Source of the DNA: Myxococcales bacterium
GTDB lineage: Bacteria > Myxococcota_A > Polyangia > Polyangiales > Polyangiaceae
NCBI GenBank assembly: GCA_025351875.1
Contig: JANXVA010000802.1
Span: 1 to 38,736 of the forward strand
DNA length: 38,736 nt
Direction of reading: 5' to 3'
In this document: piece by piece, positions 1 through 38,736 of the stretch
Layout of the letters: every line of letters starts with the position of its first letter
Position numbering within the stretch: the first letter of the stretch is position 1
The notes under the pieces: generated by a model
What the model saw: the letters and a program-made list of their open reading frames with translations, nothing else
What the model was told of the DNA's origin: nothing
Databases searched by the model: none
Translations under genes and position numbers: made by a program

Positions 1-3000
1 CGATGCCCACGAGAATGCCGAGGTCGATCGGCGAGAGCTCGGCCTCGAGCGCGAGCTCGCCGCCGCGTGTGACCTTGCTGACCGAGCCCTTGAGCGCGAA
101 CGCCCCCTTGAAGCCGTTCGGCGCCTGAAGATCGAAGGTCACGGGCGGGAGCTGCACGGTGTCGTCGGCGAGCGAGATGACGATCGGCGGACCGACCGGG
201 GCGGCGAGCACCGCGCTCGACGGCGAGGTGCGGAGCGAGAGCGTCTGCGTGCCGCGCGACACGCGCATCGTGCGTGGCGTGAAGCGGCCCTTCGCATGAG
301 AGATGTCGTCGGTCGCGACCCGCTCGATGTCGAGGTCACCCGTGATCTCGCCACCGATTGCGGGTGCGGCTACCCCGTTGCCCGCGTCGACCTCGGCCTG
401 ATCCTGGCTGACCAGGAGCTTGCCGAGCGGCGCTAGATCGAAGCGCGCGAGGCCGATTCGCCCCGTGATCACGGGCGACTTCTGGCGCGTGACCACGAGT
501 TTTTCGACCTTCACCTGTCCGCCGAACAGCGCGCCGTCGATCGCGTAGTTGCCCTGGACGGAGGTGTCCTTGAGGTACGCCTCCTTGTCGAACGGCTGAT
601 AGATCGGCGCGCCGCAGAGCGTCTTGCCGATCGCCTTCGCCTTCGACGGGAGCTGGGTCATGCCGATGTGGAGATCGGAGCCGCCGAAGGGCACGCCGAG
701 GATGCGCATCGGGGTCACGTTGATGTCGGCATCGATCGTGTACGCGGTGAGCGAGCCGCCGATTCGTGCGACGCCCGAAGCCGCGCCCTCCACCTTCGCG
801 GCGGCGGCACCCAGCATGTCCGCGCGCCCGAGGGGGAAGCCCTGCAAGACCAGGCTCCCACGCAGCTCTCCGCCACGATGCACGGCGAGCGACCCGAGAA
901 CCGAGCCCAGCGGCGCGCGGCCCTCCTTCTTCAACTTGACGAGCGAGAGCGAGCGCACGTCGATCTCTGCGCCGTCGAGGCCGGCCTTCTGATCGAGCCA
1001 GCGGTACTCGAAGTCGGCATGCCCCTCGTCGAACTTCTCGCCGAGCAGGTTGAGCTTCGTGGCGTTCACGGATGCCTGCACGTCGAGGTAGCCGCCCTTG
1101 CAGACGTCCTCGGGACCGCCGAGCGCGAGGTGGAGACGCGCGTTGGTCTCGAGACTGCCCCCGATCTCGGCGAACCGAGGGTCCTCGTCGAGCTTGAAGA
1201 CGCTGAAGAAGTCGCGGACGTCGAGGCTCTTCGAGGTCACCTGGCCGTCGAGGCGCATCGCGGCCTTCCCGCCGAAGTCGAGCTCGCCGGTGGTGAGCTC
1301 GTAGGTGCTCTTGCCCTTCTGCGCGCGCACGTCGCGCAGGTCGACGGTGAGCTTGTGCAGCTCGACGTGGCCCTGCGTCACGTTGCCGAACGGCAGATCT
1401 CCGATCGAGAAGCCCTGGATGTTGAGGATGTCGCCGACCACGTGCGGATCGCCGAAAGGACCGCCCACGCTCAGCTTGCCGATCTCGGCGACGCCCGCCA
1501 TCTTCACGTGCCCGAGGGGCGAGAGGTCCTCGGTGTCGATCTTCGCGTGCGGGATCTCGACCTTCAGGATCTCGTGGTAGCCGATCGACACGAAGACGTC
1601 GTCCACCTGGCTGTGCGTCGTGTTGACGCGAACGTGCCTGAACTCGAGCGCGGTCGGAGTGGCGCCGATCTTCCCGAGGAGGATGCCTTCCTTCACGCCC
1701 GTCGCGCGTGTCTTGTTCGGGCTGTCGACGGGGGAGTCGTAGACGGCGAAGTTGGAGGTCTTGCCGTAGAGGTCGCCTTCGAGCTTCACGGGATCGATCG
1801 TCCCCTTGAAGCCCGTGACCCTCAGCTCGTTGATGTCCCAGGTCACGTGCGGATGCTCGCTCACGTGGAAATCGTGCATGAGCGACGTGAAGCTGACGCC
1901 GGTCACGTCGAGCTTCTTGACGCTGAGCGGAAGCCCTCTCGCGAGCGGCTGTACCTCGACGTCGCGGAGCTCGGCCACGCCGTCGGCGATCTCGATGCGC
2001 GTGTACGGGCTCGTCACGACGCTGCGACGAACGCTGAAGTCGCTCCGGATCGCGCGCGCGAAGCTGAACCTCTCGACGCGGATCGCCTCCGCCTCGAGGT
2101 GGCCGGAGACGTCGGGGATGGGCGTCTCCGCCGTGTAGCGAAGCTCCGCGTCGACCGACAGCCAGCCCTCGACATACGGCGTGCCGGGCACGCGGTTGAT
2201 GAGCCGTAGGGGTGCGCGTGCACGCACGTGGCCGTCGAGGGTCGGGTAATCGCCCTTGGCCTTCGGGAGTCCGACCGTGAGGTGACCGAGCGTGAGCTCG
2301 ACGTACCGCAGGTCGGTCCGCGCGACGTCGCAGCCGAGCGCCGTCTCCTCCGCGGGATCGAGGTCGGCGGCGCCGTACGTCGAGAGACGCCGCACGAGGA
2401 TGCGCTTCGGCTCGATGCGCGCCCGTGCGTCGATACGACAGAGCACGTCCTCGTCGACGGAATACTCGGCGCCGCGCGCCCCCTCGGCGGGCTTGAGCAT
2501 GCGCACCATCCGGCCGCGTGCCTCTGCGACGCGAAGGGCAACCTCGAATGCAGTGCCGCCGTTACCGTCGTCATCGGCGGTGATGTCGGCGTCGATCTCG
2601 TGGGCGACCATGCGGGTGCCGTCGATGTCGAGGTCGAGCTCGGCCTCACTCGCCGAGACGACGGAGAATGGCGCCTTGAGCGGCCCGCTCGACTCCTCGG
2701 TCTTGAGGATCTTCAGGGCGAGGTTCTGGAGCTGCCCGCCCTTCATCACGACGCGCGCGGCGGGCTGCTCGATCTCGACCTGATCGATCACGACCTTGCC
2801 GGCGAGGAGACCGAAGATCCTCGGGCGGGCGGTCGCGCGGCGCGCGGTGAGGAACGGCGTGCCACCGTCGCTCGCCTCGACGCGGAGGTTCCGCAACGTC
2901 ACGCTCAGCGGCCACAGGCGAAGCTCGAGCTCGAAGCGGGCATCGACGCCGAAGCCGGCGGCGACCTTGCGCGTCTCGGCGGTCGCGAGGCCCTGCGCCC

Positions 3001-3151
3001 ACTTCGTGCGAACGAGCACGCCTACTCCCACCGGAAGCAGCCCCACAATGGCGAAGACGACGCAGAGGATGCGCGCAACGATGCGTCCCCAGTCGCGGCG
3101 CCTGGTGCGCCGGACGGGCGGGAGCATCGTGCTCGAGCTTCGGTCCTGCAT
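1..3151 (-). CDS. TamB/AsmA-like envelope protein, C-terminus beyond window edge
   Basis: An uninterrupted minus-strand frame runs from a start at 3151 to the window edge, so at least 1050 residues are visible and the C-terminus is missing. The N-terminus is a basic stretch followed by one membrane helix (RILCVVFAIVGLLPVGVGVL), then a long soluble region of short beta-rich segments with no enzyme motifs. The opening after the helix (pattern V.A.FELELRLWPLSVTLRNLRVEA, then LLAGKVVIDQVEIEQPAARV) is the usual start of TamB and AsmA-like proteins. These span the periplasm and are thought to move phospholipid or help outer-membrane assembly. ATG 3151 follows an in-frame TGA by four codons and abuts AAAGAGG; an alternative ATG lies at 3127. 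No TamA partner is visible. The family assignment is from fold-level pattern, not from a conserved catalytic site. Confidence 0.75.
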   Translation of the reverse strand, partial: MQDRSSSTMLPPVRRTRRRDWGRIVARILCVVFAIVGLLPVGVGVLVRTKWAQGLATAETRKVAAGFGVDARFELELRLWPLSVTLRNLRVEASDGGTPFLTARRATARPRIFGLLAGKVVIDQVEIEQPAARVVMKGGQLQNLALKILKTEESSGPLKAPFSVVSASEAELDLDIDGTRMVAHEIDADITADDDGNGGTAFEVALRVAEARGRMVRMLKPAEGARGAEYSVDEDVLCRIDARARIEPKRILVRRLSTYGAADLDPAEETALGCDVARTDLRYVELTLGHLTVGLPKAKGDYPTLDGHVRARAPLRLINRVPGTPYVEGWLSVDAELRYTAETPIPDVSGHLEAEAIRVERFSFARAIRSDFSVRRSVVTSPYTRIEIADGVAELRDVEVQPLARGLPLSVKKLDVTGVSFTSLMHDFHVSEHPHVTWDINELRVTGFKGTIDPVKLEGDLYGKTSNFAVYDSPVDSPNKTRATGVKEGILLGKIGATPTALEFRHVRVNTTHSQVDDVFVSIGYHEILKVEIPHAKIDTEDLSPLGHVKMAGVAEIGKLSVGGPFGDPHVVGDILNIQGFSIGDLPFGNVTQGHVELHKLTVDLRDVRAQKGKSTYELTTGELDFGGKAAMRLDGQVTSKSLDVRDFFSVFKLDEDPRFAEIGGSLETNARLHLALGGPEDVCKGGYLDVQASVNATKLNLLGEKFDEGHADFEYRWLDQKAGLDGAEIDVRSLSLVKLKKEGRAPLGSVLGSLAVHRGGELRGSLVLQGFPLGRADMLGAAAAKVEGAASGVARIGGSLTAYTIDADINVTPMRILGVPFGGSDLHIGMTQLPSKAKAIGKTLCGAPIYQPFDKEAYLKDTSVQGNYAIDGALFGGQVKVEKLVVTRQKSPVITGRIGLARFDLAPLGKLLVSQDQAEVDAGNGVAAPAIGGEITGDLDIERVATDDISHAKGRFTPRTMRVSRGTQTLSLRTSPSSAVLAAPVGPPIVISLADDTVQLPPVTFDLQAPNGFKGAFALKGSVSKVTRGGELALEAELSPIDLGILVGI

Positions 3152-3287
3152 CCTCTTTGGTGTTCAGACGTTCCCAGGTGGCTGTTCGTTCGATGCCACG
3201 GTGGTCCGGGACCCGATACTCTAGCGGTTGGCCAGGAAAACCGCCCATTTGGGGTAGAACTACGCCACCTTAGGACAGAGCCTCACA

Positions 3288-3992
3288 GTGCGACGCAACA
3301 CCCCAGGCGTGATTTCGGGGCGGGATCTCTTGCCCGCGCTCATCCGGCGCGTCGAGAGGCACGATCCGGCGCAGGTGGTGAGGCTCCTCGAGCCGCTCGT
3401 GCTCGAGCGGCGCGCCAAGCGCCTGCGGGACGTCATCGACCAGCGCCTCGAGAGCGTGCAGGTCATCTTCGACGCGCCCCACGATCCCCACAACGGCGCC
3501 GCGGTCCTGCGATCGTGCGAGGCATTCGGCGTGCAGTTCGTCCACGTGATCGAGCGGCTCGAGCGCTTCCTCGCGGCTCCGACCGTCGCGAAAGGCGCTG
3601 AAAAATGGGTCGATTTGCGATCGTGGTCGAACGTCGACGACGTGATCGCGAACGCAAAGGCCGACGGCCTCGAGCTGGTCGCCGCATCGGCGGACGGTGA
3701 GCTCGGCCCTCAGGACCTCGCTTCGATCCCACGCCTGGCGCTCGTCCTCGGCAACGAGCGCGACGGGATCGCCGACGCCCTCGCCGCGGCCTGCTCGCGG
3801 CGGGTGCGCGTGCCGATGCGCGGCTTCGTCGAGAGCCTCAACGTGAGCGTGAGCGCCGCGATCCTGCTCGCGCAAGCGACCGCGGGCCGGAGGGGCGACC
3901 TCTCGGAGGGGGATCGGCTGCGCCTGTATGCCCGCGGGCTGTATTTCACGGTCGACAAGGCCGACGACGTCCTCGAGAAGTTCGCGGACTGA
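3288..3992 (+). CDS. trmH: TrmH-family RNA 2'-O-methyltransferase (tRNA Gm18 type)
   Basis: A 234-residue SpoU/TrmH-class enzyme of the SPOUT knot fold, which transfers a methyl group from S-adenosylmethionine to a ribose 2'-OH of RNA. All three family motifs are present: motif 1 around residues 60-80 (HDPHNGAAVLRSCEAFGV, with the catalytic-type Asn and Arg), motif 2 LALVLGNERDGI, and motif 3 VPMRGFVESLNVSVSAAILL near the C-terminus. The N-terminal helix-rich RR..R....V.RLLE segment is typical of TrmH acting on G18 of tRNA rather than of RlmB, which has an L30e-like N-domain. The start is GTG, with AGGA about a dozen bases upstream. It is divergent from the TamB-like gene across a 136-base gap. 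TrmH is clear as family; the exact target base is inferred. Confidence 0.88.
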   Translation: MRRNTPGVISGRDLLPALIRRVERHDPAQVVRLLEPLVLERRAKRLRDVIDQRLESVQVIFDAPHDPHNGAAVLRSCEAFGVQFVHVIERLERFLAAPTVAKGAEKWVDLRSWSNVDDVIANAKADGLELVAASADGELGPQDLASIPRLALVLGNERDGIADALAAACSRRVRVPMRGFVESLNVSVSAAILLAQATAGRRGDLSEGDRLRLYARGLYFTVDKADDVLEKFAD

Positions 3993-4026
3993 GCCCCCGC
4001 GCCTGGTCCCCGCTAGGATCGCCCAA

Positions 4027-5028
4027 ATGCGCAGGTTGAAGCTCCTCGTTTCCGCGTCCGCAGCCGTCGGGGTGCTCGCCCTCGCGCTCGCGCCAGGTTG
4101 TCGTGACGCGACGCAGGTGACTCTCGAGATCTCGCTCGCCAAGCGCGCCACCTGCGCAGAGACCAACGGCACCGCGATCACCGTCGGCACCGATCCGGTC
4201 TCGACCCAGCAGCGCGTGGCCGACCAGTTCGTGACGGCGACCACCACGAGCTGTACCGAGTCGACGCACCAGATCGGCACGCTGGTCGTCACACCGGGAG
4301 GCGGAAGGGGCTCGGTCGTCGTCGTCGTCGCCTACGACAAGTCGATCGTGCCGTCGTCGTGCACGCCTCCGCTCTTCAAGGGCTGCATCGTCGCGCGGCG
4401 CCAGTTCACGTTCAGCGACCACCAGGGGCTCCATCTGCCCATCACGATCGATCCCGACTGCAAGGACGTCCCGTGCGACGCCTTCTCGACGTGTCGAACC
4501 GGGAAATGCTTCCGCTCCGACGTGAATTGCACCGATGACAGCTGCCTCGAGCCCGGAGATCCGGGCGACGGCGGCACGAACGACGACGCTGCAGTGAGCC
4601 CCGACGGGAGCCTGCTCGACGGACCGAGGACGAACACAGACGGCGGCGGTGCGGACGGCGCGACCGACGCGTCCGCGGATGCGCCAACGGACAGCCCGAC
4701 GGACAGCTCGATCGGATCCGATGGTGCGACGCTCGACGGCGGGAGCACGGGCGCCTTTTGCACCATCGATGGCGACCTGCTGTGCCCGAATCCGACGGTG
4801 TGCAACGTCGGCTCCTCGTGTTGCGTGCCCCAGAACGTCGGCGGCGCCGTGGCGTGCAATATGGGAGTGCCCGCCTGCCTCGCCCCGGCGAAGCGGTACT
4901 GTTGCACGAATGCTCCCTGCCCGGGGATCGGAGTCTGTGCGGTCGCCAGCAAGCCGTTTGGCGGTGGCGGTGGCATCCCGATCCTCCCGCTGCCAGGCGG
5001 TGCGACGCCCGCCGGCACCTGCAACTGA
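4027..5028 (+). CDS. Cysteine-rich lipoprotein with Asp/Gly/Thr-rich linker
   Basis: A 333-residue predicted lipoprotein. The signal peptide (MRRLKLLVSASAAVGVLALALAPGC) ends in a lipobox with Cys25, so the mature protein would be acylated and membrane-anchored. An N-terminal beta-rich domain of about 130 residues has several cysteines and reads VVVVVAYDKSIV. It is followed by a cysteine cluster (DCKDVPCDAFSTCRTGKC), a low-complexity linker of Asp, Gly, Thr and Ser (roughly residues 180-240) and a C-terminal cysteine-rich domain with a CC pair and CCTNAPC. This build is common among myxobacterial surface lipoproteins; no function is recognised. The start is ATG at 4027, because AGGA sits 8 bases upstream and the signal peptide begins there. 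The frame opens further upstream but that part overlaps trmH. Confidence 0.85.
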   Translation: MRRLKLLVSASAAVGVLALALAPGCRDATQVTLEISLAKRATCAETNGTAITVGTDPVSTQQRVADQFVTATTTSCTESTHQIGTLVVTPGGGRGSVVVVVAYDKSIVPSSCTPPLFKGCIVARRQFTFSDHQGLHLPITIDPDCKDVPCDAFSTCRTGKCFRSDVNCTDDSCLEPGDPGDGGTNDDAAVSPDGSLLDGPRTNTDGGGADGATDASADAPTDSPTDSSIGSDGATLDGGSTGAFCTIDGDLLCPNPTVCNVGSSCCVPQNVGGAVACNMGVPACLAPAKRYCCTNAPCPGIGVCAVASKPFGGGGGIPILPLPGGATPAGTCN

Positions 5029-5076
5029 CGCGAGCCGCTTTACGTCTCTCCGCACGAGCGGTAGGCAGGTTTCCTC

Positions 5077-6282
5077 ATGCACGTCATTCCCGCGCACCAG
5101 GGTAGGCCGTCCGACGATCCGATCTTCGCCTTGAACAAGGAGGCGACCACGCGCAAGGCGCGCGGAGAGTCGATCGTGAACGCGACCGTGGGCGCGCTCC
5201 TCCACGACGACGGCCGGCTCGCGATCCTGCCGACGGCCGCGCGCGCCGTGCACGAGGTCTCCGCCGAGGAGTGGGCGCCGTACGCGCCGATCGCCGGAGC
5301 GCCGGATTTTCTGGCCGCCGTCGCGAACGATCTCTTCAAGGACCAGCCCGACATGCTCGCGTGCGCGGCCGCCGCGGCGACGCCCGGCGGGTCTGGAGCG
5401 CTCCGTCACGCGATCGCGAACTACCTGGAGCCCGGGCAGTCGATCCTGACGACGAGCTTCTTCTGGGGACCCTACCAGACGCTGTGCGACGAGGCGGACC
5501 GCAAGCTCGCCACGTTCAACATGTTCGATGCCGAGGGCAAGCTCGACACGGCCGCGCTCGATCGCGCGCTCGCCGAGCAGATGAAGACGCAGAAGCGCGC
5601 GCTCCTCATCTTGAACGACCCGTGCCACAACCCGACGGGCTACTCGATGACGGCGGCGGAGTGGCGCGCGGTGGTCGAGTGCCTGCTCGCCCGCTCGGGC
5701 GACGGGCCCATCACGCTGCTCTGCGACACGGCGTACTTCGCGTATGCAGCGCGCCCCGATCCGCGGGCGTTCATGAACGAGCTCCGGCCGCTGCTCGGCA
5801 AGGTCGGCCTCGCGTTCGCGTGGAGCGCTTCGAAGACGTTCACTCACTACGGGCTGCGCGTCGGCGCGATCGTGGCTTGCATCCCGGATGCGAAGGAGCG
5901 CGCGGCGACCGAGGCGGCCTTCAGCTACTCGTGCCGCGGCACGTGGTCGAACTGCACGCGCGGTGGGATGAGCGCGATCACGCGCCTCCTCACCGAGCCG
6001 GCGATGGCGAAGTCGAGCGACGCCGAGCGCGAGGGCCTGAAGGCGCTCCTCGGCGCGCGCGTCACCGCGTTCAACCACGCGGCCAAGGCGCGCGGCCTGA
6101 AATACCCGCGCTACGAAGGCGGCTTCTTCGTCACGGTCTTCATCGACGACGCGCACGAGCGCGCGGTCCGGATGAAGGAGCAGGGCGTGTTCGTCGTGCC
6201 GGCAAAGGGGGCGCTCCGCGTCGCGCTCTGCTCGGTCGCGGAGAAGGACATCCCTCGCCTGGTCGACGCACTCGCGACCTGA
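5077..6282 (+). CDS. Class I/II aminotransferase (aromatic/aspartate type)
   Basis: A 401-residue fold-type I PLP enzyme that moves an amino group between an amino acid and a 2-oxo acid in the cytoplasm. Visible family residues are the NPTG motif (CHNPTGYSMT), the cofactor-contacting Asp/Tyr (LLCDTAYFAYA), the Schiff-base lysine in SASKTFTHYGLRVGA with the phosphate-binding Arg in the same stretch, and the C-terminal substrate carboxylate Arg (KGALRVALCSV). The N-terminal part (NATVGALLHDDG, YAPIAGAPDFLAAVA) is typical of the AspC/TyrB branch, so aromatic amino acid or aspartate is the likely donor. AGG lies 7 bases before the ATG. It follows the lipoprotein gene by 48 bases but no functional link is evident; substrate specificity cannot be read from sequence. 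Confidence 0.9.
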   Translation: MHVIPAHQGRPSDDPIFALNKEATTRKARGESIVNATVGALLHDDGRLAILPTAARAVHEVSAEEWAPYAPIAGAPDFLAAVANDLFKDQPDMLACAAAAATPGGSGALRHAIANYLEPGQSILTTSFFWGPYQTLCDEADRKLATFNMFDAEGKLDTAALDRALAEQMKTQKRALLILNDPCHNPTGYSMTAAEWRAVVECLLARSGDGPITLLCDTAYFAYAARPDPRAFMNELRPLLGKVGLAFAWSASKTFTHYGLRVGAIVACIPDAKERAATEAAFSYSCRGTWSNCTRGGMSAITRLLTEPAMAKSSDAEREGLKALLGARVTAFNHAAKARGLKYPRYEGGFFVTVFIDDAHERAVRMKEQGVFVVPAKGALRVALCSVAEKDIPRLVDALAT

Positions 6283-6302
6283 GAGTGAGAGGCGCTGCGG
6301 GT

Positions 6303-6566
6303 CTAGGGGTCCCCGTCGTCGCTCCCCCAGCGCCAGCGAAGCGGCTCACCCTTGAGCCAGCAGACGACGACCATGAGCAGCGAGAGTCCAAGGAGGACGG
6401 CGCCGAAAACTGCGCGGCTGCATCGCGCTGGCGTGAGGAACACGACACTCAGGACCGCAGACGCGAGGTAGAGCGAGAACGCGAGCCAACCCTGCCAGGT
6501 GAGTGGAAGCCCCCAGCCCAAACCGAAGCGCTTTGCCCTGAACCAGTACGTCGGCTGCGTGCTCAT
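6303..6566 (-). CDS. Small two-helix membrane protein
   Basis: An 87-residue protein with two predicted membrane helices (LAFSLYLASAVLSVVFL and FGAVLLGLSLLMVVVCWL). The N-terminal signature YWFRAKRFGLGWGLPLTWQG recurs in small bacterial membrane proteins of unknown function, and the C-terminus GEPLRWRWGSDD is polar. A GGAG ribosome-binding site lies 8 bases before the ATG at 6566, which decides this start over an upstream in-frame ATG at 6620 that would add 18 residues not resembling the family. The gene is convergent with the aminotransferase gene, 20 bases apart, and is 72 bases downstream of the glutaredoxin gene on the same strand. No function is assigned. Confidence 0.75.
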   Translation of the reverse strand: MSTQPTYWFRAKRFGLGWGLPLTWQGWLAFSLYLASAVLSVVFLTPARCSRAVFGAVLLGLSLLMVVVCWLKGEPLRWRWGSDDGDP

Positions 6567-6638
6567 GGTGAGATCTCCGGTTTGATTAGAGCTCGCATCG
6601 AAGATTGATGCACAAATCAAATCCGGGCTCGGGCGCCT

Positions 6639-6914
6639 CTAGCCGGCGCCGGTCGCGGGCTGCGCGAGCTTGGCATCGAGCTCTCCGGCGCGGTCGAGGG
6701 CGCGCATCTCGTCGAAGCCGCCGATGCTCTCCTCGTTGATGAAGATCTGCGGGACGGTGCGGAGGCCCGTCGTCTTGACCAGCCACGCGCGCTTCTCGTG
6801 GTCGCCGCTCACGTCGATCTCCTCGTAGGAGACGCCCTTCGCCTTGAGCAGCATCTTGGCGCGGATGCAGTAGGGGCAGATGAGGGTCGTGAACATGCGG
6901 ACTCGGGCGGCCAT
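6639..6914 (-). CDS. grxC: Glutaredoxin 3-type thiol-disulfide oxidoreductase
   Basis: A 91-residue thioredoxin-fold protein with the dithiol active site CPYC (residues 14-17), the cis-proline motif TVPQIFI and the glutathione-binding GGFDEM motif. The length and motif order are those of bacterial glutaredoxin 3. It reduces protein disulfides and mixed glutathione disulfides in the cytoplasm using glutathione. AAGAG lies just upstream of the ATG. It is divergent from the ClpB-like chaperone gene over 89 bases, so the two stress-related genes may share a control region; that is inference. The family is certain; the symbol is assigned by family resemblance. Confidence 0.92.
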   Translation of the reverse strand: MAARVRMFTTLICPYCIRAKMLLKAKGVSYEEIDVSGDHEKRAWLVKTTGLRTVPQIFINEESIGGFDEMRALDRAGELDAKLAQPATGAG

Positions 6915-6945
6915 CGGCTCTTAGACGTACACCAAGGGGGTTCCG

Positions 6946-6965
6946 TTGCGCCCCACGCAAGGGGC
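6946..6965. promoter_or_regulatory. Overlapping inverted repeats in the grxC/clpB-like divergent gap
   Basis: Two short inverted repeats overlap here: TTGCG-CCCCA-CGCAA (6946-6960) and GCCCC-ACGCAA-GGGGC (6950-6965). They lie midway between the divergent glutaredoxin and ClpB-like genes. They do not match the CIRCE element, and no clear heat-shock promoter was recognised. An operator, or alternative RNA hairpins in the leader of either gene, are both possible. In DNA this GC-rich, short repeats also arise by chance. Confidence 0.3.
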
Positions 6966-7003
6966 AGAAACGGGCTTCGCGGCGTGTTACCTTCGCTGAC
7001 CTC

Positions 7004-9613
7004 ATGGCGGCCGAGCAGACCATTCACCTCGAGCGTTACGCCCCGGATGCAAAGGCACTCGTGGCTGGCGCTCAGTCCCTCGCCGACGAGCGCAAGCACG
7101 TCCAGGTCGAGCCCATCCATTTGCTGGCCCGCGCGCTCGATCGCGACCGCGGCGTGGCGGAGGTCTTCAAGAAGGCGGGCGCCGACCCGGCGGACGTCGT
7201 CGCCGAGGCCGAATCGCAGCTCTCGAAGCTGGCCAAGGCCGGCGCCGGGCTCGCGTACCTGTCCTCCGCCATGCTCGCGCTTCTCGCGCGCGCAGAGAAG
7301 GAGGCCGACAAGGCGGCCGTCGGCGTGGAGCATCTGCTCAATGCGCTCTCGCAGGAGATCCGCGGTCCCGCGGCCGTCGTCCTCCAGGCCTTCGCGCTCG
7401 GCCCCGGGTCGCTCCGTCCGCACATGGCTGCCCTGAAGAGCGTCCCACGTGACGTCCCCGGCACGACCTCGAGCACGGGCGGCAGCACCGTCAACGCGGC
7501 CGACGCGATGTCGCGCTACGTCAACGACCTCACCGCGCGGGCGCGGGACAAGGGCTTCGACCCGGTCATCGGCCGCGACACCGAGGTCCGCCGCCTCCTC
7601 CAGATCCTCGAGCGCCGTCAGAAGAACCACCCGCTCCTCGTCGGCGAGCCCGGCACCGGCAAGACCGCCATCGTCGGGGCGCTCGCCATGCGCATCGCCG
7701 CAGGCGACGTCCCGCATAACCTCGCGAACCTCTCGATCCTCGAGCTCGAGATCGGCCAGCTCGTCGCGGGCGCCAAGCTCCGCGGGGAGATCGAGGACCG
7801 CCTCAAGCAGGTCATCTCACAGATCAAGTCGCAGGACACGCTGCTCTACATCTCCTCGCTCGAGTCGTTGCTCGGGACGGGCGGCGCCGGCAGCGGCGTC
7901 GGCGATCTCCTGAAGCCGATGCTGGCGCGCGGCGACATCCGCCTGCTCGCCTCGACGACGCCGGAAGGCGTTCGCAAGCTCTCGGACAAGGATCCGAACC
8001 TGCTGCGCCGCTTCACGGTGCTCACGATCGATCCGCCGACGCCCGAGCGCGCGATCGAGATCCTCCGCGGCATCGCCACGAGGTACGAGCAGCACCACAA
8101 CGTGCAGATCGGCGATCCGGCCTGCGTTGCCTCGGTGCGCCTCGCCAAGCGCTACGTGCAGGATCGCGCGCTCCCCGACAGCGCGATCGATCTCCTCGAC
8201 GAGGCCTGCGCGCGCAAGCGCGTCGAGATCGACGGCCTGCCCGCGCACATGGATGACGCCATCCGGCGCGTCGCGTCGCTGAAGGCGCAGCTCTCGGGCC
8301 TCCTCGACGACGTCGACGCGATGAGCATGAAGACGAAGCAGCGCATCGAGAAGGAGATCGCCGAGCTCGAGCCCTCCGTGATCGAGATGCGCTCGAAGCT
8401 CGATTCACGCCGTGGCGCGCTCGCGGCGCAGGCCGCGATCAAGGACGAGCTCTCGAAGCTCAGCGCGCAGCTCGAAGCGGCCCGCAAGGAGCAGAACTTT
8501 GCGAAGCTCGGCGAGCTCGAGCACGTGCAGATCCCCGAGGTGAAGCGCCGTCTCGACGCCGCGGATGCGGCGGTCGAGAAGGCGGGCCTCAAGGACGGCG
8601 TGTCGCGCATCGTCACCGAGGAGGCCGTCGCGCCGGTCCTCGGCGACTGGACCGGCATTCCCGTCTCCCGGATGCTCGAGGCCGAGAGCGAGAAGCTCCT
8701 CAAGATGGAGGAGCGCCTCTCGGCGCGCGTCGTCGGCCAGAGCGAGGCCGTTCGCGCGGTCTCGAAGGCCGTACGCCGCGGGCGCGTCGGCCTGCGCGAT
8801 CCGGGCAAGCCCATCGGAAGCTTCCTCTATCTCGGCCCCTCCGGCGTCGGGAAGACCGAGCTCGCGAAGGCGCTGGCCGAGTTCCTCTTCGACGACGAAC
8901 AGTCCATGACCCGCATCGACATGAGCGAGTTCATGGAGAAGCACATGGCGCAGCGCCTCGTCGGTGCACCGCCGGGGTACGTCGACAGCGAGGAGGGCGG
9001 CTTCCTCACCGAGGCGGTTCGTCGTCGTCCGTACAGCGTTCTCCTCTTCGACGAGGTCGAGAAGGCCCACGCCGACGTCTTCAACCTGCTCCTCCAGGTT
9101 CTCGACGACGGCCGCCTCACCGACGGCCGCGGTCGCACCGCGGATTTTTCGAACACCGTCGTCATCATGACGAGCAACATCGGCTCGCAGCGCATCCTCG
9201 AGACGGATGCGAAGCTCTTCGAGTCCGAGGAGGGCCGCGACGCGCTCCGCGACGTGCTCCGCGAGGAGCTGAAGAACTTCCTCCGCCCCGAGTTCTTGAA
9301 CCGCATCGACGACGTCATCATCTTCCGCCCGCTCTCGAAGCCGGATCTCCGCGGCATCGTCGACATCCAGCTTCGTCGCCTCGAGAAGCTCGTCGCCGAT
9401 CGCGAGCTGAAGCTCGAGCTCACCGAAGCGGCGAAGATGCGCCTCGTCGACATCGGCTACGAGCCCGCGTTCGGCGCGCGGCCGCTGAAGCGCGCCATCC
9501 TCAAGGCGGTCCAGGATCCGCTCGCCGAGGAGCTCCTCTCCGGCGGCTATCCGAACGGCTCCACCGTGCGTGTCGACGTCGAGGGCGAAGGCTTCAAGTT
9601 CGTGAAGGCCTGA
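7004..9613 (+). CDS. ClpB-type AAA+ disaggregase paralogue with degenerate first ATPase ring
   Basis: An 869-residue Hsp100 protein in ClpB order: Clp N-domain (about 10-140), first AAA+ domain (about 170-400), middle coiled-coil domain (about 420-530, with the ClpB wording NFAKLGELEHVQIPE) and second AAA+ domain (about 570-869). ClpB hexamers thread aggregated proteins through a central pore. Ring 2 looks complete: Walker A GPSGVGKT (611-618), Walker B LLFDEVE, pore loop GAPPGYV, sensor 1 TSNIGS and sensor 2 GARPLKR. Ring 1 keeps Walker A (GEPGTGKT, 214-221) and the RR of the arginine finger. Its Walker B is LYISSLE instead of the usual FIDELH, so both acidic residues (284-285) are Ser, and its pore loop is KLRGE rather than KYRGE. 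ATP binding without hydrolysis in ring 1 is the inference. It is likely a specialised paralogue; the main ClpB would be elsewhere. Confidence 0.9.
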   Translation: MAAEQTIHLERYAPDAKALVAGAQSLADERKHVQVEPIHLLARALDRDRGVAEVFKKAGADPADVVAEAESQLSKLAKAGAGLAYLSSAMLALLARAEKEADKAAVGVEHLLNALSQEIRGPAAVVLQAFALGPGSLRPHMAALKSVPRDVPGTTSSTGGSTVNAADAMSRYVNDLTARARDKGFDPVIGRDTEVRRLLQILERRQKNHPLLVGEPGTGKTAIVGALAMRIAAGDVPHNLANLSILELEIGQLVAGAKLRGEIEDRLKQVISQIKSQDTLLYISSLESLLGTGGAGSGVGDLLKPMLARGDIRLLASTTPEGVRKLSDKDPNLLRRFTVLTIDPPTPERAIEILRGIATRYEQHHNVQIGDPACVASVRLAKRYVQDRALPDSAIDLLDEACARKRVEIDGLPAHMDDAIRRVASLKAQLSGLLDDVDAMSMKTKQRIEKEIAELEPSVIEMRSKLDSRRGALAAQAAIKDELSKLSAQLEAARKEQNFAKLGELEHVQIPEVKRRLDAADAAVEKAGLKDGVSRIVTEEAVAPVLGDWTGIPVSRMLEAESEKLLKMEERLSARVVGQSEAVRAVSKAVRRGRVGLRDPGKPIGSFLYLGPSGVGKTELAKALAEFLFDDEQSMTRIDMSEFMEKHMAQRLVGAPPGYVDSEEGGFLTEAVRRRPYSVLLFDEVEKAHADVFNLLLQVLDDGRLTDGRGRTADFSNTVVIMTSNIGSQRILETDAKLFESEEGRDALRDVLREELKNFLRPEFLNRIDDVIIFRPLSKPDLRGIVDIQLRRLEKLVADRELKLELTEAAKMRLVDIGYEPAFGARPLKRAILKAVQDPLAEELLSGGYPNGSTVRVDVEGEGFKFVKA

Positions 9614-9629
9614 GCATCGGTGCGATGCT
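9613..9629 (+). terminator. Hairpin at the ClpB-like gene stop
   Basis: A perfect 7-base-pair stem (AGCATCG / CGATGCT) with a 3-base loop GTG begins at the last base of the stop codon. There is no run of T after it, so if it ends transcription it would be a GC-type hairpin without a U tract. Confidence 0.45.
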
Positions 9630-9722
9630 TCGGCGGGCAACGAGCGACCGATAGTCGGTTATCGACGCTTCCGGATTAGGGGCGATTTGTGGCGCGCTCC
9701 CGTACCCGCTACGGTCCATCGG

Positions 9723-10037
9723 ATGAAGGCATTTATTTTCTCGCTGCTCGTCGCAGGAACAGTCTGCATCGCGGTGGCATGCAGCAGCAGCGACAGCGGT
9801 GGTGGCGGTGCCGTCGGCGCCGGATGCAACCAGTCGGGCGCCGCCGAGCAGTGTGCGTCCGGTGGCGTCTGCGGTAAGCCTTCCGACGGTACGACCAGCC
9901 TTCAATGCCTCGTGGTGTGCAAGGAACAGGTCGACTGCCCCGCAGGCCAGGACTGCAACGGCGTCGAGGGCTCCCTCCAGAAGGGCTGCCGACCGAAATC
10001 GATCGCCGACGCTGGCGCGGATACCGGCAAGAAATAG
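9723..10037 (+). CDS. Small cysteine-containing lipoprotein
   Basis: A 104-residue predicted lipoprotein. The signal peptide (MKAFIFSLLVAGTVCIAVAC) ends at a lipobox Cys, followed by Ser, which in the classical rule favours the outer membrane. A Ser/Gly linker (SSSDSGGGGA) leads to a domain of about 65 residues with eight further cysteines (GCNQ, QCAS, VCGK, LQCLVVCKEQVDCPAGQDCNG, KGC), a spacing seen in short disulfide-knotted repeats of myxobacterial lipoproteins. The frame opens at 9687, but the signal peptide begins at ATG 9723. There is no strong ribosome-binding site. No function is recognised. Confidence 0.8.
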   Translation: MKAFIFSLLVAGTVCIAVACSSSDSGGGGAVGAGCNQSGAAEQCASGGVCGKPSDGTTSLQCLVVCKEQVDCPAGQDCNGVEGSLQKGCRPKSIADAGADTGKK

Positions 10038-10095
10038 CGCGCCCGTCGACGCGCGTTCCTCGTAGCTGAAGGCTCTCGGAGCACACGGCCTGAGC

Positions 10096-10657
10096 TTGGG
10101 TGTCCTGGGGACGGCCGCCCATGTGTCCCGGAGATACGGTGCCTCGGGGGGTTCCCGGCTGGAGCTGCCCGACGAGCTGATGCCGGAGTCGGTGCTTCAC
10201 GATCAGGCCGTCGAACTGCTGAAGGCGCTGCTCGCCGCGTGGGCGGTAGCGCGCAAGGGCTCCGCTGCGCTCGTCGTTCGCATTCTCGCCGTGAGGTGGA
10301 CCGAATCCGAGCCGCGGATCGGAGTCGACCCCGACCGCGGAGCTACGGGTCTTCGATCCGCTTCTGGCTGGACCGGCGGCGCACGGCGGACCTCATCGCA
10401 TCCAGATCTGGCATCGTCGCGCCGACGGTGACTTCGTGCGCATCTATACGGGCGACGGTCCCGCGCGCTCACCAACGCTCGGTGCCTATCTCGTCGCGAC
10501 GGATGAAGGACGAGAGCTCCGGCTTGCAGACGACGAGGACGCGACGTCGTTCTGGCGGACCGCCGAGGAATCCGAGCGAGCTGCGAAGGAGGCCGCGCTC
10601 GCGCGTGTCGCCGAGCTCGAGGCGTCGATCGCAGCGCGTCGCTTCACCGTGAAGTGA
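10096..10657 (+). pseudogene. Uma2-family (DUF820) endonuclease remnant, core deleted and frame changed
   Basis: Two frames carry the two ends of one Uma2 protein. Frame 1 (about 10096-10340) reads LELPDELMPESVLHDQAVELL, then WAVARKGSAALVVRILAVRW and RIGVDPD, the N-terminal part of the fold. Frame 2 (about 10338-10657) begins abruptly with AELRVFDPLLAGPAAHGG and continues through RIYTGDGPARSPTLGAYLV and a helical tail to a TGA at 10655. In intact relatives some 50-60 residues lie between these blocks, including the EVVS and Lys part of the PD-(D/E)XK-like catalytic site. Here GVDPD joins directly to the end block with a frame change, so the gene cannot make an active nuclease. The N-terminal limit is uncertain: only a TTG start is available. 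The family call rests on recalled family wording. Confidence 0.7.
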
Positions 10658-10690
10658 CGCCTCGCGCCAGGTCGGCTAGAAGCGAGGTCG

Positions 10691-12169
10691 ATGCGCGTTC
10701 ATCTCGTCGGCGTTTCGGGCACTGGTATGGGGCAGCTCGCGCTCCTCTTTCGCGACGCGGGACATGACGTCAGCGGCTCGGACATGGCGTTCGATCCGCC
10801 GATGGGGCCGGCGCTCGAGTCCGCCGGGATTCGCTGCCTGAAGGGCTACGAGGCCGCGCACATCGACAGCTCGCTCGAGCTCGTCGTCATCGGGAACGCG
10901 ATCCGCAAGGAGAACCCCGAGGCGATCCGCGCCGAGGAGCTCCAGCGGACGCGCACGAGCATGTCAGGCGCGCTCCGCGAGCACTTCCTCACGGGTCGCA
11001 GACCCTTCGTCGTCACCGGCACGCACGGCAAGACGACCACGTCGTCGATGGTCGCCTGGATCCTCCACGAAGCCGGCCTCGAGCCGGGCTTCTTCATCGG
11101 CGGGCTCCCGAAGAATTTCCCGTCCGGCGCCGCCATCGGCTCGACGAAGCGCAAGCTCGTCACCACGGCGCTCGGCTCGTCCGCGAAGCCATCTCCGTTC
11201 GTGGTCGAGGGCGACGAGTACGACGCCGTCTACTGGAACAAGCGGCCCAAGTTCTTCGACTACATCGGCGTCGGTCGCGATGACGTCGTGATCCTCACGA
11301 GCATCGAGCTCGATCACATCGACATCTACCCTTCGGTGGAGGTCTACGAGGCGCAGTTCGAGGAGCTCGTCGCGATGGTCCCCGGTGACGGGCTCCTCGC
11401 CTGTGATGCGCGTGATCCGCGCGTCCGCGCGATCGTCGCCGAGCACGCCGAGACGAAGACGCTCTTCTACGGCCTCGAGGGAGACGACACCGGCGACGTG
11501 ACGCCGACGTGGCTCGGCGCGATGGTCGCTCCCGATCCCGTCACCGGCGCGCAGCCGTTCGATCTCTATGCGGGCGGCTCGTACTGCGGCCGATTCGCGC
11601 TCAAGGTCCCGGGCGCGCACAACGTTCGCAACGCGGTGGGCGCCATCGCCGCGTGTGCGGAGGGCTTCGGCGTCGGGGTGGCGGCAGCACGCACTGCGCT
11701 CGCCTCGTTCGAGGGCGTCCGTCGGCGTCAGGATCTCCTCGGCAAGCCGGACGGCATCGCCGTCTACGACGACTTCGCCCACCACCCGACCGCGGTCGAC
11801 GAGACGCTCCGCGCGCTCAAGGCCCGTCATCCCGCAGGCCAGCTCTGGGCGGTCTTCGAACCGCGCAGCGCCACGGCATGCCGCGCGCTCCACCAGCACG
11901 AGTACGTCGCGGCATTCGCCCCCGCCGATCGTGTGCTCTTTGCCCCGCTCGGGCGCACGAACATCCCGGAGAGCGAGCGTCTCGACCTCGCACGCCTCGC
12001 GAAGGAGATCGGCGACAAGGCCGAGCAAGGCGCAAGCGTCGACGTGATCCTCGAGCTTCTCGTGCGTGAGGCGAAGCCGGGCGACACGATCGCGCTCCTC
12101 TCGAACGGCTCCTTCGGTGGCATCCACACGCGGCTGCTCGGCGCGCTCGCCGCGCGGAAGCCCGCGTGA
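10691..12169 (+). CDS. mpl: UDP-N-acetylmuramate:L-alanyl-gamma-D-glutamyl-meso-diaminopimelate ligase
   Basis: A 492-residue Mur ligase that reattaches the recycled murein tripeptide to UDP-MurNAc in the cytoplasm, using ATP, for peptidoglycan recycling. The N-terminal Rossmann domain binds UDP-MurNAc (VHLVGVSGTGMGQLALLF, residues 3-20). The ATP loop is VTGTHGKTTTSS (108-119). The signature VVEGDEYDAVYWNKRPKFFD (171-190) separates Mpl from MurC. The C-terminal ligase domain has DDFAHHPTAV and FEPRSAT. GAGG lies four bases before the ATG. The stop overlaps the start of the following decayed phosphatase gene by four bases (GTGA), so the two were once translationally coupled. The length is somewhat above the E. 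coli enzyme but within family range. Confidence 0.95.
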   Translation: MRVHLVGVSGTGMGQLALLFRDAGHDVSGSDMAFDPPMGPALESAGIRCLKGYEAAHIDSSLELVVIGNAIRKENPEAIRAEELQRTRTSMSGALREHFLTGRRPFVVTGTHGKTTTSSMVAWILHEAGLEPGFFIGGLPKNFPSGAAIGSTKRKLVTTALGSSAKPSPFVVEGDEYDAVYWNKRPKFFDYIGVGRDDVVILTSIELDHIDIYPSVEVYEAQFEELVAMVPGDGLLACDARDPRVRAIVAEHAETKTLFYGLEGDDTGDVTPTWLGAMVAPDPVTGAQPFDLYAGGSYCGRFALKVPGAHNVRNAVGAIAACAEGFGVGVAAARTALASFEGVRRRQDLLGKPDGIAVYDDFAHHPTAVDETLRALKARHPAGQLWAVFEPRSATACRALHQHEYVAAFAPADRVLFAPLGRTNIPESERLDLARLAKEIGDKAEQGASVDVILELLVREAKPGDTIALLSNGSFGGIHTRLLGALAARKPA

Positions 12170-12506
12170 ACGCCGCCGAGCTCGACGCGATCCTGGTGAC
12201 CGCGCGGAGCGCCGCCCGCGAGGCCGCAACGTTCGTCCACGGCGGCTTCCGCAAGCACCCGGTCGTCGAGCACAAGGGCGTCGTCGACCTGGTACGAGCT
12301 TCGATCGCGACAGCGAGGCGCTCCTGCGTGAGCGCCTGAGCGCGGGTGGCATCGCGATCGTTCGCGGCGCGGGCGGCCGCGTGACGGAGTTCGAGGAGGG
12401 TGGCGGCGGATCCATCGCAAGCGGCCACGTCGTCGCGACGAACGGACACATCCACGAGGCGCTTCTGCGCGCGCTCGCCCAGGCCGCGCCGCTCTCGCTC
12501 CGCTGA
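12166..12506 (+). pseudogene. Inositol-monophosphatase-family (SuhB-like) remnant with core deletion and frameshift
   Basis: The start GTG overlaps the mpl stop. Frame 1 reads AAREAATFVHGGFRKHP, then VVEHKGVVDLV, the family N-terminus. A single missing base near 12291 (GACCTGGT-ACGAGC) shifts the continuation TSFDRDSEALLRERLSAG into frame 3. That block then joins directly to GIAIVRGAGGRVTEFE and SGHVVATNGHIHEALLRALA, the family C-terminus. The middle of roughly 170 residues is absent, including the EE and DPxDGT metal-binding motifs. Intact relatives are about 260 residues and dephosphorylate inositol phosphate or related sugar phosphates. The coupling to mpl suggests a former operon. The frameshift and the deletion are read directly from sequence; a sequencing error could explain the single base but not the missing core. 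Confidence 0.78.
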
Positions 12507-12564
12507 TTCAGCGCACTTTTCTGGTGTAGGGCGGAGTCCGTGTGACTCTGGCGCGACGCCGGCG

Positions 12565-12587
12565 CGCGCACTTACTCGACGTGCGCG
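12565..12587. terminator. GC-rich hairpin after the mpl operon remnant
   Basis: CGCGCAC (12565-12571) and GTGCGCG (12581-12587) form a 7-base-pair stem with a 9-base loop, in the 195-base gap between the phosphatase remnant and the phosphoesterase gene. There is no T run. It could end transcription of the upstream operon or be chance pairing in GC-rich DNA. Confidence 0.3.
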
Positions 12588-12701
12588 AGGTGCCGTTATG
12601 GTTCACGATGAAGGTAGGCGAAGCTCGCTTCGCATCTTTTCTTCGCCTCCCGCGCGCCGTCGCTCACTCTCAGGCCCGCCGGAAGTACTCGGAGGAGTCC
12701 C

Positions 12702-13559
12702 GTGTCACGCAGCACCCGTCGTATCGCTCACCTCTCGGATGTCCACACGCTCGATCCCGCGCACCGTCGCTCGAGCGCCCGCTACCGCATCGCGACCAGG
12801 GCGGTGAGCCTGGGACGCCCTGTCGACCCGCGCGACCGCGCGCGAAAGCTCGCAAGGGGCCTCGAGGCCGCGAAGGCCAGCGGCGCCGATCACGTCGTCA
12901 TCACCGGCGATCTCACGGAGGTCGGTGATCCGAAGGAGTTCGAGCACTTTGCGCAGATCCTCTCGGACGCACACATGCCCGAGGGCACGGTGACGCTCGT
13001 GCCTGGCAACCACGACGCGTACACCTCCGCGGCCGGCTGGCGCCGCGCGCTCGAGGGGCCGCTGGCGAGGTATGCAAGCGCAAGCGCGACCGATGCCGGC
13101 AAGGTCGTCGATCGCGGCGAGGTCGCTTTCCTTCCGATCGACACGTCGTGCTTCCAGTCCATCGCGCGCTCGGGCGGCATGTTCACGCCCGATGCGGCGC
13201 GCGCGGTACAGGCCCGCATCGACGACCCGGGCCTCCGGGACAAGTCGATCGTGCTGGTGATGCATCACCCGCCGTTCGTACGCCACGGCAACCCGCTCTC
13301 CGAGTGGGTCGACGGCCTGCGTGGCTGCAAGCACGTGCTCGAGATGCTCGCGCGTCATCCGCGCGTTCAGATCCTCCACGGCCACATGCATCGCGTGGTC
13401 GACCGCATCGTCGACCTCGGCAAGGGCGTGGCCGGGCTCGCGAACCGCGCTCGCATCCTGGGCGCACCGGCGATCGTCGATGACGCCGAAGTCCCGCGCG
13501 TCCGCCTCTACGACCTCGGCGACGGGCTGCTGGAGTCCGCCGGACTCTTCGCCATGTAG
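12702..13559 (+). CDS. Calcineurin-like metallophosphoesterase
   Basis: A 285-residue enzyme with all five metal-site motifs of the calcineurin-like fold in order: HLSDVH (about 9-14), GDLTEVG, VPGNHD, VMHHPP and HGHMHR. This CpdA-like layout hydrolyses phosphodiesters such as cyclic nucleotides, or phosphomonoesters, with two metal ions in the cytoplasm. The substrate cannot be told from sequence. There is no signal peptide. The start is GTG with a strong GGAGGA ribosome-binding site about four bases upstream. It has its own upstream gap of 195 bases, so it is probably not part of the mpl operon. Confidence 0.9.
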   Translation: MSRSTRRIAHLSDVHTLDPAHRRSSARYRIATRAVSLGRPVDPRDRARKLARGLEAAKASGADHVVITGDLTEVGDPKEFEHFAQILSDAHMPEGTVTLVPGNHDAYTSAAGWRRALEGPLARYASASATDAGKVVDRGEVAFLPIDTSCFQSIARSGGMFTPDAARAVQARIDDPGLRDKSIVLVMHHPPFVRHGNPLSEWVDGLRGCKHVLEMLARHPRVQILHGHMHRVVDRIVDLGKGVAGLANRARILGAPAIVDDAEVPRVRLYDLGDGLLESAGLFAM

Positions 13560-13630
13560 GACGACTTTTTCGACAATTTTTGCGACTCGGGAAGCGCTCC
13601 GGGGCGGGCGAGCGTACTCTCGCCGACCTC

Positions 13631-14080
13631 ATGAAGCTCACCTCGATACAGTCGACCGCGCTCGCAATGTTTCTCACGGCGTGCGCTCGGCAGGAAGGCG
13701 CGGCACCCGTGCCGGCCCCCAACACCTCGAGCGCGACCCCGGCCACGTCGTCGGCGAACGTCGTCGAGTGTCACGCCAAGGCTGGCCCGAGCACCATCAA
13801 GGCGCGCTTCGAGCTCAGCTCGATGACGGGCACGCTCACGGTCGACGGCGCGGAGCCGCGGCGCTTCGCCGTTTCCGTCGTGCCCCACTCGGGGACGTAC
13901 ATCCTGCTCTTCGCGAGCTACGGCGAGGGCGACAAGAAGCCGGTCGGCGAGAAGCTCGTGGTTGCGAAGAGCATCGTGGCGCGGCTGGTTGCGGACAGCG
14001 AGAAGAACGACCTGTACTTCGATGTCGACGTCCAGCCCGCGGGGGTCGACAAGACAGCTTCCCTCCACTGCACTCCGTGA
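13631..14080 (+). CDS. Small predicted lipoprotein
   Basis: A 149-residue predicted lipoprotein. The signal peptide (MKLTSIQSTALAMFLTAC) ends in a lipobox with LTAC. The linker is rich in Ala, Pro, Thr and Ser, and the mature domain of about 105 residues is predominantly beta, with one Cys near each end (VECHAKAG and SLHCTP) that could pair. The frame opens at 13580, but the signal peptide starts at ATG 13631. The bases just upstream (13560-13585) contain two T-rich stretches (CTTTTTCG, ATTTTTGC) that stand out in this GC-rich DNA and may be part of its promoter or of the preceding gene's end. It is convergent with the next gene, 17 bases apart. No family is recognised. Confidence 0.75.
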   Translation: MKLTSIQSTALAMFLTACARQEGAAPVPAPNTSSATPATSSANVVECHAKAGPSTIKARFELSSMTGTLTVDGAEPRRFAVSVVPHSGTYILLFASYGEGDKKPVGEKLVVAKSIVARLVADSEKNDLYFDVDVQPAGVDKTASLHCTP

Positions 14081-14097
14081 CGAGCTAGAGCACTCCC

Positions 14098-15459
14098 TCA
14101 GCGGGTGGCGGCGAGGAGCGCCATGAGCAGATCTGCTTGCTCCTGGATCGCGAAGTCCTTCGTGTCGCGCGCCAGGGCCTTCATCGAGCTCGCGTGGAGC
14201 TCGGCGATGCGGCGGAGGCCGCCCACCTTGCTGATCTCGTCGCCGATGAACGCCGCGTCGAGGCGGCGGAGCGTGGCCATCGCCGAGGCGTACGCGATGA
14301 CGTCGCCGTGGCGCGACTTCGCGATGCGCTCGATGTCGTCGTCATAGACGCACGGGACCGCGGCCGCGAAATCGCGAGGGCCGCCGTAGTCCAGGTCGTC
14401 GACGTGCGCGCTGACCGTGAACTTGAACTCCTCGCCGGGCACCCACGGCGGGACCGTCACACGAAGCACCTCGGTGCGTGCCTCACCCGCGCGGACGTTA
14501 CCGAGAACGAGCTCTCCGGCATCGAGCGCCCAGCGCGTCTCTCCGCCGGAGGCCTCGAGCACGTGCGTCGGCGCGGGCGTGCCCTCGAAGGCCAGCCGCA
14601 CGTCGCGAAACTTGGTGAGCCCCGCCTGCGGGATCTGCGTGCGCACTGCCTCGAGCCGTTCGTCGAGGTCGTCGCTCCCCTTCGTACGCACCGTGCCGAG
14701 CTGCACACCGTGCTGCGTGAGCCGCTGCACCTCGGTCGTGTCCGCCGCCGCCATCGGCGTCTCGGTGAGGACGAGAATGCGCTGCGTGATCTCCGGCGAG
14801 GCAATCGCGACCCCCGCTGCGCGGAGCGCGCCCGGCATGTCGCGAGCGCCACGCGAGCGCGTGCGCACGTGGTTCTTGAGCGCGGCGATCGCCATCGAGC
14901 GATGCGAGGCCGGCATCATCGGGACGATCGTGCGCGCGCCCAGTGCATCGATGATGGTGACGCGATCGCGACCCGCGAGCTGCGCGAGCGCGGCCTCCGC
15001 GAGCGCGGCCGAGTCAGGCCCGTCGCCGTCCAGGACGATGGCGACGTTCTCACCCCAGCGTGCGCTTCCCTCGGCAGCGGGCGCGATCACGTCGACGCGG
15101 ATGAGCACCTCGCCGCCCCAGGCGGGAACGCGTGTATCACTCGGTCGAAGCACGATGGCGAGCCCGGTCGTCGCGAGAACGGTGGGCTGGCTCGTCTTGG
15201 TGAAGCGTCCATCCTTCGGGAGGATGAACCCGATCGGCGCGCGCCAAGGCTCGTCGGCGCTCCGCCGGATGAACGCCGTCGGCGGCTCGGTACTGTCGCG
15301 ATACTCGACGCCGTTCGCGGTCAGAACCGAGGCTCCGTGCCCGTTGTTGCCCTTCTCCTGGAAGGCGACGGTGCCGTCGCGCCCGACATACGGGCGGTCG
15401 CACCCCATGACGAGCGCGCAAACGAGCACGAAGGGCGCCGCCAAGCGCGAGACGATCAC
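14098..15459 (-). CDS. Lipoprotein with degenerate von Willebrand A-like domain, Asp at +2
   Basis: A 453-residue predicted lipoprotein. The lipobox LVMGC is followed directly by Asp, which in the E. coli Lol rule keeps lipoproteins in the inner membrane; whether that rule holds here is unknown. Residues about 135-260 look like a von Willebrand A fold (NVAIVLDGDGPDSAALAEAAL, GRDRVTIIDALG, ITQRILVLTETPM), but the metal-binding DxSxS is replaced by DGDGPDS, so the MIDAS site is probably lost. A beta-sandwich-like region and a helical C-terminus (ASAMATLRRLDAAFIGDE) follow, resembling the tail of YfbK-type VWA proteins. The start is GTG with a weak upstream GCGGA. The role is unknown; adhesion or complex assembly would fit the fold. 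Confidence 0.72.
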   Translation of the reverse strand: MIVSRLAAPFVLVCALVMGCDRPYVGRDGTVAFQEKGNNGHGASVLTANGVEYRDSTEPPTAFIRRSADEPWRAPIGFILPKDGRFTKTSQPTVLATTGLAIVLRPSDTRVPAWGGEVLIRVDVIAPAAEGSARWGENVAIVLDGDGPDSAALAEAALAQLAGRDRVTIIDALGARTIVPMMPASHRSMAIAALKNHVRTRSRGARDMPGALRAAGVAIASPEITQRILVLTETPMAAADTTEVQRLTQHGVQLGTVRTKGSDDLDERLEAVRTQIPQAGLTKFRDVRLAFEGTPAPTHVLEASGGETRWALDAGELVLGNVRAGEARTEVLRVTVPPWVPGEEFKFTVSAHVDDLDYGGPRDFAAAVPCVYDDDIERIAKSRHGDVIAYASAMATLRRLDAAFIGDEISKVGGLRRIAELHASSMKALARDTKDFAIQEQADLLMALLAATR

Positions 15460-15516
15460 GGTCCGCAGTATACGCCCGGCCCCGGGAGACGCATTCGCGT
15501 TCGGCTTACAAATCCG

Positions 15517-16071
15517 TCATGAACGTGCGGCAAAACGCATCGGACGCGTCGTGGCCGCGAGATACAGCGGGTGTTTCGGCTGACCGTTCTGCGTCAGCCC
15601 GAAGCACTCGGGCCGCCGATGCACCGAGAGCGCGACGAGCGCCACGTCGCGACCACGCTCGAGGAGCGTGCCGTTTGCTCCCCAACCCATCACGAGCTTG
15701 GTCGTTCGGTGCTCCTCGAACGTCCGGCGAATCGTCTCGTCGTTCTCCGGGCCCACGATCTCCCGGCGGCGCGCGGCGCGCACGTGGAGCGCTTTCGGAT
15801 CGGTCGAACGAAACGCGAAGGCGTTCAGCATCACGAGCGTGCCGAAGCCCCAGTCGTCGGCGAAGCCGAGGATGCGACGAATCGTCGGGTCATCGACGTT
15901 CTCGTCGGCCGTCGACGGGTTGAGGCCGACGAACACCATCACCTTCGCGCGCGGCTTCCAGACGCGGCGCAGCTCGTAGCGAAAGAGCCCGCACGGAGAG
16001 AACGTCGCCGTCGAGACGCCCTCGTGGTCGCGAAAGCGCCAGCCGGTGCCGTTCACCTCAGCACGACTCAC
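15517..16071 (-). CDS. DUF1643 protein
   Basis: A 184-residue protein of the DUF1643 family. Recognised blocks are FSPCGLFRYELRRVW, VFVGLNPSTADENVDDPTIR, GFADDWGFGTLVMLNAFAFR, IVGPENDETIRRTF, WGANGTLLERG and CFGLTQNGQPKHPLYL. Members occur singly in many bacteria and phages; the biochemical role is not established. The GTG at 16071 overlaps the TGA of the upstream kinase gene by four bases, which argues for coupled translation; another GTG five codons on (16056) would leave 179 residues. The frame remains open further upstream inside the kinase gene, but that part is not family-like. The coupling to a 1335-residue regulator is the only functional hint. Confidence 0.85.
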   Translation of the reverse strand: MSRAEVNGTGWRFRDHEGVSTATFSPCGLFRYELRRVWKPRAKVMVFVGLNPSTADENVDDPTIRRILGFADDWGFGTLVMLNAFAFRSTDPKALHVRAARRREIVGPENDETIRRTFEEHRTTKLVMGWGANGTLLERGRDVALVALSVHRRPECFGLTQNGQPKHPLYLAATTRPMRFAARS

Positions 16072-19000
16072 GCCAGCGACGTGCCTCGCGCCGAGGGCGG
16101 TGGCTGGCTCGGCGGCGCGCCCATGGAACGCAGCGCCTCCGCGCAGTCGTCGGCGATGAGACGATTGCCCGCGGCGCGCGCGAGCTCGCGAAGCTTCTGG
16201 TACTCGAGGCGCGCGTTGTCCATCTCGCCACGACTCTCGAGGAGCCTCGCGAGCAGGAGGCGGCCGCCGAGCACGTCCCACGTGAACTCGTTCGCCTCCG
16301 CGTAGCGGATCCCCTGCCAGAGGACGCGATCGGCATCGGCATCGCCGGCGCGCCCGTCGAGGAACGCGAGGATCATCCGGTTGTGACTCGCCAGGTGGTC
16401 GTGACCCAGCTCGTCGCAGAGCGCGAGCGACTGCTTCACCGCGCCGTACGCGCGCGCGTAGTCCTCGAGGCGGATCAACGTGTCCCCGAGGTTGTGGAGG
16501 TTCACGGCGACCTCGTACTGGAGGCCGAGGTCGCGAGCCATGTCCACCGCTTGCTCGCAGCGCAGCGCAGCGGACCGGAAATCCCGCGCGAAGTAGTCGA
16601 TCAGCGCCGAGAGCTTGGCGCGCTCGCACACGAACGTCGGGTCGTCCGGAATGAGCGTGGCGGCGCGCTCGAAGTGACGCTTCGCGGCCGTGTGGTCGCC
16701 CATCGCCGCGTTCGTCTGCACGAGGCTGACGAGCAGCTTGTGCTCGTCCACCTTGTCACCTCCCGTCGGCACGAGGGTCTGCAAGCGCTCGAGGAGCGCG
16801 AGCGAGCGCTTGAAGTCGCCCTGACGCCCCGAGAACTCCGCGGCAGCGACCATCGCCGACTTCACGAGCTCCTGGCGATCCTGGGCGATCGCCTCCGCCG
16901 CCGAGAACTGCGCGCGCGCCGCGTCGAACATGTGGAGGGCACCGAGGATCCTACCCGCGTCGATCCGCACGCGCACCCTCAGCTCGAGTGCATCGGCGTA
17001 CGTCCCGGGTGAAGCGTCGACGTGCGCGATGACGCGCTCGCACAGCTCCATCGCCTCGGGGAGCGAACGGACGAGCCGTACCGCCTTCGCCAGCCCGGCG
17101 AGCCAGCCCGCGAGCTCCGCTGGCGTTCGGGTGGCCGGCTCGCAGAGCTCGATCGCGCGCGCAAAATCGCGGGTCGCGGCCTCGAGCTGACCGTTCTCGA
17201 GCCGACGTGCGGCGCTCTTCGCGAACCACATACCAGCGCGCTCGCGTTCGCCCGAGGCATAGAGGTGCGTCGCGATCCGTGACGCATGCTCGACGGCTTG
17301 CTCGCCGAGGACGTCCTCGAGCGCGCGGCCGGCCGCCGCGTGCATCTCGCGCGCGGCCTCGGCCGTGAGCGCGTCGACGACGACCTCGCGAACGATCGGC
17401 GAGGTGAACATCAGCTCGAGAGGCCCGGTGTGAACCACGAACCCGCGATCGCGGAGCACCGCGAGCGAGCGCTCGAGCGCAGCGAGGTCGAGCGCCGTCA
17501 TCTGGGCGAGCACGGCGGCGTTGATCGGCTCACCGAGGACCGCGGCCCCCTGGAGGATCGCGCGATCTGCTGCCGCGAGACGAGAGACGCGCGAGGCGAC
17601 GAGACCACGCAGCGTCTTCGGCAGCGCGAGGTCTTGCCCCACGAGCTTCATCGAGACGAGCGAGCCGTCGGCGACGGTGACCGCACGCGCCTCGACGAGC
17701 GCCTTGAGGATCTCCTCGATCATCTGCGGGTGCCCGCCGGCGCGCTCGCGAACGAAGCGCATGAGCTCGGGCGGGACGCGCTCGATACCGAGCCGCACCG
17801 CGACGAGCCGCTCCGCATCCTCCGGGTCGAGGTCCGAGAGGTCGAGCCCGGCATGCACGCCGAGCTTCTCGAGCGGGTGGGAGAAGCCCGCGCGCGCCGC
17901 GAGCACGACGAGGGCGCGCGACTGCGGGATGCGAAGGAGGACCGCCTCGATCACGCCGTAGCTGTCGGTGTCCATGCAGTGGGCGGCGTCCCAGGAGAAC
18001 GCGTGCGGCCGATCCTCGCAGAGCCGGAGGATCATGCGCGTGAAGGCGTTGACGAGCGACGCCTTGGCGTTCGCCTGCGAGAACCCCGCGCTGGCGCCGA
18101 GCGCGGCCATGACGGCGCCCACCTCGTCGTCGTGCAGGCCGAGCGCGCGGAGCCGCGGGACGACCTGGCGGACCCGCACGTCCGGGTCGCCCTCGGCGAC
18201 ACCGCAGAGTACCTGCAACATGCACTGAATTCCCGAGAGCGGCAGCTCGGTGCCGCGGGGGAGACAGGTGGCGAGGTGCCAGCCGACGTTGTAGCCGCCC
18301 TTGCGGAGTCGGCGCTCGACCTCGAGCAAGAGGCGCGTCTTGCCGATACCGTGGTCACCGCGCACCGTGATCACGCTGGCGGTTCGACGGGTCGCGGAGG
18401 CGAGCACTTCGCCTACGGCGCGCAGCTCGTCGCGCCGCCCGACGAAGCGACCGAACGCCTCGCTCGTGCCGCGGACCTCCTTGACCAGGAGCGTGGTCGA
18501 CGCCGAGAGACCCGGCGCACGCGGCTGCGAGCTCGAGTCTCCGAGCGTGTCGAACACGAACAAGCTGCGGACCTGCCGCATCGCCCCGGCGCTGATGGCG
18601 CACATGCCCTCGCGCGCGCGCGCGAGGTCGCGAGCGACCGTCACCAGCGCCGAGAGCTGTTCGCCCTCGGTCGGCACGCCATCGCCGCTGACGTGGATGC
18701 GACCGACGTGGAGCCCGGCGCTCGGCTGCCGCACGCCGGCGAGCGAACGGAGGACTACGAGCGCGCAGCGCGTCGCGATCTCGGTGTCGCGACCGTCGGG
18801 CTCGTCGACGCCGAAGAGCGCCGTGATCTGCTCGGGTTCGCGGGCGAGAATGCGGCCGCCGTGGCGTGTGATCGTGTCGGCGGCGCGCTGGGCGAGCGAA
18901 GGGTCGTCGCGCCCGGGGAGCTCGACCACGAGCGCAGTGACCTCGCGGCGCTCGCCCATACCGACGGCGCGCTCGACGTCGACGTACGGTGCGCCGGTAT

Positions 19001-20075
19001 CGATCTTGAGCGAGGAGTAGCTGCGCCGATTCGACGAGCCGGGAACCTCGACGGGCGTGCGCTCCTGCGACGGCACGCCCTCGGCATCGAGGATCACCTG
19101 CGGCCCGGTCTCGTCGGGCGAGCGGAAGCGCGTGAGGAGGTCCGCGAGGTCGTGCGCGGAGAAGCGACGCCCCTGCGAGTAGAGGAACGCGAGGAGCGCC
19201 TCGTACATGCGCCCCGCGTCGGCGAAGCGGTCGATCTTCTTCGGCGCCATCGCCGTCTTGAGGAGGGCCACGAGCTCGGGCGGTACGTCCGGGCGGAGGA
19301 GCTCGACAGGCGGATACTCGACCATCGACACGCGGCGTAGCGTCTCGAACGACGTCGGCGCGCTGAAGGGATTCACGCCCGCGAGCATCTCGTAGAGCAC
19401 GGTGCCCAGCGAGAAGAGGTCGCTCCGCGCGTCGACGGCCTCGCCCTCGGCGTGCTCGGGGCTCATGTACCCGAACTTGCCCTTTAGCTGCCGCTGCCGC
19501 GTGTCCTCGATGCCGGTCGGCTCGAGCACGCCGACGGCCTTGGCGATGCCGAAGTCCGTCACCTTCACCTCGCCCTCGAGCGAGAGGAGGACGTTCTGCG
19601 GCGACACGTCGAGGTGGACGATGTTGAGCGGCTGGTTCTGCTCGTCACGCCGGCGGTGCGCGTGGTCGAGCCCCTTCGCGACCTCCGCCGCGATGTAGAC
19701 GGCCATCTCGACCGGGAACTGTACGGACTGGCGGCGGCAGCGTGTGAGGAGCGTCGCGAGGTCGAGACCGCTCACGTACTCCATCGCCATGTAGTAGGCG
19801 TCGGCCGACGGCATGCTGCCGACGACGGTGCCCGGGGCGATACCGAGGTCGAAGACCTGCACGACGTTCGCGTGCGAGAGGCGAACGGCGAGCTTCGCCT
19901 CGTGGATGAACATCTCCACGAACTGATCGCTCTCGGCGAGCTCCGGGAGGATGCGCTTGATGACGACGACCTTCTCGAAGCCTTCGACGCCGTAGCTCTT
20001 GGCCTTGAAGACCTCGGCCATGCCGCCCTGGCCGAGACGTTCGAGAAGGCGATAGCGCCCGAAGGTCGTATTCAC
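16068..20075 (-). CDS. Multidomain Ser/Thr kinase, cyclase-like domain, ATPase and TPR repeats
   Basis: A 1335-residue soluble regulator. The kinase domain (about 6-300) has the glycine loop GQGGMAEVF, VIK lysine 40, Glu59, the catalytic loop HLDVSPQN (154-161) with Leu where HRD has Arg, DFG (174-176) and GYMSPE. Residues about 375-510 resemble a class III nucleotide cyclase, but the first metal Asp position reads VVELPG, so it is probably not catalytic. An AAA_16-type ATPase (about 545-850) starts with GRFVGRRDE and has Walker A GDHGIGKT (573-580) and a weak Walker B FSWDAAHCMD. The C-terminal 450 residues are helical repeats of TPR type. This order is a known myxobacterial signalling build. 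The start is GTG, with AAGG seven bases upstream. A DUF1643 gene follows with a 4-base overlap. Kinase activity is likely; the other modules may only sense or assemble. Confidence 0.9.
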   Translation of the reverse strand: MNTTFGRYRLLERLGQGGMAEVFKAKSYGVEGFEKVVVIKRILPELAESDQFVEMFIHEAKLAVRLSHANVVQVFDLGIAPGTVVGSMPSADAYYMAMEYVSGLDLATLLTRCRRQSVQFPVEMAVYIAAEVAKGLDHAHRRRDEQNQPLNIVHLDVSPQNVLLSLEGEVKVTDFGIAKAVGVLEPTGIEDTRQRQLKGKFGYMSPEHAEGEAVDARSDLFSLGTVLYEMLAGVNPFSAPTSFETLRRVSMVEYPPVELLRPDVPPELVALLKTAMAPKKIDRFADAGRMYEALLAFLYSQGRRFSAHDLADLLTRFRSPDETGPQVILDAEGVPSQERTPVEVPGSSNRRSYSSLKIDTGAPYVDVERAVGMGERREVTALVVELPGRDDPSLAQRAADTITRHGGRILAREPEQITALFGVDEPDGRDTEIATRCALVVLRSLAGVRQPSAGLHVGRIHVSGDGVPTEGEQLSALVTVARDLARAREGMCAISAGAMRQVRSLFVFDTLGDSSSQPRAPGLSASTTLLVKEVRGTSEAFGRFVGRRDELRAVGEVLASATRRTASVITVRGDHGIGKTRLLLEVERRLRKGGYNVGWHLATCLPRGTELPLSGIQCMLQVLCGVAEGDPDVRVRQVVPRLRALGLHDDEVGAVMAALGASAGFSQANAKASLVNAFTRMILRLCEDRPHAFSWDAAHCMDTDSYGVIEAVLLRIPQSRALVVLAARAGFSHPLEKLGVHAGLDLSDLDPEDAERLVAVRLGIERVPPELMRFVRERAGGHPQMIEEILKALVEARAVTVADGSLVSMKLVGQDLALPKTLRGLVASRVSRLAAADRAILQGAAVLGEPINAAVLAQMTALDLAALERSLAVLRDRGFVVHTGPLELMFTSPIVREVVVDALTAEAAREMHAAAGRALEDVLGEQAVEHASRIATHLYASGERERAGMWFAKSAARRLENGQLEAATRDFARAIELCEPATRTPAELAGWLAGLAKAVRLVRSLPEAMELCERVIAHVDASPGTYADALELRVRVRIDAGRILGALHMFDAARAQFSAAEAIAQDRQELVKSAMVAAAEFSGRQGDFKRSLALLERLQTLVPTGGDKVDEHKLLVSLVQTNAAMGDHTAAKRHFERAATLIPDDPTFVCERAKLSALIDYFARDFRSAALRCEQAVDMARDLGLQYEVAVNLHNLGDTLIRLEDYARAYGAVKQSLALCDELGHDHLASHNRMILAFLDGRAGDADADRVLWQGIRYAEANEFTWDVLGGRLLLARLLESRGEMDNARLEYQKLRELARAAGNRLIADDCAEALRSMGAPPSQPPPSARGTSLA

Positions 20076-20190
20076 TTTCGCGCCTTACCCCGAATCGCCG
20101 CGTTTCACGCCCGCCCGATGGCACCGCCCTAGCGAGCGCGTAAGCGTAGCATGGGCGCCCAGGTTCCGGACGCCCTAGCGGGTGCGAACC

Positions 20191-20685
20191 TCAGTCGGTC
20201 AGCTGATCGATGTAGAGACCGAGGCGCTCGAGCTCGTTCGCGTCGAGAGGCCTGTTGCCCTTGTCGTAGGGCATCGGGCTGCCGCAGTCCTGCGTGCCCT
20301 TCACCTTGTGCCAGAGGAGGCTTGCAGCGCGGTCGCCGGGCTTGATGCGGACGGCGATGTCGCTCCCGCGGCCGCAGACCGTCGCGCCGCTCGGGCCGCC
20401 GGTCGCGACGCCGACGGTGTTCTTCGTGAACGGCGCGGAGAGGTCGACGTTCGCGCTGCGCGCGCCGTGACACTTCACGCAGCGTGAATCGAACAGCGCC
20501 TGGACCTCGGCCTGCGAGTAGGCCGTGAGGTCGGCTGCGGGCTCGGCCGTCGCCGTCTCGTCGGGTGAGGTCGAGGTGGCGGGCGTCCCGCTCGCCGTGG
20601 GCGATGTCGTCGCCGACGAGCAAGCAGGGATCAGCGAGGCGAGAGCGCCGCAGAGGACGAGCGTGGCGAGGCGATTGAGCATCAT
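20191..20685 (-). CDS. Lipid-anchored mono-haem c-type cytochrome domain protein
   Basis: A 164-residue predicted lipoprotein. The signal peptide (MMLNRLATLVLCGALASLIPAC) ends in a lipobox, and a Ser/Thr/Pro linker follows. A cytochrome c domain then has one haem-binding CVKCH motif (EVQALFDSRCVKCHG) and a likely distal ligand in CGSPMP near the C-terminus. The pattern SLLWHKVKGTQDCGSPMP is common in Planctomycete and myxobacterial haem domains attached to outer proteins. It would sit on the periplasmic side and pass electrons; partners are not visible nearby. The open frame begins at 20808, but the signal peptide starts at ATG 20685 or 20682. No strong ribosome-binding site is seen. Confidence 0.82.
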   Translation of the reverse strand: MMLNRLATLVLCGALASLIPACSSATTSPTASGTPATSTSPDETATAEPAADLTAYSQAEVQALFDSRCVKCHGARSANVDLSAPFTKNTVGVATGGPSGATVCGRGSDIAVRIKPGDRAASLLWHKVKGTQDCGSPMPYDKGNRPLDANELERLGLYIDQLTD

Positions 20686-20916
20686 CCGGATGTACCGCCG
20701 GAGGCAGGCTCGGAGAATCCGTATGATCCTGATAGGTATGTAAACGCTGTATTTACAATCAGATCGTGATGACCGCGCGTTGCCGTTCCCGCAGGATTGT
20801 AAGCTCAATCCATACTATTTGGTGTCGATAAGACGAATGGCGCATCCAATCGGATGGGGTAAAGCCCTGTTGCTGCAAGCGGGCCACGACGGCTCGTCGC
20901 AACAGAGGTTCTCCCG
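20686..20916. promoter_or_regulatory. AT-richer divergent control region with inverted repeats
   Basis: This 231-base gap between the divergent cytochrome and lipoprotein genes is clearly less GC-rich than its surroundings. It holds TGTAAA-N7-TTTACA (20739-20757). The right arm extends to TTACAATC (20753-20760), whose complement GATTGTAA recurs at 20795-20802. Three related half-sites over about 65 bases suggest a repressor or activator site controlling one or both genes. The lipoprotein gene has AGAGG about 8 bases before its ATG. The regulator is unknown and no sigma factor consensus was assigned. Confidence 0.5.
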
Positions 20917-21552
20917 ATGTCGAAGCTCGTCTTGATCCCCTCGCTCGTCCTGTTCGTCGCCGCGAGCGCGTGCAGCGCCCCGTCTTCGTCCGACGCGCCC
21001 ACCGCGCCGGCGGGCGCCGAGACCGCAGAGAGCTCCGAGAGCGATCTGTCCGCCGCGGCGACCTGCGATCAGAACGAGCTCTTCGTGAAGCAGGGCCTCG
21101 CCCAGGACATGCGCGACTCGCTCGGCGCTTCCTTCATCAAGGACTACCAGATCGGCGTGCCCGGGGCGCTCATCGCCTACGACAGCTACGGCGGCGACAT
21201 GATCCAGGCGCCCCTGGGCGCTTCGGCGAGCGCCGAGCGCGTCTTCGCGACGAACCCCGGAGGAAGCTTCTCGGCCTCGATCGGAGGTTCCTCCACGAAT
21301 GGCGACAAGCTCTCGAAGCGCGGCTTCGCGGCGGCCAAGGCGCTCTTCGCTGCCATGGAGCACACGGCGGAGACCTCGTCGACGGATCAGGGCTGGACGA
21401 CGGCGACGCGCAAGTCGAAGGGCGGCCGTTTCAGCTGCGAGCAGCGGACCCAGGGCGGCAAGCTGCAGGACGCCTCGTGCTCGTTCCGCGACCTCCTCAT
21501 CCTCCGCACCGTCTCCTGGCCGAAGAGCGCGAAGAACTTCTGCGTGCAGTGA
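20917..21552 (+). CDS. Lipoprotein of unknown function with four conserved-looking cysteines
   Basis: A 211-residue predicted lipoprotein. The signal peptide (MSKLVLIPSLVLFVAASAC) ends at a lipobox Cys followed by Ser. After a linker rich in Ala, Ser and Glu, the mature domain (about 48-211) contains four cysteines (ATCDQ, FSCEQ, ASCSF, NFCVQ), enough for two disulfides, and a Gly/Ser-rich middle (NPGGSFSASIGGSSTNG). No family is recognised. It is convergent with the halocin-like lipoprotein gene, 33 bases apart, and divergent from the cytochrome across the repeat-bearing control region. AGAGG precedes the ATG. Confidence 0.78.
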   Translation: MSKLVLIPSLVLFVAASACSAPSSSDAPTAPAGAETAESSESDLSAAATCDQNELFVKQGLAQDMRDSLGASFIKDYQIGVPGALIAYDSYGGDMIQAPLGASASAERVFATNPGGSFSASIGGSSTNGDKLSKRGFAAAKALFAAMEHTAETSSTDQGWTTATRKSKGGRFSCEQRTQGGKLQDASCSFRDLLILRTVSWPKSAKNFCVQ

Positions 21553-21585
21553 GCTCGGCGGCCGCTTCCGTTCTCTCGACCTCGG

Positions 21586-22341
21586 TCACGACGTCGGGAC
21601 GCTCGCGCAATCGCGGAGCTTGCAGCCCGATTCGTACATCGAGATGACGCTTCCCGCGCAGGCGACCGCCCCCGCGCCGCATGCGGCCGTGAGGAGTCCG
21701 AAGGAGAGGCCGTCGGCGATGAGACAGACCCCCGTCGCGACGATGCAACCGGCGGAGGAGACGAGCTGACCGACACACCCGTTGCCGCTCTTGTCGAGCA
21801 AACACTGCGGCGGCCCGACAAGCGTGGTCGTGGGGTGGCCGATGAACCCGCCCGAGAGAGGCCTCGTCGAGAGCGAGGACTTCACGAGCGTCGAGGCGGG
21901 CGCCGGCCCCGCGTGAGCGAGGTCCGCGCCGAGCCGCTGGAGCGTCCGGCGCGCGACGGGCGAAGCGAACGCGTCGAGGTTCGCGGTGCCGCCCTCGGCC
22001 TTGGCCTCGTAGCGAAGAGTCGCCGCTTCAGGTGCCCGCACGTCGTAGGTGAAGACCGCCGCGCTCGGTCCCTGAGACTCGACCCCCATCACGACGTCGG
22101 CGCGTATGCCGCCGGCCTCGTCGACGCCGATCGCATGCGTGGCGTGCGTGGTGCCGTCGTCCTCGGGAGCGACCCACCACGTGACGACACCGAGCTGCTG
22201 CGTGGTCTCCTCGGAGGCTGCCGTCGACACACCTGGCGGATTCGCCGCGTGAGGTGTCGGGCTCGTCTCGCTGGAGCATCCGGCGACGATCGAGGTGGTG
22301 ACGAGACCGAACGCGAGAACCGTCTTGGCCGACATGCGCAT
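21586..22341 (-). CDS. Lipoprotein with C-terminal eight-cysteine, halocin-C8-like domain
   Basis: A 251-residue predicted lipoprotein. The signal peptide (MRMSAKTVLAFGLVTTSIVAGC) ends in a lipobox at Cys22. The middle (about 45-165) is beta-rich with no motif known to me. The last 72 residues hold eight cysteines in a hydrophobic, Gly/Ala-rich run (AGCIVATGVCLIADGLSFGL, CGAGAVACAGSV, MYESGCKLRDC), resembling the mature halocin C8 peptide in cysteine density, hydrophobic core and the C-terminal Y-x-SGC ending. AGGAG six bases before the ATG at 22341 decides this start over upstream in-frame starts. A 12-base palindrome lies 131 bases upstream. The resemblance is by eye and could reflect a general disulfide-rich membrane-active domain. 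Lipid anchoring of such a domain would be unusual. Confidence 0.75.
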   Translation of the reverse strand: MRMSAKTVLAFGLVTTSIVAGCSSETSPTPHAANPPGVSTAASEETTQQLGVVTWWVAPEDDGTTHATHAIGVDEAGGIRADVVMGVESQGPSAAVFTYDVRAPEAATLRYEAKAEGGTANLDAFASPVARRTLQRLGADLAHAGPAPASTLVKSSLSTRPLSGGFIGHPTTTLVGPPQCLLDKSGNGCVGQLVSSAGCIVATGVCLIADGLSFGLLTAACGAGAVACAGSVISMYESGCKLRDCASVPTS

Positions 22342-22471
22342 GAGGAGCTCCTGGGTGAGAGACATCGAGGCGACCTGCCATCCCCGTGCCACGCCAATTC
22401 TCCAGAGAAAGACGGCAAATTCAGGGACGCATGCGGAACCACCGGCTCCGCACTGAGAACGAACGCTTCGC

Positions 22472-22483
22472 GTGACATGTCAC
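22472..22483. promoter_or_regulatory. 12-base perfect palindrome upstream of the halocin-like gene
   Basis: GTGACATGTCAC is a perfect 12-base palindrome in the 200-base gap between the start of the halocin-like lipoprotein gene (22341) and the end of the PHP gene (22542), both on the minus strand. Its position suits an operator for the lipoprotein gene. A two-fold symmetric site of this size would suit a dimeric regulator; which one is unknown. Confidence 0.4.
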
Positions 22484-22541
22484 GGGACAACCCCCGACCC
22501 GTCCGACCAGACCGCGGTTCACGCCTGAACGAGAACGCGCC

Positions 22542-25049
22542 TCAGCGGGTCAGCCAGATCGGATTCGTGAACGCGAGGGGCTGGATCGGCATGAACGGCA
22601 ACGCGTCGTCGAGCGCGCGATCGCCACGGACCACGACCGCAATCCAGCGCGCGCCGTCGGGGATGGTGAGGCTCAGATCGGTCTCGAGGCGCACGGTGCG
22701 CGCCGCGGCCTCCTCGAGCGTCCCCTCCTCCTTGCCGAGGCGGGTCGGGCGCGACGCGACCTTGGACTTGAAGAGGATCTCGCGACGTCCCGCGCCGGGG
22801 ACGAGCGCGGCGGGTCCCGCGCCCGGCGTCGGCGACGGCGGAGCTGGCGGAAAACCCGCGATGACCTCGACCGAGGTGACATCGACCCAGGGGGCCGCGC
22901 GGACCCGCAGCTTGCCCGAGACGTTCGCGCCCCGCGCCACCGCGAGATCGTCGCCCGGTCTCGAGGGCTTGCCGTCGGCATTGCCGCCGAGCTCGAGCTC
23001 GATGGTCGGTCCGCTCGTGATGAACGTGTGGCCCTTCTTGATCGCGGCGACGACCGCCGCGGTCTCGATCGCCTGGCCGCCGTCGCCGGCGGACTTTGCG
23101 TCGACGAGCGCCATCGTCCGCGGGTAGCCCGCCCACTGGTACTGGATGCGATGGGAGTCGCTGCTGCCCGTCGCCCAGATGTGCTTGCCCAGGTTGAGGA
23201 GCGCGAACCAGTCCTCGAGGACCTGATCGACGCGCGCGCGCGACGCGAGATCGTAGCCGTTGTAGACCTCGAGCGTGTCGAAGTCGGCGCGCATGCCGGC
23301 CGGCATGCGGCCGACCTTCGGGTCGAAGCCGACGACGTGGAAGTACCCGATGCCGGACGGCAGTCGCGGGTGGTTCACCTGGAGCACGCGCGTCGGGTCG
23401 CCACGCTTGGCAGCACCGAAGACGCTCGCCGCCGTCGCTCCCTTGAACGGCGGAACACCCGCGTTCGATGGATACGGAAACACGCCGAAGTGTCCGAAGC
23501 GCGGGTTGTACGTCGTGACCTCGACGCCGGTGACGTGCGCGAGCTGCTTCGAGAGGCGAAGCACCTCGAGCGGGCCCGTGTAGTCGCCGACGATGTTGTG
23601 CTCCGTCGGAACGGCGAAATCGACGCCGGCGGAGACGAGCGAGAGCACCCGGTCCTCGGCGGTGACCGGGCTGTCGAAGCTCGGCCGTGCATGCACGTGC
23701 AGGTCGCAACCGACGACGCCGGGGGTGGGCACGACGTGTCGGAGCGCGAGGTCGATGGTCCGCGTGTGACCGCTCTGTACCTCCACCGATTCGGCGTCGA
23801 TGCTCCACTCGAAGCCCTTCGTCGCGGCGACGCGGTACTTGCCCGCCGGGAGCGGTGTTGCGATCTCGCCTTCCAGCACGTCCATCAGCGGCCCGGCGCC
23901 CGAGGCGCGGTAGTCCGGGCCGAAGCTCGGGTCGACGGTGCCCTCGATGCCCTTCACGATGAGCCTCGCCACGATCGGCTGGTTCGTGTCGGCGTCGATG
24001 ATGCGAACGCGAATCTCGCCGCCGGGTGAGACGTCGAGCTTGAGCTCGGCCTGGCTTCCCGGCGTGAAGCGCACGGGCGCGCTCGTGTGCGCTGCCTCGA
24101 GCGCGGCGAACCACTGCACGGTCGTGATGGGGGCGTCGAGCGCGAATCGCCCCTGCGGATCGACGGCGACGCGCACCTGCGGGCGCCCGTCCTCGTCGAG
24201 ACCGATGACGTGCGCGCGCTCCTTCGTACCGGTGACGACGCCCGCGACACGCGCGACCGGCGCCTTGAGCAGCTTGTAGAGGCGTCCCCATACGAGCTGC
24301 TCGGAGGCGCCGACGAGGATCGCCAGCTCCATTCGCGCGGGCTTCGGCGCGGCGCCCGGCGAGCGCTGTCCCGCGGTCTCCGTTCGCGCGGACACGACGA
24401 CGCGCGGCTGGGCGCCCGCCTGATCGGTGTCGGGCGCGACCTCCTGGATGGAGACCGGCCCTTGGGTGCCGAGGATCGCGATGGGGTGCACGTCGTCGTC
24501 GACGACGAGGGTGCGCGCCTCGGTGGCCCCGAGGTCGGCCACGGTGCCCGCACCAGGGACGAACATCGCGCGGCCCGCAGGTGCGAGCCCGAGCCTCAGC
24601 GCGTACGTGTGCGCTGCGCTGCCCGTGTCCGGCGTCACGACGACGTTCGCCGCGAGATGATCCGACGTCGGGTCCATGCGCAGCTCGAGCGCGCCGGTCG
24701 CGCGCTCCTCACCGATCTCGATGGGGAACGAGGCCGAGAGGGTGAGCTTGTCGCGAAGCTGGATGTCCGCGCGCCGCATGACGAGCGGACGCTCGACGCC
24801 GTCGACGACGAGCGACATCTCGAGATCCGCACGGCTGCGCCCGTCGGTGCTCGCGACCGTGATGCGGCCCGAGGCCGGGAACACGGAGAAGCGCGCGACC
24901 ACGCCGCCGAGCTCGGTCACCTCTCCGGCGCGAGTCGCCGCGGGCACTGCGCGACGACCTCGCTGCGCGCCGAACGCGAGCGTGAGGGCGATCAGCGCGG
25001 CGAGGATCGCGGCGCCGAAGACGTCCCGCGCGCTACGACCGTCCTCCAC
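22542..25049 (-). CDS. Membrane-anchored PHP-fold metallohydrolase (CehA/McbA-like)
   Basis: An 835-residue protein. One N-terminal helix (VFGAAILAALIALTLAFGA, about 10-28) suggests an inner-membrane anchor with the rest in the periplasm. Beta-rich regions (about 45-430) include a carboxypeptidase-regulatory-like domain (EIRVRIIDADTNQPIVARL). The catalytic PHP domain follows: DLHVH (449-453), PTEHN (481-485), GVE (508-510), NHPRLP (560-565), LEVYNGYD (594-601) and SSDSHR (630-635), a full set of metal ligands. CehA/McbA-family members cleave carbamate or phosphate esters; the substrate here is unknown. The start is GTG, without a clear ribosome-binding site. It lies 43 bases after tsaE on the same strand, so it is probably co-transcribed but not obviously related in function. 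Confidence 0.85.
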   Translation of the reverse strand: MEDGRSARDVFGAAILAALIALTLAFGAQRGRRAVPAATRAGEVTELGGVVARFSVFPASGRITVASTDGRSRADLEMSLVVDGVERPLVMRRADIQLRDKLTLSASFPIEIGEERATGALELRMDPTSDHLAANVVVTPDTGSAAHTYALRLGLAPAGRAMFVPGAGTVADLGATEARTLVVDDDVHPIAILGTQGPVSIQEVAPDTDQAGAQPRVVVSARTETAGQRSPGAAPKPARMELAILVGASEQLVWGRLYKLLKAPVARVAGVVTGTKERAHVIGLDEDGRPQVRVAVDPQGRFALDAPITTVQWFAALEAAHTSAPVRFTPGSQAELKLDVSPGGEIRVRIIDADTNQPIVARLIVKGIEGTVDPSFGPDYRASGAGPLMDVLEGEIATPLPAGKYRVAATKGFEWSIDAESVEVQSGHTRTIDLALRHVVPTPGVVGCDLHVHARPSFDSPVTAEDRVLSLVSAGVDFAVPTEHNIVGDYTGPLEVLRLSKQLAHVTGVEVTTYNPRFGHFGVFPYPSNAGVPPFKGATAASVFGAAKRGDPTRVLQVNHPRLPSGIGYFHVVGFDPKVGRMPAGMRADFDTLEVYNGYDLASRARVDQVLEDWFALLNLGKHIWATGSSDSHRIQYQWAGYPRTMALVDAKSAGDGGQAIETAAVVAAIKKGHTFITSGPTIELELGGNADGKPSRPGDDLAVARGANVSGKLRVRAAPWVDVTSVEVIAGFPPAPPSPTPGAGPAALVPGAGRREILFKSKVASRPTRLGKEEGTLEEAAARTVRLETDLSLTIPDGARWIAVVVRGDRALDDALPFMPIQPLAFTNPIWLTR

Positions 25050-25092
25050 GATGCAAGGAGAGCAAAGTCGGGGACATCGGGACGAGATTTCT

Positions 25093-25557
25093 TCATGTCC
25101 GGCCGCGAATCGTCGCTTTTCGTGCGCCTCGTTCGACGGTGAGCCGGACGTCGAACGACGCGGCGCCGCCGAGGTCGCGCTCGAAGCCCTCCCCCCACTC
25201 CACGATCAGGATGCCGCCCTCGGCGCGGCGCTCGGCGAGGCCGAGCCTGCGAATCTCGGCGCTCGTCTTCGTCCGATCGCCGCCGTCGTCGAGCAATCGG
25301 TAGAGATCGCAATGAAGGAGGACGCCGCGCGGCGTCTCGTACTCCTGCACCAGCGCGAACGTCGGGCTCGCGATGGCTTGCTCCGTCGGCACGCCGAGCG
25401 CGCGGGCCATCGCGCGGGCGAGGAACGTCTTGCCGGCGCCGAGATCACCCGAGAGGAGGACGAGGTCTCCCTGCGAGAGCTTGGACGCGAGCTCGCCGCC
25501 GAGGCGCGCCGTGGCCCGGCGCGTCGGGAGAGGAACCTCGAAGAGCGTCTCTGCCAC
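25093..25557 (-). CDS. tsaE: tRNA threonylcarbamoyladenosine biosynthesis ATPase TsaE
   Basis: A 154-residue protein of the TsaE (YjeE) family, the ATPase that works with TsaB and TsaD to put threonylcarbamoyl on A37 of ANN-decoding tRNAs. It has the P-loop [16 protein letters not shown], the switch-like [10 protein letters not shown], the Walker-B-like LLHCDLYRL and the C-terminal LIVEWGEGF that marks the family. GAGG lies five bases before the GTG at 25557, seven bases after the stop of the upstream gene, so I prefer this start over the longer open frame, whose extra N-terminus is low-complexity. TsaB and TsaD are not in the window. Cytoplasmic. Confidence 0.93.
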
Positions 25558-25564
25558 AGCGGCC

Positions 25565-26644
25565 TCAGAACCGGACGAGCGCGCGCGCCGTACCGCCGCC
25601 GAGCACGAGCGTTCCGGTACCGCCGAAGGCCGCCGCGAGATCGCCGGCGATCTCGAGCTGGAGCTGCTCGCCGAGTCCCCACGAGACGAACGCCGCGCCA
25701 TGACCGAGAAAGCGAGCCGTCTTCTCGGCGCCGATCGCCACGTGCGCGCCGAGGAGCACCTCGGGACCCACGAAGAGGCGGTACTGTGGGAGCACTCCGA
25801 TCGCGTAGCGAGCGCCCGCGGCGATCTCGAGCGCGCGCGGGCCGATCACCTGGCTCGTGAAGATGCCTCGCAGCTCGACGCCGGGCACCTGCTCGATCGC
25901 GTAGGCGAACACGCCACCGAGGGCGAGCGCTTCCGACGGACCACGCGCCTCCGACGGTCGAGCCAGAGCGGTGGACGCGCCGACCGAGACGCCGAGCGCG
26001 GCAGGTCGGTTCTCCGCGTACGCGTGCTTCACGACCGGCTCGGCGGGAGGCGGTGGAGGCGGTGGCGGTGGCGGTGGCGCCTTCGGCTTGGCCTTGGGCT
26101 TTCGCTTGTGTGGTTCCGCACCGTCCCACGGGAGCACGGCGCTCTTGATCCCTTCGGGGCGCAAGAGAAGGCCCAGCATCTCGCCGAGCTGTACGCTTGC
26201 CTCGTCGGGATCGATCTCACGCGCGAGCGACTCGACGCGACCCGTGTCGACCTGACACACCTCGAGCTCGACGCGATACGTCGTGTAGCCATCCTCCTCC
26301 GTTCCGTCGGGGAGACGTGCAGGAGGTGCATCATGACGGTCGATGCGACCTGTGACGGTCCATTGCGAGCCGGAGGCCTTCCCTGCGGCGCGGTACTCCT
26401 GGCTGGTGTCGGGCGAGCCATCCCTCACCGCCTGCTCGGCGCTGAGCATCTCGCCCGGGCTCGGCGGCACGTGGCCCTTCGCGATCACCGCATCCCGCGC
26501 CCAGGCGCGCGCCTGATCGAGCTCGGGCTTCGTGCTCGTCTTCGCGGCGGAGAACGGCAGCACGGCGACGCGGTCCGCGAGCGCGGGCGAGGCCGTGCAG
26601 AGCAGCAGACCGAAAACGAGGAGAGTGACGAGGAAGCGAAGCAT
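25565..26644 (-). CDS. Secreted proline-rich protein with outer-membrane-like C-terminus
   Basis: A 359-residue protein. The signal peptide ([23 protein letters not shown]) has a type I cleavage site, so it is exported. An N-terminal domain (about 24-165, beginning RVAVLPFSA) is followed by a Lys/Pro linker with eleven prolines in a row, then a Gly-rich beta region (about 210-359) with alternating hydrophobic strands ([30 protein letters not shown]). It ends in VRF, and a terminal Phe is typical of outer-membrane barrels. The small barrel and linker suggest a surface or periplasm-spanning role; no family is recognised. tsaE follows seven bases downstream, so a transcriptional unit with tsaE and the PHP gene is likely. 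Confidence 0.75.
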
Positions 26645-27003
26645 GGCAGGGGTGCGTGAAGGAAGCGGCCAAACCTTAGCTCAAATTCGAACCGGGACGA
26701 GCTCACCGCGCCTCGCCACCACGCAGCGCACTCCTGGCAGGCCGCGTGCCATGCGCTCGCCGAAGACAGCGCGCGAAGCGGCTGCAGAACGACTCGCACT
26801 CGACGAGCGCGCTCGTACCGACGAGCGCGCTCGTACCGACGAGCGCCGCGGACGCGCCGCGGACCCGCCGAGGAGCGCCCTCCCCGCTCATGCGGCCTCC
26901 TTTCAGCGCGCCGGAGTATCGCGCAGTACCTCGTGCGGGCCCCGTTTTTTCGCGCTGATGGGCGTACGTACGTATTCTGAAGATCTTCCGGAGGTCGCTC
27001 GCA
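26645..27003. other. 359-base gap between the divergent barrel-like and pilT-type genes
   Basis: No gene is supported here. The gap holds the tandem repeats described separately, a 10-base palindrome GAAGATCTTC (26979-26988), a TACGTACGTA stretch just before it and the GGAGG ribosome-binding site (about 26990-26994) of the PilT-type gene. The AT-richer 26965-26988 stretch is the likeliest promoter region for that gene. A minus-strand frame through the repeats has no family-like content. Confidence 0.55.
26803..26864. repeat. Two short tandem repeats in a gene-free gap
   Basis: ACGAGCGCGCTCGTACCG occurs twice perfectly in tandem (26803-26820, 26821-26838) with a partial third copy (from 26839). 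Each copy contains the palindrome CGAGCGCGCTCG. Directly after it, GCGCCGCGGAC occurs twice in tandem (26843-26853, 26854-26864). These lie upstream of both divergent genes. They may be regulator-binding sites or slippage-prone simple repeats. Confidence 0.6.
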
Positions 27004-28680
27004 TTGTCGAATCTCGTTCCGCTCTTCTCCATGCTCGAAAGTGCCAACGCGGACGAGCTGCGCCTCACGCCCGGTGAGCCTCCGTGCGTGACCGTCGACG
27101 GGAAACGCCGCGACGTCGCCTCTCAGCCCATGAATGCGCGACTCATCTCCGCGGCGGCGTCGGACCTCCTCTCGCAGTCCGAGCTCAACGACCTGCCCAG
27201 CCAGCGCCCGCGCACGGTCCGCCACGAGCACGGCGACGTCCTCTACGTGATCGAGGTCACGAAGACCACCGCCGGCATCGCCATGGCGATCCGGCCCGCA
27301 AAGCCCGTCGTGCGGGCGGAACCCCCGAGGGATGCTGGCCCCAAGCCGCGCCGCAGCCGCGCGTCGGTGCGTGCGCCCGCGAACATCGAGCTCGCAGCGA
27401 CGCCGCGCTCGCATGCGGTGGCGCTCGCGCCTCCCGCCATCCCCGCGCCCGCGCCCGCGCCCGCAAAGGCGAAGGCACCCGACCCCACCAAGCCGACCGT
27501 GACCTTCAAGAAGGAGGACGTCGCGGCCGTCGCCGCGCCGCCCGCGCCGCCCGCGCCGGCGGTCGCCCAGTCGGCCGCGGCCACGTCGCCCGGCGGCACG
27601 CCACGCATCGACGGACTCCTCCGCGAGATGCTCTCGCAGAAGGCCTCCGACCTCCATCTCTCGTCCGGCACCCGCCCCGTGATGCGCGTGCACGGCGAGA
27701 TCCACTTTGGCACCGAGCGCGACGCCCTCTCGAGCGCCGACATCGATTCGCTGATGAAGGAGATCATCACGGAGAAGGCGAAGAAGGACTTCGCCGAGCT
27801 CCGCGACGCCGACTTCGCCTACGAGATCCCGGGGCTCGCGCGCTTCCGCGTGAACGTCTTCGAGGACCGCAACGGCGCCGGCGCCGTCCTCCGACAGATC
27901 CCGATCGAGATCATCACAGCCGACAAGCTCGGGCTCCCCAAGGCGTGCATCGACCTGTGCTCGCTCTCGAAGGGCCTCGTCGTGGTCACCGGACCGACAG
28001 GCTCCGGCAAGTCGACCACGCTCGCGGCGATGATCGACTACATCAACAAGAACCGCTCGGATCACATCATCACGATCGAGGATCCGGTCGAGTTCGTTCA
28101 CAAGAACATCAAGTGCCTCGTCAACCAGCGCGAGGTCGGCCAGAACACGAAGAGCTTCAAGAACGCGCTGCGCGCCGCCCTGCGGGAGGATCCGGACATC
28201 GTCCTCGTCGGCGAGATGCGCGACCTCGAGACCATCGCGATCGCCATCGAGACGGCCGAGACGGGCCACCTCGTCTTCGGCACTCTCCACACGACCACCG
28301 CGGTCAGTACGGTCGACCGCATCATCGACCAGTTCCCGACCGACCGTCAGGCGCAGATACGCGTCATGCTGAGCGAGTCGCTGAAGGGCGTCGTCGCGCA
28401 GGTCCTCTGCAAGAAGATCGGCGGCGGGCGCGTGGCGGCGCTCGAAGTCCTGCTCGGGTCGACCGCCGTGTCGTCCCTCATCCGCGAGGGCAAGACGTAC
28501 CAGCTCGCGAGCGTCATGCAGACATCGAAGAACATCGGGATGATCACGATGAACGAGTCGCTCACCAACCTCGTGCTGAACAAGCAGATCGAAGCAAAGG
28601 ACGCCTGGCTCAAGGCGACCGACAAGAGCGGCCTGCTCGGCATGTTCAAGAACGCCGGGCTGCCGACCACGTTCACCTGA
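27004..28680 (+). CDS. PilT/PilU-type motor ATPase with duplicated N-domain
   Basis: A 558-residue protein of the type IV pilus retraction ATPase family. The catalytic part (about 200-558) has the PilT N-domain opening (MLSQKASDLHLSSGTRPVMR), Walker A GPTGSGKST (330-338), the Asp box HIITIEDPVEF, Walker B DPDIVLVGEMRD and the His box GHLVFGTLHT. Ahead of it, residues about 5-98 read like a second, diverged copy of the same N-domain (MLESANADELRLTPGEPPCVTV), joined by a Pro/Ala-rich linker of about 100 residues. PilT hexamers power pilus retraction and twitching; usual PilT proteins are about 350-400 residues. The start is TTG, 9 bases after GGAGG. No pilus genes flank it. Probably one of several PilT paralogues, as is usual in gliding myxobacteria. 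Confidence 0.88.
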   Translation: MSNLVPLFSMLESANADELRLTPGEPPCVTVDGKRRDVASQPMNARLISAAASDLLSQSELNDLPSQRPRTVRHEHGDVLYVIEVTKTTAGIAMAIRPAKPVVRAEPPRDAGPKPRRSRASVRAPANIELAATPRSHAVALAPPAIPAPAPAPAKAKAPDPTKPTVTFKKEDVAAVAAPPAPPAPAVAQSAAATSPGGTPRIDGLLREMLSQKASDLHLSSGTRPVMRVHGEIHFGTERDALSSADIDSLMKEIITEKAKKDFAELRDADFAYEIPGLARFRVNVFEDRNGAGAVLRQIPIEIITADKLGLPKACIDLCSLSKGLVVVTGPTGSGKSTTLAAMIDYINKNRSDHIITIEDPVEFVHKNIKCLVNQREVGQNTKSFKNALRAALREDPDIVLVGEMRDLETIAIAIETAETGHLVFGTLHTTTAVSTVDRIIDQFPTDRQAQIRVMLSESLKGVVAQVLCKKIGGGRVAALEVLLGSTAVSSLIREGKTYQLASVMQTSKNIGMITMNESLTNLVLNKQIEAKDAWLKATDKSGLLGMFKNAGLPTTFT

Positions 28681-28704
28681 TCCGCGAGCCGAGCGCCTGA
28701 ACAC

Positions 28705-28726
28705 TCGCCCTTCCAGGCGAATTTTT
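28705..28726 (+). terminator. Rho-independent terminator after the PilT-type gene
   Basis: A 5-base-pair stem TCGCC/GGCGA with loop CTTCCA is followed by ATTTTT, 25 bases after the stop codon. The T tract after the stem is rare in this window and supports a true terminator. Confidence 0.6.
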
Positions 28727-28881
28727 GACGCTCGCCGATGTAGGTGGAGCGCCGCTGGCGGCGAAACGGCAAGGCCTTGGCGGGGTCCGTCAGGACGATG
28801 ACGTCCAGGCCTTCTTAACGGCCGTCCGCGCCGCTTCTGCAGCCCTCGAGGGTCGGCACGGTGACTGCACGAAGGGTCACC

Positions 28882-29802
28882 ATGATGTCGACGAACACGA
28901 ACGAGAGCGCGTGCACGACGGTCGGCCTCCTCGAGGACCGTTATGTGCTCGGCGAGCTGCTCGGCGCGGGCTCGATGGGTCAGGTCTACTCGGCGCACGA
29001 CACGGTGCTCGGCATCGACGTCGCGGTGAAGATGCTCTACCCCGAGCTCGTTGGCTCGCGCCGGCATGTCGAGCGCTTCGCGCAGGAGGCGCGCGTCGCG
29101 GCCCGCATGCTGAGCCGCAACGTCGTCAAGGTGCTCGGCCTCGCGGTCACCTCGGAAGGCGCCCCTTGCATCGTCTACGAGCGCCTCGAGGGCGAGACGC
29201 TCGGCGAGCGCATCGTGCGTGACGGCGGTATCTCGCTCAGCGACACGCTCGAGGTCGTAAGGCAGATGTCGCACGCGCTCGCTCGCGCGCACACCATCGG
29301 TGTCATCCACCGCGACGTGAAGCCCGACAACATCTTCCTCACGCGCGACGCCGAGGGCCGCATGCTCGTGAAGCTCCTCGACTTCGGCATCGCGGAGGTC
29401 GAGGGCACGAACGGCTCGTACGCCCACTGCCAGCTGGCGGGCACGCCGGAGTACATGGCCCCGGAGATCCTCCTCGCCACGCACGAGTCGGATCGCGCCG
29501 GCGACCTCTACGCGCTCGCGGTCACGGTCTTCGAGTGCCTCACGGGGCAGTGTCCGTTTCCCGGTCCGGTCGACGACATCGTCGCCGCGCTCCGCGCCGG
29601 CACGCGCGCGCCCTTCACGGAGCACCGCCCCGACCTTCATGGCGCGATCGACTCGTGGATGGACCGCGCGCTCCACCAGGATCCGTTCTGGCGCTTCACG
29701 ACGGTGAAGGAGCTCCGCGACGCGTTCGAGGCCGCCATGCCCGCCGCATCCGCGACGGCCGCGCAAAAGCAGGCGCCCGCGACGCTCTGCGCCGCTGCCT
29801 GA
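28882..29802 (+). CDS. Soluble Ser/Thr protein kinase
   Basis: A 306-residue Hanks-type kinase with all catalytic elements: glycine loop GAGSMGQVYSA, VAVK lysine, the Glu of EARVA, catalytic loop VIHRDVKPDN, DFG (KLLDFGIAEVE), GTPEYMAPE and the C-lobe Arg region. It ends soon after the kinase domain with an Ala/Gln-rich tail and has no membrane helix or sensor domain, so it would need a partner for its signal. GAAGGG lies five bases before the ATG at 28882; an ATG one codon later is also usable. It sits between a PilT-type ATPase and lipoprotein genes with no clear operon. Targets are unknown. Confidence 0.92.
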   Translation: MMSTNTNESACTTVGLLEDRYVLGELLGAGSMGQVYSAHDTVLGIDVAVKMLYPELVGSRRHVERFAQEARVAARMLSRNVVKVLGLAVTSEGAPCIVYERLEGETLGERIVRDGGISLSDTLEVVRQMSHALARAHTIGVIHRDVKPDNIFLTRDAEGRMLVKLLDFGIAEVEGTNGSYAHCQLAGTPEYMAPEILLATHESDRAGDLYALAVTVFECLTGQCPFPGPVDDIVAALRAGTRAPFTEHRPDLHGAIDSWMDRALHQDPFWRFTTVKELRDAFEAAMPAASATAAQKQAPATLCAAA

Positions 29803-29811
29803 GCAATGCGC

Positions 29812-29823
29812 CCGCGATCGCGG
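29812..29823. promoter_or_regulatory. 12-base palindrome between kinase and lipoprotein genes
   Basis: CCGCGATCGCGG is a perfect palindrome nine bases after the kinase stop and 39 bases before the next start. It could be an operator or a weak terminator. It contains GCGATCGC, and CG-rich palindromes of this kind are common by chance at this GC content. Confidence 0.2.
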
Positions 29824-29862
29824 CGCTGGGTGCGCGCGAGCTGACATTTCCGGGTATCGTGC

Positions 29863-30402
29863 ATGCGCATGCGTCTCCGTCACGTCGTGCTCGCTGGACT
29901 CGCCGCGGTCTTCGCGTTTGCCCTCCTCGGCGCGTGCGTCTCGCTCGACGGCGTCGCGAGCGGTGGTGGCGCCGATGCCGCCAAGGCGAGCGACGGAAGC
30001 ACCGCGACCGAGGAGACGGGCGTCGATGCGGGCGAGATACCCGAGAGCACCCCCGGGCAGGTTCTGTGCGGGCCCATGCGATGCACTCTCCCCTCGACCT
30101 GCTGCGCCAGCCCTCCGATGGGCCAAGGGACCATCCCGACGACGTGCCAAGCGGCCGCCGAAACGTGCGCAGGCTACGCCCTCACCTGTGACGAGAGAGC
30201 CGACTGCGCGAAAACGGAGTCCTGCTGCTTCAGCCTCGGAGACGGCGGTGACAGACGCGCGGCATGCGCGCGCACCTGCGCGACCATCCAGGCGTGCCGG
30301 ACGGACGCGGAGTGCCTGGACGGCAAGACCTGCAAGCACCTGACCTGTTTCGGCCTGCGCCTCTGGGTCTGCGGGCCGAACAGCTTCTGCAGCGCGAACT
30401 GA
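29863..30402 (+). CDS. Cysteine-rich lipoprotein with paired-cysteine motifs
   Basis: A 179-residue predicted lipoprotein. The signal peptide (MRMRLRHVVLAGLAAVFAFALLGAC) ends in a lipobox. A linker of Gly, Ala, Asp, Thr and Glu leads to a domain of about 115 residues with 16 cysteines, including two CC pairs (STCCASPP, ESCCFSLGD) and the repeating C-x(5)-C type (TCDERADCAKTESCC, CRTDAECLDGKTC). This resembles the disulfide-rich modules of other Polyangia lipoproteins, and of the lipoprotein at 4027. There is a second in-frame ATG two codons later. No function is recognised. Confidence 0.82.
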   Translation: MRMRLRHVVLAGLAAVFAFALLGACVSLDGVASGGGADAAKASDGSTATEETGVDAGEIPESTPGQVLCGPMRCTLPSTCCASPPMGQGTIPTTCQAAAETCAGYALTCDERADCAKTESCCFSLGDGGDRRAACARTCATIQACRTDAECLDGKTCKHLTCFGLRLWVCGPNSFCSAN

Positions 30403-30458
30403 AGCTGCCCTTTTCGGGAGTTGCGCTACGATTTCCTCGTCAAGCGGAGGCGACGGCA

Positions 30459-30746
30459 ATGACGAAGGACCCCGAGGCCATCAAGCAGGAGATCTTCGCG
30501 GCGTGGAAGGCGGAGCAGCCCGATGGGACGCTCCAGCAATTCGACGACCACTGGGTCGCGCTCACGGGCGGGACGCGCACGAGTGTGACGCGACCGAGCA
30601 CTACGTCCATCAAGGACGCCTACGAGGGGCCCGACGCGATCAAGCGAAAGCTCTTCGAGGAGTGGATGGCAGCGCGACCAGGGGGCACGAGAGAGCAGTT
30701 CGAGACAGAGTGGGGCGCCATCACGGCTCACGCCACCGACGTCTGA
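30459..30746 (+). CDS. 95-residue protein of two tandem helical repeats
   Basis: A small soluble protein with a clear GGAGG ribosome-binding site about eight bases before the ATG. It consists of two copies of a motif of about 30 residues: AIKQEIFAAWKAEQPDG with TLQQFDDHWVALT (7-36), and AIKRKLFEEWMAARPGG with TREQFETEWGAIT (60-89). The shared positions are AIK, F, W, A, GT, QF, W and T, joined by a Ser/Thr-rich spacer of about 23 residues. Each copy looks like two short helices, with the Trp and Phe residues forming a core. No signal peptide and no recognised family. The longer frame starting at 30264 overlaps the lipoprotein gene and was not used. Confidence 0.78.
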   Translation: MTKDPEAIKQEIFAAWKAEQPDGTLQQFDDHWVALTGGTRTSVTRPSTTSIKDAYEGPDAIKRKLFEEWMAARPGGTREQFETEWGAITAHATDV

Positions 30747-30764
30747 GCGGCGGCCCCGCGTGGG

Positions 30765-31084
30765 TCACTGCTCGAAGCAGTAGAGGCGAAGACCGGTCTG
30801 GCAGATCATGGTGCCAGCGTTCGTCCAGGCGCTGATGCTCGTGGTGCTGCTACCGACAGTGCCCACGTTCGCCGGATCGCCAATCGTCCAGCTCGAGCAG
30901 GTCGACTGCGTCCTCAGGCCGAAGGCGGTCGTTCCCGTCCAGACGAACGTCGGCGACAGGCTCGAGTTGTTCTTGGACGACGCGGCAGGGAGGGAAGCAA
31001 GCACCGTGCAAAGGCCCCACGAGCCGCGAGCGCGCCGCCGGCTCCGCCTCCGCAGAGCGCGAGCGCCGCCGCCGCGCGCGTCAC
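30765..31084 (-). pseudogene. Decayed lipoprotein gene, C-terminal DUF1554-like fragment remains
   Basis: Residues read from 31004 down end in a recognisable C-terminal block: VWTGTTAFG, CSSWTIGDP, GTVGSSTTSISAWTNAG and CQTGLRLYCFEQ. This is the end of a domain found in Leptospira and myxobacterial surface lipoproteins (DUF1554-like, by my recollection). Upstream in a different frame a GTG at 31084 starts VTRAAAALALCGGGAGG, which looks like a short lipoprotein signal peptide. The body that should separate them, probably more than 100 residues, is missing, and the frames do not match. A short intact gene starting at GTG 31004 is possible but would lack a signal peptide. The remnant lies convergent with the two-repeat gene. 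Confidence 0.6.
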
Positions 31085-31105
31085 ACCCCGGGGTGGGACC
31101 GTGAG

Positions 31106-32764
31106 CTACGCGCTCTCGGCCGGCTCCTTCTTGTCGGTCTTCTCGGCCTTGGCTTCCTTGGCGGCCTCGACCTTGTCGCTCGCGGGCTTCTTGTCGGGCG
31201 CGCCCGGCGCCTCGGCCCCGTCGTTCGCCTCGGCCTCGGCGTCCGCCTTCGCGTCCGCGTCCTCATCGGCGTCCTCGTCGGCGAGCTTCGCCGCGGGCGC
31301 CTTGAGGCCCTTCTTCTTGCCCTTCTTCTTCTTCGGGCGCGCCTCGGCCTCGGCGTCCGCCGCTGCCTCGTCGGCGGAGCGGTCCGCGGTCTCGCCGTCC
31401 TCGTCCTCGTCCTCGTCCTCGTCGCGACGCCGCCGCGGGCCCTCTTCCTTCGCCGGCTTGAGGTCACCGAGCGACTCGAGGCTCATCGCCGCCTTCGGAC
31501 TCTTGCGCGCGACCTCCCACGCTTGCGCGTAGAAGTACGCACACACCAGGCCGCTGAGGAGCCCGATCCACTGGCTCGTCGACGGGTGAGCCTGCGTGAC
31601 CTCGCCGAACTTCGCCGGCGCGAGCATCACGTACGCAACCACCGGCGGGACGAAGGCGAGGACGCGCGCGACCATGCGCGTGCGCAGGTTGGTGATGCCC
31701 AGCGAGATACCGAACACGAACGCGAGCGCCATGATCGTGAGCGCGCCGGGGATGAACAGGTGGAGCGGGAACGTGCCGAACTCGCCGCGCTCGGAGTCGT
31801 CGCGGAGCATCTCGATGAGGAACCGCAGGTAGCCGTAGGCGAACGCGAAGAGGAAGAAAATCTGCCCGCGGAACTTCTGGTGCTGGCGCTGCCAGAGGAG
31901 AATCACGAGGAGCGTGAGCCCGACCAGCGACTCGTAGATCTGCGTCGGATGGACCGGCCACGAGTGATTGAGCTTCATGAGCTCGCCATAGGCAGGCGTG
32001 CCGTGCTCGGCTGCAGCGAGGTGCTTCGACCACGCGGGTGCGCCGTCGCCGCCGCCGTCGAGCGTGCCGCTCGTCCAGTGCGGAAAGGTGCCGAGCTTCT
32101 GGAGCCACGCGGGCGCCGTCGGAGAGAGGCGCGTGCCGAAGTCGCAGCCGAAGAGGTAACAGCCGATGCGTGTGATGAGCAGACCCGACGCGAGGCTCGG
32201 CACCGCGACGTCCGCCCACGGCAGGAGGCGGATGTTCTGCTTCTGCAGGTACATCCAGCTGCCGATGAAGCCGCCCAGGAAGCCGCCATACGCGACGAGA
32301 CCCCCTCGCCTCAGCGCGAAGAAGCTCGCGAAGTCGATCGTGCTCGTCGCGTCGTGCTGGTTGACGCGAAACTCGTCCATGTTCGTGACGATGTAGAGAA
32401 CGCGCGCGCCGATGATCGCGGCGATCGCCGTGACGACGTAGCAGTTCGCCATCGTCTCCTTCGGCAGACCGTCGCGCTCGGCGAGCGTCAACGTGAGGTA
32501 CCAGCCGACGACGAGCGAGAGCCCGAGCATCACGCCGTACGAGTAGATCGGCAGGTTCGCCGCCTCGTACTTGGTCTCGCGGAAGACGTACCCCGCAACT
32601 CCGGCGCCGATGGCCACGACCATCGCGATCAACATCGCGCTGCGGTCGCCCTTTCGCTGACCGAGGAAGGCGTAGACGAGGGCGATCGCCGCGACGGCCG
32701 CGAGCGCCCACCACAGCTTCAAGGGCATATGCGGGAGCGGGATGCGGAAGAGAATCGGGTGCAT
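31106..32764 (-). CDS. lgt: Prolipoprotein diacylglyceryl transferase with long charged C-terminal tail
   Basis: A 552-residue inner-membrane enzyme that moves diacylglycerol from phosphatidylglycerol to the lipobox Cys of prelipoproteins. Family blocks are YSYGVMLGLSLVVGWYL, RRGGLVAYGGFLGGFIGS, RIGCYLFGCDFG, HPTQIYES and FRGQIFFLFAFAYGYLRFLIE followed by RDDSERG. About 50 residues are inserted between GCDFG and the HPTQ block. Lgt proteins are usually 260-330 residues. Here extra membrane helices are followed by a 119-residue disordered tail (434-552) of Asp/Glu, Ala and Lys runs, including RRRRDEDEDEDEDGE and KKKKGKKKG. The ATG at 32764 is the only sensible start. The tail probably faces the cytoplasm or periplasm as a flexible polyampholyte; its role is unknown. 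It matches the lipoprotein-rich content of the window. Confidence 0.93.
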   Translation of the reverse strand: MHPILFRIPLPHMPLKLWWALAAVAAIALVYAFLGQRKGDRSAMLIAMVVAIGAGVAGYVFRETKYEAANLPIYSYGVMLGLSLVVGWYLTLTLAERDGLPKETMANCYVVTAIAAIIGARVLYIVTNMDEFRVNQHDATSTIDFASFFALRRGGLVAYGGFLGGFIGSWMYLQKQNIRLLPWADVAVPSLASGLLITRIGCYLFGCDFGTRLSPTAPAWLQKLGTFPHWTSGTLDGGGDGAPAWSKHLAAAEHGTPAYGELMKLNHSWPVHPTQIYESLVGLTLLVILLWQRQHQKFRGQIFFLFAFAYGYLRFLIEMLRDDSERGEFGTFPLHLFIPGALTIMALAFVFGISLGITNLRTRMVARVLAFVPPVVAYVMLAPAKFGEVTQAHPSTSQWIGLLSGLVCAYFYAQAWEVARKSPKAAMSLESLGDLKPAKEEGPRRRRDEDEDEDEDGETADRSADEAAADAEAEARPKKKKGKKKGLKAPAAKLADEDADEDADAKADAEAEANDGAEAPGAPDKKPASDKVEAAKEAKAEKTDKKEPAESA

Positions 32765-32834
32765 GGCGACGGGGTTTTTACCAGAGCCCGCACGCGGGTC
32801 CTAAAGATCCTTGCTCTGTGGTAGAAACCGCGAC

Positions 32835-33737
32835 GTGAAGGTCTTTCACGTCGCCGTGCTGTCGGGTGCCGCGCTCGTTGCCTGTGTCCCCACCGGGAGC
32901 GCTCCCCCTTATGACGCGGGGGCTGCGCCGGCGACGGTCTCGAGCTTCAAGCCCTCCCTCAACGTGATGACGGCCGCGTTCGAAGACTCCTTCGACCGGC
33001 CGGATTCGGGGGAAAGCACGCCCTGGCCGGCCTTCGAGGCCGGCGCGCCCGAGGGCGGGGCCGCGCTCCTCGGCCTCCGCGAGGCGGGAGCGTCACCGGG
33101 TGAGGGCGGCGCCGCCGACGCGAGCATGAGCGAGGCGTCGACCGATTCGGGGGCCGCGGTCATCGCGCCCCTCGTCGACCGGAGCAACCTCGGCCCCAAC
33201 TGGGTCCAGATGAAGACCACCGCGTGGCGCGTCGAGGGCGGCAAGCTCTGCGTCCAGAACGCCCACAACCACGGGATCTGGCTGAATCGCACGCTTCCGG
33301 TGAACGCCCGCATCGAGTTCGACGCCACCGGGTACACGGATGACGGCGACCTGAAGGCCGAGGTCTGGGGCGACGGTGCCACGTATGCGACCGGCACGTC
33401 CTACACGAATGCGACGAGCTACCTCGCGATCCTCGGCGGCTGGAAGAACACCCAGCACGTCCTTGCCCGTCTCAACGAGCACGGCACCGATCGCAAGGAA
33501 ATCCACGTCGACAAGGACTCCGACGACCCGCGCCAGCGCCCGGCCCAGAAGGGGCAGACCTACCACTTCAAGATCGAGCGGACCGACGGCAAGACGGTGC
33601 GTTGGTCGGTCGACGGGATCGATTTTCTCACGTGGAACGACCCGTCCCCGCTGGCCGGCCAGGGTCACGACCACTTCGGCTTCAACGAGTGGGAAGCCAA
33701 GGTCTGCCTCGACAACGTGAAGGTCACGCCACTCTGA
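32835..33737 (+). CDS. Lipoprotein with concanavalin-like (LamG/DUF1080-type) domain
   Basis: A 300-residue predicted lipoprotein. The signal peptide (VKVFHVAVLSGAALVAC) ends in a lipobox. A low-complexity linker of Gly, Ala, Asp, Glu and Ser (about 20-115) leads to a beta-sandwich domain (about 118-300). That domain has the pattern of laminin-G/concanavalin-like and DUF1080 domains: DRSNLGPNWVQM, AWRVEGGKLCVQN, ARIEFDATGYTDDGDLKAEV, TYHFKIERTDGKTVRWSVDG and FGFNEWEAKVCLDNVKV. Such domains bind or cleave glycans; no catalytic residues are certain here. The GTG at 32835 begins the signal peptide and was chosen over the longer frame from 32811. It is divergent from lgt. Confidence 0.82.
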   Translation: MKVFHVAVLSGAALVACVPTGSAPPYDAGAAPATVSSFKPSLNVMTAAFEDSFDRPDSGESTPWPAFEAGAPEGGAALLGLREAGASPGEGGAADASMSEASTDSGAAVIAPLVDRSNLGPNWVQMKTTAWRVEGGKLCVQNAHNHGIWLNRTLPVNARIEFDATGYTDDGDLKAEVWGDGATYATGTSYTNATSYLAILGGWKNTQHVLARLNEHGTDRKEIHVDKDSDDPRQRPAQKGQTYHFKIERTDGKTVRWSVDGIDFLTWNDPSPLAGQGHDHFGFNEWEAKVCLDNVKVTPL

Positions 33738-33805
33738 GGGCCGTGAGGCTTTACTCTGCGGGCTACGTCCGAGAGACTTGGTAGAGCGCGCGGAGCCCTG
33801 TCGAC

Positions 33806-34918
33806 GTGACCCCCAAAGAGCAAGAGATCGCGATCGGGGAGCTCGAGGAGCGGGTCGACCGCCTGCGCAACCTCTACGAGCAGTACTTTCTCGGCTTCGA
33901 GAAGCTCGAGCCCTCGGTCTCGCGCAAGGACGTCGACCGGCGCTTCATGCTTCTCCGCAAGGAGCAGATCCGCAACACGGCGATGCGCTTCCGCTTCAAC
34001 GTGGTGACGCAGAAGTTCAACACGTACGCGATGCACTGGGTGCGGATCTGCCGGCAGATCGAGGAAGGCACGTACAAGCGCCACATCCGCAAGGCGAAGG
34101 CACGCTTCGGCGAGGGAGGAGGCGCGGCCGCCGAGCGCGACGTCTCCTTCGACATCGAAGTCGACATGGATGACTTCGAGACCGACGACGTCGACGCGCT
34201 GCTCGCCGAGGCGAACGCGAGCGTCGCGGCGCACCAGAGCTCGGCCTCGGACACCGTCCCGCCCGCGCCGATGGCGGCGCCGCCGATGGGCGCGGGCCAC
34301 GGGGAGCGCCACCAGCGCGGCGCGGCCTTGCCGCCGGGCGCGAAGGCGCGCGTCATGCTCCGCCGTCGCGATGAGCCCGAAGCACCGCCGCCGGCGGCTC
34401 CGCTGCCCCCACCGTCCGCGCGGTCGATGCCGATCGCGCCGATCGTCGCCTCGGCTCCCCCGCCCCTGGCGTCCAGCCAGCGGATGGCCGCGGCGCGCCC
34501 GGCGCTCGACATCCCCGGAGGTCGCCCGTCCGGACCTCGCATCGTGCGTTCGCCCGCTGCGCCGGAGAGCAGCGGCGGCGTCCCGGCGGCGGCCAGCGGC
34601 GGTCGGATCCCCGTGGCCGCCCCCGGCGCCCCCAGCGCTGGACGAATGCCGGCCGCGTCGCCCTCGGGCCCTCGGCTCCCGCTCCCGGCGCCGCTGCCGC
34701 CGCCGTCCGCGGGTCGCTTGCCCGTGCCCGCTCCGCCTCATGGGCGACCCGGGATGCCGATCCCGCCGATCTCGTCGCCGCGGATGCCGATCGCGGCGCC
34801 TGCCCGACCGGCCGCATCCGAGCAAGGCGGGCCACCCTCCGGCGACTCACGCCCGAGCACCCGTCCACGCGCGCCGCTTCCGCTTCCGAGTCAGGCTGGG
34901 CCGACGAAGAAGGAATAG
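33806..34918 (+). CDS. MXAN_5187-like protein with Pro/Ala-rich disordered tail
   Basis: A 370-residue cytoplasmic protein. The first 100 residues are helical and charged (ELEERVDRLRNLYEQYFLGF, RKEQIRNTAMRFRFNVVTQK, WVRICRQIEEGTYKRHIRKA) and match the C-terminal domain family named after Myxococcus MXAN_5187, as I recall it. The acidic stretch DIEVDMDDFETDDVDALL follows. The remaining 215 residues are low-complexity Pro, Ala, Ser, Gly and Arg with repeated short units (GRIPVAAPG, GRMPAASPSG, GRLPVPAPP, PRMPIAAP). The start is GTG with GGAG eleven bases upstream. The family is of unknown function; the tail suggests a flexible scaffold or binding partner. Confidence 0.75.
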   Translation: MTPKEQEIAIGELEERVDRLRNLYEQYFLGFEKLEPSVSRKDVDRRFMLLRKEQIRNTAMRFRFNVVTQKFNTYAMHWVRICRQIEEGTYKRHIRKAKARFGEGGGAAAERDVSFDIEVDMDDFETDDVDALLAEANASVAAHQSSASDTVPPAPMAAPPMGAGHGERHQRGAALPPGAKARVMLRRRDEPEAPPPAAPLPPPSARSMPIAPIVASAPPPLASSQRMAAARPALDIPGGRPSGPRIVRSPAAPESSGGVPAAASGGRIPVAAPGAPSAGRMPAASPSGPRLPLPAPLPPPSAGRLPVPAPPHGRPGMPIPPISSPRMPIAAPARPAASEQGGPPSGDSRPSTRPRAPLPLPSQAGPTKKE

Positions 34919-34942
34919 CGGCCTCGGGCGCGCTCAGTCACG

Positions 34943-34983
34943 CCCGCTCGGTCGCTGCGCTCCCTCGCTCAGTGCTGAGCGGG
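34943..34983. terminator. Bidirectional hairpin between convergent genes
   Basis: CCCGCTC (34943-34949) pairs with GAGCGGG (34977-34983), and inside that CGCTCAG-TG-CTGAGCG (34966-34981) forms an alternative 7-base-pair hairpin. They lie just after the MXAN_5187-like stop and overlap the stop of the convergent DUF5678-like gene. No T run is present. Confidence 0.45.
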
Positions 34984-35262
34984 CGGGTACGTAGGCCGAC
35001 GAACGGAGCTGGGCACCGGTGACTCTTCAGGCGACTCGTCGCAGAAGAGGATCGCGCAGTGCTTGTTCTCGCTGTGGCGGATGCGGGTGCAGAGCTCGAC
35101 GAGGTCCTCGTCGGCGTCGATGATCGTCCCTTCGACGGGCTGGGCCGTCTTTCCGTCATACCGGCAGTTGTCCAGCGCGACCCAGCGCCCTCGGTACTCG
35201 TCGCTCTGCCGAATTTGCGGCCAACTCATGCGACTGCCCATGCGTGTCTCGAACCTCATCAT
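34969..35262 (-). CDS. DUF5678-like small protein
   Basis: A 97-residue soluble protein. The core reads YRGRWVALDNCRYDGKTAQP, VEGTIIDADEDLVELCTRIR and HCAILFCDE. The opening YRGRWVAL and the DEDLVELC helix resemble DUF5678 proteins, which are short and often sit next to toxin-antitoxin or protease genes; no such partner is visible here. It has three cysteines and no signal peptide. The ATG at 35262 is followed directly by another ATG, and the upstream GAGAAG is a weak ribosome-binding site. A later ATG (MGSRMSW) is also possible. Family assignment is tentative. Confidence 0.6.
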   Translation of the reverse strand: MMRFETRMGSRMSWPQIRQSDEYRGRWVALDNCRYDGKTAQPVEGTIIDADEDLVELCTRIRHSENKHCAILFCDESPEESPVPSSVRRPTYPPAQH

Positions 35263-35306
35263 TTGCTTACTTCTCGAAACGCGGGTCTGAGACCGGGAGC
35301 GCGCTT

Positions 35307-35326
35307 CGGTGGAGAACCCTCCACCG
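35307..35326. promoter_or_regulatory. Eight-base-pair hairpin in the DUF5678-like gene leader
   Basis: CGGTGGAG-AACC-CTCCACCG is a perfect 8-base-pair stem with a 4-base loop, 45 bases upstream of the minus-strand start at 35262. It could be a leader RNA structure or an operator. On the minus strand the loop reads GGTT. No T tract follows, so termination is less likely. Confidence 0.4.
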
Positions 35327-35540
35327 CCGTGGCCCTGTCGCGTTGTCCTACATCGCTACAACGGCCCCCTCGGCTCGGTCAAGGCGCCGGGTGTCGTTTC
35401 CTCGCTACAGCTGAACATTTGATGAGCTTATTTCACGGTAAGTACGCGGACTGTGTGCGTGGCACGTTTGCGCTCGAAGCACCCAAGATGACTGGGGAAA
35501 GCGCATCCAAGCCGACCCACCCCGCAGCGAGCGCTCCCAC

Positions 35541-35576
35541 GCCGGCATCGATTCTCGGCGACGGATCGATGCCGGC
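35541..35576 (-). terminator. Twelve-base-pair hairpin after the DAHP synthase gene
   Basis: GCCGGCATCGAT (35541-35552) and ATCGATGCCGGC (35565-35576) form a perfect 12-base-pair stem with a 12-base loop, starting 10 bases after the DAHP synthase stop on the minus strand. This is the longest perfect stem noticed in the window. No T run follows, so it would act as a GC-rich terminator or as a 3'-end stabiliser of the message. Confidence 0.6.
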
Positions 35577-35586
35577 AGGCATCAGC

Positions 35587-36930
35587 CTACCGCGGCTTTC
35601 CCATCCAGCTGCCGATCCGGAACGCCATCTCGAGCGCCTGACGGTAGTTGAGGCGCGGATCGCACACGCTCGCGTAGTTCTTGTCGAGGTCGGCCTCGCT
35701 GATGCCACCGCCGACGCACTCGGTGACGTCCTCGCCCGTCAGCTCGAAGTGGATGCCGCCGAGCTCGGTGCCGACCTCCCGGTGAATCGCGAACGAGCGC
35801 TCGATCTCGCGGAGGATGTCGTCGAAATTGCGCGTCTTGATGCCCATGGACGTCGCCTGGGTGTTCCCGTGCATCGGATCGCACATCCAGAGGACGCGGC
35901 GTCCGGCACGGGTCACGGCTTCGACGAGTGGTGCGAGCGAGCGCTCCACGCCGGCCGCGCCCATGCGGGTGATCGCGACCAGCTTGCCCGGCTCATTCGT
36001 CGGGCTGAGGCGGGTGAGGAGCCTCACCGCATCCTGCGGGTCGACCTTGGGCCCGAGCTTCACTCCGACGACGTTCTGGATGCCGCGGAAGAATTCGACG
36101 TGCGCGCCGTCGAGCGCGCGGGTCCGCTCCCCGATCCAGGGCATGTGGGTGGTGAGGAGGTAGTGCCCCTCGCGACGCGGGACCTTGCGGGTCTGCGCGG
36201 CCTCGTAGTTGAGGTTGAGCCCCTCGTGGCTCGTGTAGAAGTCGACGCGAGAGAGCTCGTCGACCGTCATCTCCCCGAGCGCCTCCATGAAGCGGAGCGC
36301 CTCGGAGAGCCTCGCGGTCGTCTGCATGTACTCCTCGCGCAGCTCCGGAGGCAGGCCGGAGCGCGTGAAGAACCCGAGGTCCCAGTACTCGGGATGGTGG
36401 AGATCAGCGAAGCCGGCGGCGGTCAGCGAACGCACGAAGTTGAGCGTCAGCGCCGCGTGCGAATAGGCGTCGAGCAGCGCGCGCGGGTCCGTCCGGCGTG
36501 CGTCGGGGGTGAAGTCCGGCCGGTTGACGAGATCGCCGAAATAGCTCGGCAGCACGACGCCTCCTCGCTCCTCGGTCGGGTTCGACCGCGGCTTGGCGTA
36601 CTGGCCGGCGAGGCGCCCGACGCGCACCACTGGCTTCTTGCCGGCATGGACCAGCACCATCGACATCTGAAGGAGGATCTTCAGCTTGTTCGCGATGATG
36701 GTCGGCTTGCAGTCGAGGAGCGTCTCGGCGCAGTCGCCTCCCTGGAGAACGAAGCGCTTGCCGAGCTGGGCCTCGGCGATCGACGTCTTCAGGCGCTCGA
36801 CCTCCCACGACGTGACGAGCGGGGGGAGCTCGGAGAGCTTCGCCACCGCGCTCGCGAGCGCGTCAGGGTCGTCGTAGGCGACCTCTTGGGCGAGAGGCTT
36901 GTCCTTCCAGGAATCGATCGTCCAAGACAT
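35587..36930 (-). CDS. Class II 3-deoxy-D-arabino-heptulosonate 7-phosphate synthase
   Basis: A 447-residue type II (plant/Mycobacterium-like) DAHP synthase. It joins phosphoenolpyruvate and erythrose 4-phosphate, the first step of the shikimate pathway to aromatic amino acids. Metal ligands are visible in order: Cys in QGGDCAETL, His in CDPMHGNT, Glu in HFELTGEDVTEC and Asp in SVCDPRLNYRQALEMAF. PEP-binding basic motifs include GRLAGQYAKPRS, KLGPKVDP and ITRMGAAG. The length matches the family. The start is ATG, without a strong ribosome-binding site. A perfect 12-base-pair hairpin follows the stop. It stands alone, with no other shikimate genes nearby, though an aromatic-type aminotransferase lies at 5077. 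Confidence 0.95.
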   Translation of the reverse strand: MSWTIDSWKDKPLAQEVAYDDPDALASAVAKLSELPPLVTSWEVERLKTSIAEAQLGKRFVLQGGDCAETLLDCKPTIIANKLKILLQMSMVLVHAGKKPVVRVGRLAGQYAKPRSNPTEERGGVVLPSYFGDLVNRPDFTPDARRTDPRALLDAYSHAALTLNFVRSLTAAGFADLHHPEYWDLGFFTRSGLPPELREEYMQTTARLSEALRFMEALGEMTVDELSRVDFYTSHEGLNLNYEAAQTRKVPRREGHYLLTTHMPWIGERTRALDGAHVEFFRGIQNVVGVKLGPKVDPQDAVRLLTRLSPTNEPGKLVAITRMGAAGVERSLAPLVEAVTRAGRRVLWMCDPMHGNTQATSMGIKTRNFDDILREIERSFAIHREVGTELGGIHFELTGEDVTECVGGGISEADLDKNYASVCDPRLNYRQALEMAFRIGSWMGKPR

Positions 36931-36974
36931 CGGGTCGCGTCAGCGTAGCAAAGCGCGCCCGGGGGCCTGGGTGC

Positions 36975-38075
36975 TCACTTCTTGAGGCGAAGCACGGCCG
37001 ACTGCGTCAGCCAGTAGACGTGCGTGGCATCGACCGCGACCGCACCGGGCTGCGCCAGGGCGCGCGCGGCCTCGGCGATCGCGACCGGCTGACCGCCGGC
37101 GATGGGTGCGCGCATGAGCCCGAGCCCGCTGGTCGGCGCGCCGGTCGCATCGCCCGACTTCACGGGGAGCGCGTTCGGGACGGTCGTCGCGAAGTAGAGG
37201 CTGTCGTGGTCGGCCGCGATCGCACACGCCGAGAACGCTCCCGAGGCGACGGTAGCGACCTGGCCGCCGTCGAGCGAGAGCCGGAGGACCTCGCCCCTGC
37301 CGAGCTTGGTCACGTCGGTTGCCGAGGCGGTGAGGCTCGTCCAGAAGAGGCGGCGGCCGTCACGGATCATCGCGCAGGGCTCGCCGCCGGCGGTCAGCAC
37401 CTTCACGGCGGCCCCGTCGAGCGGCACGCGGACGATGCCCGCAGGGGTCTCCTCCGCAGCGCCGGTCGCGACGTAGACCGCCACGTCATCGGCCTGGAGC
37501 CCGCGGATCGCGCCCGTGATGGTGGCGAGCGGCTCGACGCTGCCGCCCGCCTTGGCGACGCGCGCGACCGCGCCCGCACTCGTTGCAAAATACACGTAAT
37601 TACCGGTCGTCGTCAGCGCAATGGCGGGTGCCTGGAGGGTCCCCAGCGTCGTCGTCGCCCCGCCTGACACCGGCGTGCCAAGCACGCGTCCGTCGCTCGT
37701 CGCGACGAACGCCGTCGTGCCGTCGGTCGCGAGCGCGTCGAACGACGCGCCCTGGCGATCCGCGGAGATCATGAGCGCGGGGCCGTCGCGCTTGTCGACG
37801 ACGAAGAGTCCGCCCGCGGCGACCAGCTCGCCGCCGATCTTGGTGCTGTGGGTGGTGAACACGACGCGATCGTCGGTCATCGCGATGGCGCTGGGCGCGC
37901 CGACGCCATCCGCGACATGGTCGGGAGCCGTGCTCGTGGGCTGGTAGAGCCCCTGATCCCCCTCGCGCGGCGGCGCCTGGAGCGCGCCGTCGGACGCGAC
38001 CGGATCCGTGCCGACCTGTCCGCCGCATGCGGCGATGACGATGAGAAGGCCCCCGAAGCAAACGCGCTTGCCCAT
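36975..38075 (-). CDS. Lipoprotein with beta-propeller-like repeats
   Basis: A 366-residue predicted lipoprotein. The signal peptide (MGKRVCFGGLLIVIAAC) ends in a lipobox followed by Gly. The rest is a series of repeats of about 40-50 residues of the form hydrophobic-strand, VYxAT/VYWLT, G.V.R....GG: examples are TAFVATSDGRVLGTPVSGG, YVYFATSAGAVARVAKAGG, LYFATTVPN and HVYWLTQSAVLRLKK. This is the pattern of beta-propeller proteins common in Polyangia, possibly used to bind partners on the cell surface. The frame opens at 38312, but the signal peptide starts at 38075. It is divergent from the MFS gene over 96 bases. No enzymatic motif is seen. Confidence 0.82.
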   Translation of the reverse strand: MGKRVCFGGLLIVIAACGGQVGTDPVASDGALQAPPREGDQGLYQPTSTAPDHVADGVGAPSAIAMTDDRVVFTTHSTKIGGELVAAGGLFVVDKRDGPALMISADRQGASFDALATDGTTAFVATSDGRVLGTPVSGGATTTLGTLQAPAIALTTTGNYVYFATSAGAVARVAKAGGSVEPLATITGAIRGLQADDVAVYVATGAAEETPAGIVRVPLDGAAVKVLTAGGEPCAMIRDGRRLFWTSLTASATDVTKLGRGEVLRLSLDGGQVATVASGAFSACAIAADHDSLYFATTVPNALPVKSGDATGAPTSGLGLMRAPIAGGQPVAIAEAARALAQPGAVAVDATHVYWLTQSAVLRLKK

Positions 38076-38171
38076 GTCGACCCGGTATCGGACCCGCGTG
38101 CGAGAGGCCAAGTTTTCGGCCCGCCGCACGTCGCATGATCGAGCCACCGGCGCCCGTATATGCTGGCGGCG

Positions 38172-38736
38172 ATGTCCTCCCGCGGCGCGCCCTCCGAGCG
38201 TGCGATCGTGTTCTGCGTCGGCGCTGTTCAGTTCGTGAACATCCTCGACTTCATGATCGTGATGCCGCTCGGGCCGGACTTCGCGACGGCGCTCGACATC
38301 CCGGTCTCGCACATCGGCTACGTCGGCGGGAGCTACACGGCGGCGGCGAGCATCTCCGGGCTCGCCGGTGCGTTCTTCCTCGACCGCTACGATCGCAAGA
38401 AGGCGCTGCTCGTCGCGATGGTCGGGCTGGTGCTCGGCACGCTCGCCGGCGCATTCGCGCGCGGCCTCGGCACGCTGATGCTGGCGCGCGTGATCGCGGG
38501 CGCGTTCGGCGGTCCTGCGACGTCGCTCTCGTACTCCATCATCGCCGACGTCATTCCGGCCGACCGCCGTGGTCGGGCGATGGGCGCCGTCATGGGCGCG
38601 TTCTCGATCGCGTCGATCCTCGGCGTCCCCGCCGGGCTCGAGCTCGCGCGTCAGGGTGGCTGGAAGCTCCCGTTCATCGCGGTCGCCGTGCTCGGGGCGA
38701 TCATCACGGCGTACACGAGCGCGGCGCTTCCCTCGA
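38172..38736 (+). CDS. MFS (DHA1-type) transporter, C-terminus beyond window edge
   Basis: The first 188 residues of a major facilitator superfamily drug/proton antiporter-like protein. About five to six helices are visible (FCVGAVQFVNILDFMIVMPL, YVGGSYTAAASISGLAGAFF, ALLVAMVGLVLGTLAGAFA, TLMLARVIAGAFGGPATSLS, AMGAVMGAFSIASILGVPAG, LPFIAVAVLGAIITAYTSA). The loop motif DRYDRKKAL after helix 2 is the MFS motif A, and ILDFMIVMPL in helix 1 is typical of the DHA1 branch. The substrate cannot be read. ATG 38172 is used; an in-frame ATG at 38160 would add four residues, and neither has a strong ribosome-binding site. Confidence 0.9.
   Translation, partial: MSSRGAPSERAIVFCVGAVQFVNILDFMIVMPLGPDFATALDIPVSHIGYVGGSYTAAASISGLAGAFFLDRYDRKKALLVAMVGLVLGTLAGAFARGLGTLMLARVIAGAFGGPATSLSYSIIADVIPADRRGRAMGAVMGAFSIASILGVPAGLELARQGGWKLPFIAVAVLGAIITAYTSAALPS

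Follow-up and report, generated by a model that had tools for sequence, protein, structure and literature searches.

Locus and gene product

The window, that is, the whole stretch of 38,736 nucleotides that was analysed (contig JANXVA010000802.1 of a Myxococcales bacterium), carries a ClpB paralogue on its forward strand, preceded by a glutaredoxin gene on the opposite strand. The features discussed below are as follows, all domain boundaries of the protein being approximate.

6639..6914, minus strand: glutaredoxin gene, the upstream neighbour, usually divergent (35 of 43 loci within the window's family; an association only)
6984..6993, plus strand: GTGTTACCTT, an extended -10-like box just 5' of the start, seen by eye
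7004..9613, plus strand: coding sequence of the ClpB paralogue, 869 aa (stop-free reading-frame translation; domain profiles)
7004..7447, plus strand: N-domain, aa 1-148 (Pfam Clp_N at aa 23-73 and alignment)
7511..8227, plus strand: ring 1 (D1), aa 170-408, catalytically degenerate (alignment)
7643..7666, plus strand: ring-1 Walker A GEPGTGKT, aa 214-221, canonical in this copy
7772..7789, plus strand: ring-1 pore loop AKLRGE, aa 257-262, with L259 in place of Tyr/Phe
7844..7864, plus strand: ring-1 Walker B LYISSLE, aa 281-287, with S284-S285 at 7853-7858
8006..8011, plus strand: ring-1 arginine pair R335, R336 (LLRRF)
8228..8599, plus strand: M-domain coiled coil, aa 409-532
8645..9610, plus strand: ring 2 (D2), aa 548-869, catalytic motifs intact (domain profiles and alignment)
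8834..8857, plus strand: ring-2 Walker A GPSGVGKT
8963..8989, plus strand: ring-2 pore loop GAPPGYVDS, the clade signature, in which D661-S662 replace the canonical G-Y
9050..9055, plus strand: ring-2 Walker B D683-E684
9302..9304, plus strand: ring-2 arginine finger R767

The N-domain/D1/M-domain/D2 architecture of ClpB is present in the protein, in which the Pfam domains Clp_N, AAA, AAA_lid_9, AAA_2 and ClpB_D2-small were identified; AAA_2, AAA_lid_9 and ClpB_D2-small exceed their Pfam gathering cut-offs and place it in the Clp/Hsp100 superfamily. The best NCBIfam match was the ClpB model TIGR03346, at 947.2 bits against a cut-off of 1232.1. The type VI secretion protein ClpV/TssH shares the Hsp100 double ring, but this identity was ruled out by a score of 681 bits, below the TIGR03345 cut-off of 885. 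An AlphaFold (AF2) model (pLDDT 80.7, pTM 0.50), with Foldseek matches to ClpB, Hsp104 and ClpC chains, confirms the predicted fold only and is silent on catalysis.

The -10-like box lies very near the start codon, a spacing that would point to a transcript with little or no leader; related boxes (GTGATAGCTT, GTGGTACGTT and similar) occur in many relatives. Glutaredoxin is the most conserved neighbour of the paralogue within the window's family, and none was found next to it in the other families whose loci were inspected. As divergent neighbours may merely share a promoter region, the glutaredoxin link is regarded as a lead only.

Distribution beside canonical clpB

Within the window's GTDB family, most of 60 genomes carry an orthologue beside canonical ClpB, and an order-level search added orthologues in families f2, f4, f41, f42, f44, f46 and f48. 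Over both searches they share 52-92% identity with the window protein, against 43-48% for the canonical ClpB copies, and most carrier genomes also hold canonical clpB. The original prediction had raised the question of a second, canonical clpB in the window's own genome, and this gene is present, split over two contig ends: its N-terminus lies at the end of contig C573 (78% to the canonical ClpB of the genus) and its C-terminus at the end of C93 (82%), with the middle part missing between them. These two pieces rule out a genome lacking canonical clpB. A profile search of genome contigs with the paralogue alignment gave, among the matches listed (at least 80 loci), identities of no more than 50%, and those that were read were canonical ClpBs.

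When the ring-2 GYxDS loop was searched for as a DNA pattern, 58 of the 72 order genomes gave a match, versus 3 of 307 others, all counts covering genomes within one phylum; phylum and order are presumed to be Myxococcota and Polyangiales. One of the three matches outside the order is a Clp protein (genome G344), and two were taken as unrelated: the candidates in G383 and G478 (same class; GAPTGYRDT) were rejected as paralogues, the G478 locus (L255) having no tblastn match to the window protein and that of G383, identical in its matched letters, being judged from it. Genomes of the order without a match were smaller (median 3.7 Mb versus 7.45 Mb; Mann-Whitney p = 6e-7, uncorrected for relatedness), and many of the compared genomes are fragmented metagenome assemblies.

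Two further Hsp100 genes were observed in the window's genome. One (L002, G000:C604, 2-1927, plus strand) is a fragment of type VI secretion ClpV/TssH scoring above its NCBIfam cut-off. The other (L003, G000:C772, 10-2574, plus strand) encodes one more divergent Hsp100, about 854 aa long, which stays under the cut-offs of all listed NCBIfam Clp models, with GLSRCF in ring 1, where the second arginine finger is Cys, and the pore loop GVRGS.

Residues and selection in the two rings

Translation confirmed that the Walker B acids of ring 1 are replaced by serines in the window copy (codons TCC TCG), that the ring-1 pore-loop Tyr is Leu, and that Walker A and the arginine fingers of ring 1 are kept, as originally predicted. 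The same positions were compared in 98 full-length paralogues (the window protein and 97 from other genomes) and 31 canonical ClpBs. The DE pair is found in 4 of the 98 paralogues and missing from the other 94, and a pore aromatic, Tyr or Phe, in none (Leu in 97, Val in 1), whereas canonical ClpBs have the former in 31/31 and the latter in 30/31; all ring-1 catalytic residues are kept in 31/31 canonical copies. The loss of DE in 94/98 paralogues, against its retention in every canonical ClpB, excludes chance or error, and the serine pair is genuine. Walker A Lys is kept in 88 paralogues and is Arg in the other 10, Walker A Thr/Ser is kept in 64 and lost in 34, and the arginine fingers R335 and R336 are kept in 93 and 66, respectively. 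The Walker B Asp, which binds Mg, was lost as often as the Glu. Three of the four DE-keeping members are f4 proteins, which lost Walker A Thr and the second arginine finger instead, and the fourth (L032) retains every catalytic motif of ring 1, though not the pore loop; DE has therefore not been lost throughout the clade.

The identity of the replacement is not conserved either. In the ring-1 alignment the closest relatives of the window protein read IASLE, ISGLE, ISSLE, ISALE and IAALE, with AS, SG, SS, SA and AA at the DE positions, and the replacements vary by lineage (SS, AS, AA, NG, PD, RG, ED). Canonical DE in close relatives, or a substitution confined to this assembly, had been named as signs of recent decay or error, and neither was found.

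Ring 2 presents the opposite picture with respect to catalysis, since K617, T618, D683, E684, N725, R767 and R826 are each present in 98/98 paralogues. The statement that every ring-2 motif is kept holds for Walker A, Walker B (FDE), sensor 1, the arginine finger and sensor 2, but not for the pore loop, where the canonical GYVGY has become GYVDS; G661D is found in 98/98 and Y662S in 97/98 paralogues. Both pore loops have been rewritten, from KYRGE to KLRGE in ring 1 and from GYVGY to GYxDS in ring 2. Judged by the features that define ClpB, the window protein has the Walker B DE in ring 2 but SS in ring 1, it carries KLRGE and GYVDS in place of a ring-1 pore aromatic and ring-2 GYVG, and its ring 2 is predicted from its residues to be catalytic.

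When substitutions were mapped on the tree, the two ring-1 Walker B columns underwent at least 28 and at least 30 changes. The Walker A Thr column underwent 31, and the same columns show 0 changes in canonical ClpB. The pore-loop Leu column of ring 1 changed once and the ring-2 catalytic residues not at all over the 98 members. The many changes in the catalytic columns of ring 1 and the single change in its pore-loop column indicate that the active site drifts while the pore loop is fixed.

Selection was estimated from within-genus pairwise Nei-Gojobori dN/dS, for which only six canonical pairs were available; in most domains, 1-2 of these pairs were saturated. By this measure D1 reached 0.119 in the paralogue versus 0.037 in canonical ClpB, and D2 0.071 versus 0.076; around the ring-1 active site the values were 0.175 and 0.027, and in the M-domain 0.200 and 0.089. 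Changes per column relative to canonical ClpB were 6.4-fold in D1 and 2.2-fold in D2 and the N-domain. Ring 1 is relaxed yet clearly constrained, and the constraint on ring 2 equals that of ClpB. The relaxation of ring 1 is what a pseudogene in early decay or an assembly error could explain, but the intact frame, the order-wide distribution, the strong purifying selection on all domains and the conserved clade-specific residues make this reading extremely improbable; order-wide conservation and dN/dS rule out a sequencing error or recent decay. The original view of a natural Hsp100 variant with one ring predicted to be catalytically dead, rather than simple decay, is borne out by the same data and by the coexistence of canonical clpB.

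The original prediction went further in proposing a natural ATP trap. In one form of this idea ring 1 would stay permanently bound to ATP and so lock substrate or activate ring 2, like engineered Walker B mutants. The window copy keeps its Walker A and its two arginine fingers, and Walker A Lys and R335 are frequently retained in the clade, which would suit such a trap; in mixtures with wild-type E. coli ClpB, double Walker B mutant subunits raise the ATP hydrolysis of neighbouring active subunits (PMC6593972). However, a selected trap would be expected to retain Walker A as well as the Walker B Asp and to settle on one substitution, and the opposite is seen: the Asp goes as often as the Glu, some lineages also lost Walker A Lys or Thr or an arginine finger, and the losses of Walker A Thr/Ser and of the second finger (32 of 98 members) indicate that nucleotide locking is not a conserved property. 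The trap is thus unsupported at the level of the clade, and we consider it unlikely. The difference in Walker B substitutions from lineage to lineage points to a ring-1 active site that drifted after hydrolysis was lost, as far as residue patterns can tell, rather than to a conserved trap.

A holdase, that is, a substrate-binding ClpB that has lost threading, would agree with the drifting ring-1 active site and with two pore loops unlike the canonical ones. Such a protein would not need its ring-2 catalytic residues, yet these are invariant over 98 members while D1 drifts, which makes a holdase very unlikely.

Ancestry and proposed mechanism

The paralogue clade is monophyletic and stands apart from canonical ClpB with a support of 100 (SH-aLRT, quick search), both with and without outgroups from beyond the phylum, and it is ancient. 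Its sister group (support 99) consists of second ClpBs of family f15 and of one f36 genome (L274-L278, L280). Like the paralogue, these proteins carry Leu in the ring-1 pore loop (SLRGQ or RLRGM); unlike it, they have an intact ring-1 Walker B, with Walker A and the arginine fingers intact in most, and their ring-2 loop is GYVGS or GYVGF, not GYxDS. Since the sister clade has the ring-1 Leu but keeps the ring-1 motifs, the change of the pore-loop Tyr to Leu probably came before the loss of ring-1 hydrolysis. The likely sequence would be a duplication, then the Tyr-to-Leu change in pore loop 1, then the loss of ring-1 hydrolysis and finally the drift of the ring-1 active site, along branches that are long.

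The M-domain is the DnaK-binding site of ClpB, and Y503D in this domain makes E. coli ClpB hyperactive (PMC4023160). The residue aligned with E. coli Y503 is H507 in the window protein, and His is found there in 63 of 98 paralogues and also in 2 of 31 canonical copies. Retention of the M-domain had been taken as an argument against decay; the protein is indeed not decaying, but retention is not universal, as only 5 of about 124 residues remain in the paralogues of genus g49 (f2; L283-L285). Among the proteins read, the M-domain is missing only in this genus and in the doubtful G344 protein (L286, G344:C285; same class, outside the order), which combines a GYKDS ring-2 loop with a degenerate ring 1 and whose placement is unsure because its branch is very long (3.68). 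The g49 paralogues show a ClpA-like layout inside a ClpB-derived clade.

The company of canonical clpB also bears on the idea, contained in the original prediction, that the paralogue is a regulatory partner, tuning canonical ClpB by co-assembling with it in mixed hexamers. The two genes occur together in most carriers, and mixed ClpB hexamers do respond to catalytically dead subunits (PMC6593972), but identity to the canonical copies is only about 43-48%, a constraint of its own acts on ring 2 and on the two pore loops, and the loss of the M-domain makes co-assembly less likely in g49; such a partnership appears quite unlikely.

Our preferred reading, to which we assign a probability of roughly 0.7, is that the protein is a ClpB-derived two-ring Hsp100 paralogue, probably an unfoldase, in which ATP hydrolysis and substrate pulling would be carried out by ring 2 only, ring 1 being structural or gating. 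The two-ring fold would be kept and ATP hydrolysed by ring 2 only, and we therefore propose that ring 2 alone pulls the substrate. Ring 1 may serve as a scaffold or gate, in the window copy perhaps still binding nucleotide through Walker A and the arginine pair but not hydrolysing it, and its conserved Leu pore loop would still line the channel. We infer that ring-1 turnover is absent, that ring 2 threads, that dependence on DnaK is reduced or nil, and that the substrate set differs from that of canonical ClpB.

Several known systems can be compared with this reading. Canonical ClpB (TIGR03346; E. coli; T. thermophilus 1qvr) shares 42-48% identity, the N-D1-M-D2 order, with the M-domain in most paralogues, and the ring-2 catalytic set, whereas the paralogue lost the ring-1 Walker B and pore Tyr, has GYxDS for GYVGY, and coexists with canonical clpB. 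The E. coli protein is driven mainly by AAA2. Mutating the Walker B or the arginine finger of AAA1 costs it much of its activity, which derepression partly restores, and the pore-loop 1 mutant Y251A is almost wild-type once derepressed (PMC6593972). A328V, inferred to lack AAA1 turnover, raises the AAA2 ATPase (PMC5319980). Two of these engineered changes, E279A and Y251A, affect the residues altered in the paralogue, the ring-1 Walker B Glu and pore-loop Tyr (PMC6593972); they are laboratory mutants of a disaggregase, whereas in the paralogue evolution combined such changes with an altered pore loop 2. Pex1/Pex6 (type II AAA+) is alike in principle, having an ATP-binding, hydrolysis-dead D1 over an active D2, an arrangement shown to be capable of substrate threading (PMC10518020). 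This eukaryotic heterohexamer belongs to another AAA+ clade with other N-domains, so that the match is one of motif pattern and not a family relation. By analogy, threading by ring 2 with ring 1 as a scaffold or gate seems most likely.

Three points count against this ring-2-driven reading. The four members that retain DE show that its loss is not universal. In wild-type E. coli ClpB, disaggregation falls strongly when AAA1 carries E279A (PMC6593972), so that the paralogue, if its ring 1 is dead, might disaggregate only weakly. Finally, most members retain the M-domain, and control by DnaK may therefore persist. An extended version of the proposal, namely an order-wide, DnaK-independent, ClpB-derived unfoldase for a dedicated substrate, with ring 1 as a non-hydrolysing gate, the GYxDS ring 2 doing all the threading and possibly a redox link through the adjacent glutaredoxin, is put forward only tentatively. 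No report of a bacterial Hsp100 with a dead ring 1, or of a myxobacterial ClpB paralogue, was found in the limited open-access part of the literature that was searched.

The purpose of the two ATPase rings in Hsp100 proteins is usually probed by point mutants. The clade described here constitutes a natural experiment on the role of ring 1, since ring-1 catalysis, as judged from the sequences, has been dismantled order-wide while ring 2 was kept. Furthermore, as the sister clade went no further than the pore-loop change and one genus additionally lost the M-domain, it offers a graded natural series in which the contributions of ring 1 and of the M-domain may be tested.

Follow-up and report, generated by a model that had tools for sequence, protein, structure and literature searches.

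A Polyangiales lipoprotein with a hydrophobic eight-cysteine tail belongs to a domain family with interchangeable tails and frequent sigma54-type promoter signatures

The window analysed here is a 38,736-nucleotide stretch from an 8.9-Mb assembly of 805 contigs. It encodes a lipoprotein, P0001, whose parts and upstream site are listed in Table 1. The preliminary description of this DNA had placed a lipid-anchored protein with a cysteine-rich C-terminal domain at 21586–22341; these coordinates are right, and the strand, which it had left unsaid, is minus. The P0001 frame was preferred over the antisense open reading frames by a codon-usage gene caller. The lipobox was recovered by motif recognition (TSIVAGC, with Cys22), and eight cysteines were indeed found within the last 72 residues (180–251), the C-terminal end being YESGCKLRDC. 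The middle part of the protein, from the lipobox to the tail, is cysteine-free. Searches of the whole protein against NCBIfam (E ≤ 1) and Pfam named no family, a sequence search of the PDB gave no match below E 2, and a search of viral contigs and plasmids returned no relatives. Among public genome contigs, a first scan yielded no relatives and a second scan yielded two Labilithrix loci. A scan for a sigma70 promoter and a terminator at P0001 found neither.

Table 1 Features of the P0001 gene and of the region upstream of it
Feature	Position	Strand	Details
Lipoprotein gene P0001	21586..22341, stop included	minus	251 aa from ATG 22341
Other in-frame ATG of P0001	22365	minus	gives 259 aa
Signal peptide and lipobox TSIVAG-C; Cys22 is the expected lipid-bearing residue	22276..22341	minus	lipobox by motif
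N-terminal putative carrier domain, residues 36–145	21907..22236	minus	profile A7, leave-one-out 46.9 bits
Hydrophobic eight-cysteine tail C180–C245, at the variable 'payload' position	21607..21804	minus	cysteine layout, hydropathy
Twin CX6C segment C199-x6-C206-x14-C221-x6-C228, possible disulfide-stapled helical hairpin	21658..21747	minus	cysteine spacing
sigma54 (−24/−12) promoter-like site TGGCACGGGGATGGCA	22376..22391	minus	11/12 consensus positions

Several other features of the window were recorded. A second lipoprotein gene, P0002 (20917–21552, plus strand), is convergent with P0001 and encodes 211 aa with four cysteines besides the lipobox and no Pfam or NCBIfam match; it was considered as a member of the family described below and rejected, as it scored only 4.1 bits with a signal-free profile. 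A further lipoprotein, encoded at 20191–20685 (minus strand), carries a CVKCH haem-binding motif and weakly matches cytochrome c (PF00034, 0.001). Just upstream of the gene at 25565–26644 (minus strand) lies a perfect 18-bp tandem repeat of 2.6 copies (26801–26846).

Relatives of P0001 were recognized through its N-terminal part. The whole-protein search gave faint matches, two of which had a middle domain in common with it, and with a three-row profile, 18 of the 183 genomes searched within the order had matches. Profile A7, restricted to the middle domain to exclude signal-peptide matches, detected at least 35 matches in at least 13 of 108 genomes of the same taxonomic family, including at least six in the window's own genome, and matches in at least 5 of 377 genomes across the phylum. 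These counts are lower bounds because the best 41 candidates per genome (108 genomes) and the best 11 (377 genomes) were scored. Proteins inside the A7 profile match it by construction; when left out of the profile, P0001 still scored 46.9 bits, compared to a maximum of 12.8 in 5,000 shuffles. The domain spans approximately 110 aa and typically sits behind a lipobox. Judged by these profile scores, P0001 belongs to a domain family left unnamed by Pfam and NCBIfam, its members being lipoproteins of soil bacteria with large genomes. In the AlphaFold2 model of P0001 computed from a three-row alignment (mean pLDDT 45), the N-domain was predicted better than the tail (about 25), with a pLDDT of about 55–85 over much of residues 36–145, comprising a short helix (ASEETTQQLGV), about five strands and a helix. 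Using this model, Foldseek returned nothing from the PDB at E ≤ 0.001, and the best VIA-align hit (Z 5.6) may be just a common beta arrangement. Literature searches on Labilithrix lipoproteins and on Polyangia lipoproteins, bacteriolytic proteins, M23 and predation returned no title on this family, which leaves its absence from print unproven.

The C-terminal parts of the family were then compared. Twenty-nine member proteins were assembled by hand from profile-search loci and extra regions, with L129 added later, and hydropathy and cysteines were tabulated for 37 proteins; L058, L059 and L073 were left out of the table as duplicates of L132, L131 and L138, respectively, and L051, L061–L066, L072, L083–L090, L142 and L207 as weak or unread. 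Enzyme domains were recognizable in several tails, namely Trypsin (PF00089, 2.1e-11) in L067, Peptidase_M23 (PF01551) in L074 (2.2e-24) and L053 (6e-17), and lambda lysozyme (1am7/3d3d, 3.5e-13) in L078, while L052 and L069 have a lambda-type lysozyme tail by eye. The tail of L050 matched 9flh, annotated as 'LysM domain-containing protein' (3.3e-12), which we take to be an ARB_07466/VldE-like wall domain. NlpC/P60-like motifs in L076, L105 and L156 fell below threshold (0.029; 0.12). Hydrophobic Gly/Ala-rich tails with cysteines occur in L070, L054, L055, L057, L060 and L129, and the low-complexity tails of several members are rich in Gly, Ser and Asp and lack an enzyme. Two or more cysteines follow the N-domain in 36 of the 37 tabulated proteins; most enzyme-bearing members have a C-x17-C element directly after it (C-x4-6-C-x17-C). 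The C-terminal ~200 aa of L075 and L071 are strand-rich in Thr, Ser and Val and by eye have the look of a beta-rich pore-former; they had no database match.

Sequence comparison thus establishes both that P0001 belongs to this family and that the family's tails are interchangeable. As the same N-domain fronts enzymes as well as cysteine tails, the simpler reading is that it is a shared carrier rather than a guard for one bacteriocin. The preliminary description had suggested the N-terminal part as a possible guard of the peptide, a role that does not fit a domain found in front of trypsin, M23 and lysozyme tails; moreover, hhalign of 11 N-domains with the N-terminal parts of three halocin precursors gave no substantial alignment (E 0.64). 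The catalytic domains in several members are those of the bacteriolytic enzymes of predatory myxobacteria (M23, lysozyme, NlpC/P60 and serine proteases), but compared to the secreted enzymes they are here built onto one lipoprotein domain that also carries non-enzymatic hydrophobic cysteine tails.

A sigma54-type site upstream of P0001 prompted a scan of the whole family. The sigma54 consensus is GG-N10-GC with TGGCACG-N4-TTGCW, and the P0001 site (TGGCACG-GGGA-TGGCA) ends 34 nt before ATG 22341 and 10 nt before ATG 22365. Two sites with at most one mismatch are present in the window, compared to 0.27 expected; the other (30996–31011, minus strand) is near a called gene for 79 aa (30765–31004, minus strand). 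When at least 9 of 12 positions had to match no more than 60 nt from the called start, a site was found for 14 of 35 members, compared to 6 of 321 genes at 40 random loci drawn from seven genomes other than the window's own, and 9 of the 228 remaining genes of the member loci. The enrichment held when P0001 was removed and each orthologue group was counted once (10 of 29, Fisher 1.8e-8). It was confined to a GG-to-GC gap of 10, since gaps of 6–9 and 11–14 were found in 0–3 of the 29. The P0001 site is among the three best matches of the family. As a sequence pattern, therefore, a sigma54-type promoter signature is established upstream of many members, P0001 among them. Most family sites end 10–14 nt before the called start, so that the leader would be very short if they are promoters; that of P0001 would be longer if translation starts at ATG 22341.

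Genes next to the members were compared with those at the same 40 random loci, leaving out 3 of the 35 member loci that had no called member gene. A sigma54 activator was present within two genes at 8 of 32 member loci and 2 of 40 random loci; seven of these eight were FHA-type by Pfam, compared to none at the random loci (7 of 32 versus 0 of 40), an enrichment noticed post hoc and including three orthologous loci among the seven. Trypsin-like neighbors were not significantly more frequent at member loci (4 of 32) than at random loci (1 of 40; p = 0.12, also post hoc). At the P0001 locus neither a sigma54 activator nor a trypsin-like gene occurs within two genes. Among neighbor families, only those of the sigma54 activator, of a kinase and of trypsin recurred at unrelated loci, and no immunity-like gene recurred next to family members. 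Only 4 of the 35 members are followed within 150 bp by a short gene on the same strand, and apart from one orthologue pair these genes belong to no common family; the downstream neighbor of P0001 is convergent.

The tail of P0001 was characterized separately. Its cysteines lie at residues 180, 189, 199, 206, 221, 228, 240 and 245, with gaps of 8, 9, 6, 14, 6, 11 and 4. The two CX6C pairs point to a possible helical hairpin stapled by disulfides. A four-disulfide fold had been envisaged earlier; AlphaFold2 run on the tail alone as a single sequence (pLDDT 48) gave two helices, 196–211 and 215–237, and no confident fold, both helices being at a pLDDT of about 45, and the hairpin is accordingly put forward as a proposal. 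On its own, the tail had no significant similarity to any profile tried. Against a profile of the L070, L054 and L055 tails it scored −2.4 bits, with 4,240 of 5,000 shuffles as high, and when it was paired with each of 27 member tails, the lowest counts (5 of 500 and 9 of 500 shuffles) lost significance over the 27 comparisons. The lead-in to the tail (P-T-T-T-L-V-G-P-P-Q-C-L) looks like that of L050. The best candidate relative is the tail of L129, from another genus, in which LTAACGAGAVACAGS can be set against LTGACGGGAVACAAS; the spacing is partly similar and the alignment weak (14 of 3,000 shuffles, or 81 of 3,000 with cysteines fixed, for a protein chosen after many tails had been read). 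A tail-only search of 183 genomes of the order gave matches in 41 genomes at E ≤ 0.1. Of 30 of these loci, those that could be re-read as open frames looked chance-like except for the window's own, many of them sitting in apparently non-coding frames.

We tentatively interpret the family as sigma54-induced, surface-displayed lipoprotein effectors for antibacterial action or predation, each consisting of a carrier and a payload, a reading that we hold with slightly less than even confidence. Members would reach the outer membrane or the cell surface, where the N-domain and the lipid anchor would present the tail to other cells, and their use in predation or competition would be triggered through the FHA-type sigma54 activators. 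Such use against other cells is suggested by the tails that can be named, which act outside the cytoplasm, together with the lack of a kept partner gene. No dedicated immunity gene would be expected, since the recognizable payloads act outside the cytoplasm. The least certain step concerns P0001 itself, whose 66-residue tail, with no recognizable enzyme, might, on the model of hydrophobic bacteriocins, insert into the target membrane. Export, surface position, killing and disulfides are predicted properties of the family, and trypsin and M23 domains can act just as well in self-remodelling or development. The antimicrobial or predation-linked setting proposed in the preliminary description is plausible given the peptidoglycan hydrolases and the protease found among the relatives of P0001, even though the halocin identity that came with it is dropped. 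Rather unlikely, in our estimate, is a more far-reaching version, in which Polyangiales would hold a sigma54-induced arsenal in which a single carrier displays exchangeable modules for killing (a protease, muralytic enzymes and stapled hydrophobic hairpins acting like bacteriocins), convergent with the SitA and halocin C8 layouts; it would lack immunity genes because all its targets lie outside the cytoplasm.

The main rival is that these are structural or developmental lipoproteins. The cysteine-rich tail would then be a stalk or membrane-contact segment of a housekeeping surface protein (spore coat, matrix, adhesion or envelope) that kills nothing, which is a real possibility although we consider it doubtful. 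It agrees with the C-x4-6-C-x17-C segment that enzyme-bearing members have at the same place, as P0001 could simply end there, with the members whose low-complexity tails lack an enzyme, and with the role of sigma54 activators in the starvation development of Myxococcus described in one study (PMC9765219). However, the P0001 tail is not significantly like the other cysteine segments, scoring 1.6 bits against a cysteine-module profile of 17 members, a value reached by 159 of 2,000 shuffles. It is also more hydrophobic than the tails of enzyme-bearing members (maximum KD19 of 1.99 versus 0.58–1.5). Another rival supposes that the precursor is cut by a co-expressed trypsin-like lipoprotein, which would release the tail as in haloarchaea, whose precursors are reported to be activated by extracellular proteases (PMC12893001). 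Trypsin-like lipoprotein genes do adjoin L105/L108, L154, L161 and the weaker member L164, and L067 has a trypsin domain of its own, but the neighbor counts given above do not separate member from random loci and no such gene adjoins P0001, so that we regard this processing as improbable.

The preliminary description had likened the tail to halocin C8. The 283-aa ProC8 is reported to be processed to HalI and a 76-aa peptide (PMC11509114). Halocin C8 is likewise the C-terminal, hydrophobic, cysteine-rich part of a longer exported precursor, and the 66-aa tail of P0001 is comparable to the 76-aa peptide in length and in hydropathy (GRAVY of 0.97 for residues 180–245 versus 0.89; maximum 19-residue mean of 1.99 in both). 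Both have symmetric cysteine pairs able to staple a helical hairpin (x6, x14, x6 in P0001; x7, x13, x7 in halocin C8), a run like that of P0001 arising in 678 of 200,000 random eight-cysteine layouts, for a feature picked post hoc. The likeness of the ending stands as far as YESGC in P0001 resembles EYSGC in halocin C8 and the segment is C-terminal and hydrophobic; it does not extend to profile scores, in which shuffles do as well. TIGR04449, the NCBIfam model of the halocin C8-like domain, has a curated cut-off of 24 bits and gave 61.5 bits (E 1.1e-16) for halocin C8, whereas it did not match the P0001 tail at E ≤ 10, in a search whose HMMER filters drop most weak matches. Neither whole P0001 nor the window's own genome matched it at E ≤ 1, and nothing in 377 genomes of the phylum rose above the cut-off. 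Without filters, a profile of four halocin tails scored the P0001 tail at −0.3 bits, with 185 of 2,000 shuffles as high, or 161 of 2,000 with cysteines held in place. The halocin family has ten conserved cysteines (gaps 2, 7, 3, 7, 12–13, 7, 8, 8 and 5–7), whereas P0001 has eight with other outer spacing. P0001 has a lipobox, compared to the Tat export reported for ProC8, a bacterial host, and an N-terminal part that is unrelated to that of halocin precursors and is joined to enzymes in other members. The tail had neither a profile match nor relatives with conserved cysteine spacing, the two outcomes that the preliminary description had named as speaking against its halocin claim. It is therefore extremely improbable that the tail is a genuine but diverged halocin C8 family member with an N-terminal immunity domain; judged by these comparisons, the likeness is one of layout and not of demonstrable descent, and while the P0001 tail may work like a halocin, filing it as one is not supported.

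A final alternative is a SitA-like polymorphic toxin passed between kin by outer membrane exchange. SitA proteins of Myxococcus are also lipoproteins with a conserved N-terminal part, exchangeable C-terminal parts and several paralogues per genome, they come from the same phylum, and traAB is present in all three suborders of Myxococcales (PMC6372800). SitA is reported to have escort domains of approximately 375 aa in six families, C-terminal nucleases and an always adjacent sitI (PMC8546572). The P0001 family differs in its N-domain of approximately 110 aa, in its recognizable tails, which are a protease and peptidoglycan hydrolases acting outside the cytoplasm, and in the absence of an adjacent immunity gene; the few short same-strand genes downstream and the convergent neighbor of P0001 also speak against such operons, and the family is set further apart by the sigma54-type sites that precede many of its genes. 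P0001 had no match among the NCBIfam models, and the two are separated here by described features. We consider a SitA-like toxin very improbable.

Contact killing of prey by myxobacteria is only partly understood. A sigma54-linked family of carrier-plus-payload lipoproteins, which is probably new, offers a defined gene set with one putative carrier domain, swappable tails and a common sigma54-type signature, so that regulator, signal and targets become directly testable. Its short cysteine-rich tails are candidate antimicrobial peptides, and the record for this locus is corrected as regards the halocin C8 likeness.

Two arrangements at member loci may be added. At L105 (3764–7489) and L108, in genomes G160 and G161, three adjoining lipoprotein genes encode a CHAP-domain protein, a member whose tail is NlpC-like and a trypsin-like protein. 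At L160 (3826–7510, genome G006), three tandem family members with differing low-complexity tails stand beside an FHA-sigma54 activator.
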